Source: Archivesica marissinica
Taxonomy: Eukaryota; Mollusca; Bivalvia; Venerida; Vesicomyidae
Length of the DNA: 64,000 bases
Reading direction: 5' to 3'
NCBI GenBank assembly: GCA_014843695.1
Contig: CM026404.1
Coordinates: 58,787,311 to 58,851,310 of the forward strand
The notes beneath the pieces are model-generated. The model worked only from the letters and a program-made list of their open reading frames with translations, did not search any database and had not been told where the DNA came from. The position numbers and the translations under genes were made by a program. This document shows positions 1 to 64,000 of this stretch, piece after piece (position 1 is the stretch's first letter; every line of letters begins with the position of its first letter).

Positions 1-719
1 ATTTGGTTAATAAATTCCGAGTCTTATATACAGACCAGCGATGGTCATGTAGACATACAGACGCCGTAACATCTGTTACGTTACCTAAGTAGTATTACCT
101 AGTATTAAGATTTTCCGCGTATCAAAAGATTCGGTCTTTTAAAATTACACAACTGGCCACTTGTGCAATCAGTCCCGATACTTAGTCATTCCCGCGCAAA
201 AATATATTTGATATTTTAGGCGCGAAAATGATAGCAGACGATATGCATAAGACAAATATATATAGTACATGGTAAATCAATGATGTCGTATATTAAATAT
301 ATTAATGTATTTATATAATACATTACTATTTATATATGACAATAATAACATTTCGTGCAAATATTGTTTGTTTTTCATATAATTTGCACACCCCGATGGA
401 CAATATTAAGCGGCGATTCATTACTTAATTGGAAAATAGAATGTTTCTGATTCTATTCTATAACACGATAATTAGAATAGGATACAATAAATAAACAACT
501 CCTATCTGTCTTGTAGGGAACTAGTTATTTGAGTAATGTCACAACCACATGTAATTCGACGCTAACAGATACAGTTTATAGTATCGTGTTTGGTAATACA
601 GTATGCTCTAAGATAGTCAAAGACATAACCCCGATATGTTTCAAGAATTTTGTAAAATACGTGCATTCATGAACGTCGCGTCGCGATGGTCTTCTAACAA
701 CACGACTCAATTCGACTCA
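1..719. other. AT-rich non-coding stretch
   Basis: No exon, RNA gene or repeat was recognised here. The sequence is AT-rich with short dyads and many stops in all frames. Confidence 0.4.
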
Positions 720-910
720 TATTGGCGGAAAAATACTCAGGGTGACCTTCCGAGCAGTATTACAAGCACGGACGGCCACCTGGTTAGAACCACCGACCTT
801 CCATAATTCAGCTGGATAAATTCCCCATATGAACGAATTGGATACACAAAGTGCGATTCGAACCTACAGTGACACGTGATTTAAGCTGAACAACACAAAC
901 TACTCGGCAG
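720..910 (-). mobile_element. tRNA-derived SINE remnant (long-variable-arm type)
   Basis: On the minus strand a B-box-like GGTTCGAAT-type motif (plus-strand gcgattcgaacctac, about 855) is followed by a body containing the gacggccacctggttagaacc block seen again at 52690-52880. The copy is diverged and its ends are approximate. Confidence 0.45.
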
Positions 911-1545
911 TCTGAGGCCGCCCGTGTTAGATATGTATGTAAAACATGCATCATTTAGCCTTTATCGCTAATGATATGTCAACCACTACTTTATAGGCAA
1001 AAAATAAGAACAATGTCACACATTAGTTATCTGCTTATTTCGCCTATAGCCTGCTAAAGGTTAATCCCTCTTAGAAGCCATTCTTGACGCCATTACCAAT
1101 ACGACATACATTGACAATGTTGTTGCCAAACCAATGCTCATAATAAAGGCCAGAATCGCATGTAGTCCCAGTAATATCTATGGAGGATGGATAGATATGG
1201 CGACTATTTATCCACTGTATGGTAGCTAAATGGCCGTCGTGTGTATGGAGATATAAATACATTATTAACCTAAATCTCTATGAAGGAAACGGTTAATTAG
1301 TTTCAGTGAACAGTTTAATTCGCTATTATATTAGTCACTATCGCAATAATGTATCTAGCAATCTAAATACTCCACACCCGCTGATAATATGTAATGTAAT
1401 GAACTATTGAATTATATGAAACGCAACATTTAATAAAGTTTCTGCCTAAGTCTGATTTCTGTCATGAGGAGTTGTGCGTGCGAGAGCGAACACGCAGCAT
1501 CGTGACAGAAATATCGACAATCAACAGTAGGCGAGGCGAAATGTA
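911..1545. other. unassigned stretch
   Basis: No supported gene. Short ORFs here have no recognisable domain. Confidence 0.35.
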
Positions 1546-1832
1546 TGTGTGTTTTACGTTTAGTTATAGTCGCTACAGGTCGCCCATATGAGCGACGCCT
1601 CCAGAAGAGATTAGTCATTTTAGATTTTGGAGGATAGTGCAGGATACATACAGAGACCCATTCCAGAGTATCCTGTGGTTCTTCTACGTGCACGGTGTAT
1701 AGCACCGACACGAGACCTCGGTTAAACGTCCCATCTGAAAGACTGTTAATTTTATTATGGTCAGACGGGGGATCGAACCTGCGATCCCTGGATTACCAGT
1801 CCAACGTGTTACCACTGTACTACAGATCAGTA
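1546..1832 (-). mobile_element. SINE family A (tRNA-Thr-like head)
   Basis: Nearly full-length copy read on the minus strand: a tRNA-like head (A box around ctgtagt.cagtggtaaca, B box ggttcgatccc), a conserved body and a tail ending in acgtaaaacacaca. The same consensus recurs at about ten places in the window. Confidence 0.85.
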
Positions 1833-1900
1833 TGTAAAATATGACTAATTACGAACTTATCGTCATCATATTGACAATATGAGAGCACGACAATTTACCT

Positions 1901-2052
1901 TACACCGTGCACGTAAAAGAACAAGAGGAGATTCTGGAATTGGTCTCTGTCTGTATCATTGCACTATCCTCCAACATTCTAAAATGATCAATCTCTTCAG
2001 GAGGCGTCGCTCATAAGAGCGACCGGTAGCGACGCTAAATAAACACACACAG
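1901..2052 (+). mobile_element. SINE family A, 3' half
   Basis: Only the body and tail are present, from the gtgcacgtaaaagaacaagagg block to taaataaacacacacag. It lies 68 bp from the opposite-strand copy at 1546-1832, so the two can pair as a fold-back. Confidence 0.75.
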
Positions 2053-2074
2053 TTATTCCTCAAAGTAATCAATT

Positions 2075-2413
2075 AGTCTCTGGCTCGTGGCGATATACAG
2101 TTTCCTCAATGTATTTAATTGTCTCATATGTGTCATTACCAGTAGCAGAGTTAATACTAGTATTTGCTATATACTGATCCAATAAATAGTCTCTGGCTCG
2201 TGGCGATATACAGTTTCCTCAATGTATTTAATTGTCTCATTTGTGTCATTACCAGTAGCAGAGTTAATACTAGTGTTTGCTATATACTGATCCAATAAAT
2301 AGTCTCTGGCTCGTGGCGATATACAGTTTCCTCAATGTATTTAATTGTCTCATTTGTGTCATTACCAGTAGCAGAGTTAATACTAGTATTTGCTATATAC
2401 TGATCCAATAAAT
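2075..2413. repeat. tandem repeat, 3 x 113 bp
   Basis: Units begin at 2075, 2188 and 2301 with agtctctggctcgtgg and differ by only a few substitutions, which suggests a recent local triplication. No coding content was recognised. Confidence 0.9.
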
Positions 2414-3059
2414 AGTTTTGAAGACTAGCAATTAGTCTATGTAGCAGATGGCTTCAAATCAAGTTCTCCTCGCCACTGTTGGCTCGAGTCATCCAACTGT
2501 GGCTATTAGATGGTTTCATGCGACGGTGTTATCCAGCTGACTGGCGGAAGGTTGATGGTTCTAATCGGAAACTCTGCCCTTGTGTACATATTGGAAGCTC
2601 ATTTACAAATATCAACTGAAGAGTCGTAATTTGACCGACGCTGTCGGTGTGACTTTAACCCCCACCCATAAAAGCCCCCCTCAACTTAATCAACAACAGC
2701 AGCAACAACAATTACAACTAGGCAACCCACAACCCTGTATCCTCAAAGATGAACATAATATTGTGCCATTAATCAACACAGAATTAACATGTCTGCGTAA
2801 CATAGTCATTCATCACCATATAACTCAGGGTTTGTTTTTACATATTTTATTTAAAAAAATCAAACATTCGACACAATATAATATTGTACCGTCCGTAATC
2901 GTATAGTATTTCTGGTGTTTAGTAAATGTTCCCAGTCCAATTGACAACATAAAGATTTTACATCAAATTGTTAGCACGTGCATAAGCATCACACGGCGCT
3001 TTCAAAATCCCAGTTTGTCTCCCCCTAATCTAAATTGATCTCATCTTTTATAGTGAAGC
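2414..3059. other. unassigned stretch with a CAA/CAG microsatellite
   Basis: A short glutamine-type run (caacaacagcagcaacaacaa, near 2690-2715) is the only clear structure. A tRNA-SINE-like body fragment around 2440-2600 is possible but too diverged to call. Confidence 0.35.
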
Positions 3060-3530
3060 AAGCTTGGACATGTATTCCATACCATGTCAAGCTACAGCAG
3101 ATGTTCCAGTAAACATATTTGGTATAAATGTCACTCAATATATCAATTCAGATAGATATATTGTTTTGGTGCAAACACCCGCTTGTACGGACAATAACAA
3201 GTTAACATTTTATAATTGGAATGTTTAACTTTAAATATTAGAGTATACTTCTGATGTAATAGCACCCATGTGTGGCAAAAAAAAACATTAATATACTGAT
3301 CAGGCATACATGTAAAGGATGTCCACGCCAAGTATACTTGTTTCTCTGCCAAATGTACTTGCTTCTCTGCCAACATAAACAGTCAGTACAGTTCCATGTA
3401 TAAGTATCTTGTGTAAAGACCGTATATAGCATTATTAGAAATAGACCAATACGCATAAATATTTACCACGCTATACAACTAATTATGGAGGTAATTAATT
3501 AACATAATCAACATATTACCCCATTATGTT
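3060..3530. repeat. dispersed repeat, copy 1 (partner near 31.2 kb)
   Basis: Shares an ordered series of blocks with 31195-31580: tgtcaagctaca, gtcactcaatatatc, aacaagttaac, cttctctgcca, agaccaata and ggaagtaattaattaacat. No coding potential is visible. An old non-autonomous element is the simplest reading. Confidence 0.55.
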
Positions 3531-3984
3531 ACAGTATATAAAGTAAATAGATATACTGGATTGAAAGTTATGATTATATCAATCCTCTCCACGCTCTGAG
3601 ATTGATTCATATGGAAGACCAAATGCATTGTTTTTTATAATCTATCATAACTCATATTGTTAAGTGGAAACCAATGATCAATTATAAATATTATCACCGA
3701 TTAACTGATGGGGGTATTCACCCTCTATGTCCGCCATTGCACCCATGGGAATGAAATTTCATATGGTGACATGGATAATATGATCGTTGGGGTTCTACAC
3801 CTTGACGTTGCACATATCAGCCATAATTTCCCTTGATATTAGCAGATGTCCACTTAACTATGACATCAGCCATATTATAAACCAATACTTTGTTTTCTTT
3901 AAACAGAAATGCATAACATTAATTATGTATACATACGATTTTACATACGCTTGTGAAACATTTGTTAGTTAATACACATTTAGT

Positions 3985-4066
3985 TTAGCTCGATTGCAAT
4001 ACAAGATCTTTCAATCTATATTAATCACTCTCGAGACCTCATTCCTGGTGGAATCCATCTTCACTA
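3985..4066 (-). mobile_element. SINE family C, 3' fragment
   Basis: Minus-strand copy of the family C tail (tagctcgattgcaatacaag, then ctcgagacctcattcctgg). It is truncated into a GA microsatellite. Confidence 0.65.
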
Positions 4067-4102
4067 GAGAGTGAGAGAGATAGAGAGAGGGAAGAGAGAT
4101 AG

Positions 4103-4147
<45 letters not shown>
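4067..4147. repeat. (GA)n microsatellite
   Basis: A nearly pure run of gagaga, purine-only on this strand for most of its length. Confidence 0.95.
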
Positions 4148-4152
<5 letters not shown>

Positions 4153-5147
4153 GATAAATAGCTTTATTCCCTCCACTACAGGGAGAGCCACATACAACAT
4201 AAACATAACTATCTAATTTGCAAAGAACACAATCTAATACAAATGAAATTTATACTTGACACTTATGCAAGTTATAATGCACATCAAGTACATATCTATA
4301 CAAATGATATTTACAGAGAAAGGCATATACTTTACGATGCACAATGCTATTTACACTGGTGCGTACACAGTAGTTCTAGCATAATATACACATAATTATT
4401 TGTATATAAATAATATATACTCATACATATATGTACATGTACATAAACCACACATATTCATGTATAATACCGGTGCACCAGTATTAATATCCGTGATAAG
4501 CGCACACTAAACCTGAGTGGATCTTACCGAAACGAAATTCAAGATTCAAACAGACTATCAAACGATGATTGGATATCACATTGTGCACGCATCACATGGC
4601 TGCATAAAGCTTATACCATGCAGTTAACAAAAGTAACAGTCGTACAGTCTATATCAATTGTAACAGTGTTAGAAAGGTACATGTTTCAACTAATTTGCAG
4701 TCGTATTTCAGAGCCGTCAGTGCCTACGTCTTAGCTATGATGTATGCAACTATGTTATACTGTACATATATATTTCAATATAGATCAGCTGCTGAAAACA
4801 ATGTACATTACATGAATATCGCACCCCAGCTACCTTGTCATCAAGTACAAATACTTTACACTAGCCAACATCTTTTCGCTGGCATAGTCATCGATATCAT
4901 AGTGTTTAAGGCCATGTACGTCAAACACTTGAACATTTTGTTGTTGACGCATCCATTTAATGAACATTAAAATTGTGTACGTGTAATAACATTTGTCCTT
5001 AAAAGTGATCTCAAGTTTTCATTTTGAACAAAAAAAGAATTGGATGCATAATAATGTTTTCGGCTAAATAATTGCATCTTGTACAACGCTCGGGCTTAAA
5101 AAACAAAAGTAATTTACACAGTAACGTTGAAACAATATTCTTTTTGT
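4148..5147. other. unassigned stretch
   Basis: The first ~60 bp, read on the minus strand, end in aataaagctatttatctatc and may be the 3' end of a LINE. Nothing else could be supported. Confidence 0.3.
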
Positions 5148-5390
5148 GGAAGTCGTGATAGCTCAGTGGTAGCGCGTTTGCTTTACGTGCGAAAGGCCCG
5201 GAGTTCGAGCCTCTCTGGAGCCGTTACGATTGTGTCCTTAGGTAAGGCATTTAAATTCCACATGCCTCTTCTCTCTCCCTCGTGGCGATGGATTCCACCA
5301 GGAATTAGGTATCGAGAGTGATTTAATATAAGTTATAAGAACTTGTTTCGCAATCGAGCTAAAATAAATTTGTATAAACTAAACTAAACA
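5148..5390 (+). mobile_element. SINE family C (tRNA-like head)
   Basis: Full-length copy: head ggaagtcgtgatagctcagt with A box, B box gagttcgagcc, a body with ggcatttaaattccac and atggattccaccaggaat, and the tail gagtgatttaatataag ... cgagctaaaataaatttgt. Confidence 0.85.
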
Positions 5391-5891
5391 AAATTCTTTT
5401 ACAGAAGGGTATTTTCGACTCAAATGCCATGGTACACACAGGCGTTTATTAGTAAACATGTTCACATACTGCTCCGGTGTTAAGATTCGTCTTTCACAAA
5501 GTATGTTCTGTTCACGAGACAGAACATGGCGAGCAAGAAGACGTTTCCATGAATATTTTGATGGAAAGTATGCCGAATCTTGAAACAAAGTTACGTAGGA
5601 CAATATATCATATTTCTGCAGAATTTTGAAAATATCTGGCATAAAGCCTAAACTCTGGCGCTCTTTGTAATATATGTATCTGACAAGTCTGTGAATGAAT
5701 ATTTTCGTCGCTAGGTAGTTACACCGCAGCCTGCAGAGTGGTCCAAAAAACTGTTTTCTGTACTCTATACATGTATAGATTGGCATAACCCCTAGCGCAT
5801 TTATGGCAGTGTCATTATTTGAACATATATGTATTCTTTGGATATATTTGACACAATCTACGAGAACGTACCAGAAGTAATGTGTTTGCAT
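5379..5891 (-). pseudogene. LINE reverse-transcriptase C-terminal fragment
   Basis: An open frame of 170 codons on the minus strand. It is rich in blocks typical of the C-terminal, post-RT region of CR1/RTE-like LINE proteins as I recall them (RKQFFGPLCRL, GFMPDIFKILQKY, FPSKYSWKRLL, WHLSRKYP). There is no upstream RT core, so this is a 5'-truncated insertion. Its 3' end abuts the SINE at 5148-5390. The clade is uncertain; the LINE origin is the more secure part of the call. Confidence 0.65.
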
Positions 5892-7153
5892 CTGTCATAT
5901 AGTTCCATATAACTGCCGACCCGGCTTGGACTTTGTTGTCTAGGTTCTATTGTAGTGTATGTAGTTTGTTTGGGGGAACTCGCTTGTCTTGAGGTACCGG
6001 GGCGGGTCGGGCTATAATTAAAAGATCCAATTCACAATTTAAATTTTACGAAAAGTTTTAATTCTATTTATTTAACCTGTTTCAGATTCTGGATTAAGCG
6101 TAATGCATCCAGAATCGTGGGGGTATTTCAACTAGTGCTGGTTGGATCTGCGCGTGCGCAGTTCGAACGCACACCTTCCCAGATTGGCAGCCAATGGGTG
6201 AATTTTGAATCTTCATGGAACCAGATTGCCCGTGGCATATATCTTTATGGTAGATGTTTGGTCGACACTTTTATTATGGACCCACATATGCAACAGAACA
6301 AATAATTAATGTTTAAACTACTCTGACACTAATCCCCTGTCATCCTATTACGCAGACGAGTAATGTAGATGTTGCATAATAACTATCTAGTAATGCCAGT
6401 AATTATTTGTGTAAAGATATGAAATATTTGATGTGTTTAATTGCAATGAACACAAATTGTAAATTATAAATGTATAAACTCTTCGAAAGTCAGTAAGATT
6501 GAAAACAGTTACTTATTAGTTATGCAATTAAAGTCTAAATAAATTGAGTCCCTTATATATACAAAATGTACATCTAATAGGAATGAACAGGCTAAGAAAT
6601 GAACAGGCTATGAAATGAACAGGCCATCAATTTGAGCTTGATAGCATAACTCCTTAGGTTGTACAATAGTTCTATATATATTCGCCAGTGTTAATGGATT
6701 AGTGGTGGAAAAAGACCCCGGATGTTCATCCGAGAAGTATTTCTGGCATAAACGTATGCCTAGACCTATAAATAGCTTCCTGCTCGCCCATATGGTTTAC
6801 CGGCGGCGAGGGTAAATAAACTCAATCATCATCAAATAGCTTCCTCATATGAAATCATTCGAACAACCCAGTTGGATTCCAACTTACATGGTGATCGTGA
6901 ACTTATTTGAAATCAACGAATGACCTTAGCAACTAGCCACTAGAACATACAGGCCCCAGCGAAACATGTTCATGATAACTGTTATTAAATATTCCAATAG
7001 TGTATAATTAGGTGGCTCTTCCTATTGAAATATGACTACACACATTATTTTTAATGACCCAGCTTGTGATCCAAATTAAGCATTACAGGGTGCCACTCTG
7101 TCACCAACCATTTACTATTTGATACAGAAGGATTAATACAAGAAATGTAGGCT
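5892..7153. other. unassigned stretch
   Basis: Contains a short local triplication (gaaatgaacaggct, 6583-6630) and, around 6700-6830, a diverged SINE-like body (aaagaccccggatgttcatcc) related to sequence near 8770. No gene was recognised. Confidence 0.35.
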
Positions 7154-7405
7154 ACTTTATTTAAACTTGATTTATTTTACAACGACTGCGAAGCAAGTTC
7201 TGACAACTTATATTAATCACTCTCGATGGCGCGGATGAAAGCGTATATGTGGTCATTCATGTGGGAGGAAACCGGAATACCCGGAGAAAACCCACCTGTC
7301 CGATCTGGTGACCATCGTACCATCTCACATACTTCCCGGTCCAAGGATCGAACCCGGGTTGCATTGGTGAGAAACGAGCACACCAACCACTGCGCTAATC
7401 GGACA
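7154..7405 (-). mobile_element. SINE family B (tRNA-like head)
   Basis: Minus-strand copy: head gtccgattagcgcagtggtt, B box gggttcgatcc, body ccagatcggacaggtgggtt, and a 3' tail gagagtgattaatataag ... gtaaaataaa. Family B is the most frequent intact SINE here. Confidence 0.85.
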
Positions 7406-7555
7406 GTTAATATTTAATCAATAAGGTACATTGATTTGCTATTTAAAAATCCAAAATTGTGACGTTCATTGGATTGAAGCTTTGTTATATGTTTTTGTTA
7501 TCCTGCAATTTGTAATACACGTCAGATATTCAGATTTAATGGTTTAATCGGCAAA

Positions 7556-7795
7556 CTAGTTTATACAAATTTATTTTAGCTCGATTGCGAAACAAGTTCT
7601 TTCAACTTATATTGATCACTCTCGAGACCTCATTCCTGATGTAATCCATCGCCATGAGGTAGAGAGAAGAGGCAACGTGGAATTTAAATGCCTTGCCTAA
7701 GGGCATAATCGTTCCGGCTCCAGCGGGGCTCGAACTCCGGATCTTTCGCACCTAAAGCGAACGCGCACCCACTGCGCTATCACGATTTCCACAAT
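7556..7795 (-). mobile_element. SINE family C
   Basis: Full-length minus-strand copy from the head (ggaaatcgtgatagcgcagt) to the tail (gagctaaaataaatttgtat). Confidence 0.85.
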
Positions 7796-7918
7796 CGGCA
7801 AAATATAAGTTGGGTTTGGCCATTAACAAACATGAACCATAGCTAAGATAACACATGCAATTATATTCAATATCACACGTACATTATACAAAGTTGAATC
7901 CCATTTACAAAACAGTAA

Positions 7919-8208
7919 TGTGTGTTTTATGTTTATTTATCGTCGCTACAAGTTGCCCATATGAGCGACCCCTCCTGAAGAGATTAGTAATTTTAGATTT
8001 TTGGAGGATAGTGCAATGATACAGAGAGAGACCCATTCCAGTTCTCCTCTGGTTCTTTTAGGTGCACGGTGTACAGCACCGACACGGGACCTAGGTTTAC
8101 AGTCCCATCTGAAAGACTGTTAATTTTATTAGGGTCAGACGGGAGATCGAACCTGCGATCCCATAGCAGTCCAACGTGTTAACCACTGGACTAAATATCC
8201 GTCTGTCA
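7919..8208 (-). mobile_element. SINE family A
   Basis: Minus-strand copy with a small deletion in the anticodon region of the tRNA-like head. It is followed within 40 bp by the 34-bp minisatellite. Confidence 0.85.
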
Positions 8209-8245
8209 AAACTGTCAACTTGTTCAAGGGTAGTTTGACTAATTT

Positions 8246-8730
8246 TGAAGCTTCTTGTGCAATGTTTGTTTGGTGTGTTTGGAGCTTCGTGTGCAATGTT
8301 TGTTTGTTGTGTTTCGAGCTTCTTGTGCAATGTTTGTTTGGTGTGTTTGAAGCTTCGTGTGAAATGTTTGTTTGGTGTGTTTGAAGCTTCTTGTGCAATG
8401 TTTGTTTGGTGTGTTTGAAGATTTTTGTGCAATGTTTGTTTGGTGTGTTTGAAGCTTCTTGTGCAATGTTTGTTTGGTGTGTTTGAAGATTTGTGTGCAA
8501 TATTTGTTTGGTGTGTTTGAAGCTTCTTGTGCAATGTTTGTTTGGTGTGTTTGAAGCTTCTTGTGAAATGTTTGTTTGGTGTGTTTGAAGCTTCTTGTGC
8601 AATGTTTGTTTGGTGTGTTTGAAGCTTCTTGTGCAATGTTTGTTTGGTGTGTTTGGAGCTTCTTGTGAAATGTTTGTTTGGTATGTTTGAAGCTTCTTGT
8701 GCAATGTTTGTTTGGTGTGTTTGGAGCTTA
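8246..8730. repeat. minisatellite, ~14 x 34 bp
   Basis: The unit is gaagcttcttgtgcaatgtt followed by tgtttggtgtgttt. The unit has no stop on the minus strand in any frame, so overlapping minus-strand ORFs of up to 189 codons appear. They are a by-product of the repeat and not genes. Confidence 0.95.
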
Positions 8731-9867
8731 AAATCGCATCATCTGGCGATTATCGAGCTATCATTTGTTGATGAAGACCCCGGATGTAGTATAATGTTAG
8801 CATAAAAGAAACATTTGCGACCTAAATGATATGTATTGAAATATAAGTCCGTCGTCTATTGTATACAATCATCGTCGTCGTGTTATAATTGCACAATTTA
8901 CACAAATTGTATTACTATGCAAGGAAAGATTGCGCGTTCTTGTCATTATTCAATGATTACTATTAATCGAGTTGAGCGGATGAACGTTTTTTAATCTTTC
9001 GGCTTTGAACAGGTAATGATCATTCTGCCCAGAACTAATGAATAAATGAATACATAATTATTGCATTAAGAAAGTAATAATGAAATTAATTGTATTAATT
9101 TTTGTTCCTAATAGGATATCTTATATGATTCATATTTTCAATCCTGCGCGCATGCGTCGAAATTACGATCTGATCACTTCGATTTCAAGGACAGGTTCGT
9201 TCCAGAGGAACAACGACTTCTTCTCCAATAACGGCTGAATGGATTCTGATGATAATTCATGGCATTAACTGCTGCATGGAATGATATTGAAGGCATTGTA
9301 TTATTCATATACTTTATTTATGAAAGGCAGTCTTTGGTTGCTATGGTAACTAAAACTGCCATTGACTTACTGTAGGAAAATACAAAAAAACAACATAAAT
9401 TGGCTATTTCAATCTAAAAATAATTGTTTCCGAGTAACACTCTTTATATTGATTCAATATTAATGTCTATACTGCTCTTCAGAAATGGAGGAAATAAAAG
9501 TATATATCTATCATTTTAACATCTTGTTTCTTGCAATGCTACTTGAAATGCATGGTGGTAAATGTCTGCCATGCTCTAACTACAACTAATTCATGGAATG
9601 CTTCGCAATATATCATATATAGCTATCTGACAGCATGATTGCGGTGGAGTTTTCTAGCGAAACACTCATATTTATATTATTTTAATAAGATTCATAATTC
9701 AATGTTTTCTTCAGTAACGTAAGCATACAATGTTTTTGTTACATTTAATATCAAATCTATATTAACTAATGAGTTACAAACATGACACAAGATTTGTTTA
9801 TATGATAAGATGAAACAATAAAAACATATATATAGATATATAGATTAGGTTGAACATGCACGAGCAA
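8731..9867. other. unassigned stretch
   Basis: AT-rich, no exon recognised. The first 60 bp include another gaagaccccggatgtag SINE-body fragment. Confidence 0.35.
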
Positions 9868-10160
9868 TGACGGATCTGTAGTCCAGTGCTAACACGTTGG
9901 ACTAGTAATCCAGGGATCGCAGGTTCGATCCCCCGTCTGACCCTAATACAATTAACAGTCTTTCAGATGGGACGTTAAACCGAAGTATCGTGTCGGTGAT
10001 GTACACTGTGCACGTAAAAGAACCAGAGGAGACTCTAGAATGGGTGTCTGTCTGTATCATTGCACTATCATCCATACATCTAAAATGACTAATCTCTTCT
10101 GGAGGCGTCGCTCATATGGGCAACTGGTAGCGACGTTAAATAAACGAAAAACACACACGA
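9868..10160 (+). mobile_element. SINE family A
   Basis: Full-length plus-strand copy, a good reference for the family: gacggatctgtagtccagt, B box gcaggttcgatccc, body ctttcagatgggacgttaaa, tail ggtagcgacgttaaataaac. Confidence 0.88.
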
Positions 10161-10437
10161 ACAATGCATTGATGAATACATTCATTATGGCATGATTAAT
10201 CCAAAATATTAAAAATGTTCTGTCGTAAAATGATGCATATACATACGTGCACAATTTAAGTTACGGTTTGTATTCGGCATAGGTTCAACACATTTGAAAA
10301 CACCCGGTCTAACATATTAATAATTTTTCAAGTATATCAGTGATTACAAATACACACACAATGAAATGCATCCTCTATATCACCGGATTTACAAATAATA
10401 CAATATCTTTGGTTAATACATATATCAACAGAAATGG

Positions 10438-10660
10438 CTGTCCGATTAGCGCAGTGATTAGTACGCTCGCCTCTCATCAATGCAACCCGGGTTCGATCCT
10501 CGGACCGGGAAATATATGAGATGATAAGATGGTAGCCAGATCGGACAGGTGTCTTCCCACATATACGCTTTCATCCGCGCCAACGAGAGTGATTAATATA
10601 AGTTGTTAAAACTTGCTTCGCAATCGTTGAAAAATAAATTAAGTTTAAACCAAAACTACA
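10438..10660 (+). mobile_element. SINE family B
   Basis: Plus-strand copy starting ctgtccgattagcgcagt and ending caatcgttgaaaaataaatt, with a shortened body. Confidence 0.83.
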
Positions 10661-11846
10661 GAATTGTAGCAAAACCTATTGTACAACCCATTTGTTTTTA
10701 TTAATTTGCATTATCATTATATTATGTATTGTAGCTATATCCGTTATGCATATAAGTGATAGCTGCAATTATATATGATTTTAATTACATTCATTGCAAA
10801 ACACGGTATATTATCTGAACAAAACAATAATGTTGTTGGTTTAAGCATATTTATTCATTCATAATGTACAGTACATATCTATTGTATACAGAATGAAAAT
10901 GGGTTTAATCGAAAGCGCACAGCTTATTGAGATTATCTCCATTACATATATAAATGTGTGTACTATAGGCGACTTAAGACGTAAAGGTAAATGTATTGTA
11001 GTAAGACCAAAATATATAATAAGTGTATGAAATTATAGCTAGATAAACGGGAATGGGAGGGCGGGGGGGGGGTGGGGAGAAAGTGATGAAATAACACATA
11101 CAGTTTTCATGGTTTATCACTATGCAAGCGCGTCAGTCCCTGTTTACATACATATTGTTAGAAATGTTTAGACTTTTCTATGAATCGAAAGCGCAAAGCT
11201 TATTGAGAGTATATGCATCCAATAATGTTATTGGTCAGGCCCCTTCCAAGTTTGAGGCATTTCCACCACAACCTACCAACATATATATTAAACATAAGTA
11301 TGCAATATGTCAGTGGATAGTAGATGTTCTAAACTCTAGTTTGGTATTAAATTAATTTGACAATGTTATCTGATGCATATTTAGGGCAGCAAATATATAT
11401 TATAATCATTATTTTGAGGCCCTCATTATAAAGGTAACCCTGTTTATTTACATTTTTGTTTAATAATAATGCATACAATTTTAACAAATAGTTGATGTGA
11501 ACATGAAGTATATAGCAATTGTGTTCTTTATATCTTAAAATGGAAGCAAGATAACAATACTTATCATCTGTTCAAAGTTACTCACCATTTTGGTTCGTTG
11601 TTCGCCACATTATGTTACCTTAAATGCGAAACGAAATATAAAAGATAACAAATATTATTTAGTCCCATGCACTCGCCGCGAAAAATTGAACATTTCGAAA
11701 TCGTCGAAATTAGCCTTGCAGTTAATAGCAAATAATGTTCCATTATGTTGACAAACAACACTGAACGTCATTATAACGTTCATTTACGGAGTTGTTTGCT
11801 TGTGTTGTATTTGTACTCCTGTATATCATTGAAGTAGGGTGGGCCG
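10661..11846. other. unassigned stretch
   Basis: AT-rich with a G-rich run near 11060-11080 (gggcggggggggggtgggg). No coding or RNA feature was recognised. Confidence 0.35.
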
Positions 11847-11847
11847 A

Positions 11848-12078
11848 TTAGTGCAGTGGTTAGGGCGCTCGCTTCTCACCAATGCAACCCGGGTTCGATC
11901 GGAACCGAAAATAATGTGAGATGGTACGGTGGTCGCCAGATCGGACAGGTGGTATTCTCCGGGTACTCAAGTTTCGTCCCACACGAATGACCACGCTTTC
12001 ATCCGCGCCAACGAGAGTGATTAATATAAGTTGTCAGAACTTGCTTCGCAATCGTTGTAAAATAAATAAAGTTTAAAC
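11848..12078 (+). mobile_element. SINE family B (5' part of a duplicated block)
   Basis: Full-length copy with a private deletion after the B box (ttcgatcggaaccgaaaata). The same deletion is present at 37856-38094, and the similarity continues ~190 bp beyond the SINE, so these are two copies of one larger block. Confidence 0.85.
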
Positions 12079-12109
12079 TTTAAACATTCTACAGTATATC
12101 CAATAGATA

Positions 12110-12590
12110 CGTTACTGTACAAATTGGTTATAAAATATGCTAACATGACTTGATATTTTGTTCTAATGAACAAAGAACAGATCTACCGTTGTAAAATATG
12201 CAATATACCACGGCGAGAACAGTTGTATGTTATGGCTGTTGAATTTTTCCTCCCCCGTATAAAAACTTATTAATGAACGTAAACAAAAATCGTAGTAAAA
12301 TATCGTCGTCTGCAAATAGTAAAAAGTAAAATCTGATGACGAACGAGAACAGGTCATGCGGGCACTTAATCATGCTACCTCTCGTCTAGCCAATCATATG
12401 CCCACTGCTGATTCCAACATTAGCAGCGAATCGGTGGAGTTGGCATTGCCAGTCCAAGATAGTTCCATTTCCCCACCCACTACGGTTGGCCACGTTAATG
12501 TCCAGAAAAGTCACGCAACTGCAATGCTAATTTTTACGGGAAATATCTCAAGCAGCACAATTAATGTCCATGTCCATGACACAAAATAAG
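12110..12590 (+). repeat. unidentified dispersed repeat with coding-like sequence, copy 1
   Basis: Matches the reverse complement of 19800-20275 over about 450 bp and 38095-38278 over its first part. The 3' half carries an open frame with codon-level similarity to the other copy (shared peptide blocks RALNHATSR, DSNISSESVEL, HVNVQK, GNISSSTINVHV), and a TATA-like ccccgtataaaa lies ~70 bp upstream. It may be the 5' end of a transposon gene or of a duplicated host gene. I do not recognise the family. Confidence 0.55.
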
Positions 12591-13955
12591 AAGTGCAAAT
12601 AATCCTTTCCCCTCGGCGTTTGACGTTTTATCAATTTTTAAACTGAATATGTTGGACAGTGTTGAATTGTTTATGAAAATAACAGTGTGACAGGAAGCGT
12701 TGCTATTTTTTTAAGAAATTGTATTAATAGTGTTCATGATTACACTGGGTAGAAGACAAAATGAAAAAACGAAGGATCATTATACAGTTCGGGATAACTA
12801 TATGAAGAGTGTTAGAAAGATGGTCGATATGCCTGTAGATTAAAATGTTTCCAATGTGAGAGGGTTATTATGGATACTATGTAGGAATTAGCTCAGCAAC
12901 TTTAAAACAATTTTATGTAGAGCAGATTGAATTGAAATTAATCGGTCACATTTTGCCATACAGTCAGTTTCAATTAATTATACTCTCGTCTATGTGCATA
13001 GCATATTATAAAACAAAACATGAACAATAAGCCAATACAACCAGGGTCAACGTTGAATGTATATTATATGAATATTTCCCTTACTTGGTTGAGGGGGATA
13101 TTGTGGAGTATTTGTCCGAGGGAACATTATCTGTCGAGGCGAAAACCGAGAGTTTTAATGTTACCAAAGGGAGATAATCCACAACATCCCTCTTTAACCA
13201 ATGTCATTATATATTGTATTATGCCGTTAACCAATGTCATTATATATTGTATTATGCCTAATGCAACGTCATGAGGGCATATTTGACACACCCACTATGT
13301 TAGCATTTTGTTTCAGTAGACTCTATTCATAGCTCCAATTCTCCATAACAAAATCATAACAGCAATGGCATGAATGTGCGTACATCACTTTTAGCATGTT
13401 TAATTAATATTTCTGGTATAAAAAACTGGATACTCGCATACAAGAAACATTAATATATCTGTAAACAACTGGCTACCTCTATGCTCCCCCAATGGGAGGG
13501 GGCATATACCTTTGCCACTTTGTCCGTCCGTCCGTTCATTCGTCTGACTGTTCGTTCATCCGAAACTTCTTGTCCCGAAAATAACTCGAAAAGAATAGAA
13601 GGAAATCAAATGAAACTTGAATCAGTAACGGAGAGCAATGAGGCGGAATGCAGCGCGCAATAACTATAACTCTGTATTGTGCTTACTGAATTATCTCCCT
13701 TTCACTTTATTGAATGCTTGTCTGGAGCATAACTCGAAACGTATTAACGGAAATTAAATCAAATCGTAATAGTAATTTGCTTGATACTAAGTAACTGATT
13801 TCAAAGAGGGATGCATTGAAATAGATAATTGTTTGCCAGAAAATAAACGAGTTCATGCGAAAAACAATAATGATTTTATCAGACATGTCACTGTGTAAAC
13901 CCGTGTTTGATATATATACCATAAACATGACCGACAGGCTGAACATCCCAGCACA
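12591..13955. other. unassigned stretch
   Basis: Includes a 33-bp direct duplication at about 13194-13258 (taaccaatgtcattatatat). At 13485-13760 there is a repeat-like region with a tccgtccgtccgttc run. No gene is supported. Confidence 0.35.
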
Positions 13956-14440
13956 GTCCAGGGAAGTTTCAGCCCATCCCACGCCCAGTTCAGTCCAGCG
14001 AAGTTCAGCCCGTCACACACAGCCCAGCCCAGTTCAGTCCAGCGAAGTTCAGCCCGTCACACACAGCCCAGCCCAGTTCAGTCCAGCGAAGTTCAGCCCG
14101 TCACACACAGCCCAGCCCAGTTCAGTCCAGCGAAGTTCAGCCCGTCCCATACAACCCAGCCCAGTTAAGTCCAGCGAAGTTCAGCCCATCCCACACAGCA
14201 CAGTCCAGCCCAGTTAAGTCCAGCGAAGTTCAGCCCATCCCATATAGCCCAGCCCAGTTCAGTCCAGCGAAGTTCAGCCCGTCACACACAGCCCAGCCCA
14301 GTTCAGTCCAGCGAAGTTCAGCCCGTCACACACAGCCCAGCCCAGTTCAGTCCAGCGAAGTTCAGCCCGTCACATACAGCCCAGCCCAGTTAAGTCCAGC
14401 GAAGTTCAGCCCGTCCCACACAGCACAGTCCAGCCCAGTA
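13956..14440. repeat. minisatellite, ~10 x 44 bp, CAGCCC/CAGTCC-rich
   Basis: The unit begins agttcagtccagcgaagttc, followed by agcccgtcacacacagcccagccc. Diverged cagtcc-type words continue to about 14665. The array creates a spurious plus-strand ORF. Confidence 0.9.
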
Positions 14441-14665
14441 TGGACAGTCAAACGTCATTGTTGACAAGTCTAGTAAGCATTGTCCAACCCTGTCCTGCCC
14501 TGCAAAGTCCAGCGCATATCATCACACCATATCCAAGTCAATTCCAGCACAGCTCATTCCAGCCTTGACCAGCGCAAGCCAGTCCAGCACAGCACAGTCC
14601 AGTCCAACACGGCTTAATACATTGTCTACCAGCCAGTTCAGTCCAGACTAACGCAGCCAGGGCCG

Positions 14666-17039
14666 AATTGTCTTAATGGCAATGAACATTCATTTCTTGC
14701 AAAATCAACAGTACAAGCAACTTTGCGTAGTTTGTGACTTTATTTGCCGTAGATTCAATTAACTAAGTACATTCTACATCTCGGTATTTACCAACCAGAG
14801 TAGTTCATGTAGATTACAAGGATACTATTTAAAGCCGATGCTCTAATGGCATCGTTTAATATCGCAATTGTAATTGAGAACACGCTCACGTGGGTAATCA
14901 TTATCTATGTAAGTTTTCACTTTGATGTTAATATAGAGAAATGGTAATTCTCACAAAGAACTTACTAGCGTAACCCTAGATCACGAATATATATTGACAA
15001 ATAGTGGACGTCGTCATAGTGCATAAACAACTCGACAACGGGGGCTGACCTTGTCTATGTTCGTGTTGTGTTACTATAATGAGTTTTCGCGACTCATGAC
15101 TAATGCTCACAAAACACGGACTTTACGTGAAATTAAATTACTTCACCATTTAGTTCAATAGCGAGTCACTGGCACGTGGGTTGGTGATAAACATATGCTC
15201 TCAAATAAATCCACCTACTTTATTCCTGACATATTCAAATCATAAGACCCATTAAAAATTCCCCCATAAAATGGATGACGCTTGGCATAAATAAATATCC
15301 ATATGGATACTCGATTAACTTCACCTTGTACATTTGTAATAGTGAGGTTAGAATATCATAACACCCTTGGACATTGTGAAGAATGCATGACATTTGACAT
15401 ACACAATACGTATGACATTTATTTGATCCGAATACCGACCTTTTCCGAATGGCCACCATATTGGATTTTAAAATAGTCACCGATAATTTAGGTATTTATA
15501 ACATATGTTTGGAAATATCAAAAATACGTTCAATATTTTGTATAATTATACGAATATTAATACGGTTTGGTGAGCAGAACATTGCATTTACTTTGACACC
15601 ATGGTCTAATAAGACTGGTGGGCACCTTCAACAATATTCCATCTCAATTCTGTTGGATTGGTTGCATCTTGTCGTGACTTCATACACCGACCTCATATCA
15701 GGACACCTTGATATACAGCTCTTCTAGCATGCTTTCCAAGGATCTACTTCGCTTTGTGAACAGGGACTTCCTGGCATTATGAACTGTTGATGTTTGAACA
15801 TACAGTAACATACCACTCATCTTTCCAACTGTTCCATATATTGGTCCAATGTTGCTGGCTCTCTTGTGATTTCTGTGAACGATTCATCAACATCGGGCAT
15901 TTCACTTCATATCACAAACAACTATATGACTGTCAGCTGTGGGTGATGGTTTGTGGTTTTCACTTGAGGAGGAGACACTAGAAGAACGGTTGTGTTTGAT
16001 TCAGGGAGTGCCTGTTGTAAAGAATGCGATCTCTAAAATACAAGTGCTGCATGGAAATGGTCATGCGTGTTGTAGCAACATATCAATAGTCATACAATAT
16101 TACACACCAAGGTATACATCACAATCAATATGAATTATAGTACATGTATATCAATTAGGTCGCATATTGTAAAAAACCTGTCCGTAACTGCAATGGGATT
16201 TATATTTATTACTGTAGTAAGCTTAAGTCATGATGTTTTCTCTGCATTACTGAAATACTTTTTTAAGTCAATACTTTACTGTAATATGGGCAATCAGATG
16301 CAACATTTACAAACCTGTCATCAGGAATGGTGACAGAGTGATATACATTTCTTTTATGATGTCCAATGAATGATAACATTTTCACAGTGAAAGAAAACTC
16401 CATCGTCCACTGCTTTCAAACATTTTCTCTGCCACCGCTTGAGTTTCGTATTCCTGGGCGGTTAGATGTACTTTTGTATTTAGCTATCATGAACAGTTAA
16501 TTATAAAGTAAGAGTCTAATGAATTTCTTTTGTGTGTAGTTTTTAATTTTGACAGCAAACACAAAATAACTTGAAAATTATACCTGAACTATTTCTTATT
16601 ACGGACGTTCACATTAACATAAGTGGTTGTGCGAGTGTGTAATGTAGTGAAATGATGCTCCCTACATGGGCAGTTAAAATGAATTAAATTTGATAACAAC
16701 TATTATATTAGCCAAAATCAATGGAAATCATAAGTGGAAATACATATTTCGGTGATCACAAGATGAAATAAAATCCTATCGTATTCTAATAAAAACACAA
16801 ATCTGTATGTTCAAAGAAAGGACCCCACAGAAGTTGTAGTTTAAACATAGTTTATTTCAAACAATGATACAACATGTACAAATTTACATTTTACACAACA
16901 TTTAGAAACATGTAAGAAAAAGGATTAGAACCGGAAGCTATAGCTTATAGAGGTCAAAGAAAGGATCCCACAGAAGTTGTAGAGCTTGGGAGAAGTTGTG
17001 ATTAATATTATCGAACTCTTTATACCTTGATTTGTACAG
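14666..17039. other. unassigned stretch
   Basis: No exon was identified. Several ORFs of 60-92 codons lie between 15235 and 16333, but none shows a recognisable motif or convincing splice-bounded structure. Confidence 0.3.
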
Positions 17040-17262
17040 GGCTCACTCTGGAGCATTGTGGTACAAAGTCAGTATGGTGTGGTGGAAAAGACCACCCATA
17101 TATCCTGGGTAGAAACAAGTACCAAATTGTTCAACCTCCGCGTTCTCACATATCGTCATTTTTATCACTTGTCCCGGATAGGGAGCGAACATGCGGCCTT
17201 TGATGATAGCGATGAAAGGCGAGGTCTAACAACGGTGTGCTAGATCACTCGACCACTAAAGT
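17040..17262 (-). mobile_element. tRNA-like SINE remnant
   Basis: The minus strand starts gtggtcgagtgatctagcac and has a degenerate B box (atgttcgctcc) and a body with ccaggatatatgggtgg. A single diverged copy in this window. Confidence 0.45.
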
Positions 17263-17346
17263 AAATACACAATTTTGAACATTCAGTGGATACACAACGC
17301 CTTTAACCATGGCATTACTGATATCTGCTGTCGCCATACTAAGTGA

Positions 17347-18393
17347 TACAGTATAACCCCTCTCACCGGACTTCGTCCGGACCGGACAAACAGTCTGGTT
17401 TAGAGGGGGTTCCGGATTAGAGGTTTTTTATATTTAACACAAAAATATATCAAAACATAAATATACACTAGTACGAAAGAAACATTTATTTTTGGAACAT
17501 GTAGTCATGGACGACTGCACATCTAGTTTTTGGAACATATATTCATGGACTGCACATCTAGTTTTTGGAACATGTATTCATGGACGACTGCACATCTAGT
17601 TTTTGGAACATGTATTCATGGACGACTGCACATCTAGTTTTTGGAACATGTATTCATGGACGACTGCACATCTAGTTTTTGGAACATGTATTCATGGACG
17701 ACTGCACATCTAGTTTTTGGAACATGTATTCATGGACGACTGCACATCTAGTTTTTGGAACATGTATTCATGGACGACTGCACATCTAGTTTTTGGAACA
17801 TGTTGTCATGGACTGCACATCTAGTGTTTGGAACATGTATTCATGGACGACTGCACATCTAGTTTTTGGAACATGTATTCATGGACGACTGCACATCTAG
17901 TTTTTGGAACATGTAGTCATGGACGACTGCACATCTATTTTTGATAAATAATAATAGGAATAAATAGTATAATACTTTAATTTCAAAATTACCACAATGT
18001 TAATCATATCATCTGAATACATGTACATGTATATCGTACATTTACACTGCTACTAAATGTTAATCCAAGTAGATGTATACTGCATACAAAACAACAACGT
18101 TACTCCAGCATGAAAACAAAGGAATATTGCCACTTTTATGACAGTACACAAGGATATTCGTTTAACTGGCTTCTTTTCATAATTGGCTAGTCCGGTTTAG
18201 AGGGGTCATTTTGTGTTGAAAATACACAAAATGTTACGAATTTGTGTCCGGTTATCGGAGTAGAGGGGTTCCGGATTACAGGGGTTTATATTACAATGAA
18301 AATAGAAGGGTAAACATCTGGACCGGAGAAAAAGGCCGGTTTGGAGGAGGTTCCGGATTAGAGGGGTCCGGTTTAGAGGGGTTATACTATATA
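17347..18393. mobile_element. non-autonomous pogo/Tigger-like DNA element
   Basis: Terminal inverted repeats: left agtataacccctctcaccgg, right end the reverse complement of agtataacccctctaaaccg, both flanked by TA, which fits the TA target of the Tc1/mariner/pogo superfamily. Subterminal blocks of the form ccggtttagaggggt and ttccggattagagg recur near both ends. There is no transposase, and a 38-bp minisatellite fills much of the interior. Superfamily assignment rests on TIR and TA only. Confidence 0.6.
17487..17938. repeat. minisatellite, 12 x 38 bp, inside the pogo-like element
   Basis: The unit is catctagtttttggaacatg followed by tattcatggacgactgca. Units are almost identical, with two units missing gac. 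Confidence 0.95.
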
Positions 18394-18642
18394 CGTATTG
18401 CAAGGCTAAACAGTTGATAAACAAGAATCTTTTTCTCTTGTAAAATCGTGTATCATTAGTCCTACGTAGATTGGAAACGGAGTTTCTAGATTTTATTTGT
18501 GTCATCTGTTTACGTGGGTAGCGTGCCCTGTTGAATATAATAAGTTGTTAAATCACAGGAGCAGCCTCATTATTTGATCTCTGTGACTGATGTGTGATAT
18601 TCGGACCATCATAAATGATGTTCCTCAGTTGCATGATAACAA

Positions 18643-18894
18643 GTTTAAACTTTATTTGTTTTACAACGATTGCGAGACAAGCTTTAACAACTTATAGTAA
18701 TCACTCTCATTGGCGCGGATGAAAGCGTATATGTTGTCATTCGTGTGGGAGGAAACCGGAGTATACGGCAGAAAACCCACCTGTCCGATCTGGCGATCAC
18801 CGTACCATCTCACATATTTGCCGGTCCGAGTATCGAACCGAAGTTGCATTGGTGAGAAGCGAGCGCGCTAACCACTGCGTTAATCGGACAGCCA
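18643..18894 (-). mobile_element. SINE family B
   Basis: Full-length minus-strand copy: tail gtttaaactttatttgtttt at the left, head ggctgtccgattaacgcag at the right. Confidence 0.85.
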
Positions 18895-19799
18895 TATCCT
18901 TCCTGCACGATTTACTAAAATTTAATGTTCCATTAGAAGAATATGTGTCCCAGTTGAAGAGTTCAATATATGCATATGGCATCTTCATCAAAGTATTTTA
19001 TTGTAAGTGCCATGTCAATATCATCCTAAATAGCAAAGAACACATATGGTTAGGCGACTTTCAGGCAATACGATATGTTCAACTTTACCTGGTCAACTAA
19101 CAAAACAAGTTATATACCAACATCTTTGTAAATGTCTGACGTTTGTCACACATGCGGCATAAATTATCATAATTCGTGGCGTTCGGATAAATCCAAGATG
19201 GCGTCCAAAATGGCCGCCATAAATTGATAGTTGCCCATGATTTATATATTAATAGTTTATCAATTATTATTACCTAGATTACCTGTTTTGATGTTATTTG
19301 CCCACTACAATACTGTCTACCCCCATGTCTATACTTTGTGTTTTCCAGTGTAATATATATTAGCTGATTTGATACGGTCATCAGACAAAACCAACTCATA
19401 ACTAGTTCCTGAGAAATAACGCATGCGCATATGGTGTTAGATTGTTTACTTCCGTAGCGTCCCATAGTGTCAATGTTGACAGATAGCAGATGTTTGTATT
19501 TTCGTGGTAATATTTCAATCGTGTTCGTGTATCTAATTCAGTGATTGTGATTTAATTCTGATAAATGGATAATGGAGACAATAAATTCGATTATTAAATG
19601 TTCAAATTCATATCAAAGTAATACTACGTTATTACGTTGCTAGTGTAATATCGATCAGCATATGTATCGACCATCGGTAACCTTCGACATCAGGCTGATA
19701 TCAAGATACCTTGGGTAGATACCTACGCTGATATGACATTAGCCCCGTAATAACCTCTAAATAGCGTACGGTTGTTTTGGGGTGCTTGTCTGACTCTTC
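18895..19799. other. unassigned stretch
   Basis: Includes a gatggcgtccaaaatggccgcc segment near 19198-19222. No exon is supported. Confidence 0.35.
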
Positions 19800-20275
19800 T
19801 GTATCGTCTGTGTCATTGACATGGACATTAATTGTGCTGCTTGAGATATTTCCCGTAAACATGTGAATTGCAGTTGCGTAACTTTTCTGGACATTAACGT
19901 GGCCAACTGTAGTGGGTGGGGAAATGGAACTCTCTTGGCATGCAATACCAACTCCACCGATTCGCTGCTAATGTTGGAATCAGCAGCGGTCAGATGATTG
20001 GCTTGGCGAGAGGTAGCATGATTAAGTGCCCGACTGACCTGTTCTCGTTCCTCATTAGATTTATTTTTGACTATTTGCAGACGACGATATTTACTACGAT
20101 TTTTGTTTACGTCACGTGATTTTCATTCATAAATAAGTTTATATACGGGGGAGGAAACATTCAACAGCCATAAAATAGATCTGTTCTAGCCGTGGTAACT
20201 TACATATTTTACAACGGTAGATCTGTACTTTGTTCATTAGAACAAAATATCAAGTCATGTTAGAATTTTGCATGT
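19800..20275 (-). repeat. unidentified dispersed repeat with coding-like sequence, copy 2
   Basis: Inverted relative to the 12.1-kb copy. On the minus strand a TATA-like cccccgtatataaac precedes a coding-like frame with the same peptide blocks (REQVS/RALNHATSR, DSNISSESVEL, GNISSSTINVHV). The frame continues further than in copy 1 before being lost, with a frameshift between the SESVEL block and the HVNVQK block. It abuts the 3' end of the LINE at 20.3-24.0 kb. Confidence 0.55.
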
Positions 20276-20289
20276 TACATAATTATGTA

Positions 20290-22880
20290 ATGATGTAATG
20301 CGTATGGACATACATGGAAAATAATGACAATGTCATGATGGATTTTAGAATATGCAAAACATGATCATGACTGTATTAAGAGTGTAGGGAGTATTCAACT
20401 GGTAACTCATATATCCTAAACAAGTGAATTACGAAGGAATAAAGCTCCATGAATATATTTCCTAAAGTTAACCAGCTCTAGGGAATTGTCACATTGAAAT
20501 ATTTGCAATAATTTGAACATACTTGGTCGATTAGAATATAAACGTTTAATATATTTTTTTCTTAATGTACTATACACCTCACATTTAAACATGAAATGAA
20601 ACTCATCTTCCACGTTGTTTGTATTACACAATAAACATAACCTTTCGTTTTAATCAATACGGTTTCTACCATATCTGCCAGTTTCAATCCGTAAGTTGTG
20701 CGCTGATATCCTCAATTTTGTAAATGCAATTGTTAATTTTCTGCTTAGTATTATATCTAAGTACGATTCGTAACCAAAATTAATCTTTACATTTTTATAT
20801 ATTATAAGTGCCTTATTTATTCGAAGATCAGTTTGTGAAGTCTGCAGAAAATCATCTATAATTCTTTGCTTAAATTCAGAAATAAATTGTGTATGGTTGA
20901 TGACATATATACAAAAAGCCAAATTTACTTAGCAATTCCCTAACTCTGGACAACCAATTCTGTTTGTCAGTTACTAAATCATATAGACACGTCTGTAACG
21001 TCGACTTAATAACTATAGTTTCCATTGTAACTATTTTTAACCAATATTTTACAACTCTTACATATATACAATGGGTATCTTCCAAGTTCATAATATACAG
21101 CTACATTACTAGTTGATTGCTTAACACCAAGAACTAACTTGCAGAATTTCAAGTGCAATGTCTCTAAATGTTTAGTGTAAAATGGATGATACTAGAGCAT
21201 CGAAGAGCTGGAGAGCGGTTTTTGGTTTTGTCTCGTGTTTACGTAGATTAGCTGTTAGTATGTTCATAGCTTTTTGGCCTTTGCCATGGAGTTTTTGTGA
21301 ATTTAAATTGAGATTACCGGTATAGTTAAGTGTAACACCAACGTAGTTAAAGTCATTGACTACCTCGACGGCATCTCCCCGATACAACCATTGCTCTCCT
21401 GTCTTTAGACCACCCCGTTTACGGAACACCATTATCTCGACTTTAAAACATTAACTTCAAGGCCCCATTTGTCACAATACATACTTAGATTATTCAATGT
21501 ATTTTGCAGGTCAACTGGTGTTAAGCCAATAAAAACCATGTCATCCGCGAATAGTTATAAAATCAAACATATGTCATTAATATCAATGCCACTATTAATC
21601 GTGTCCTGTAAGTTGTCAATGTTTCATATCAATAAAGGAACAGTATAATCTATTGTTCTTGTTTAATATGTGTTCAATTAAAGAATGCAAACTAAAAATT
21701 GCATCTACTGTCGAACGACCCTTACCAAATCCAAATTGTGCATCGGAAATAATAGTATTGTTTTCACACCAGTTTGTAATGCGACTATTTAATATGCAAG
21801 TAAATAATTTACCAAAGTTACTTAATAGGGTAATGCCTCGATAATTGTTTGCGTCATCGTTGTCACCTATTATGTATACAGGTACAATAAAACCCTTTGT
21901 CCAGCTTTCTGGGAAATTGACGGAATTTAAAATATTAAAAATATCAATGATGTGGCCAGATAAAATATCGCCCGTTTCTAAGAAATATTCGTTTAAAAAA
22001 TTGTCATCAGACGTGGCTTTATTTCGCTTAAGAGATTTGATTGCATCTTTTACCTCAGTGTAAGTAATAGGTAGATCTAAATCCTTAAATATGATATTTG
22101 ATGCATTGAAATCGTTTGTTTCATTAAATTCTTCAAAATGTTTGAAGAAAGCATCAGACGAAATATTAGCACTTTTCTTATTAGTTGATTTCCTAAAATG
22201 CATCCAGAACTAGCTGAATTATTGAAATAAGTATAATTTCCGCAAATATCATCGTGCAGACGACCATTTGCTATACGTAGTATGGTAGCCTTGCACAAGT
22301 CGAGTAATTTGTTACCATGTGAGTTACTCCCATTGTCTTGATTAGCGCGCATTAACATATTATCAGGTAGATAGTTATCATCATCCAGATCAGCGATATA
22401 CATGTCGGCATCAATGTAATCCTTTTTGCATGAGACCCTAGCATTGTAGTCGCCGGAGACCAGAACCTTACCCATATAGTCATACAGATAAATATCATTT
22501 TGCATTAGTTCAAACAGATCCGCATCGATAAGATTTGTAATTGGAGAGGTATCTCCCCACATATATACAGCAGCAAAATATACATCAGACTTATATCACA
22601 TTTTAACCAGATTATTGTGTCATGTACATTTTTCAATATGGAAATACCGTCTTTAAGAACATCTCTACAATACATGACAATACCACCGCTATTGCGCCTG
22701 GCATTGCGGTGTCTATGCTTTCTATAACAGTTAAAGCAGTGGTAATCGTCTAACTCTATATCACTAGTTTTACATGTCCATGATTCTAGCAACACAAGTA
22801 TGTCATGTTCAGTCAATAATTTTACAAAGTCTGAATGTCCGCACTTACTAGAAGTAAGGCCATTACAGTTCTAAACTAAA
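20290..22880 (-). pseudogene. LINE ORF2 pseudogene (endonuclease + reverse transcriptase)
   Basis: Minus-strand remains in order: endonuclease (LLESWT block near 22790; VSGDYNARV near 22450), RT (NNYRGITLLSNFGKL near 21840; AQFGFGKGRSTVDAI near 21730; FADDMVF at about 21525-21545), then a C-terminal region to 20416 with a Cys/His pair (CNTN..EDEFHFMFKC). The ORF is broken by several frameshifts and stops. The RT segment between the FID motif and FADD is deleted: sequence runs from FIDM almost directly to the region before FADD. It is a Jockey-superclade-like non-LTR element as judged from motif spacing; the exact clade is uncertain. Confidence 0.8.
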
Positions 22881-23012
22881 CACTTTAGTTCACCCTCCGC
22901 TCCTTCCAAACTGCCTGCATCTTTCACTGGACGTCCGATCACATATAGCGTGTCGTAGCTTATCCATGCAGTTTTCCCCTGGTCCTTGGCCTTTTTCATT
23001 ACCTTCACAAGC

Positions 23013-23979
23013 TCACGTCGTTTTGCTGCCACTTCGGGTGGCAAGGAATTGTTCAGTTACATAGAGGTTTGTACCTTTCAATTTGTAGCTTGATTTCCTG
23101 ACAAGTTCGCGGTCCGTGAATAAATTGAATGTGCACACAATACGACAGTGATACATTGCTGAAGCTTCTCCAGCTGATGTGGGCTGTCCCATTCTGTGGG
23201 CGCGTTCTATTTTCATATTGTTAACAATATCGTGTGCAATAGCTAATTTCTCCTTCATTAGGTTCCTCACAATGTCTGTAGTGTGTTCTGGCTTTTCGTT
23301 GGCTAATTCAGGCACATTACCAAATATAATATTGTTCTGCATGGACTGTGCTTGCAGATAAGTCACAGTATTCCTAAGCTCTATGTTGTCCTGTGCCATC
23401 TGAGTAAGTTTATCTTGACAGAAACCTGTAGCAAGTTTAACATTATCTACTTTATCCTCTACGCGGTTACTTTTCTCATCTGCAGCTTTACTCCTAGTGT
23501 CCATATGTACCCACAACCTTTTAAGCTCTTTGTCAAAACTATTTACTTTCTGCTCTAACGTATCCAGAGTCTTAAGCTTTCTGTCCATATCACAAATTCT
23601 TAGATCAATCCGACACAGGAGTGCCAACACATCACTCAAACTCGACCTGGTCGTTCACACTCCCAGTTGCACCACAAACTGTTTTAACGGAATCACCAGC
23701 TTCATCCGTAACATTGGTACTCATACTTGCTTCTACAGACGTAGATTCCTCACTTAGAGATTGCAGTACACTGAAGGAATTATTAGTGTTAATAGTTGCC
23801 TGTATATCACTAGTGTTTCTTTCATGAGATATTGGCTCTGGTTCACTTCCAATGTCGCCAGTTTGAAGTTCATCGCATGATGTCTCTGTTAGCCCACCGT
23901 ATTTGAGCACCTTATTGCAGTTCAGATCGTCGTCACTTTCACTATTCTTTTTCCGCTTGATATGTTTTTTCTTGACCAT
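23013..23979 (-). pseudogene. LINE ORF1 pseudogene (coiled coil + RRM-like)
   Basis: Two overlapping minus-strand frames, 23979-23632 and 23639-23013, are one ORF1 split by a frameshift near 23635. The first part starts with a lysine-rich MVKKKHIKRKKN stretch and an acidic low-complexity region. The second has a heptad-like coiled coil (LCRIDLRICDMDRKLKTLDT ...) and then an RRM-like block (NNIIFGNVPE, IERAHRMG, VRKSSYKLKGTNLYVTEQF), the layout of L1/CR1-type ORF1 nucleic-acid-binding proteins. It lies directly upstream of the endonuclease of the same element. Confidence 0.8.
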
Positions 23980-24683
23980 TGTTTACTAATTTACATAGTG
24001 TACATGACACATTTGCAATTCACTGAATTTACAGTTTCTTCGACGATTATGTTGTAAACAGAATCTTATATTCGTGACCATTTGTTATTGAATTTATTTA
24101 ACTTGTCTTCTAAAAACGATAACAACTCGTTGGCTTGCTTTTATAGATTTTAGAAGATTGGTTAAATAAATTCAATAGCCAATTACAACTCACATACTAT
24201 TTATCTCATATAATTGGAAACTGTTCGTTTAAGATGACACGCAGTGTGCTGATCATATTGTAATGGTGCTTAACAGATCCCCATTAACTATTATGTCAGC
24301 AAGAGTTCTAATGAGACTGATGTCAATAGTCATTATGAACTACAGTCAAACCTGTCTTAAGCAGCCAGCCGAGGGAATCACCGAAAGTAGCTGCTTAGCA
24401 TGGGTGGCAGGGAAAATGGAGAGTAAAACAGCATATTGGGAATCTGGAAACTACATTAGGCAACATATATACGTATTCGCTTCAACGTTATCAACACTAT
24501 ATTTTGCCAGTAAAAACTTATTTTGCGAAGCTTATTTTGCATATTATTAGTATATTTCTCAACACCATTCAGCTTACTAAATCGGTGTCTTACATAGCTC
24601 TGTGCATACATTATGTCATTATGTTGAACACACTAAAATAGTTTAACTTTCGTCAACAGTATGTAATCACAGCACGTGCATGT
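23980..24683. other. unassigned stretch
   Basis: Contains a short fragment (24345-24420, ctacagtcaaacctgtctta) of the type seen at DNA-transposon ends. No upstream transporter exon could be identified. Confidence 0.35.
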
Positions 24684-25516
24684 TATGGTATTACAGAACC
24701 TTTAACTTCTCTCCTAACAGTATGGTATTACAGAACCTTTAACTTCTCTCCTAACAGTATGGTATTATAGAACCTTTAACTTCTCTCCTAACAGTATGGT
24801 ATTACAGAACCTTTAACTTCTCTCCTAACAGTATGGTATTATAGAACCTTTAACTTCTCTCCTAACAGTATGGTATTATAGAACCTTTAACTTCTCTCCT
24901 AACAGTATGGTATTACAGAACCTTTAACTTCTCTCCTAACAGTATGGTATCACAGAACCTTTAACTTCTCTCCTAACAGTATGGTATTACAGAACCTTTA
25001 ACTTCTCTCCTAACAGTATGGTATTACAGAACCTTTAACTTCTCTCCTAACAGTATGGTATTACAGAACCGTTAACTTCTCTCCTAACAGTATGGTATTA
25101 CAGAACCGTTAACTTCTCTCCTAGCAGTATGGTATTACAGAACCTTTAACTTCTCTCCTAACAGTATGGTATTACAGAACCTTTAACTTCTCTCCTAACA
25201 GTATGGTATTACAGAACCTTTAACTTCTCTCCTAACAGTATGGTATACATATAACTTTAACTTCTCTCCTAACAGTATGGTATCACATATTTAACTTTAA
25301 CTTCTCTCCTAACAGTATGGTATCACATATTTAACTTTAACTTCTCTCCTAACAGTATGGTATACATATTTAACTTTAACTTCTCTCCTAACAGTATGGT
25401 ATCACATATTTAACATTAACTTCTCTCCTAACAGTATGGTATCAGCATATTTAACTTTAACTTCTCTCCTAACAGTATGGTATCAGCATATTTAACTTTA
25501 ACTTCTCTCCTAACAG
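24684..25516 (+). repeat. 22-unit array of copied 3' splice sites
   Basis: Each unit is tatggtatta followed by cagaaccttt and aacttctctcctaacag (37 bp distally, 39-41 bp proximally). ctaacag (ctagcag once) ends units at 24720, 24757, 24794, 24831, 24868, 24905, 24942, 24979, 25016, 25053, 25090, 25127, 25164, 25201, 25238, 25275, 25315, 25355, 25394, 25434, 25475 and 25516. The last one is the inferred acceptor of the transporter exon, and tatggtatcagc is shared between the two nearest units and the exon start. Every unit therefore carries a pyrimidine tract, a branch-like ttaac/ctaac and AG. Confidence 0.93.
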
Positions 25517-25727
25517 TATGGTATCAGCGGACCTTTCTGGTATGCCGCAGGGGCCACTATTCAGATACTGTTGTTTGCCATGGTTTCGGTCCAATTGAAG
25601 ATCCGAGCACCTGGAGCCAAGACGTTCCTGCAAGTGATTCGAGCACGATACGGTTATAGAACTCACAAGGTGTTCGTCATATATGCACTTATGACAAATA
25701 TTATTGTTACTGCTAACTCTATGACAG
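25517..25727 (+). CDS. DUR3-like sodium:solute symporter, exon 1 of those found
   Basis: Encodes 70 codons plus one base (phase 1 end) of an SLC5/SSF transporter related to the urea-proton symporter DUR3. Recognisable blocks are YGISGPFWYAAGATIQ (start of a membrane helix), LKIRAPGAKTFLQVIRARYG (cytosolic loop between helices) and a second helix ending NIIVTANSMTG. The acceptor is the last AG of the splice-site array (ctctcctaacag) and the donor is ATGACAG|gtaagc. The start was placed at TAT because YGISGPFW is what I recall at this position in the family. Homologues have roughly 80-90 residues before this point, so at least one upstream exon is missing. DUR3 proteins import urea with H+ at the plasma membrane in plants and fungi; the substrate of animal homologues is inferred. 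Confidence 0.88.
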
Positions 25728-26029
25728 GTAAGCGCGTGTGTTCGTGTGTGTGTACCGATCTTCCGTAAGCGCGTGTCCAAGTATGCCTGCATTTTCACGT
25801 GCACTGTTGAAACTTCGTGTTCCATTTGGGCTTAGCGTCGTACCTAGCCTTGGAACAGGCGTTGATATATTTTACCTGGTCAGTCATATAAATCTAGTTT
25901 AACACCGAGACCATTAATCGGAGTTTAATTAATTAAGAGTTTCTGATTATATCTACTGTCATTTTGCCAAGAAGTAAATTAATGAAAATGAAAAATCGGC
26001 ATGCTGGACTCCAGGCTACGTTTCACCAA

Positions 26030-26278
26030 CATATTAAGTCACGAGACTGCTCTCCAGCTTTTAATGGTGGAGGAAGACACCGGATGCCCCTCCGAACTGT
26101 ACTTCATGTATGCATGAACCGGCACACGGGTATTACCACCGGACTACCACAAGCCAGCAGTATGGCTTCCTCATTTGACAGAATGTCACTCCCCAGTGGA
26201 ATTCGAACCTACGGCGATGAGGGACACGTGCTTTGAAGTCAAGGACCTTAACCACTTGGCCACAGTTCCATGCAAGTA
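26030..26278 (-). mobile_element. SINE family D (Ser/Leu-like head with long variable arm)
   Basis: Minus-strand head tggccaagtggttaaggtcc, a long variable region, B box ggttcgaattcc, then a body with ggcatccggtgtcttcctcc. It is located in the intron after the first exon found. Confidence 0.7.
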
Positions 26279-26392
26279 AAGAGCTCGGACATCATTGTCA
26301 TCGGGCGAATGTAAATATATGTAATCATTGGTTTGAGTTTTGATTCTTACGCTCTCTTACAGCTTCATGTTTGAACTATAGCTTTGATGCTG

Positions 26393-26682
26393 TATGTTTT
26401 ACGTTTATTTATCGTCGCTACCGGTTGCTCATATGAACGACGCCTCTTGAAGGGATTAGTCATTTTAGATTTTTGGAGGATAGTGCAATGATACAGACAG
26501 ACACCCATTCCAGAGTCTCCTCTGGTTCGTTTACGTACATGGTGTACAGCACTGACACGAGACCTCGGTTTAAAGTCCCATCTGAAAGACCATTAATTTT
26601 ATTAGGGTCAGACGGGGGATCGAACGTGCGATCACTGGATTACCAGTCCAGCGTGTTAACCACTGAACAACAGATCCGTATA
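26393..26682 (-). mobile_element. SINE family A
   Basis: Full-length minus-strand copy from the tail (ttttacgtttatttatcgtc) to the head (acggatctgttgttcagtgg). Confidence 0.86.
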
Positions 26683-27326
26683 TAGCTTTGATACAATGAA
26701 CTCGTAGCTATATATACGCATGTAATCACTATAATGTGTCCTGTGATGTTTCCATGGCGACGTTTCTGTCGCCTTTGCAGCCGTCTTCATGCTGGTATGT
26801 TGTTTTAGATTAATTTAGACTTCTGTTATCTTCTTTACCATCAATATGGCATTTGAATGAAGTTGTTGTTCTATATATAGCCGGTGATGCTTCAAAATCG
26901 TAGCAATTGATATTAAATCGCTAATTCAGCTTATCGATGTATACATAGCGTTGTTTCCGCCACATTTATAGCCGTCTTCATGAATGGTGTTACTCCGTTT
27001 GACTTGTTAGGGATTCATATTGCCGAGTTTAGCTGCTCCGTGCGTTTCATTTAGTGATACTGGATTGCCACTTGGCATGCATTTGTATGTGATTATCCCC
27101 TTCTCGTATAATTGTCCTTTTCTTGCATAGGTAGAATTTGGATCCATTTAAAATGATCACGTTCATTATGACTGAAGTACGGTTAGCTTTATGTCGTTAA
27201 CAATTTATTCTTTGCAAGTTCACTAGACCCTTTGTTATCACTCAATCATTGGACAGTTAATTGGTTATGACTGTTTTAATTGGCTCTTGTTCCTTTATAG
27301 TGAAGCTCACGAACTGTGCGCGCCAC

Positions 27327-27621
27327 ACAGACGAATCTGTAGTCCAGTGGTTAACAGGCTTGACTTGTAATACAGGGATCGCAGGTTCGATCCCCGTATG
27401 ACCCTAATAAGATTAACAATCTTTCAGATGGGATTTTAAACCGAAGTCTGGTATCGGTGCTGTACGCCGTGCACGTAAAAAGAAACAGAGTGACTCTGGA
27501 ATGGGTCCATGTCTGTATCATTGCACTATCTTCCAAAAATCTAAAATGAATAATCTCTTCAGGAGGCGTCGCTCATATGGGCAACCGGTAGCAACGATAG
27601 ATACACGTAAAACACACACAT
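27327..27621 (+). mobile_element. SINE family A
   Basis: Full-length plus-strand copy starting cagacgaatctgtagtccag. Together with the copy at 26393 it forms an inverted pair inside one intron. Confidence 0.86.
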
Positions 27622-27806
27622 TTCGAGCTACACTTTAACGAATGTTCTTGTCACATCAGTTGAAAAAGATAATCTGATGTAATTATATCATTCTTCAAAT
27701 TTATAGTAATCTGCGACTAATGCAACACTAGAAATTGGATTTAATATACAGTAGTTTCTCATAGAGAAAGGTGATCAAACTAATAGGCTTAAAAATCTTA
27801 TTGCAG

Positions 27807-28019
27807 GTGGGTCAGCGGTATTATCTGGGCTAACGAAGGATATGGGTACAGAGTATGCGGCGATCTTGATGACTGCCGTAATAGGGACTTATACTTGCAT
27901 TGGTGGACTAGGGGCTACATTCTATGTCTCTTTCTTCAACACGATGATGATTATGATTATGATGCTCGTGTTTGTCGTGCGGGTGTATGACAACTCAGGA
28001 AATGCTGAAAACCCTCTCG
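27807..28019 (+). CDS. DUR3-like sodium:solute symporter, exon 2 of those found
   Basis: Bounded by ttattgcag| and AACCCTCTCG|gtatgt; phases 1 and 1, 213 bp. It encodes the GGSAVLSGLTKDMGTEYA loop, the helix AAILMTAVIGTYTCIGGLGATFY, and a further hydrophobic methionine-rich helix ending FVVRVYDNSGNAENPLG. The GG.GA.F/Y..FFN pattern is typical of SSF transporters around the central helices. The last 37 bp of this exon plus the donor are repeated four more times directly downstream. Confidence 0.9.
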
Positions 28020-28336
28020 GTATGTACATATCTATATGTGTGTAGAGTGGGTCATGCCTGTGTATGACAACTCAGGAAATACTAAACACCCTCTCCGTAT
28101 GTATATATCTATATATGTGTAGAGTAGGTCATGCCTGTGTATGACAACTCAGGAAATACTGAAAACCCTCTTGATATGTACATATCTATATGTGTGTAGA
28201 GTGGGCCATGCCTGTGTATGACAACTCTGGAAATACTGAAAACCGTCTCGGTATGTACATATCTATATGTGTGTAGAGTAGGTCATGCCTGTGTATGACA
28301 ACTCAGGAAATACTGAAAACCCTCTTGATATGTACA
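27983..28336 (+). repeat. five 77-bp units copying an exon end and its 5' splice site
   Basis: Units start (gtatgacaactc) at 27985, 28062, 28139, 28216 and 28293, exactly 77 bp apart. Unit 1 is the genuine 3' end of the exon plus donor ctcg|gtatgtaca. Units 2 and 4 keep GTATGT; units 3 and 5 have ttgatatgt, which removes the GT. The unit length is not a multiple of three. Confidence 0.95.
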
Positions 28337-29365
28337 TATCTTAATATACATAGAATATAATATGTCGGTGTATGACGACCGCAGAAATAATATTAATCAT
28401 AACATAACTCTCTTGGCGTGTGTATATATCCAGGTTGGATTACTAGTACAATTCAAAAACTCATTTAATAAAATATGGTGTGAAATCTGCAATCATCCTA
28501 TATATATTATATGACACTTACACGATGCTTATATACTTTATACTGAGATTAATAACGTCCCCAATAGCCCATTAAGATATGTCAATGTACTATGATGATA
28601 TATGACTTATATAAGAAACGAGAACTATGGTCAATTATTTGAATTCTTGAGAAAAGTCATATTCTAAAGAGTAAAAATCACACAGATTTGTGTGACAACA
28701 TAACCGTTAGTTGTTAATGTTAGTCTATTCAGATGGTTGCGTGTGCTATGGAATATTCGTTAAAGGCCTGCAGTTTGACCCCGTCCAATTGTAAAGATTT
28801 ATACTTTACTACCTGTTACATGTGATTAGTGGCTTGTATCAACAATGTAGCAGTACATTCAGTATAATTTGGCGTATGTAGGTATTTTCTAACGGTTAAT
28901 ATGCACGATCACTCTGTGAGCTGAGAATTAGTCAAAATGAGGCCCTGACAATTTAAGTAAACGTATATTATTGATTGTAAAGAAAATTGATAGTTATGAG
29001 TATTCAAACTACATAATCCAGATCAGCCCAGGGACATAGATTACATGTTATGTAGGTGCCTCATCAGCCGTAGCGTAATCACTGAGACTGATAATTTGTA
29101 TGCATGTATATAATATGTATGTATTTATATGAATAAACTATATGTGTTCGTTATATGGTAACCTTCATACTTCATTTAATTATATATCTACAGTATTATT
29201 CGCAAGTTTTCTGTTATATTTTAAATATTTCTCTGTGTCAGTGTGTGTTTACCGATATTGATGCTACATAATAATCACAGTGAATGCTATGAGTACATGT
29301 ATAATATTATAATTATAATCTCTTGAACATACGAGTATTACACATATTCTGCCGATTTCTACAAG
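28337..29365. other. intronic stretch without recognised features
   Basis: AT-rich intron sequence between the donor array and the small ORF. Confidence 0.4.
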
Positions 29366-29860
29366 ATGCCATTGAGTAAAATAACAATGTATGTAACTGA
29401 TGAGCAGAGAAAAGAATTGCTGACTTTCTTGCAAAATAAGAACTGGGACGTAGAGATGGAAATAGAAGAAACAGCCACCGCCATGCCCGTTGCAGAGGCT
29501 GCTTACGTACCTCCCCCTATGCCTCAGCATGCTGAAGGTGTTGCTGAGTGTCCACTGTGCTTGTGTTCCCCTTGCATAATAAATGAACAGAACAAACAAC
29601 TTTGGTGGCCTGCTAATAATCGTCCACCGCATAATCTAAATTCACATGAGAGAAAGCTTCTATACAGGAGGTTTTGGGCAATGCTATATAATTGTGGCGC
29701 ATGGAAAGATGTCAGATATATAGAGAGAAAAGTAGCGGCTAGAAGAGGAGACTGTACTTGGCATAAGAGGGAACTGATGCCTGAATGTGTGGTACAGCAA
29801 TGCAGGAACTGGCTGCCTAACCCGCGCAACCAGCCTTATTTGGGCCATAAGTGGAGTTGA
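29366..29860 (+). CDS. small cysteine-cluster protein, P2X7 cytoplasmic-domain-like
   Basis: Intronless 164-codon ORF in an intron of, and on the same strand as, the transporter. Residues 8-30 look helical, 28-36 are acidic, and 45-56 are proline-rich. C62, C65, C67 and C70 form CPLCLCSPC, a likely metal-binding cluster. The C terminus has a Trp/Arg-rich block (LLYRRFWAMLYNCGAWKD, 98-115), then LMPECVV (137-143) and PNPRNQPYLGHKW (151-163). From memory it resembles small mollusc proteins whose end is like the zinc-binding cytoplasmic domain of P2X7 receptors (LPSC ... R ... FP ... Y.GF), without channel segments. It could be a retrogene, a nested gene or an exon: a tttctacaag acceptor-like sequence precedes the ATG. 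Function unknown. Confidence 0.55.
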   Translation: MPLSKITMYVTDEQRKELLTFLQNKNWDVEMEIEETATAMPVAEAAYVPPPMPQHAEGVAECPLCLCSPCIINEQNKQLWWPANNRPPHNLNSHERKLLYRRFWAMLYNCGAWKDVRYIERKVAARRGDCTWHKRELMPECVVQQCRNWLPNPRNQPYLGHKWS

Positions 29861-30011
29861 ATTGTTTATACCAGTTGTAAGTACTATAAAAATACAGAAC
29901 TTCAATTTCAGCAATTTATAACCTCTGATATGTACGTGGGTCATAATAGATATAAGTGGTGCTCATGTATTAGATGTATACCATGCAGGGCCTCGCATGT
30001 GGCAAATACGA

Positions 30012-30101
30012 TGTGCGTCGACCGTCAGATTTGTACCGCTATTCCTCGTGTGTTTAGTGCGTCGACCGTCAGATTTGTACCGCTATTCCTCGTGTGTTTA
30101 A
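30012..30101. repeat. direct duplication, 2 x 45 bp
   Basis: gtgcgtcgaccgtcagattt and the following 25 bp occur twice in direct succession. Confidence 0.9.
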
Positions 30102-31194
30102 GGTCAAATATAGGTCAACCTGCAGGCCTTTAACCACATCGTTAGTGATACGATACCGATAGTAAATCTCCCATATAGTTTGTGATAACAAACATTAATT
30201 CAAATTCAAACGTTATATCATTTTAGTGCCAAACGTCAGCGCAAATTGTCATGACCTCACTAATTTGTCACGACGTCACTACGCAAATCAGCGTTATATT
30301 TACGTTGAGCGTGATGATTACGTCGCTACATCTTTTAAATCGTCGTTTGTCTTATCATTAACGTTATGCACCAATTCATATAAAGTAGAAATATGCCTAA
30401 TTTAAAAATTAACTTTCAAATTATAAGGAGTATTCTCTCAACCAATCAGAATCCTTCCGGGTTGTATTACACGTGTGTACATATAAGAAAATATGTGATG
30501 GCTGTATGAAACTGAATACAATCAAAGTTATGCGATAAATCTATATAATTGTATTATCTTTCATTTACAATATAATTTAGATATATATACAACTACAATC
30601 ATGGTTACAGGATACATACCCATATAAACAAAGTACACGCGTGGTTACAAAATACACACATATACATAACATAGACAAACTAAAAGCATGCGCACAAGCT
30701 ACACACATAGATATAAATGCCATATAAATTAAATAGGCGGTGATAATCAAGTCGTGTGCTATATATATTATTTCAAAGTCATGTCATCAAAATGACATCC
30801 AATATTACGTCAGATAGCATGCTAAATACAATATAGAACCTCCTCTACCAGACTAATGTTGTATCAGAATAGAATTGCACCATTCCTTTTTCTACTTTCA
30901 TCAAAAGATTGATAGTTTTGCAATGAGAGAAACGAAACATTCTAAATCATTTACAACATATACGTGGGCCTCCATACTGTACCCTTATCGTATAGCTTTT
31001 GCTTTACAACAAGCTCAACTCCACTAACATAGTTATTTAATATTTATTCCTCTATTACATTCATTTGTCATTAAATTGTAAACTTAGTTTTGTCAAATAC
31101 TCGGAGGCGCTATTTGCATACGTACTCCCAACGCTGCACCTTGACCTGTCTGACTATCAACATAGAGAGTCGCTGTTATATAAAGACTCAAGAT
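30102..31194. other. intronic stretch without recognised features
   Basis: AT-rich. No exon or known repeat was supported. Confidence 0.35.
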
Positions 31195-31580
31195 TACTCA
31201 TGTATTTCATGAACTGTCAAGCTACATATGTATCAGTAACATGCTTGTTATAACTGTCACTCAATATATCGTACACACATCTGACTTTACGTAAACAAAC
31301 AAGTTAACCTTTCCAGAATCTAATTTTAACATTAAACATTGGAATACATTTACGTGTGTGTGTAAACATTTAGATGTTGAACAAGCATTCATGTGATGAT
31401 TTTCTACTGCCAAATATACCCGCTTCTCTGCCATCACATGTCAGTGCAGTTTACATGCATACTCGTCTTTTTATAAAGAACATATACAGAATTATTATTA
31501 AAAGACCAATAATCATGAATAGATAGCAATATACAATACAAATAATAATGGAAGTAATTAATTAACATATTTAATCAACA
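31195..31580. repeat. dispersed repeat, copy 2 (partner near 3.1 kb)
   Basis: Shares the ordered blocks listed for 3060-3530, including gtcactcaatatatc, cttctctgcca and taattaattaacat. Same orientation. Confidence 0.55.
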
Positions 31581-32075
31581 TAAATAACCTCTATGTTGCA
31601 TTACATGGGTAGCTCATTATGGTAGGACTTTCGTTGACTTCAAATTACTTTCACCTTCAGCCTTTCACCGTTGAATGTTCGAGTCGAACTCTTTCATACC
31701 AGATTGCTATCCCGCTGGCTTGCGAAATATCGGTCGGTGGTTCTACCGGGTACCCATCCATGTCTAAAATACTGTGCTTTGAGGGACATTCAGGGCTTCC
31801 TCTACCAATTAGACAGTTGGAGAGTCATATGATCTAAGCTGTTAGTGTGCCCTTCCAGTAGTATGTCAGGCACGCAAGTAGAACCATCAACCTTCTGCAA
31901 TCCAAACACATTGTTAACACCAGTCTCATTTACTGGTGAGGGTTGTGTCTCTTGTTATTAAAATGTGTTATCAAATGGTATGGCACAACCCATTTGCTTA
32001 TTATTATTTTTATTTTCGTATTGTTCATATATAAACATAGTATTATATACCATTACCCTGTATTCATTCAATTGC
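31581..32075. other. intronic stretch, possible degraded SINE
   Basis: 31640-31900 has SINE-like words (gttcgagtcgaact, accatcaaccttctgcaat) but no clear head or tail. Confidence 0.3.
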
Positions 32076-32084
32076 CACATGTGT

Positions 32085-32321
32085 GTGTGTTTTACGTTTA
32101 TTTATCGTCGCTAGCGGTTGCCCATATGAGCGACGCCTTCTGAAGAGATTAGTCATTTTAGATTTTTGGAAGATAGTGCAATGATACAGACAGAGACCCA
32201 TCCCAGAGACTCCTTTGGTTCTTTTACGTTCACGGTGTATAGTACCGACACGAGACCTCGGTTTAAAGTCTCATCTGAAAGACTGTTAATGTTATTAGGG
32301 TCAGACTGGGGATCGAACCTG
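32085..32321 (-). mobile_element. SINE family A, 5'-truncated, with target duplication
   Basis: Minus-strand copy cut off inside the B box (gatcgaacctg). The sequence cacatgtgtg occurs immediately at both ends (about 32076 and 32323), a likely target-site duplication. Confidence 0.82.
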
Positions 32322-32330
32322 TCACATGTG

Positions 32331-33809
32331 TGCCTATGCTTGTATTGTATATACCATTGTCGTACAGGTATATGGCCGCCTAAGGTTTTTCGGTGAATTA
32401 CTTCTTGTCAGTCTGTTTTACAGCGGGTGAAATAATATTATTAAGTAAAGTGATCATTTTGCATTTAATGCAATTGTCTAAACTGAGATTGCATAATAAA
32501 TGTTCAAAATTAAATACACTTTTCAGTCGCTTGTGATTTCAACATTGCGTCGCAAAAAGTACCTATTTTCGGCCGATCATGAACATTCATGTAACAGAAA
32601 TGTTGATTACAGTTAAGTTCCAAAAAGCTAATTAACATTGGGCATAGTAATAATTGTTACTCGAAACGGAATAATTTAACACCCAACAAATTATGATTAC
32701 TCTTCAATATGAGGTAAGTTATGACATGGAGAGAAATGTCACTTAATGTGGAGAGTGACACACCATACTGTCTTGCTGCCGATTTTACTGGCACACCGAT
32801 GTCTCTAACAACCTGATATGCATTTGTCAGTGCACTGGGTGAATAGACGCCAGGTTGGATTTGACAACAATTGACGAAATTGAATTAGCATAAATAGTAA
32901 ATATCTTGGACAAGAGTATTTTTGAAGAAAACATGTTAAAAAGCTGTAAGAGGAACACTATATTTGAATTGACCTGTAAAATACTCATGCCATTGTCGCA
33001 CGTGACCTTCCTGAGCAAACGATTTCATGTATTTACCTCTGTTTAAGGGAATGTTAGGCTACACATAAATGGGATTGATGACAACATCAACATTTGCATA
33101 CTTTCAAATAAAGTACCAAAGCATCTGTTTTGAGAGCAATGACGTCATTCGCGTTTCGTATGTAAACATAAATCACGTGAATTAACAAAGGCTGAAACAG
33201 TGATGTTGATATATGACTTCTTGAATGGTATAGTCACTAGTAATAGAGTACAGAGTAATGATCTTTATTGTCAATGATGTATTGTAAGATATATTGAAGA
33301 TAAGTATCATTTTAATTTGTCAGTGGTACTCAGATTTGAGACAAGAACTCATTAATAAGTATGAGACCAATACACATGAGACTAGGTGTATGCATTTTGC
33401 ATTTGATTGAACAACGATAATATAAATGTATTATGCAGTGAGGCACATCGCGACACACTAACACGTGAAACCGGGGGGGGGGGGGCTCATGACCTCGTAA
33501 TAGTGGCAGTCTCAATGACCAGTCAGTACTTGATATTGTGTTTATATATAGTTTTATTAACAAATATCAGTACACATACATTCAATTGCTATCCATAATA
33601 CATGCACAATATACCATGATATATCACTTAGCTTTAAATAAGCTCCCATTGCATCATTACCGCCCAGGTCGATTCTCTTCGCCCATCTATTGGCACGCAT
33701 ATATATGACACGTGGCATAATCTCTCCTTGAATAAATTATTATGTTATGTTATGCATTAGCTTATGTTCTGTTCATATAAAGCAATACATAATATGATTA
33801 ACTAAGCTT
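32331..33809. other. intronic stretch
   Basis: Contains a homopolymer G run at about 33472-33485. No exon or known repeat was recognised. Confidence 0.35.
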
Positions 33810-34033
33810 TCGGAGGATAGTGCAATGATACAGACAGAGACACTTTCCAGAGTATCCTCTAGTTAGATTTAAGTGCACGATGTAGAGCACCGACACGAGA
33901 CCTCGGCTTAAAGTCCCATCTGAAAGACTGTTAAATAAGTGATATTAGGGTCAGACTGTTAATGATATTAGGGTCAGACTGTTAATGATATTAGGGTCAG
34001 ACGTGGGATCCAACCTGCGATACGTGGATTGAT
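33810..34033 (-). mobile_element. SINE family A fragment with an internal triplication
   Basis: Minus-strand body and part of the head. The segment ttaatgatattagggtcaga is repeated three times (about 33933-34003), an expansion inside an old SINE. It ends ~65 bp before the next exon's acceptor. Confidence 0.75.
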
Positions 34034-34099
34034 ACATATGTTTATTTAGCATGAAAATAATGAATCCTGACAAGCGTTTTTATAAACCTTTACCGGTAG

Positions 34100-34222
34100 G
34101 TTCGGAGTCGAAGGTATTCGACCACATTGTCTGTAGTGAGGGTCCGGTAGGAAACGAGGATCGTAGCTACCTAACATTGGTCTCGAACTCAGGACTCGTG
34201 TTTGGATTGATCAATATTGCTG
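34100..34222 (+). CDS. DUR3-like sodium:solute symporter, exon 3 of those found
   Basis: 123 bp, phases 1 and 1. The acceptor is acctttaccggtag| and the donor is ATTGCTG|gtaaga. It encodes SESKVFDHIVCSEGPVGNED, RSYLTLVSNSG and the start of a helix (LVFGLINIAG). This matches the loop-then-helix region that follows the NPLG motif in DUR3-like proteins (VYD.V.C..GP.GN..RS.LT). The in-frame ATG further upstream (34051) was not used: joining there breaks the frame with the previous exon. Confidence 0.87.
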
Positions 34223-34284
34223 GTAAGATTTAATTGAATACATAAATACGTTCTTTTAAGGGTATTTCTTTTCAGTGTTTTTTT

Positions 34285-34535
34285 AAAACTTTATTAATTT
34301 TACAATGATTGCGAAGCAAGTTTTAACAACTTATATTAATCACTCTCGGTGGCGCGGATGAAAGCGTAAATGTTGTCATTCGTGTGTGTTGGGGGGGGGA
34401 AACCGGAGTACCCGGAGAAAACCCACATGTCCGATCTGGCGACCACCGTACCATCTCACATACTTCCCGGTCCGAGGATCGAACCTGGGTTGCATTTGTG
34501 AGAAGCGAGCGCGCTAACCACTGCGCTAATCTAAT
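34285..34535 (-). mobile_element. SINE family B
   Basis: Nearly full-length minus-strand copy 60 bp after exon 34100-34222. It has a G-run insertion (ttggggggggg) in the body and lacks the last bases of the head. Confidence 0.85.
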
Positions 34536-35867
34536 ATTGACCATGTATTAACATATTTTAGAATCATGGTCCAGCTTAATAATGTTCATACTTGATTAGG
34601 CAATACAATTCTACTCATTTGACTGACATGGGGTTCTTTCTATCAATGTATTTTATAGCTTTGTTAATAGTTGGTCATTATATCGGTATATTTATTACGG
34701 AAAATGTATTATAAAAGCTTTGCATTATGTATTTAACTATTTATGTATGTCATTGTATGTTATATGTGATTTATGCTTTGCAATACATATTGTTTAGACC
34801 AACATGGGATATTTATTTGTAGCATAGAACGTTTTTAGGGAACATCTGGTGTTACATGTAACATTTGGGTATATTTCCTGGAAATACAACGTGACGTAGT
34901 TCACATTATAAACATAATATATGCAAAGGCTCTATAAAAATGTCTTATTCTTAGAATATGAGAAACGGTCACACTCAGAACCATGGATCACTCTTCCATA
35001 ACTCTTCCATGACATCCGTATGTTGTCTAGCTTCTACTGCAGACGCTGTAGTGTTGCTTACAAATAAAGCGGATGGTATACCTAATATAAAGATTACCAA
35101 TGCCGATATTAATAGTACATACTTGAACTCCAAACAACGAGTTATATTACCCACTAGCCTGGGTTCCAGTCTGTCGATTTTTCACTTCTGGAAAAAGGTA
35201 ATGGGTCGATTCAGTGTAATTGAAATAAGGACAACTTAAATAGTGAGTAAAGATGTCAAATCAGACGCACATTGTATTTTTTAAAACTATTTATCATTCC
35301 GTCTACCTGTACATAATAACGGCCAATTATGAAGTTTTATCAACATTGCAGTGTCTCGCTTTCGATTCAAGTACGTCATTAATTAAGTCACGTGCTAATT
35401 GGCCTATTCATAGGAGTAATGCTAGTCAATAATTACACGGACAACCCCCAAGTTTCCCCAGGCGAACCTCAATACGGCCCAATTAATAGTATCGGTGTTA
35501 AAATATATTTATTTGACTGACCAGGAAAAATATATCGACGCCTGTTCCCAGGTTATTACCCCACGTGCAATCCAGATAAACTATTTCTGTCTTCTAAGCT
35601 ATGACAATTATATATCTGAAACTAAAATAAGCAAGGTGACCAGAGTATTGCTCGTGCAAATATGGACATAAAATAAAAAGCCCTGATACGGGTCTGTTTT
35701 AGGTTTGCAACATAATTGAAAAAACACGATTAGTGAAAATGTGTCTATTGTTTTGAGATATATAACATAGATCGCTCAAGGTTATGTTTTTCCGACATTC
35801 GGCTGCTAACAGAAATTCCACCCATGACATAATATTTGATCTTGCATCTGTATAACCCTCTCCGTGG
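34536..35867. other. intronic stretch
   Basis: AT-rich, no exon. A 93-codon ORF at 34958-35239 has no recognisable motif. Confidence 0.35.
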
Positions 35868-36012
35868 AATAGTATTTCAGGCGGCGTACTCCTACGGGCG
35901 AGAGGTCAACGGTTTGAATCCCGTCAGTGGTTCCTTCTGATGTCCAATTTGTGAGCCGCTGGATAGTTTAATAATGGTTACTGATTGGTTATCAGCCTGG
36001 CGCCTGGCCTGC
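35868..36012 (+). mobile_element. SINE family F (tRNA-like head)
   Basis: A degenerate head and the B box ggtttgaatccc are followed by cgtcagtggttccttctgat and gagccgctggatagtttaat. The same order appears inverted at 57060-57200. Confidence 0.6.
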
Positions 36013-36222
36013 AAGTATATAATTCTGGAAGTACTGATGTTAATAAGAGGTGTGTCTCATAAGTCAGAATTGACTAAACATATGTATATGCAATAGGGGT
36101 GAAACTATAATAGATAAACACGTTTATACATTTCTTGTTTCTTCTTGCGATTAATAGAATGTCTGACACGTACACTTGTAAATACATACTAATATTTAAT
36201 TCAACATATGTGCTTCATTTAG

Positions 36223-36429
36223 GGTGTTTCGGGACGACGTACGTTGACCAGTCGTACTGGCAGAGTAGTGTAGCCGCCAAACCAAAACAGGGTGTGATAG
36301 GGTTCCTGGCAGGGGGCCTTGTGTGGTTCTCCATACCATTTGCACTGGCAACCACGATGGGTCTGGCTTACATAGCACTGAGTGCGCAGCAGGATGCACC
36401 TTTGCTAGAACAGCACGATGTGGACTCAG
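36223..36429 (+). CDS. DUR3-like sodium:solute symporter, exon 4 of those found
   Basis: 207 bp, phases 1 and 1. The acceptor is gcttcatttag| and the donor is GTGGACTCAG|gtaccc. It encodes the most conserved stretch of the gene, TYVDQSYWQSSVAAKPKQG, then a membrane helix (VIGFLAGGLVWFSIPFALAT) and a second partial helix TMGLAYIAL, ending QDAPLLEQHDVDSG. DQSYWQ and the following GG.VWF.IPF pattern are hallmarks of the DUR3-like branch of SSF transporters as I recall it. Splice phase and residue continuity with the next exon (VDSG-LVLPVV) show no exon is missing between them. Confidence 0.92.
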
Positions 36430-36939
36430 GTACCCGTATGCCGTAGCATTTTATAGTGCTGATATATTTTACATTTGTATGTATGGCCCTGTAACATTAT
36501 GATACTATATTGATGGACTTTCACAAATCAACACCTGGTGCATCATTTCACAAATCTCATATATCTAAGGAATAAATAATAACTTATCTGTATATTAATA
36601 TTTCAACTGTGAAAATAGACTTTCAAAAATAGGTGCACGTTAAGTTCTTATAAATCTTAATCCATACATCGATGTTAAAAAAATATAATAAATAGTGCAT
36701 TTCAATACCTTTAAAATTATACCAAATTTTATATCAACAAACACAAAAATAATTATGTTGTTGCAATTATAGAATTACTAGGAAACTCCGTAAATTGCCA
36801 TTCATAAAACGTGCCAAACAAAATGGCGGCCACGATAAGATTGTATCAGTATATTGACTATTTCCACAGTGTGGGAACTATGTATACCATGTTAGTTTAA
36901 TCGCTTTCGAGGCATCATTCCTCATGTATTCTCACCGAT

Positions 36940-37282
36940 AGAGAGAGGGGGGACACACATAGAGAGGACAGAAGGAGATGACAAGAGAGAGGGGACAGAG
37001 AGAGCAGAGAGAGGACAGAGAGAGAGGACAGAGATAGAGAGACAGAGAGGAGAGAGAGAGGACAGAGATATGACAGAGAGAGGGGACAGAGAGAGGAGAG
37101 AGAGGACACAGAGAGAGGGGACAGAGATATATTTAGAGAGGAGAGAGAGAGGACACAGAGAGAGGACAGAGAGAGATGACAGAGAGATGACAGCGAGAGG
37201 ACATAGAGAGGAGAGAGAGAGAGGACATAGAGAGAGAGACACACACAGAGAGAGGACAGAGAGAGAGGAAGGGAGAGAGAAG
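36940..37282. repeat. GA/GACAGA-rich low-complexity tract
   Basis: About 340 bp of gagagaggacagagaga-type sequence, purine-rich on the plus strand. Its upstream edge (36893-36935) is a degraded family C SINE tail, the same neighbour as the GA tract at 4067. All long ORFs across it are artefacts of composition. Confidence 0.93.
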
Positions 37283-37416
37283 GTAATGTGGACTGGAAAC
37301 GTATTCCGTAAGGATAAATGACACCACCACTGCATGTGTTTATGGTGGAGCCCACACTCGCAATCCATCAGATTCAAAGCAAACATACCATTTGCACATA
37401 TGTTCCGATAATACCA

Positions 37417-37441
37417 TTATATATATATATATATATATATA
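37417..37441. repeat. (TA)n microsatellite
   Basis: Twelve or so uninterrupted ta units. Confidence 0.95.
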
Positions 37442-37855
37442 TGTCTTATATATAATCTAACATTTGGTATACGCCCTCAGACGAAGTTTCTCGAATATCT
37501 TGTCACGTAATATATTCCAAACTGGTTTCATTTGACAACGTACTCATTAAATACAACCCGTAGCAACATCGAGAATGGATTGAAATGATTGGTAGAAATG
37601 CGTGGGCTTAATATAGAATCTACGAACATTAGCATGACTTAATAAGGAAATAACGTTTTATGTTAGGTATCGTTTCTCCACAGAAACGCAAATAGGACAC
37701 GTGTTACCACAATTCACTATACAATGTATTAATGCCTCTATTGTGCGTGTATATGGACGTTCGCATAGCTTAATGAACGGGCATCGTACACACGTTGTTA
37801 GAACATTTAGAGGTGTCGTATGTGGACGAGTGGCTAAGGTTGTAGATTTCAAATC

Positions 37856-38094
37856 ACGTACGATTAGCGCAGTGGTTGGCGCGCTCGCTTCTACCAATGC
37901 AACCCGGGTTCGATCGGAACCGAAAATAATGTGAGATGGTACGGTGGTCGCCAGATCGGACAGGTGGTATTCTCCGGGTACTCAAGTTTCGTCCCACACG
38001 AATGACCACGCTTTCATCCACGCCAACGAGAGTGATTAATATAAGTTGTCAGAACTTGCTTCGCAATCGTTGTAAAATAAATAAAGTTTAAACT
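37856..38094 (+). mobile_element. SINE family B (second copy of the duplicated block)
   Basis: Shares the private post-B-box deletion (ttcgatcggaaccgaaaata) and downstream sequence with 11848-12078. Confidence 0.85.
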
Positions 38095-38278
38095 TTAAAC
38101 ATTCTACAGTATATCCAATAGATACGTTACTGTACAAATTGGTTATAAAATATGCTAACATGACTTGATATTTTGTTCTAATGAACAAAGAACAGATCTA
38201 CCGTTGTAAAATATGCAATATACCACGGCGAGAACAGTTGTATGTTATGGCTGTTGAATTTTTCCTCCCCCGTATAAG
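38095..38278 (+). repeat. fragment of the unidentified dispersed repeat, copy 3
   Basis: Matches 12079-12267 nearly base for base and ends at the TATA-like cccccgtata, where it is joined to a partial SINE. Confidence 0.8.
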
Positions 38279-38427
38279 TGTCGCCAGATCTGACAGGTTG
38301 GTTTTCACCGGTTTCCTCACACACGAATGACCACATTAACGCTTTCATCCGCGCCAACGAGAGTGATTAATATAAGTTGTTAGAACTTGCTTCGCAATCG
38401 TTGTAAAATAAATAAAGTTTAAACTAA
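38279..38427 (+). mobile_element. SINE family B, 5'-truncated
   Basis: Starts in the body at gtgtcgccagatctgacagg and runs to the normal tail ttgtaaaataaataaagttt. Confidence 0.8.
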
Positions 38428-38449
38428 ATCACGTACCCTACATTTGAGT

Positions 38450-39192
38450 GGAAGTCGTGATAGCGCAGTGGATGCGCGTTCGCTTCAGGTGCGAAAGGTC
38501 CGGAGTTCGAGCCTCACTGGAGCCGTTACGAGTGTGCCCTTAGGCAAGGCATTTAAATTCCACGTTGTTTCTTGTCTCTCTCACTAGTGGCGATGGATTC
38601 CATCAGGAATGAGGTTTCGAGAGTGATTAATATAAGTTGTAAGAACTTGTTTCGCAATCGAGCTAAAATAAATTTGTATAAAAATACCCCACACCGCTGC
38701 CGGTTCGAAATTCCATTACGTGTGTCTAGTTATTTCATGTAGAAGTCGTGATATAGCATGGTAGCGCGTTGGCTTCAAGTGTGAAAGGGCGCGGAGTTCG
38801 CACACTTCTGTAGCTGTTGTGTTTGTGTCTTGGGCAAGTAAGGCATTTAAATGCCACGTTGCCTCTTCCCTCTCGGTGATGGATTCCATCAGGAATGAGG
38901 TCTCGAGAGCGATTAATCTAATGTTGTAAGAACTTGTTGTTTCGCAATCAGTGGAAGTCGTGATAGCCCCGCTGGAGCCGTTACGATTGTGCCCTTAGGC
39001 AAGGCATTTAAATTTCACGTTGCCTCTTCTCTCTCCCTCGTGGCGATGGATTCCATCAGGAATGAGGTCTCGAGAGTGATTAATATAAATTGTAAGAACT
39101 TGTTGTTTCGCATTCAGTGGAAGTCGTGATAGACATGCTGGAGTCGTTACGTTTCGCAATCGAGCTAAAAATAAATTTGTATAAACTAAGCT
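38450..39192 (+). mobile_element. cluster of family C SINE copies with progressive deletions
   Basis: A full copy (38450-38682), a diverged copy (38743-38950), a copy lacking the tRNA-like head's B-box part (about 38950-39115), and a remnant where the head is joined almost directly to the tail (39116-39192). Each restarts with gtggaagtcgtgatag, so the cluster arose by local duplication and deletion, repeated insertion, or both. Confidence 0.8.
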
Positions 39193-39404
39193 AAATACAG
39201 TTAATTTGTCTGAGAGAACTATTTTATGTGAGGAAACTTTTCAACCAGCTTGCGGGAGGTCTGTGGTTCTACCCTAGTTGCTCACCCATGCATGAAACGT
39301 TGATCGAAGAGCTTCTGGGATCTTCCTCCACCAATAACAGATGGATAATCGTTATTTGACCTATGCTGGCGGTAAAACTCTAAACCCAAAACAAGTACTT
39401 AGTA

Positions 39405-39635
39405 CCTGTGTGGCGTCCGTGGTCCAATGGTAGAGCGTCGGATTTGGAATCGAGCGGTCCGGGTTCGATACTTAGTCAGGCCACGTATGTAGTGTCATTG
39501 AGCAACAAAGCACCTCACACACATTGCTTAGTACTGGTTAACCGCTGTGGTTGGCTAAGCATGCCCAGAAAACATGTCTTGGTCCCCACAAGGGGTTTGA
39601 CATTAATGGAACATACATACATACATACTTAGTGA
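39405..39635 (+). mobile_element. SINE family G (tRNA-like head, CATA tail)
   Basis: Head ggcgtccgtggtccaatggt, B box gggttcgatac, a body, and a tail of catacatacataca. The acceptor-stem halves of the head do pair (gtggc/gccac), but the family-like body and tail argue against a working tRNA gene. Confidence 0.65.
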
Positions 39636-39747
39636 ATTAGGTAAACACCCCAAACTTACTTCTAGTTCTCCATGAAGCATGGTACTTTGCTTCCTGACAT
39701 ACTAATAGTTAACCCCAGAAACGGAACTTGTACTTATTTTATTGTTA

Positions 39748-39999
39748 TGCTCCAAGCGTCCAACATCTGATTTCCTCACGTCTATCTTGTCCACATAGGA
39801 CGCATATCCCTGGACGCTACTTCTGAATATGTGCTCCAAGCGTCCAACATCTGATTTCCCCACGTCCATCTTATCCACAAAGGAAGCATAACACTGGACG
39901 CTACTTCTGAATATGTGCTGCAAGCGTCCAACATCTGATTTCCCCACGTCCATCTTGTCCACATAGGAAGCATAGCCCTGGACGCTACTTCTGAATATG
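39748..39999. repeat. tandem repeat, 3 x 84 bp
   Basis: Units begin at 39748, 39832 and 39916. The unit is a multiple of three, and on the minus strand it reads as 28-residue repeats (FRSSVQGYASYVDKMDVGKS ...) within a 109-codon ORF. A second minus-strand frame is also open, so coding is not proven. Confidence 0.88.
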
Positions 40000-40439
40000 G
40001 TGACATTTAACTTGCTCGCATTTATTGTCATTTCTGACTGGCACTGACTTTGGCCATGCTCATGCCTTTCCTGACTGTAGAGTTGGTCTCATACGTTGAT
40101 GCCACACACCAATCAACGCAAACGAAACCGTGAGCCGGAGCAATTGTTGTCGTTCCTTCCTGTATAATACATAATCCCCTCTCGCTATTGTATTAGTAAA
40201 CTATCAGGTATACATTTACCTGTACATAATACGTATCTATAAATATTTGACCAGCCGTACAATACACTGCTGATTGTATTGGAAACATAAGGGTGAGAGG
40301 GGGGGATCAAATCCTTCAATAATATATTATTTTGCAGTTTCTAAGTTGTCCTATAGGTTAGGACAGATTCTAACTCCTGCTGCATTGTATAACCCTTAGA
40401 AATTAACGTAAATTGCTCTTCATTACTCTTCTTTTAAAT

Positions 40440-40660
40440 TTCGGAATGTCATACATATTTACTGAATATTGAACTTATCAAAGTCGGTTATGTCGAATTA
40501 TCCGGTTATCTCGAAGTCGGATCAAAGTCCCGTTTCAGACACTATCATTTTACATATAACTGGATCTGTTTATATCGAATTTCGTTAAGTCAAACTTCGG
40601 TTATGTCGACGCATTTTGTTCGGTCCGACGGAATTCGACATAACGGATGTAGACTGTAGT
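40440..40660. mobile_element. Tigger-like DNA-element fragment
   Basis: Contains repeated ggttatgtcgaa/gacataacggatgtagactg words typical of pogo/Tigger-like MITE ends. Only the right end (aacggatgtagactgta) looks terminal. Confidence 0.4.
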
Positions 40661-40822
40661 TCGAACTTACGCCCATGGAGCATCGCACCGATATGATCTG
40701 AATGTCCGTACTGAGACGGTCCGAATGTTCATCAGTCTAACCACCTGAGCGGTGTTGTCACTGATAGATGATATATGTTCTACACATTGTTGCAATACGA
40801 ACAATTTCGGAATCGCGCTGCG

Positions 40823-40871
40823 CGTTTTAAGAATTCCAATACTGTTACGCAGTTTAAGAATTCTTAAAACG
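40823..40871. other. inverted repeat upstream of an exon
   Basis: The arms cgttttaagaattc (40823-40836) and gaattcttaaaacg (40858-40871) are perfectly complementary with a 21-bp loop. They lie about 90 bp before the acceptor at 40960. Confidence 0.75.
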
Positions 40872-40960
40872 TACAGGGCGATTCTGTGTTATTCTGGAAA
40901 CGTCCGTGCGCATTTTAGGAATCGGGTCAAAGTTGGAATATTGGATTTACTCCTTTGTAG

Positions 40961-41118
40961 GATTGGTATTGCCGGTCGTCGCACAGAGGTTGTTTGGTAA
41001 GGCAGGCGAAGTGATGGTGATTATTATGGTTCTGATGGCTGTGGTGTCCACCGGGTCAGCGGAAGTCCTTGCTGCAACATCCATACTTATCTACGATATC
41101 TATCAACTCTATCTTAAG
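40961..41118 (+). CDS. DUR3-like sodium:solute symporter, exon 5 of those found
   Basis: 158 bp, phases 1 and 0. The acceptor is tttactcctttgtag| and the donor is TATCTTAAG|gtacaa. It encodes GLVLPVVAQRLFGKAGEVM, a hydrophobic helix (VIIMVLMAVVSTGSAEVLAA) and TSILIYDIYQLYLK. The STGSAEV..ATSI.IYDIYQ pattern is the conserved late helix plus cytosolic edge of the SSF core, where Ser/Thr residues contribute to sodium binding in family structures. A LINE insertion begins ~57 bp after the donor. Confidence 0.92.
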
Positions 41119-41175
41119 GTACAACTGCAGGCCAATCTTCGCTAATGTTCATCATGTATACATTTAAATCATTAT

Positions 41176-42592
41176 GAGGTAACTCAATGGGGATATCAAC
41201 CACATCACTAACCCTGATTTTTGATACCATTAGCTTGTCCACAACTGAAACTCATAAACATCTAGGAGTAACTTTTAGTAAAGATTGCAAATGGCGCAGT
41301 CATATTAATAATATTACTACTTCTGCGTCCAAACTTCTTCGTATCATGCGAAAATTGAAATTTTCCATTAAGCGCAAGTCCCTTAATCAAATTTATATTT
41401 CATTCCTAAGACCAATCCTTGAGTATGCCTCAACTGTTTGGGATAATTGTACATTCTATGATAAAGAGAATCTTGAAAAAATTCAGAACGAAGCAGCTAG
41501 ACTAGTGACTGGTACTACTAGGTCACTTAGCTTGAACAACCTCTACCACGAAATTGGTTGGCTATCTCTTTCCGACAGACGGGCATATCAAAAATTGGTT
41601 TTGACTTACAAAATTAAACATAAATTAGTACCCGATTACCTAAGTGCACTATTTCCTAGAACTGTTGACCAAACGTCACAATACAATCTGAGAAACAGTA
41701 CTGATTTTGCGATATTGCCAAGGCGCACTGCGATGTTTGCTAATTCCTTTGTTCCGTCCGCTATTGGTGCATGGAATGCACTACCACTTGCTGTCCGAGA
41801 TCATCAAACACTTGCTTCGTTCAAACGTGAACTCTTGTGTACACTGTTTGTTTCCAATACTGTTCCGTCCTATTATGGGTATGGTAAGAGGTACTTATCA
41901 GTTATGCATACGCGTTTAAGGAACAATTGTAGTGACCTTAAACGCGACTTATTTCTTAATCACGTTTCAGATCATGATCTTTGTAATCATTGTAATGAAC
42001 GCGAAGACGCAGCACATTACTTCTTTAATTGCACAAAGTATAGTGCGCAAAGGTCTCAATTATTCATCACAACCCGTCGTTTTCATCCCTTGAAGTGCCA
42101 CTTCTTACTTCATGGTGATTGTGAACTCTCATATGAAGACAATATTGTTGTCTTTCAAGCTGTTCAAGTGTATATAAGATATACAAAACGTTTTGATCAA
42201 ACTAAGTAGCTCCCTCTGTGGCTGCTCCAGGGGCTAGGTGACACTACACACTACAGTTCTTTCACTCTCGTCTCTCTTCATTCTCCAACACTTAGTTAAT
42301 CACTCTTGTTTCTTCTATCAATATTATTCTCTCAGCTTCTGACTGTTACATTGTAACTACATGTATTGCATCACCGATTACTCTGTATTATATTGCCATG
42401 TACTCGTATAAGGTATCTAATCTGCCATATTGAAATGTTGTAAAATTAATGAACCAATTGGGAAGGGTCGAATCTAATGTTTTAAGAACTTGTGACCCGA
42501 CCCATTTGCCATTATCGATGTTGTTGTTTGTGGTGTATTATATTATTGTATGTGTACTTGTATTGGCAATAAAATATGTTTAAACTAACCAC
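41176..42592 (+). mobile_element. 5'-truncated LINE with open C-terminal ORF
   Basis: An uninterrupted frame to 42209 (about 340 codons) covers the end of the RT domain and the C-terminal domain of a CR1/L2-like LINE: HKHLGVTFSKDCKWRSHI, RPILEYASTVWDNC, QNEAARLVTG, FANSFVPSAIGAWNALP and a Cys/His knuckle (CNHCNEREDAAHYFFNC). A 3' UTR follows to ggcaataaaatatgtttaaa. The 8-bp sequence atcattat flanks it (41168-41175 and 42593-42600), a probable target-site duplication. The lack of stops suggests a young insertion. Confidence 0.85.
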
Positions 42593-42600
42593 ATCATTAT

Positions 42601-44525
42601 AAAATGTTTAGATATGTTTAGAACCTATTTAAATTATGATTATGTAACTAGAGTGAGTGGCTGTGGATAAAGCCAATGTTCGGTCAAATTCGAGATCGTA
42701 TTTGTAACGCGATTTATCAAAAATGTTTTTTCCCCCAGAATTATGATTTTCAGTCATTTCCTTAAGCGATTTTCAACATTTATTAATTCCATTTCGATTA
42801 TATGTTCTAAATATGAATTTTAAACTTACATACATAGCGCGAACGTTGCTGTTTTCGATTGCGTGACGTAACTTTTGACGTCATTCCTCGACGTAACGTC
42901 ATCCACCCACTGGGTCCCTTTTGGTAAATCGCGTCACATATATATCTAAAAACAATTGGGACAATCAAAATAGGCACTACCGAGACAACGAGACAAGCCA
43001 ATATCAATTACTGAACTAGACATTATAGGAGGATTATGACTACATCCCTGCGGGGGGAGGTTATTGACAGTTTGATAGAATAATGAAAATGAGTGTGCTA
43101 TTCTGGTTGACGTTTCAATTTATTTGCGGAAATCACGGATGCATGATCCAGGTGCGAGTAAGCTATCAATTGCTATTCCAGAATAAGAGTCAGTTGACAG
43201 AATTACTTCTAAATGGAGTGGCGGATTGTTTCTTACAAGCTCTTCACAAATGAGGAAATCATACTTGAAAATCTAAATGACTGTTCCCCATAATACCGCA
43301 TCTGTTGCTGTAATACATACTTACTAAAGAAACCTATTTCTTTGTTTTCTCGAGGACAAAGCCTCTTTTATTCACATAGATGTACATAATTATACATAAA
43401 TACATGTGATCATTAACATAAAACATATGATACTTATATGAGATGCAATTAACGGTAATCAATATTAGACTCTTATATATATATTGTTGTTGTTGTTGTT
43501 GTTGTTGTTGCTGTTGTAATTCCCCCAACCTCCACACGTAAAAACTGTTGCATGACGTCGAAATCGAAATGTAATACGATGTATTATGAAGGATGAATAT
43601 TCTTAGTATATCATACCATTTGCCTACCCTTTACCACTAAAATGCCAACAGAAAGGTCTATGGATATATTTTTGTTATAGTACGAACTATGTTTCAAACA
43701 TATCAATAATTTGATCATCTAGTGCTATATTGCTCAATGTACACATAACCGTCGTGTATACACTCACTAATACGTTACTGTAGCAAACTACAGTGGCGAT
43801 GGCAAGTGATTGAATTTAAGACCTTAACCACTCGGCCAAATATGTTCCAGAATTTCAAATGTGTTGATAGTTTGTACACCATATGCTTCCCAAATGCCAT
43901 TTGGTTTTACCGGTTGTCGCCGAATATCCCGCGGTCCATTTGCTATCTGGGCTAAACCAGCATGAATGTCATTAGGTTGTCCAGGCGCACATTTGGTCTA
44001 CCACTTCCGCGGTGAACAGACGGCCACCCACTACTAGGTATGTAATTTACTAAGACATGTAAATGTCATGGTACATTGCCATCATCGTCGGATTATTCTG
44101 AAATGATACAAACACAGAATTGTCCAACGCCCCCTTGAATTACATAGGATAAAAACAGTACTGTAAAATCGAACACAATTCAGCGCTCAATAGTGAGCCC
44201 TCATTTGCAGCAACTTATCCGGCAGTGCACAGTTATTTCACTCCGGGGACAATCGTGCATATAGCAATTTTTAGATTCTCTGCCAAATTTTAATGGTGCG
44301 TGCTAGATCAGAAAATCATTCAAGTACAAAGAGCGACACCATCACAAAATTATGACACACGTGAACCAATCCAATGTTAGTCTACTATGCCAATTATGTA
44401 CACAGTTATCATTAAATCATTGCCTGAGTATATTTTAATCAAATTGTTGTTGTCATTAGAATGTGCAATTCAAATTTCATAAATCATAGACCCGACATAA
44501 ATGTTTTTAGAAGAGTAACTGAAGT
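42601..44525. other. intronic stretch
   Basis: Holds a gtt trinucleotide microsatellite (about 43481-43517) and a tRNA-like SINE remnant on the minus strand near 43790-44030 (gaccttaaccactcggcca). No exon was recognised. Confidence 0.4.
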
Positions 44526-44529
44526 TTAA

Positions 44530-45049
44530 AGCGGTATTACATCACAAAAAGCAAATAAAACGCCCGTTTTCACGTATAAATGCATTGCTACTACAAATTC
44601 TGCTCAATACATTCGAACACTAACATTGAATCAATAAACAGTGTTTTTGTGGTCTACAAACTTCAAAAGTGAAAGTAGGATTTCATATAACGGGATATCC
44701 ACGCTCCTGATTTGACGTGTGTTTGTCATCGTAGTCAATGCTAAACGCGCGATACCTTCGTTTAGAGATACTTTAACTAAGATTAGTCTACAAATAAATA
44801 TGCATAGGCACATATGTGAGATATAACGGTAAATCTGTAACATAAATCATGTTATTCAGGATACACGCATTGAATTACGCATGAATGTCGACTTATTTAC
44901 ATTATTTTGTTATGTCAACAATGTGTACGACGTTTGTTTATTTGCTGAAACACTCGGTTTTTGAGGCAAATTTTGGGGGGGGAAAACATACCATATAATA
45001 GCAAATTACATTCTGCAGACGTTTGCATTTTCACCGATGTAGTGTCGCT
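44530..45049. mobile_element. TTAA-flanked MITE, copy 1
   Basis: 520 bp between TTAA (44526-44529 and 45050-45053). The terminal inverted repeats read agcggtattacatc and, from the other end, agcgacactacatc. No coding capacity. The TTAA flank suggests piggyBac-type mobilisation, although the TIR is not the usual CCC type. Confidence 0.8.
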
Positions 45050-45053
45050 TTAA

Positions 45054-45901
45054 GTGTTATTTTCAGATAATTGTAGTGCTTTACATCTGATCTGTTGAAA
45101 TATGTTCCTGGAATATTTCCATTTCTCTTCCTGGCAATAAACTAGAGAATAGTTATTCAAAGTGTATTAGTTTGTTTTTATCAGTGTATCTTTGCCGGTT
45201 TATTACTAGTATTATGTAGTTATTAATTATACTAAATTGTTTGTGCTTTTATGAAAATAATGAAATATAGTGACAGTACTTGTTGTATTTGTAAACCAGT
45301 ATATTGTGATTAATCTGCCAGATATGACGTATCATTATGAAGTAATACACTGGGCTCGTATTGCAAGAGTAGCAGGTGCGATCCATTGCTACAGCATACT
45401 TATAATAACTATGGGCGAGATATCGTTATCTGTGCTTTGCACCGTGCAGTAAACGAACATGGAGAGTTTCCGGAAATTGTAGTTTGCATGTATCGTTACA
45501 CTGGATGTAGGGTGAGGGAGGATTTGAGGGAGGAACAATTGGAGGTTGGGGGGGTAATCGGGTTGTTTTACTTGCACGATGTAATGTATTTACTTGATAC
45601 CTCGGTTTGACATAATCCCTACAGGACTACTTTACTAGCAATTGCGGAGGAGTAATCAGAATTAGCAGGCGGAATTAGTACACCATGAGCATGTAATGCT
45701 CTATGACTTTATGTTATCGTCTTTGATCGCAATCTTTAATGGTGTTGTCTAGTGCATTTGGATATGTATGGATTCGTCTGGTTTAAAATATATTCCGAGA
45801 GAGACGAAGCCATGGCAATAGTGATGCATTAGTGTGACATAAGCCATTACAAAGAATTACTAGAATGACGTTTTCAGTGCGTATATGTCATACTTACTGA
45901 T
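45054..45901. other. intronic stretch
   Basis: No supported feature. A G-rich segment (45508-45555) contains ggttgggggggg. Confidence 0.35.
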
Positions 45902-46187
45902 TATGAAACCAAGAGGAAACTTAGCATTTTCGTTAGACTCGTCCCCTATTCCGTTGCTATGAAACCAAGATGAAAAGTAGTATTTTCGTAAGACTCGTCC
46001 CCCTATTCCGTTGCTATGACACCAAGAGGAAAAGTAGTATTTTCGTAAGACTCGTTCGTCCCGTATTCCGTTGCAATGAAACCAAGAGGAAAAGTAGTAT
46101 GTTCGTAAGACTCGTCCCCTATTCCGTTGCTATGAAACCAAGAGGAAAAGTAATATTTTCATAGGACTCGTCTCCAATTCCGTTGCT
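45902..46187. repeat. tandem repeat, 5 units of 56-60 bp
   Basis: Units start at 45902, 45958, 46015, 46075 and 46131 with tatgaaaccaagaggaaa-type sequence followed by ttttcgtaagactcgtcccc. Confidence 0.9.
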
Positions 46188-46229
46188 ACATTTTGGACAA
46201 ATACGTATATGTAAAGGGATTCTGTTTAA

Positions 46230-46475
46230 AGTTTAAACTGTATTGATTTTACAATCGAAGCAAGCTAACAACTTATATTAATCACTCTCTTTGGCGCGGA
46301 TGAACGCGTAAATGTGGCCATGCGTGTGGGAGGAACGCGGAGTACCCGGAGAAAACCCACGTGTTCGAAATGGCGACCACCGTACCATTTCACCTATTTC
46401 CTGGTCGGAGGATCGAACACGGGTTGCATTGATGAAAAGCGAGCGCACTAACCACTGCGCTAATCGGACAGCCAA
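46230..46475 (-). mobile_element. SINE family B
   Basis: Full-length minus-strand copy from tail (gtttaaactgtattgatttt) to head (ggctgtccgattagcgcag). Confidence 0.85.
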
Positions 46476-46816
46476 GTGGATTATGTTCCAGATGCATACT
46501 TCAAATGGCCATCTATAAAAAAATATTTTTAAATAGTTCGATATTAAACACTATATCTGAAATATCGAAGAGGTTTTGTATTACTAAATACCATACTCCT
46601 ATGCATTTTGGCGTCGACACTTTGGGATCTGGGGATCGGCCATATGACCTGAAGGAAAATCACATGTGCCTCAGGCACATGCAGGTACCCGGGAATAACC
46701 ACATACTGGATTCCTTCCGCATATGAAATAATTCTATATCCGCAGTGGGAAAAGACATATAGTAGAAAAATGGAACACTAAACAGTATACATGATTAGGT
46801 AGTTTAGTTTCATTGT

Positions 46817-47065
46817 GTGTGTTTTTCGTTTATTTATCGTCGCTACCGGTTGCCCATATGAGCGACGCCTTCTGAATAGATTAGTCATTTTAGATTTTTG
46901 GAGGATAGTGCAATGATACAGACAGAGAACCATTCCAGAGTATCCTCTGGTTCTTTTACGTGCATGCTGTAAAGCACCGACACGTGACCTCGTTTAAAGA
47001 CTGAAATACTGTTAATTTTATTAGGGTCAGATGGGGGATCGATCCTGCAATCCCTGGATTGCAAA
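46817..47065 (-). mobile_element. SINE family A, 5'-truncated
   Basis: Minus-strand copy lost in the anticodon region of the head (atcctgcaatccctggattg). Confidence 0.82.
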
Positions 47066-47439
47066 CTGTTTCAATTGCAAACAGCTGGATGTCATTGACG
47101 TCGCTTTACAAATTAACAAAGCTACCCACATTAACAATTGTCCAGAGCAATGAGTACGGATGGGAAACGTTCGTCATAATTATAAAGGTTAACTTAATAT
47201 ATAAGGAATGTTTTCGAAATTGATATGTTAGTCAAACAAGTACTTCCAGTACTTCATTCTGAATATACTATGCGACAATTCATATTTTAAATAAATGAAA
47301 ATATAAGTCATGCAATCATATTATCACACATGGTGGATTCCACTGTTCCGACTAAGTTTGACAACTTTTGACAAGATAGATCACAAATGAGAATGAAAAA
47401 AAAAAATGAAAACAAATAGGCTATCCTTGTATTATACAG

Positions 47440-47570
47440 CCCTATCGACGTGTTCTGGACGCCAACAGTTGTATCTTATGTGGTAGAGGACGCGGTCGCA
47501 AAGCCTGCCTACGTGATAAATGCACGTGCGAAAGCATGACAGTATGTGAGGAATGCCATCTCGACAACAA
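47440..47570 (+). CDS. DUR3-like sodium:solute symporter, exon 6 of those found
   Basis: 131 bp, phases 0 and 2. The acceptor is ccttgtattatacag| and the donor is CGACAACAA|gtaagt. It encodes a hydrophilic, cysteine-rich loop beginning PYRRVLDANSCILCGRGRGR and containing CTCESMTVCEECHLD. Seven cysteines (as C..C and C.C pairs) in 43 residues suggest a metal-binding or disulfide-rich loop, a feature I recall in animal DUR3-like proteins. There is no membrane segment. Confidence 0.82.
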
Positions 47571-47589
47571 GTAAGTGACAATTATAAAA

Positions 47590-47842
47590 ACTTTTAACTT
47601 TATTTAACTTACAAGGATTGCGCAGCAAGTTCTAACAACTTATATTAATCACTCTCGTTGGCGAGGATGAAAGTGCAAATGTGGTCATTCGTGTGGGAGG
47701 AAACCGGTGTACCCGGAGAAAAACCCACATGTCCAATCTGGCGACCACCGTACCATCTCACATACTTCCTGGTCCGAGGATCGAACCCGTGTTGCATTGG
47801 TGAGAAGCGAACGCGCTAACCACTGCGCTAATCGGACAGCCA
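47590..47842 (-). mobile_element. SINE family B
   Basis: Full-length minus-strand copy starting only 20 bp after the exon donor at 47570. Confidence 0.85.
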
Positions 47843-47974
47843 AGTGACAGTTATAGATATCGTACCCATAACTATTGTGTGCAGATAGATGATAAATAAC
47901 ATAAATAATAATGGACATACATGTTACTACTACTTCAATGGTCTTGAAGGTTTATTTAGAGAAATAATGTCACG

Positions 47975-48957
47975 TATAACACACGTGTATGTGTGTATCC
48001 TTTCACCAACCATCTAACATACGTGCATGTTTGTACCCTTTTGCCAAACGTATAACGCACGTGCATGTGTGTATGCTTTCACAAACCATCTAACATACGT
48101 GCATGTTTGTACCCTTTTACCAATCGTATTACACACGTGCATGTGTGTATCCGTTCACCAAACTTCAAAACAGGTGCATGTTTGTACCCTTTTACCAAAC
48201 GTATAACATACGTGCATGTGTGTATCCTTTCACCAAACATATAACACACGTGCATGTGTGTACCCTTGCACCAAACATATAACACAATTGCACGTGTGTA
48301 CCCTTGCACCAAACATATAACACACGTGCACGTGTGTACCCTTTCACCAAACGCCTTACAACCGTGCACGTGTGTACCCTTTCACCAAACGCCTTACAAC
48401 CGTGCACGTGTGTACCCTTTCACCAAACGCCTTACAACCGTGCACGTGTGTACCCTTTCACCAAACGCCTTATACCGTGCACGTGTGTACCCTTTCACCA
48501 AATGCCTTACAACCGTGCACGTGTGTACCCTTTCACCAAACGCCTTAACCGTGCACGTGTGTACCCTTTCACCAAACGCCTTATAACCGTGCACGTGTGT
48601 ACCCTTTCACCAAACGCCTTACAACCGTACACGTGTGTACCCTTTCACCAAACGCCTTACAACCGTGCACGTGTGTACCCTTTCACCAAACGCCTTACAA
48701 CTGTGCACGTGTGTACCCTTTCACCAAACGCCTTACAACCGTGCACGTGTGTACCCTTTCACCAAACGCCTTACAACCGTGCACGTGTGTACCCTTTCAC
48801 CAAACGCCTTATAACCGTGCACGTGTGTACCCTTTCACCAAACGCCTTATAACCGTGCACGTGTGTACCCTTTCACCAAACGCCTTATAACCGTGCACGT
48901 GTGTACCCTTTCACCAAACCGCCTTACAACAGTGCACGTGTGTACCCTTTTACCAAA
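47975..48957. repeat. minisatellite, ~25 x 38 bp, with CACGTG in most units
   Basis: The core unit is accgtgcacgtgtgtaccct followed by ttcaccaaacgccttaca. The left third is diverged (acgtgcatgtttgta), the right two thirds nearly uniform. Each uniform unit carries the palindromic E-box CACGTG. The unit lacks stops in the plus frames, so long overlapping ORFs arise that are not genes. Confidence 0.95.
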
Positions 48958-49254
48958 CAGTGGGGTTTAGCTTAGTATTATTATACACTATGCAAAATAT
49001 GTTTAGCAACACATATATAAATGCTGCCATTTGTATCTATTACATAAAATGTGAACATGGCGACCATCCCAATACTACAGCAATCCAACTGTGTGCGGTC
49101 AAAACTGGCCTGGCTTGATTTCCCCGTGCAACGATACGGTGCTATGCACATGCAAAACGTATGCGTACATTGGCACATTTATTCAGTCACTCCCTAGCTT
49201 GCATGGTTTGTTTCTAGTGTGATTTTGGCTTGTTTCTAGCCCAATTTTAATTTT

Positions 49255-49590
49255 TTTTTAATTTACTTTACTGAAGATGGGAAGACGTCCTTTATTTGTC
49301 ATATATCCTTAGTATTTCAACTAATAAACAAGTGTCGTATACGATGTTTGTTGACTTAACAGAATATTGTATATATGGTCAACATCCATGCGTAATACAC
49401 CCCCGTGTATCATAACATCATTTTGGTACAGATTCACCGTTATGTCTCACATTTGTGCATGTTCGTATTTGTTTTTAGAATAATCTTATTTAAATTATCT
49501 CTAATAGACAAATCCAGGTGTTTAGTAAATACTTCAATAATAAACAAACGTCAATACAGGAACGTGGCTGACCGTTATAAGAATCCATAC
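49255..49590 (-). mobile_element. TTAA-type MITE, diverged partial copy
   Basis: Its reverse complement matches internal sequence of the MITE at 44530-45049 (ggtacagattcaccgttatg; atccatgcgtaatacac). The ends are not preserved. Confidence 0.6.
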
Positions 49591-49644
49591 TTACATACAA
49601 TACACTGTATATTATATATGTTATATTTCGGGTTTTATGCATGC

Positions 49645-49885
49645 ATCAGCCCCATTTCGGGCTATATCGCCGGCCGGCAGTTTACCCAACGACACCTTTC
49701 CTGGGCAGGCTCCAGAGGTTAACCAGTACTTGGGTGCACCAACCTCCGTAAGAAACTGCCAACTTGTTCATATAAATGAGACACGGCCTGAGCGGGGCTG
49801 GAACCCGTGACCATCAGTGATGATAGGTTACAGTGGTATACAAGTCAGCGACCTTAACCACTCGACGACGGAGGCGGACCACTGC
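49645..49885 (-). mobile_element. SINE family E (tRNA-like head)
   Basis: Minus-strand head gtcgtcgagtggttaaggtc with a long insert between anticodon arm and B box (cacgggttccagcccc), and a body with ctggagcctgcccagg. The plus-strand counterpart is at 56398-56655. Confidence 0.75.
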
Positions 49886-49963
49886 ATATTAGTGTTCAAA
49901 TTATTTCGGAATACTTTGTGCAGCAATACCATTTATATGTTAACTGAATTGTGCCATTTGTAG

Positions 49964-50126
49964 GGAGAGAAGCGCTTCATTGAAGAATCCGTTGCCTACG
50001 TATAAATGCCGGACACACGGAACATACCGGGAATACACCGATTACCTGTCACAAATGAAAAACTGGTGCTTAATCTGGGTGACCCTTGGGATATTACCGC
50101 TCACAATAATACTACATACGCTGAAG
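49964..50126 (+). CDS. DUR3-like sodium:solute symporter, exon 7 of those found
   Basis: 163 bp, phases 2 and 0. The acceptor is gtgccatttgtag| and the donor is ACGCTGAAG|gtaatc. It encodes ERSASLKNPLPTYKCRTHGT, YREYTDYLSQMKNWCLIWVT and the start of a helix LGILPLTIILHTLK. The Y.C..HG.YR.Y.D.L...KNWC pattern continues the cysteine-rich loop into the next helix as in DUR3-like proteins. The expected following exon (a helix beginning LGWLYLFMG in homologues) was not found before 60 kb. Confidence 0.88.
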
Positions 50127-50250
50127 GTAATCCATTGCATTAGTATTGTATACATTGTATGGACAAATCCAATCTCTATTGCCCAGACGATATGCTGTAA
50201 ATAGTACGTGGATCTGTTCGAATAAAGTAATCTTGTATGTAAGAAGCAAA

Positions 50251-50545
50251 TCCTTTCATCTGCGCATTTTAAAAAAGCGTTTGCTGATTAAGAGTATCGA
50301 TGCTTTCATCTGCGCATTTTAAAAAGCGTTTGCTGATTAAGTGTGTAGATGCTTTCATCGGCGCATTTTAAAAAGCGTTTGCTGATTAAGTGTGTAGATG
50401 CTTTCATCGGCGCATTTTAAAAAGCGTTTGCTGATTAAGTGTGTAGATGCTTTCATCGGCGCATTTTAAAAAGCGTTTGCTGATTAAGAGTGTGGATGCT
50501 TTCATCTGCGCATTTTAAAAAGCGTTTACTGATTAAGAGTGTCGT
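50251..50545. repeat. tandem repeat, 6 x 49-50 bp
   Basis: Units start at 50251, 50301, 50351, 50400, 50449 and 50498 with ctttcatcggcgcattttaa followed by aaagcgtttgctgattaagt. It begins 125 bp after the exon 50126 donor. Confidence 0.93.
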
Positions 50546-51499
50546 TGCAATTATTCATACAGTAATGAGACCGGAAGATAAAGGTTGCAAAATAACAAAT
50601 AAATTGCCTATTAAAAACATAGTAAAAAGTAAATACATACAGTCTGTTCATTTATATTTCCAATCTTTCATTTCTTCTGATACCACAGCCACTGTGAAGA
50701 GGTATTCAAATCAGCCTGAAACACACCAAGAATATTCAAAATATAATGTTTCACATAGCCAGTACTCACCTGTGAATAACGTCACTGTGTGTACACACTG
50801 TATTCCTCCGCTAAATTATACAGTATACCAACCTTCAGTTTGCAATGGTCTGAATTTTTATACCAAATCTTTTCTACACATCAACTAGTCTGAAGTATTC
50901 TCAAATCACATAATTTCTCAAAAAACACATGAAATTGCATTTTTACCAAAAAGAAAAAATTACTATATTAGTTACTGGAACTACATTAGACCGCGTATGA
51001 ACTTATGCCTATTTACGTATGTACAACCTAAAGGAGGGAACTACTACATACACTATTATCTGAACATATTCACCGCCGATTTATTATTATACTGAGCCCG
51101 CGACTTCCTATTTACTGGACAAGTCGATGTACGTCCACTAACTAAGAAGAAATCAATGTTTTAATACTTCAATAATGTATGTTGTTTACTGAATTAGTGT
51201 AAGACATTTGTATTCATGTTCTCTCGATTGATTTGATGTCATTTCGTTCATTAGGGAAGTCCATAAAACACATGTGACAGGAAGTGAATAAATGAGTCAA
51301 ATTGGGTTATTGTCGATGATGAGCTGATGTAATAGCTTGCTGGACGAACATATTCTGAAATCTGGACCGATACATGTATTATGACATCAGCGAATCATAG
51401 CAATATTTATGGCACCCATTGTCGGATAAAACTGGATAAATTAATGACGAAATCTAAGAAATCCGTGGTTTTGTAATTTACATTGACGATAGAAAATTC
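50546..51499. other. unassigned stretch
   Basis: An ORF to 50888 continues out of the array with no recognised motif. No exon is supported. Confidence 0.35.
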
Positions 51500-51740
51500 G
51501 TGGAAGTCGTGATAGCGCAATAGAAGCGCGTTCGCTTCATGTGCTAAAGGCCCATAGTTCGAGCCCTGCTGAAGCCGTTACGATTGTGCCCTTAGGCAAG
51601 CAAGGCATTTAAATTCCACATTGCCTATTCTCTCTACTTCATGGCGATGTATTCCACCAGAAATGAGGTCTCGAATGTGATTAATATCAGTTGAAAGAAC
51701 TTGATTCGCAATCAAGCTAAACTAAATTTGTATAAACATA
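51500..51740 (+). mobile_element. SINE family C
   Basis: Full-length plus-strand copy: gtggaagtcgtgatagcgca to cgcaatcaagctaaactaaa. Confidence 0.83.
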
Positions 51741-52435
51741 TAAAATTCAGCATTCGAATAATAATCGGAACTGTAAAATAGCTTCAAATAGATGGATACC
51801 AAAGCAGATCAAATGCTATTAATATACATGTTAATTGCATGCATACACATAACCAAACTTTGAAAAAAATGTATGTCTAGCATTACAGCTCTGTATCAAA
51901 AACAATATTTCTAGTAATCAAGTACTCACTTTCATGAACATGCACCACAAATTCGACCGTATATATTTCTGTCAAAATGTAGTCTTAAGATAACCTTTGA
52001 AGATGATTAAGCTTATATTAATATCAGTATTTACTGAATCTAATGTATATCAGCTAACGACAATTATACTACATTAGGGTATGATTGAACCACACCGTGA
52101 AATTGCTTTCTACAATGTTCGTAGTCATGGCGACAAAGTGCTAATAAAATTTTATTTCTTTAATGGTATAGCTATGAACATATATAGCAGTCATTGACCT
52201 TTAAAGCGCCAACAATCTACATTGTACGATTATATAATCAACATTCTTAGAGTACGAAAAATAAATCCATGAATTCATTTTTCGGATTGTCTTAAATATA
52301 CACCATATTCGGACATGAGTATTTCGGATGACATACAACCTATGACATATACTAACATTGAACGATGTGTTTGTTTGTGGGATATTTAAGCTCACACAGA
52401 CAGCTTAGGTCATATGGCGACTATCCAGCTATTAT
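51741..52435. other. unassigned stretch
   Basis: AT-rich, nothing recognised. Confidence 0.4.
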
Positions 52436-52682
52436 AGGTTGTCCGATTAGCGCAGTGGTTAGCGCGCTCGCTTCTCACCAATGCAACCCGGGTTTTATCC
52501 TCGAACCGGGAAGTGTGTGAGATGGTACGGTGGTCGCCAGCTCGGACAGATGTGTTTTCGCCGGGTACTCCGGTTTCCTCCCACACGAATAACCACATAT
52601 GCTTTCATCCGCGCCAAACGAGAGTGATTAATACAAGTTGTTACAACTTGCTTCGCAATCGTTGTAAAATAAATAAAGTTTT
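52436..52682 (+). mobile_element. SINE family B
   Basis: Full-length plus-strand copy with a near-consensus head (gtccgattagcgcagtggtt) and tail. Confidence 0.86.
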
Positions 52683-52689
52683 AATCTAT

Positions 52690-52880
52690 TATTGGCGTAC
52701 GGATGACCCAGGATGGCTCATCAGCAATATTTCAGGCACGGACGGGCACCCGGGAAAAACATCCGTAAGCAAGCTGGATAGATTCCTAACATGAATAAAG
52801 TTGGCAACCCCATTGGAATTCACTACCGTGGTGAGTGGCAGATGATACGACTGTAACCACTCGACCACTGACCCCCCCCC
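52690..52880 (-). mobile_element. SINE family D-like remnant
   Basis: Minus-strand head gtggtcgagtggttacagtc, B box region gtgaattccaatgg, and the body gacgggcacccgggaaa shared with 720-910. Ends beside a C run. Confidence 0.6.
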
Positions 52881-53156
52881 CTTACTTTGAAGAATAAACA
52901 CTGCAGTTTATGTTATTGATTTCTTCAATTCGTTGTTTAATCTGATGACGCTTAGCTGCTATAGCTTCTGACAATTTGTCTTCAAATTCATGTACTGGGA
53001 TTTACTTTATTCGTCTCTGTTGTCATAGCAACAAACATGCAAGCAAAGCTTCGATGTCTTAATATCCTAGCTATAAATACAACTAATGTAATGCTGCAAA
53101 TGCACAGTGTAATATCGTTTATTACATTTGTGAAATCCAAGTTAACTATTGCACTA

Positions 53157-53391
53157 ATAGTGGTTAGCACACTCGCTTCTCACCAATGTAACCCGGGTTT
53201 GATCCTTGGACCGGGAAGTATGTGAGATGGTACGGTGGTCGCCAGATCGGACAGGTGGGGTTTCTCCGGGTACACGGGTTTCCTCCCACACGAATGACCA
53301 CATATACGCTTCCATCCACGCCAACGAGAGTGGTTAATATAAGTTGTTAGAACTTGCTTCGCAATCGTTGTAAAATAAATAAAGTTTTAAA
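53157..53391 (+). mobile_element. SINE family B, head truncated
   Basis: Starts inside the A box (agtggttagcacactcgctt). Body and tail are otherwise intact. Confidence 0.82.
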
Positions 53392-53516
53392 TTGCACGAA
53401 TGCATCAACCGAATCTGTTATTACAGTAGCAATCTGATTGGTTCTATATTTCTATTTTCAATCTACTTGGTTTTTCAAGGCATGGTGAATTTTTGTAAAC
53501 ATGGGCCATGCGTACA

Positions 53517-53590
53517 TTAAAGCGACACTACATCATTGGAAAAAGCAAATTTCTACAGAATGTAATTTCCTATAATATCATATCATTTTG
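53517..53590 (-). mobile_element. TTAA-type MITE, terminal fragment
   Basis: TTAA followed by agcgacactacatcattgg and the subterminal agaatgtaatttcctataat, matching one end of the MITE at 44530. Similarity stops near 53590. Confidence 0.65.
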
Positions 53591-54016
53591 ACGTATTCGA
53601 TGTGTCTGCTCGAAAATATATCAAATCAATGAATCAACGCATGTGCATACATGCACGAATTTCTCGTGCACGCCTAAACCATGGCTTTCACTTAATCGGA
53701 AGTGAATGTCATTTGGTGCACACAAAGTACGGGTGCACGCCTTTCACGATTGTAGAATGTTTACCCGACATGTACATGATAATGTAATGATTTCCGCTGG
53801 ACACAGAAACTAAAGAGACCGCTACATATAATTTGCGTAATTATTGGCCTCAAGTATAGTACAATATTTCATATCAAAAGCTAAACGTTTTGATCCACTG
53901 TAGTTCATATTTACTAAAGTCTCTGCAAATTCCCTGAACTTGTGTCATTCATAAATAATAACAATTATGACCATATACATGAAACAAAATCTTGGATAAT
54001 CATGAATTATAATTAA
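53591..54016. other. unassigned stretch
   Basis: No gene or known repeat. Confidence 0.35.
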
Positions 54017-54214
54017 GAAATAATAAGTATCAACCGTGGTATATCGCAGAATAACCCGTGGTATATCGCAGAATAACCCGTGGTATATCGCAGAATAACC
54101 CGTGGTATATCGCAGAATAACCCGTGGTATATCGCAGAATAACCCGAGTTTGTCGTTCTTATGCGTAGAAATATATCACTCAGGTCGAATACCACGGTTG
54201 ATACTTATTATTTC
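54017..54214. repeat. inverted repeat enclosing a 22-bp tandem array
   Basis: A 26-bp arm (54017-54042) is perfectly repeated in inverse at 54189-54214. Between them cgcagaataacccgtggtat is repeated about five times (54033-54143). The same tandem word occurs once more near 54614, outside the arms. Confidence 0.85.
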
Positions 54215-55175
54215 GATTTTAACACGACTTACTTCTAATAATTTTAGACGAGAATCAATTTTTTTATTCTTCAAACACCGTGGTACTCCGCTGGATTTGG
54301 CTTCGAAATTTCCTCCCGCGTAAGGGGTGATGACGTTATTTTTTATGGAAAATATCAATCTAGTGCATAAATGAACAAAAGTTGTAACTGATCAATAATT
54401 TTATTTATTTTGTCAAATAAAACTGTACAGAATAGTAACTGAACCGTTACTTAACAGAAAAACAAGACGGACACGAGATTATCTGATTCTAAAAATAGCT
54501 CACTTCCGCGAATTCCCACGGTAGTATTTACAAACATCACGTGACTTTCATTCTTAAAACTTTAAATGGAATAGCCAAAACACGGTGCGCGCGCAGCATA
54601 GTTCAAGGTAGGTATATCGCAGAATAACCCGAGGTAGATTTTACTCTAGAAGTCTGTATGTTATTAGCTGGGTCGTGTTAGAATAATTAATATACATTGG
54701 TGAACAGAATATACAGTCTCTTGCACAACAATGACCCACTTATCTTCCGCTTCCCGTCATTCTTATCTTACCTGTTCCTTTCTACTTCTGTTAATGCTCT
54801 GTTATTAAAACACTCTCGTGACGTCATACCTTTGTACTTGCAGTCCATTATTATTAATATTGGACTGGTGTCAAAAGGCAAGAGTAGTATAGTAAATCCT
54901 ACGCGTACATGTACGAAATTAACAATTTCAATTAGTAGGATCTTGTTATATAAATGTGTCTTAAGTAAGATATAAGCCTCAAACGGATCCAATATGTAAA
55001 ATATGTGTACTGTCTTCGACGCTACGCGCCACACACAGTCCAATATTTTACAAATTGGATCGTTTTCGACTTATATCCTATACTTATGTTATATTTAATG
55101 AATAACGACTTAGCATATAACATTATTCCACCACTTAGTATGCTTTCGTCTCAACCATGTTGATACTGCATACTA
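54215..55175. other. unassigned stretch
   Basis: No gene recognised. 54280-54300 carries another caccgtggtac word related to the adjacent inverted repeat. Confidence 0.35.
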
Positions 55176-55179
55176 TTAA

Positions 55180-55693
55180 AGCGACATTACATCGCAAAAA
55201 GCAAACATAATGCATTTTCTGACGTATAAAGGCATTGCTACTACAAATTCTTCCAAATGCATTCGAACATGGATTCACTAAACAGGGTTTTAGTGGTCTA
55301 CACATTTTCAAAATTGAAAGTAGGATTTCATAATTATAACGGCCATCCATGCTCCCGAATTGACGTGTGTTTGTCATTGGAGTCAATACTTAGCGCGTGG
55401 TACTGTCGTTTAGAGATAATTTAGCCTACAAGTAAATATACCTATGCACAAATGTTAGATATAACGGTAAATCTGTAACATAAATCGTGTTATTCAAGAT
55501 ATTCGCGTTGTATTACGCATGAATGTCGACCCTATTTACATTATTTTGTTATGTCAACAAATCGCGTATACGACGTTTGTGTATTAGTTGAAATACTCAG
55601 ATTCTGTGGCAAATATACGGGGAAAAAATTATACCATATAATAAGGAAATTACATTCTGTAGAAAATTGCGTTTTCACTGATGTAGTGTCGCT
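55180..55693. mobile_element. TTAA-flanked MITE, copy 2
   Basis: 514 bp between TTAA (55176-55179 and 55694-55697), with TIRs agcgacattacatc and, from the other end, agcgacactacatc. It aligns end to end with the copy at 44530-45049 in the same orientation. Confidence 0.85.
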
Positions 55694-55697
55694 TTAA

Positions 55698-56397
55698 TAA
55701 TAATGTGTATGCACATGATGAAATAAAATATTGCTTAAACCAATGGTAACAATACATATTGATAGTCCGAGAGATGAACATTGAAGTAAATAATTCATAC
55801 ATTTCAATTGCACTTGATCGTACAGTCCGCCATGTTGTATTTTGTACGGTACTGTACGGTATGCAGAATGTAAGGGAATAACTACATTGATGAAAGCAAC
55901 CGCAATGATATTGCAGAATTATTTGTCTCCTGTGTATGCATCAATGAATGCACTTGTGTCAACTTATACAGTTATATAGATAATGGCATTTGTACTGCTG
56001 ATATGAAACAATGTTTCTGGGAAACACAAGTTTTCAGGTAAAAGTTAATTCGCTTATCTCGTGGAATCAGAATGCTGACAAAGCCTTCACAGAAGTAATT
56101 GGATTAGAACGTTGCCTCAGCTATTTGACTACGAGTTAAAATTGCTTGGTTGCACCAATAGACATCACCTTAAATCAAGAATAAATTATAAACTTAATAT
56201 ATGAAAATGTATAAAATTAGCACACGAACTACTTTTGTAAGCCAGCTATTTAATCGAAAAAGCATGCAACGAGTGCAAGTCTCCGTGGTCGAGTGGCCCT
56301 GTAACAAAACACGCCACGCGTAAAGTTTAAACGGGACTTTGAACTTTGAAGCGGTTATCAGTTTGTTTTGGGTAATACCCCCACTTGAACTTTTTGT
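55698..56397. other. unassigned stretch
   Basis: Near 56280 a partial tRNA-like word (ctccgtggtcgagtggc) suggests another family E fragment. Confidence 0.35.
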
Positions 56398-56655
56398 TGA
56401 AAGCCTTAGCATCCATGATCGAGTGGTTACGGTCGCTGACTTGTATACCACTGTAACCTATCATCTCTGATGGTCACGGGTTCGAGCCCCGCTCAGACCG
56501 TGTCTCATTTATATGAAAATGTTGGCAGTTTCTTACGGAGGTTGGTGCACCAAGTACTCGTTAACCGCTGGAGCCTGTCCAGGAAAGATGTTGTTAGGTA
56601 AACTGCCCGTCGCTCAAATGAGAAACCGGTAGCGACGTTAAATAAACTTAAATAT
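56398..56655 (+). mobile_element. SINE family E
   Basis: Head atccatgatcgagtggttac, B box cacgggttcgagcccc, a body, and the tail gaaaccggtagcgacgttaa ataaac. This tail is nearly the same as that of family A. Confidence 0.78.
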
Positions 56656-57059
56656 AAAAGAGTGCAAGTTTACAGCTAGGCACACATATCAAACTGTTTT
56701 TTCCTGGATGAAAAACCAACTGTATGAGGTCCTGCTAGAATGTTTACATGATAATATTGACCGTGTATTGGGGTAGATATCATTGTATTAGATACAATGT
56801 ATTCTGTTTCTGGTATCAGCTCTATATGTATAATGAATAACACTGGCAATAGCAAGTATCTAACGTATAAGGGATACACTCAACAGACTCGTTATCACTT
56901 TGGAATAGTTTGATGAAAAAGGTTTATATTGTATAAAACAAATAGGGTCAGGTGGGAACCAAAAACATACATATTATCTATCCCTTTTCCGCCGTTTAAG
57001 GAATATAAATTAGAAATAGTATACTATTTATTATAGTTTATTATAATCATATGCTTGTG

Positions 57060-57200
57060 TGCAGGCTGATAGGCAATCGCTAACCATTATTTAACTAGCC
57101 GGCGGCTCACCAACCGGTCATATCAGTATGAACCACTGACGAGATTCGAACCTTCGACATCCCGCTGCGTAGGCGGACGCCTTAACCACTAGGCCACGGA
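57060..57200 (-). mobile_element. SINE family F
   Basis: Minus-strand head gtccgtggcctagtggttaa, anticodon loop ctacgca (ACG), B box aaggttcgaatctc, then gagccgccggctagttaaat. The 3' acceptor half does not pair with the 5' half, so this is not a working tRNA-Arg gene. Confidence 0.68.
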
Positions 57201-57501
57201 CATAGTTATATAACAATGTACTATATTGATTATACATAATAAGACTAATCACAACGCGTAGTCCAACTTGTGTCCCATATACGTACTTTTGTCCGGATTA
57301 GGATACCAATCAGTCAAAAATCTTTTTAAAGTAACGGAACTGAAATGTTTCCCCAAATAATAAAAATGTTTATCCGAAGGGACTGAACTGAAACAACATT
57401 GGACGACATATATGCGACAGATACCGGCGGACATAATGACCCCTATGTATCATGCTATGCAGGCTATACTAGAATATTTAATATTTAATATTAATAATAT
57501 T

Positions 57502-57740
57502 AATATTTATTCAGGAATGGCAATAATATGAAGTTGTCCTCCGTAAATAGACACGATGTAGAATATTTATTCAGGAATGCCAATACTATGAAGTTGTCCT
57601 CCGTAGATAGACACGATGTAGAATATTTATTCAGGATGCCAATAATATGAAGTTGTCCTCCGTAGATAGACACGATGTAGAATATTTATTCAGGGATGCC
57701 AATACTATGAAGTTGACCTCCGTAGATAGACATGATGTAA
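57502..57740. repeat. tandem repeat, 4 x 59-60 bp
   Basis: Units start at 57502, 57562, 57622 and 57681 with aatatttattcaggaatg and contain gaagttgtcctccgtagat. Confidence 0.93.
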
Positions 57741-57943
57741 AATCTAAGAAAATAATGAACATAACATGTAGAACATGCAATATAGGATCTATCTAATTTA
57801 TCATATACACAAAATCATCTAATAAATAATGTAAAAAATAAAAAAATAATGTAAAGTTTACAAAACCCACCAGAAATGTTCAAGTGTATATAGCCACGAA
57901 AAGCAGTGGTTTTATGAAGTTGCATGAGAAAAAGCAATCATAT

Positions 57944-58182
57944 GTGTGTGTTTTACGTTTATTTATCGTCGCTACCGGTTGGCCATATTGAGCGACGCCT
58001 CCTAAGAGATTAGTCATTTTTAGATGTTTGGAGGATAGTGCAGTGATACAGACAGACACCAATATTGAGTCTCCTCTGGTTCTTTTGCGTGCACGGTGTA
58101 CAGCACCGAAACGAAACCTCGGTTTAAAGTCCCATCTGAAAGACTGTATTGCCAGTCCAGCGTGTTACCAGATCCGTCTGTG
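57944..58182 (-). mobile_element. SINE family A with internal deletion
   Basis: Minus-strand copy in which the B-box half of the head is deleted (gaaagactgtattgccagtc). Confidence 0.8.
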
Positions 58183-58669
58183 CTTTAACTTGTGCCAATC
58201 GTGAACGCTATTAAGTCATTCCGTATAATTGCTAACCTGAGCTGACAACTATTCTAGTTGAAATAGTAGTATGTACAAATACAATAATAAAAAAGATGTA
58301 TTTGTCGTCGCTGTATGATCGAACCTCATCGTCACAAAAACGATTACAATCATGAGCGCCTGCAGGCCGGGTGCAGCTACTAATGGCCTGGAATACCCAC
58401 TAGAGTATCCAGTCCAATCATGCACTCAGTAGGAACCCTATTAATTGTTTTATTGTTGATTATAGAGCTTCAGGAATGACGAACAATCAGATAGAATTCC
58501 AGCGTACATTATTGTAAATAGCCATGCGGTATTTTAAAAACGTAATTGCTGTAACCAAAGGCAATTACCAGCGAGATTAAATTTCATAATTCCGCTGCTT
58601 TTGGCATTCGACTAGCATTTGTATCTCGCCGAAAAGTGTTCATGGTTCGATGTAATGTACACAAATATA
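58183..58669. other. unassigned stretch
   Basis: No gene recognised. Confidence 0.35.
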
Positions 58670-58820
58670 GAACAGAACAGAATAGAACAGAACAGAAGTT
58701 TATTTAGAAGTATACATATGTAACCCAGGTGAGCACAACATGCAGCCATTCCGGGACTTGAACCCGGGACCTCTCGCTTACTTATCTCGATTGACTGAGC
58801 TAACCAGACTGCCTACATAC
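58670..58820 (-). mobile_element. SINE family H (tRNA-like head, TTCTG tail)
   Basis: Minus-strand head aggcagtctggttagctcag, B box cgggttcaagtcccgg, a short body, and a simple tail of ttctgttctg repeats (58670-58695 on the plus strand). The T-arm is well formed. Confidence 0.65.
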
Positions 58821-59367
58821 CACCTCACATATTGGGTTAATATACACGCCCTTACACATATAGTACATAGTCATAATTAGTTACGTATTATACATACTAT
58901 TTACACCAGATCATTTTTTCGTTTCGTTAGGTTTTTGCCATACAGGGTTGATAGCTTAGACTGACAATTTGATCTGTGTAACATCCACTTGGTGTCTGTT
59001 CCGAGGAGTGTATCACAGCTGTGGCGATATCTTGTTGGTAGAGTTTGACTCTATCACTTGAAATATACTCTGTAATGCAGCCCTTGGAAGCAGATTATAT
59101 TTGGAGTGTTCTAACTTGCCATAAATTGACCAGCATATATTTGTCTCTGAATGTTTATATGCCTAAGTTATTATTTCAATTAACGTTTAAATGCTATTCG
59201 TCCGTGAAGATGGAATAAATGGCATGTGAACCATTCCTACAGGTGATTGAGTAGTAGATACCGATTCAATCGGATTGGTACATACATGTATACGCTGTCA
59301 TATTGATATATATGAAAGATACAATTTAGTTACTTCTGCATATCACGCAACATTATAATATTGGTGT
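58821..59367. other. unassigned stretch
   Basis: No gene recognised. Confidence 0.35.
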
Positions 59368-59850
59368 TTTAGATATGTATATACTTACTCTATGCCCATC
59401 AAACATCAATTACGTATGTAAATTGTATTACATAGTTACTCATTTGCTTGTACTGGATCCGAGCATACACCACATACTATATATATATATTTTAAAAATT
59501 GAATTCTAGAAAAATCTTTAATGCTGCATGTACAATTCTAGATCCTTTCCTGTTATGATACTTATATACTTACCCTATACACTACTATGTTACTCATTTA
59601 CAGATGTAAATACTACATAATGACATTGTTTTACCGGATTCGTGAATATTTCCTATAAAGTTTTCGAACCTAATCCCAGACAAAAACCTTAATGATTCAC
59701 GTACCATTCTGGATCATTTCCGGTTTTGATACTTATATACCTACCCAATACTCTAGTATGTTACTCATTTACGGATGTACATACTACATAATGACATTGT
59801 ATTACCGCATTCGAGTATATTCCCTATACAGTTTTCGAACCTAATCTCAT
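59368..59850. repeat. about 2.7 direct repeats of ~180-190 bp
   Basis: Successive units start near 59371, 59558 and 59737 (gatacttatatac-type), each followed by tatgttactcatttac and actacataatgacattg. The series runs up to the start of LINE homology. Confidence 0.7.
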
Positions 59851-59899
59851 TCAAGCACTACAATGTGGTCGGACATTTTCCTGGATCCTTTCATTACAA

Positions 59900-61137
59900 C
59901 TACATACACTTATGCCCAAGCTTTGTTATTTTTCTAAACGAACTCATTCTACTAAAGAATCATTTGGAAAATGGAAATCAGAATGGAAAGGTGAGGCATA
60001 TTTTAGCGGAACAAAACACAATAGTGAAGGTGTCGCAATTCTTATTAATGAAGCATACCCATGCGTAATCACAAACTTTGAAGAAATAATAAACGGTCGA
60101 ATAATTTCACTGGAACTAAAAATAAAAGAACTTCAATTCACTTTAATCAATATTTATGGACCAAATACAGATGACCAACACTTTTATAAAGTGCTAGAAA
60201 AATACCTGTTAGAAAATAATGATAAAAATGTTTTAATAGGCGGTGATTTTAATACAATATTAGATGTTGACAAAGATAAGAAAAACGGTCGAAAGGATAC
60301 GCATCTTAAATGTAGGCAAACAATTTATGACGTTATAAAACAAAACAATTTGGTAGATATTTGGAGACATTTAAATCATTCTGTTTATTAATTTACATGG
60401 CATTCAAATACGAATCCACCAATATTCAGCAGACTGGATTATTTTCTAATGTCGGAGTACCTATGTAATTTTGTTAAAGAATCTGTGATAATTCCAAGTT
60501 TTAAATCTGATCATTCAATAGTTGTTCTAAACATGGAGATATTTAATCAAAATAGAGGAAAGGGATATTTTAAGATTAATAACAGTTTGCTATTAGATGA
60601 TGACTACCAATTGATTATCAAAAAAAGTATTATCGAAACTTCTACATTTAATAAAAATGCAAACCCCAATACACTATGGGAAATTATAAAAGGAAACATT
60701 AGAAATGAATCGATAAAATATGCAACAGCTAAAAAACAACAACAGTGTAAACAAGAACTTAAACTGAGGAAAACAATAGAAGAATTAGAACATAAACTAG
60801 CCGATGATAATACAAACACCGACAATTTAAGAGAACGATTAAATGAAACACATGACCTGCTTAACAATATACTTGAACAAAGAATAAATGGACTTATGAT
60901 AAGAGCAAAAGCTATTCATATTGAATCTAACGAATATAATACAAAATATTTTGCTAATTTAGAAATACGGCACGCTGAGCAAAAGAATATCACTGCACTT
61001 AACGTTTCCAATAAAATTATAACTGATCCAACCACAATTCTAAAAGAGGAAAGGATATTTTATAAAAACTTATATAAACACAAACAAACAGCTGCTTCAT
61101 GTCTCAACTTCTTTAATGAAACAGTAACTAAATTAGA
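59900..61137 (+). pseudogene. L1-like LINE, endonuclease part (interrupted)
   Basis: Plus-strand frame of an APE-type endonuclease followed by the linker to RT. Visible motifs are THSTKESFGKWK, EGVAILIN, INIYGPN (near 60150), GGDFNTILD (near 60240) and SRLDYFLMS with FKSDHSIV (60430-60520). The start is missing: homology begins inside the domain. One in-frame TAA at 60389-60391 interrupts it between HSVY and FTWHSNT; both sides are in the same frame. After the endonuclease comes a charged, coiled-coil-prone linker (KQELKLRKTIEELEHKL). The piece ends at the assembly gap. Confidence 0.85.
60784..61137 (+). repeat. left copy of the 354-bp sequence flanking the gap
   Basis: The 354 bp before the N run read the same as 62138-62491, as far as I compared them by eye. 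This is best explained as two contig ends that overlap but were not merged. Confidence 0.9.
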
Positions 61138-62137
61138 NNNNNNNNNNNNNNNNNNNNNNNNNNNNNNNNNNNNNNNNNNNNNNNNNNNNNNNNNNNNNNN
61201 NNNNNNNNNNNNNNNNNNNNNNNNNNNNNNNNNNNNNNNNNNNNNNNNNNNNNNNNNNNNNNNNNNNNNNNNNNNNNNNNNNNNNNNNNNNNNNNNNNNN
61301 NNNNNNNNNNNNNNNNNNNNNNNNNNNNNNNNNNNNNNNNNNNNNNNNNNNNNNNNNNNNNNNNNNNNNNNNNNNNNNNNNNNNNNNNNNNNNNNNNNNN
61401 NNNNNNNNNNNNNNNNNNNNNNNNNNNNNNNNNNNNNNNNNNNNNNNNNNNNNNNNNNNNNNNNNNNNNNNNNNNNNNNNNNNNNNNNNNNNNNNNNNNN
61501 NNNNNNNNNNNNNNNNNNNNNNNNNNNNNNNNNNNNNNNNNNNNNNNNNNNNNNNNNNNNNNNNNNNNNNNNNNNNNNNNNNNNNNNNNNNNNNNNNNNN
61601 NNNNNNNNNNNNNNNNNNNNNNNNNNNNNNNNNNNNNNNNNNNNNNNNNNNNNNNNNNNNNNNNNNNNNNNNNNNNNNNNNNNNNNNNNNNNNNNNNNNN
61701 NNNNNNNNNNNNNNNNNNNNNNNNNNNNNNNNNNNNNNNNNNNNNNNNNNNNNNNNNNNNNNNNNNNNNNNNNNNNNNNNNNNNNNNNNNNNNNNNNNNN
61801 NNNNNNNNNNNNNNNNNNNNNNNNNNNNNNNNNNNNNNNNNNNNNNNNNNNNNNNNNNNNNNNNNNNNNNNNNNNNNNNNNNNNNNNNNNNNNNNNNNNN
61901 NNNNNNNNNNNNNNNNNNNNNNNNNNNNNNNNNNNNNNNNNNNNNNNNNNNNNNNNNNNNNNNNNNNNNNNNNNNNNNNNNNNNNNNNNNNNNNNNNNNN
62001 NNNNNNNNNNNNNNNNNNNNNNNNNNNNNNNNNNNNNNNNNNNNNNNNNNNNNNNNNNNNNNNNNNNNNNNNNNNNNNNNNNNNNNNNNNNNNNNNNNNN
62101 NNNNNNNNNNNNNNNNNNNNNNNNNNNNNNNNNNNNN
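61138..62137. other. assembly gap, exactly 1000 N
   Basis: A round-number N run, typical of a scaffold join of unknown size. ORFs spanning it are meaningless. Confidence 0.99.
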
Positions 62138-64000
62138 ATTAGAACATAAACTAGCCGATGATAATACAAACACCGACAATTTAAGAGAACGATTAAATGA
62201 AACACATGACCTGCTTAACAATATACTTGAACAAAGAATAAATGGACTTATGATAAGAGCAAAAGCTATTCATATTGAATCTAACGAATATAATACAAAA
62301 TATTTTGCTAATTTAGAAATACGGCACGCTGAGCAAAAGAATATCACTGCACTTAACGTTTCCAATAAAATTATAACTGATCCAACCACAATTCTAAAAG
62401 AGGAAAGGATATTTTATAAAAACTTATATAAACACAAACAAACAGCTGCTTCATGTCTCAACTTCTTTAATGAAACAGTAACTAAATTAGAATTAGATGA
62501 TTCGCGACAGTGTGATGGCCTTTTAGCAGAGTTTGAATGTTCCCAAGCACTATATGAAATGAAAAATAACAAAAGCCCTGGTTCCGATGGTTTAACAGTT
62601 GAATTTTACAAAATATTCTGGAAACATTTAAAGGAATACTATATTAAATCGATAAACTTCTCTTTTCAACAAGGTGAATTAAGCAACATGCAAAAACAGG
62701 GCATACTAACACTCTTACCAAAATCAGGAAAAGACTCGCAACTTCTGTCAAATTGGCGGCCTATTAGTCTCCTCAATGTAGACTATAAAATAGCGACTAA
62801 AACTATTTCAAATAGAATTAAAAAGGTTTTGCATAAAATAATAGGTCCTGAACAAACCGGCTTCATGAAAGGTCGCTATATAGGCGAAAATGTTAGACTG
62901 ATATTTGAAATCATTGAATATGCTGACGAAAATGATCTCCCTTGTCTGCTCTTCTTCTCGGATTACGAAAAAGCATTTGACAGTCTTGACCACGCGTTCA
63001 TATTCAAGTGTTTAAATCACCTAAAATTTGGAGAATCCTTGACTAATTGGGTTTGCTTGTTCTACAATCAGTCAACTAGTGTCATCATCAACAATGGTAA
63101 TATGTCTGAAGCTTTTCCAATTGAAAGAGGTGTACGACAAGGATGTCCATTGTCATCTTCTCTCTTCATTATATGTATGGAACTACTATCAAACTTCATT
63201 ACAAACGATAATACAGTAGTTGGAATAAAAATAAGAAATAAAGAACTAAAACAAACCCAGTTTGCGGATGATGCGACATACATTAACAATGGTCAAAAAG
63301 AATCTTTTGAACGCCTAATTATGATCATCAAAGAATATGGTAAGGAGTCAGGATTAAATTTAAATGTTTCAAAATCAAAGGTATTGCGTTCAGGCTCTTT
63401 AAAACTTCAAATATAAAATACAGTGTAGAAACATCTTTTATTTGGACGTCAGAATCCGCTAAAACTTTAGGAATGAACTTCTTTAATGACAAGGAAAGAA
63501 ATATAAAAAATAACCTAGAACAAAAACTACTAGAGTTCAGAAATTGTTTAAAACAGTGGCAACATAGAAAGCTAACTTTAATGGGAAAAGTTATGATAAT
63601 AAAAACTTTTGCTTTACCAAAGCTTGTATATCCGTTCACTGTGCTCCCTAACCCTGAACCTGAAGTCGTAACAGCGATAATAAAATCAATATATTGTTTT
63701 ATTTGGGATAATAAACCAGATAAAATAAAAAGAAACGTACTGATACAAAATTTTGAAAAAGGAGGATTAAAGCTTACGGATGTAAGAACATTTTTGTATT
63801 CAATAAAAGCATGCTGGGTAAAAAGAATACTGAATACTCAAAACAATGGACTTTGGAAAATATTTTATGATAAAATTCTAAATAAGTATGGAGGTGATTT
63901 TATATTTGAATGTAATTTATCTACAAGGGATATTTCGGATATTTGTGGTAACAACTATTTCCTAAAGGATGTATTGACAGCATGGTTTAAAGTAGTCTCC
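62138..64000 (+). pseudogene. L1-like LINE, reverse transcriptase part (runs off the window)
   Basis: Open frame to 63416 with the RT series NNKSPGSDGLTVEFYK, LLPKSGKDSQLLSNWRPISL, GFMKGRYIGENVR, FSDYEKAFDSLDH, RGVRQGCPLSSSLF and QFADDATYINN (catalytic FADD at 63261-63272). A one-base indel near an A run at about 63393 shifts the frame, after which the C-terminal region (WQHRKLTLMGKV, FIWDNK, EKGGLKLTDV, ALK-type continuation) stays open to the window end. The motif set fits the L1/Tx1 group. The 3' end is outside the window. Confidence 0.88.

Follow-up and report, generated by a model that had tools for sequence, protein, structure and literature searches.

A probable mirage-type minisatellite carrying 22 tandem acceptors at the start of a coding exon of a DUR3-like transporter gene from the clam Archivesica marissinica

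The closest described relatives of the structure reported here are the mirages of amphioxus. These are tandem duplications across an intron-exon boundary, found at either exon end and carrying splice signals in many of their copies, in the genes Adh3, PGBD5, troponin C and the globins BflGb6 and BflGb9; their unit number differs between haplotypes and their edges escape homogenisation (PMC3087553; PMC3902484). Reported for them are units of 10-160 bp, BflGb6 haplotypes with 6 and 3 units, and RT-PCR results suggesting that regular splicing is undisturbed (PMC3087553). In human genes of segmental duplications, internal tandem repeats at exon-intron boundaries can alter splicing; their units are about 30 bp long, with 4 repeats on average, and were studied as a source of new introns and exon changes (PMC2812944).

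Here we describe a tandem array of acceptors in the clam Archivesica marissinica. It lies within a stretch of 64,000 nucleotides (the window; C19:58787311-58851310 of the 1.54-Gb genome), to which all coordinates without a prefix refer. Our preferred reading, to which we give a probability of roughly 0.7, is that the array is a minisatellite of the mirage type seated on an intron-exon junction of a DUR3-like gene and a neutral by-product of minisatellite turnover, that the exon-proximal acceptor is the one used, and that its likeness to an array in a paralogue arose by gene conversion.

The array spans 24684-25516 on the + strand and consists of 22 head-to-tail units of 37-41 bp, each of which ends in an acceptor. 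Tandem Repeats Finder reports it at 24684-25524 with a period of 37, 22.2 copies and 96% matches, and a unit script gives sixteen units of 37 bp, one of 39 bp, three of 40 bp and two of 41 bp. The sixteen 37-bp units come first (24684-25275, + strand; the sixteenth is of a different type), and the six units of 39-41 bp adjoin the exon (25276-25516, + strand), the last of them closing with the native acceptor. The repeat finder and the script thus agree with a first-pass annotation of this DNA, which had proposed 22 tandem 3' splice sites ending at a coding exon. Acceptors of the form CAG|TATGGTAT number 22 by script when the native one at 25516|25517 is counted in, and the last CAG is the coding exon's own acceptor, by which the exon is entered in phase 0. 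The elements that the annotation had ascribed to each unit (TTAAC, a pyrimidine tract and the first bases of the exon) were all recovered: TTAAC is present in 22/22 units, the acceptor string CTTCTCTCCTAACAG is exact in 21/22, the remaining unit having CTAGCAG, and TATGGTAT opens every unit. Splice signals are therefore carried by the copies themselves, with AG and tract in 22/22, as in mirages. The decoys are also very close to the native site, being identical to it from -20 to +3 in 18 of 21 cases and from -17 to +8 in 20 of 21.

Each unit combines about 20 bp of exon start with about 23 bp of intron end, a composition seen best in the unit of the paralogue described below. In the 37-bp units the intron part is shorter by 6 bp, while ACCTTT, the 3' part of the exon-derived stretch, is retained. 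The 12-bp match to the exon noted in the annotation is the better-preserved portion of that stretch. The annotation had noted that the match to the exon is longer in the two nearest units, and indeed both read TATGGTATCAGC. It had also stated that similarity to the exon drops with distance; this is so for the first 12 bp only and does not apply to the distal 37-bp units, in which ACCTTT is kept. A decayed extra unit, TTTAACTTTCGTCAACAG|TATGTAATCACAGCA, can be recognised upstream at about 24642-24674 on the + strand, where the local alignment score is 34, a value not reached by any of 2000 stretches drawn at random from the window. Homogenised inner units are in this way flanked by divergent edges, namely the decayed unit on one side and the divergent 39-41 bp units on the exon side, which is another trait of mirages. 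The unit types are compatible with growth in more than one wave, as had been suggested.

The array seems to belong to this place in the genome. All 21 exact copies of the 23-mer CTTCTCTCCTAACAGTATGGTAT in the 1.54 Gb lie inside the array, and a reversed control pattern was not found at all; as every genomic copy sits in the array, we rule out an origin by chance. When the genome was searched with the DNA of the array, two places matched: the array itself and a second one, on the same strand and 113 kb downstream (both first-look candidates were scored). A dispersed satellite family was considered and rejected on the same grounds, the 23-mer being limited to the array and a diverged array appearing, among the two candidates scored, only at the paralogue's acceptor. 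The annotation itself had held that a satellite unit common throughout the genome would speak against its reading, and the unit is found only here and, in diverged form, at the paralogue. Since the units reach across the exon-intron boundary into the coding exon, with the last copy continuous with the exon, the sequence supports the annotation's proposal that the array derives from the exon's own acceptor.

The exon that follows the array (25517-25727, + strand, phase 0) contributes its first 20 bp to the unit and encodes YGISGPFWYAAGATIQILLFAMVSVQLKIRAPGAKTFLQVIRARYG...NSMTG. Its product, YGISGPFWYAAGATIQ..., is 94% identical to its best match, a protein of Mactra antiquata that reads ...ASKYGISG... 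across this place. Seven exon regions on the + strand of the window match proteins of Argopecten, Elysia and Mactra, whose relatives carry PF00474, and over its wider extent the gene matches proteins from animals that bear the name urea-proton symporter DUR3-like. An NCBIfam scan of the 71-aa exon alone returned no family, so the gene is named from its homologues; by similarity over the exons found, we consider it a DUR3-like urea/proton symporter with putative transport activity. The preceding exon, which ends in ASK|GTATGT, was located at C19:58784159-58784284, about 3 kb before the window begins, and the intron with the array at its end is accordingly about 28.5 kb long and of phase 0. The start of the exon at 25517 is well supported by homology. 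YGISG is conserved among the homologous proteins. Several protein fragments (among P0002-P0011) run into YGISG with no second in-frame copy just upstream, an observation on protein sequence to which we give no weight. The 28.5-kb intron also holds, at 21616-22209 on the - strand, an open frame that by eye resembles a LINE-type reverse transcriptase. An interspersed repeat of about 290 bp lies at 1546-1837, 7919-8206, 9869-10157, 26391-26679 and 27327-27618, its copies being 88-91% identical to one in locus L018.

The same gene carries a second array, at a donor. The next exon (27807-28019, + strand) has its end repeated in an array at 27983-28341 on the + strand, with 4.7 copies of a 77-bp unit in which the exon's final 37 bp and the donor are followed by about 40 bp of intron. 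The donor sequence GTATGT is kept in three of the five copies and ATATGT stands in the other two; both decoy donors with GTATGT lead to a stop. One gene thus bears arrays at both boundary types, again as described for mirages.

A protein search with the acceptor exon gave 12 matches in the genome, of which 10 loci were judged; L029, a second and partial view of the place of L021, and L030, a short partial match, were left out. In L026 and L027, two remote DUR3-related paralogues on C6, the homologous acceptor carries an unrelated array with a unit of about 56-62 bp, in which 5 and 12 acceptors, respectively, were matched by pattern with the native one counted in. No array spans this acceptor in L021-L025 or L028; L023, L024 and L025 are near-identical copies, and in L021 the nearest such feature is an array within the intron, 164 bp upstream of the acceptor. 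Arrays at this acceptor were therefore found in 4/10 judged loci (the transporter gene of the window, its paralogue 113 kb downstream, L026 and L027), with two unrelated units.

Arrays of this kind are common in the genome and not peculiar to the transporter gene. We sampled exon ends from two other families, SNF and myosin. Among 60 exon ends from 30 of the 95 SNF matches, arrays of at least three copies span five, three of them at acceptors (L044, L050, L064) and two at donors (L041, L061). The myosin sample (20 of 74 matches, picked by eye against near-identical copies, with 400-bp flanks and 40 exon ends) has three, all at donors (L072, L075, L083). Pooled, 8 of 100 sampled exon ends have a spanning array as judged by eye, with the degenerate L061 (73-76% matches) and L072 counted; a few of these ends may not be splice sites, as they were taken from profile matches. 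Arrays near the exon that do not span it were not counted (L042, L046, L051, L054, L057, L074, L076, L079, L080 and the start side of L083), nor were L068 and the doubtful L071. L068 has a two-copy acceptor duplication of about 47 bp on the start side of a myosin exon, in which one may perhaps see an array of this type at its outset or in decay. The array of L044 (C13:42898463-42898786, - strand, SNF family) exceeds the transporter array in size, with 37 exact copies of CTTGCAG|GTTGTGTATTTC, mostly 39 bp apart and the last at the exon, and extends nearly to the edge of the locus. By eye, its 39-bp unit is open in the frame of the exon, so that some of its decoys might add 13 residues each.

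We sought an enrichment of arrays at exon boundaries in the SNF sample and in the window and saw no sign of it. Of the 100,893 bases surrounding the SNF exons, 28.8% belong to minisatellites (period at least 10, copy number at least 2.5). Exon ends are spanned less often than this, and we conclude that there is no enrichment at boundaries. Within the window, arrays contain 2 of the transporter gene's 14 exon ends, the ends of exons 4-8 being approximate, versus 8.5% of 3000 random positions.

The array 113 kb downstream belongs to a second DUR3-like gene, in which the four exons within the DNA examined have open frames. The homologous exon (L017:6422-6632) differs at 36 of 211 nt. It is preceded by an array at L017:5520-6421 with 20 decoys and the native site, 21 acceptors in all, in units of 43 bp (one of 42), and the exon/intron junction and the acceptor involved are the same as in the first array. 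Over -20 to +3, 13 of the 20 decoys are identical to the native site. The first units are diverged and the array has a 4-unit period, with a mean identity of 0.97 at lag 4 versus 0.951 at lag 1. Much of the 5.1-kb intron before this exon (L017:1531-5311) is occupied by two more minisatellites, one of 37 bp x 47 and one of 48 bp x 43.

The two genes are well separated at synonymous sites, with dN 0.07 and dS 0.78 over the whole exon and pN 0.065 and pS 0.738 over the preceding one. Within the exon, synonymous sites are near saturation in the two parts beside codons 30-46 (pS 0.774 and 0.735), whereas codons 30-46 themselves have no change at 15.3 synonymous sites. Codons 1-8 have one change at 4.7 such sites. 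A 51-base identical run, 25604-25654 against the exon of L017, was reached in only 15 of 20000 shuffles of the mismatches; it is probably a gene-conversion tract amid saturated synonymous divergence.

The likeness of the two arrays could be inherited, a shared array predating the gene duplication and being held by purifying selection on splice signals. The common junction fits this, as does the intron's last 17 nt, a core near-invariant within each array (21/22 units in the first, 19/20 in the second) and identical between them at 16 of 17 sites amid saturated synonymous sites; selection could also explain such a core. However, splice-signal selection does not account for codons 30-46, which lie deep in the exon and are free of synonymous change between saturated neighbours, and conversion does. 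Moreover, the unit sets are distinct (37-41 bp in the first array, 43 bp with the 4-unit period in the second), which shows that each has grown recently and independently. For these reasons we regard an inherited array as unlikely. Gene conversion between the paralogues is the best and simplest account of the likeness, a reading drawn from one exon, with constraint as the alternative.

What the decoys would do if used bears on function. The last acceptor gives an exon of 211 nt, and the decoys give exons of 252-1007 nt. The first-pass annotation had argued that most unit spacings are not multiples of three and that decoy use would usually shift the frame. The spacings are as stated (1/22 is divisible by three), but it is the summed offset that decides, and by this measure 6 of 21 decoys keep the frame. 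With the phase taken from the preceding exon, all 21 decoy products, the six in frame among them, run into a stop codon within the extended exon, and decoys could therefore only lower output; the same is true of the products of the paralogue's decoys, 20/20 of which have a stop. The idea that the array might act as a splice-accuracy buffer is left without support by these stops, and that of a splicing device finds none either, given like arrays at 8% of the exon ends that we sampled from two further families. Neutrality, which was among the options listed in the annotation, fits best.

A regulatory version of decoy use can still be formulated. The decoys would compete with the native acceptor and each of their products would be destroyed by nonsense-mediated decay, so that the amount of symporter would depend on the number of units or on spliceosome state. 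The universal stops, the acceptor core kept in nearly all units and the recurrence of arrays at this acceptor in four of ten paralogous loci are what such a rheostat would have. However, stops are expected regardless, from the TAA within CCTAACAG and from frame shifts, recent homogenisation likewise keeps the cores alike, and boundary arrays are common in unrelated genes with no enrichment over the intron background. The recurrence figure is the main point against a plainly neutral reading, since it is higher than the sampled 8 of 100 and could hint at something favouring arrays at this acceptor; yet the loci are related pairs, and the independent array events are therefore few. We thus consider the rheostat improbable, about as much so as an inherited array. 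One may go further and propose that the arrays are in use, with decoy splicing and mRNA decay at the DUR3 acceptor tuning transporter output, unit number serving as a fast-mutating dial, and the spliceosome of this genome routinely separating dozens of locally identical sites by position alone; we hold this to be slightly less probable still. A regulatory role of the decoys is thus unlikely and unsupported, and we do not favour it. Mis-assembly, lastly, might have created the array or its unit number, tandem arrays being hard to assemble. Against this, the units differ by ordered substitutions and indels, the second array has its 4-unit period, the flanking frames are open and conserved on both sides, and like arrays recur at many loci. 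An artefact is for us very improbable, though the exact unit number is uncertain.

The neutral mirage-type minisatellite that we prefer could have arisen as follows. Birth and growth of minisatellites in introns would be very active in this genome, some arrays would start on a boundary, and those leaving one exon edge intact would survive. The transporter array would be tolerated because the coding sequence stays intact from the exon-adjoining copy onward and this copy is the one that the spliceosome would mostly use. A last acceptor would have the advantage under exon definition and through signals within the exon, and it is probably by these means, the regular exon being shorter than any decoy-extended one, that the choice is made here. 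Such decoy products as arise would be rare and removed by nonsense-mediated decay. As the frames are open and conserved, correctly spliced mRNA is presumably made, and from the gene's sequence we infer that the last acceptor is the one used.

Among known arrangements of neighbouring acceptors, NAGNAG sites lie 3 nt apart and have one branch point and tract in common. They resemble the clam array in that neighbouring acceptors compete. In the clam, each unit has its own TTAAC, tract and AG and sites follow at 37-43 nt; we therefore rejected NAGNAG as an identity for the transporter array, its acceptors being 37-41 nt apart. Laboratory duplications of splice sites, reportedly made by Lang and Spritz in 1983 and by Reed and Maniatis in 1986, asked which of identical tandem acceptors is used. 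Those constructs were engineered and had few copies, whereas the clam offers 22 copies in a natural gene. An acceptor model that scores -20 to +3 must rate 18 of the 21 decoys equal to the true site, since the sequences are identical. Correct splicing of the gene would then mean that the site is chosen by its position (exon definition, order) or by sequence deeper in the exon, and a question usually posed with engineered constructs becomes answerable from the RNA of a natural gene. The frequency among sampled exon ends suggests that the genome holds many further cases.

The human boundary repeats are likewise minisatellites at exon-intron boundaries, but they are not near-identical acceptor arrays at a conserved junction. 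With the amphioxus mirages the clam array has in common boundary-spanning units, splice signals in the copies, occurrence at either exon end and divergent edges. Normal splicing and length instability have been reported for the amphioxus mirages, while the clam array is known from the sequence of one assembly. No report of such splice-site arrays in a mollusc was found in the literature searched, whose coverage was partial, and to that extent we regard the array as a genuine case of a known type from a phylum new to it. Mirages would in this way extend from lancelets to a mollusc, with a bearing on how introns are gained and on the prediction of genes where minisatellites abound. What sets the clam apart from amphioxus is the scale: 22 and 21 acceptors in units of 37-43 bp at two paralogues, 37 exact acceptors at another gene, and 8/100 sampled exon ends spanned by arrays.
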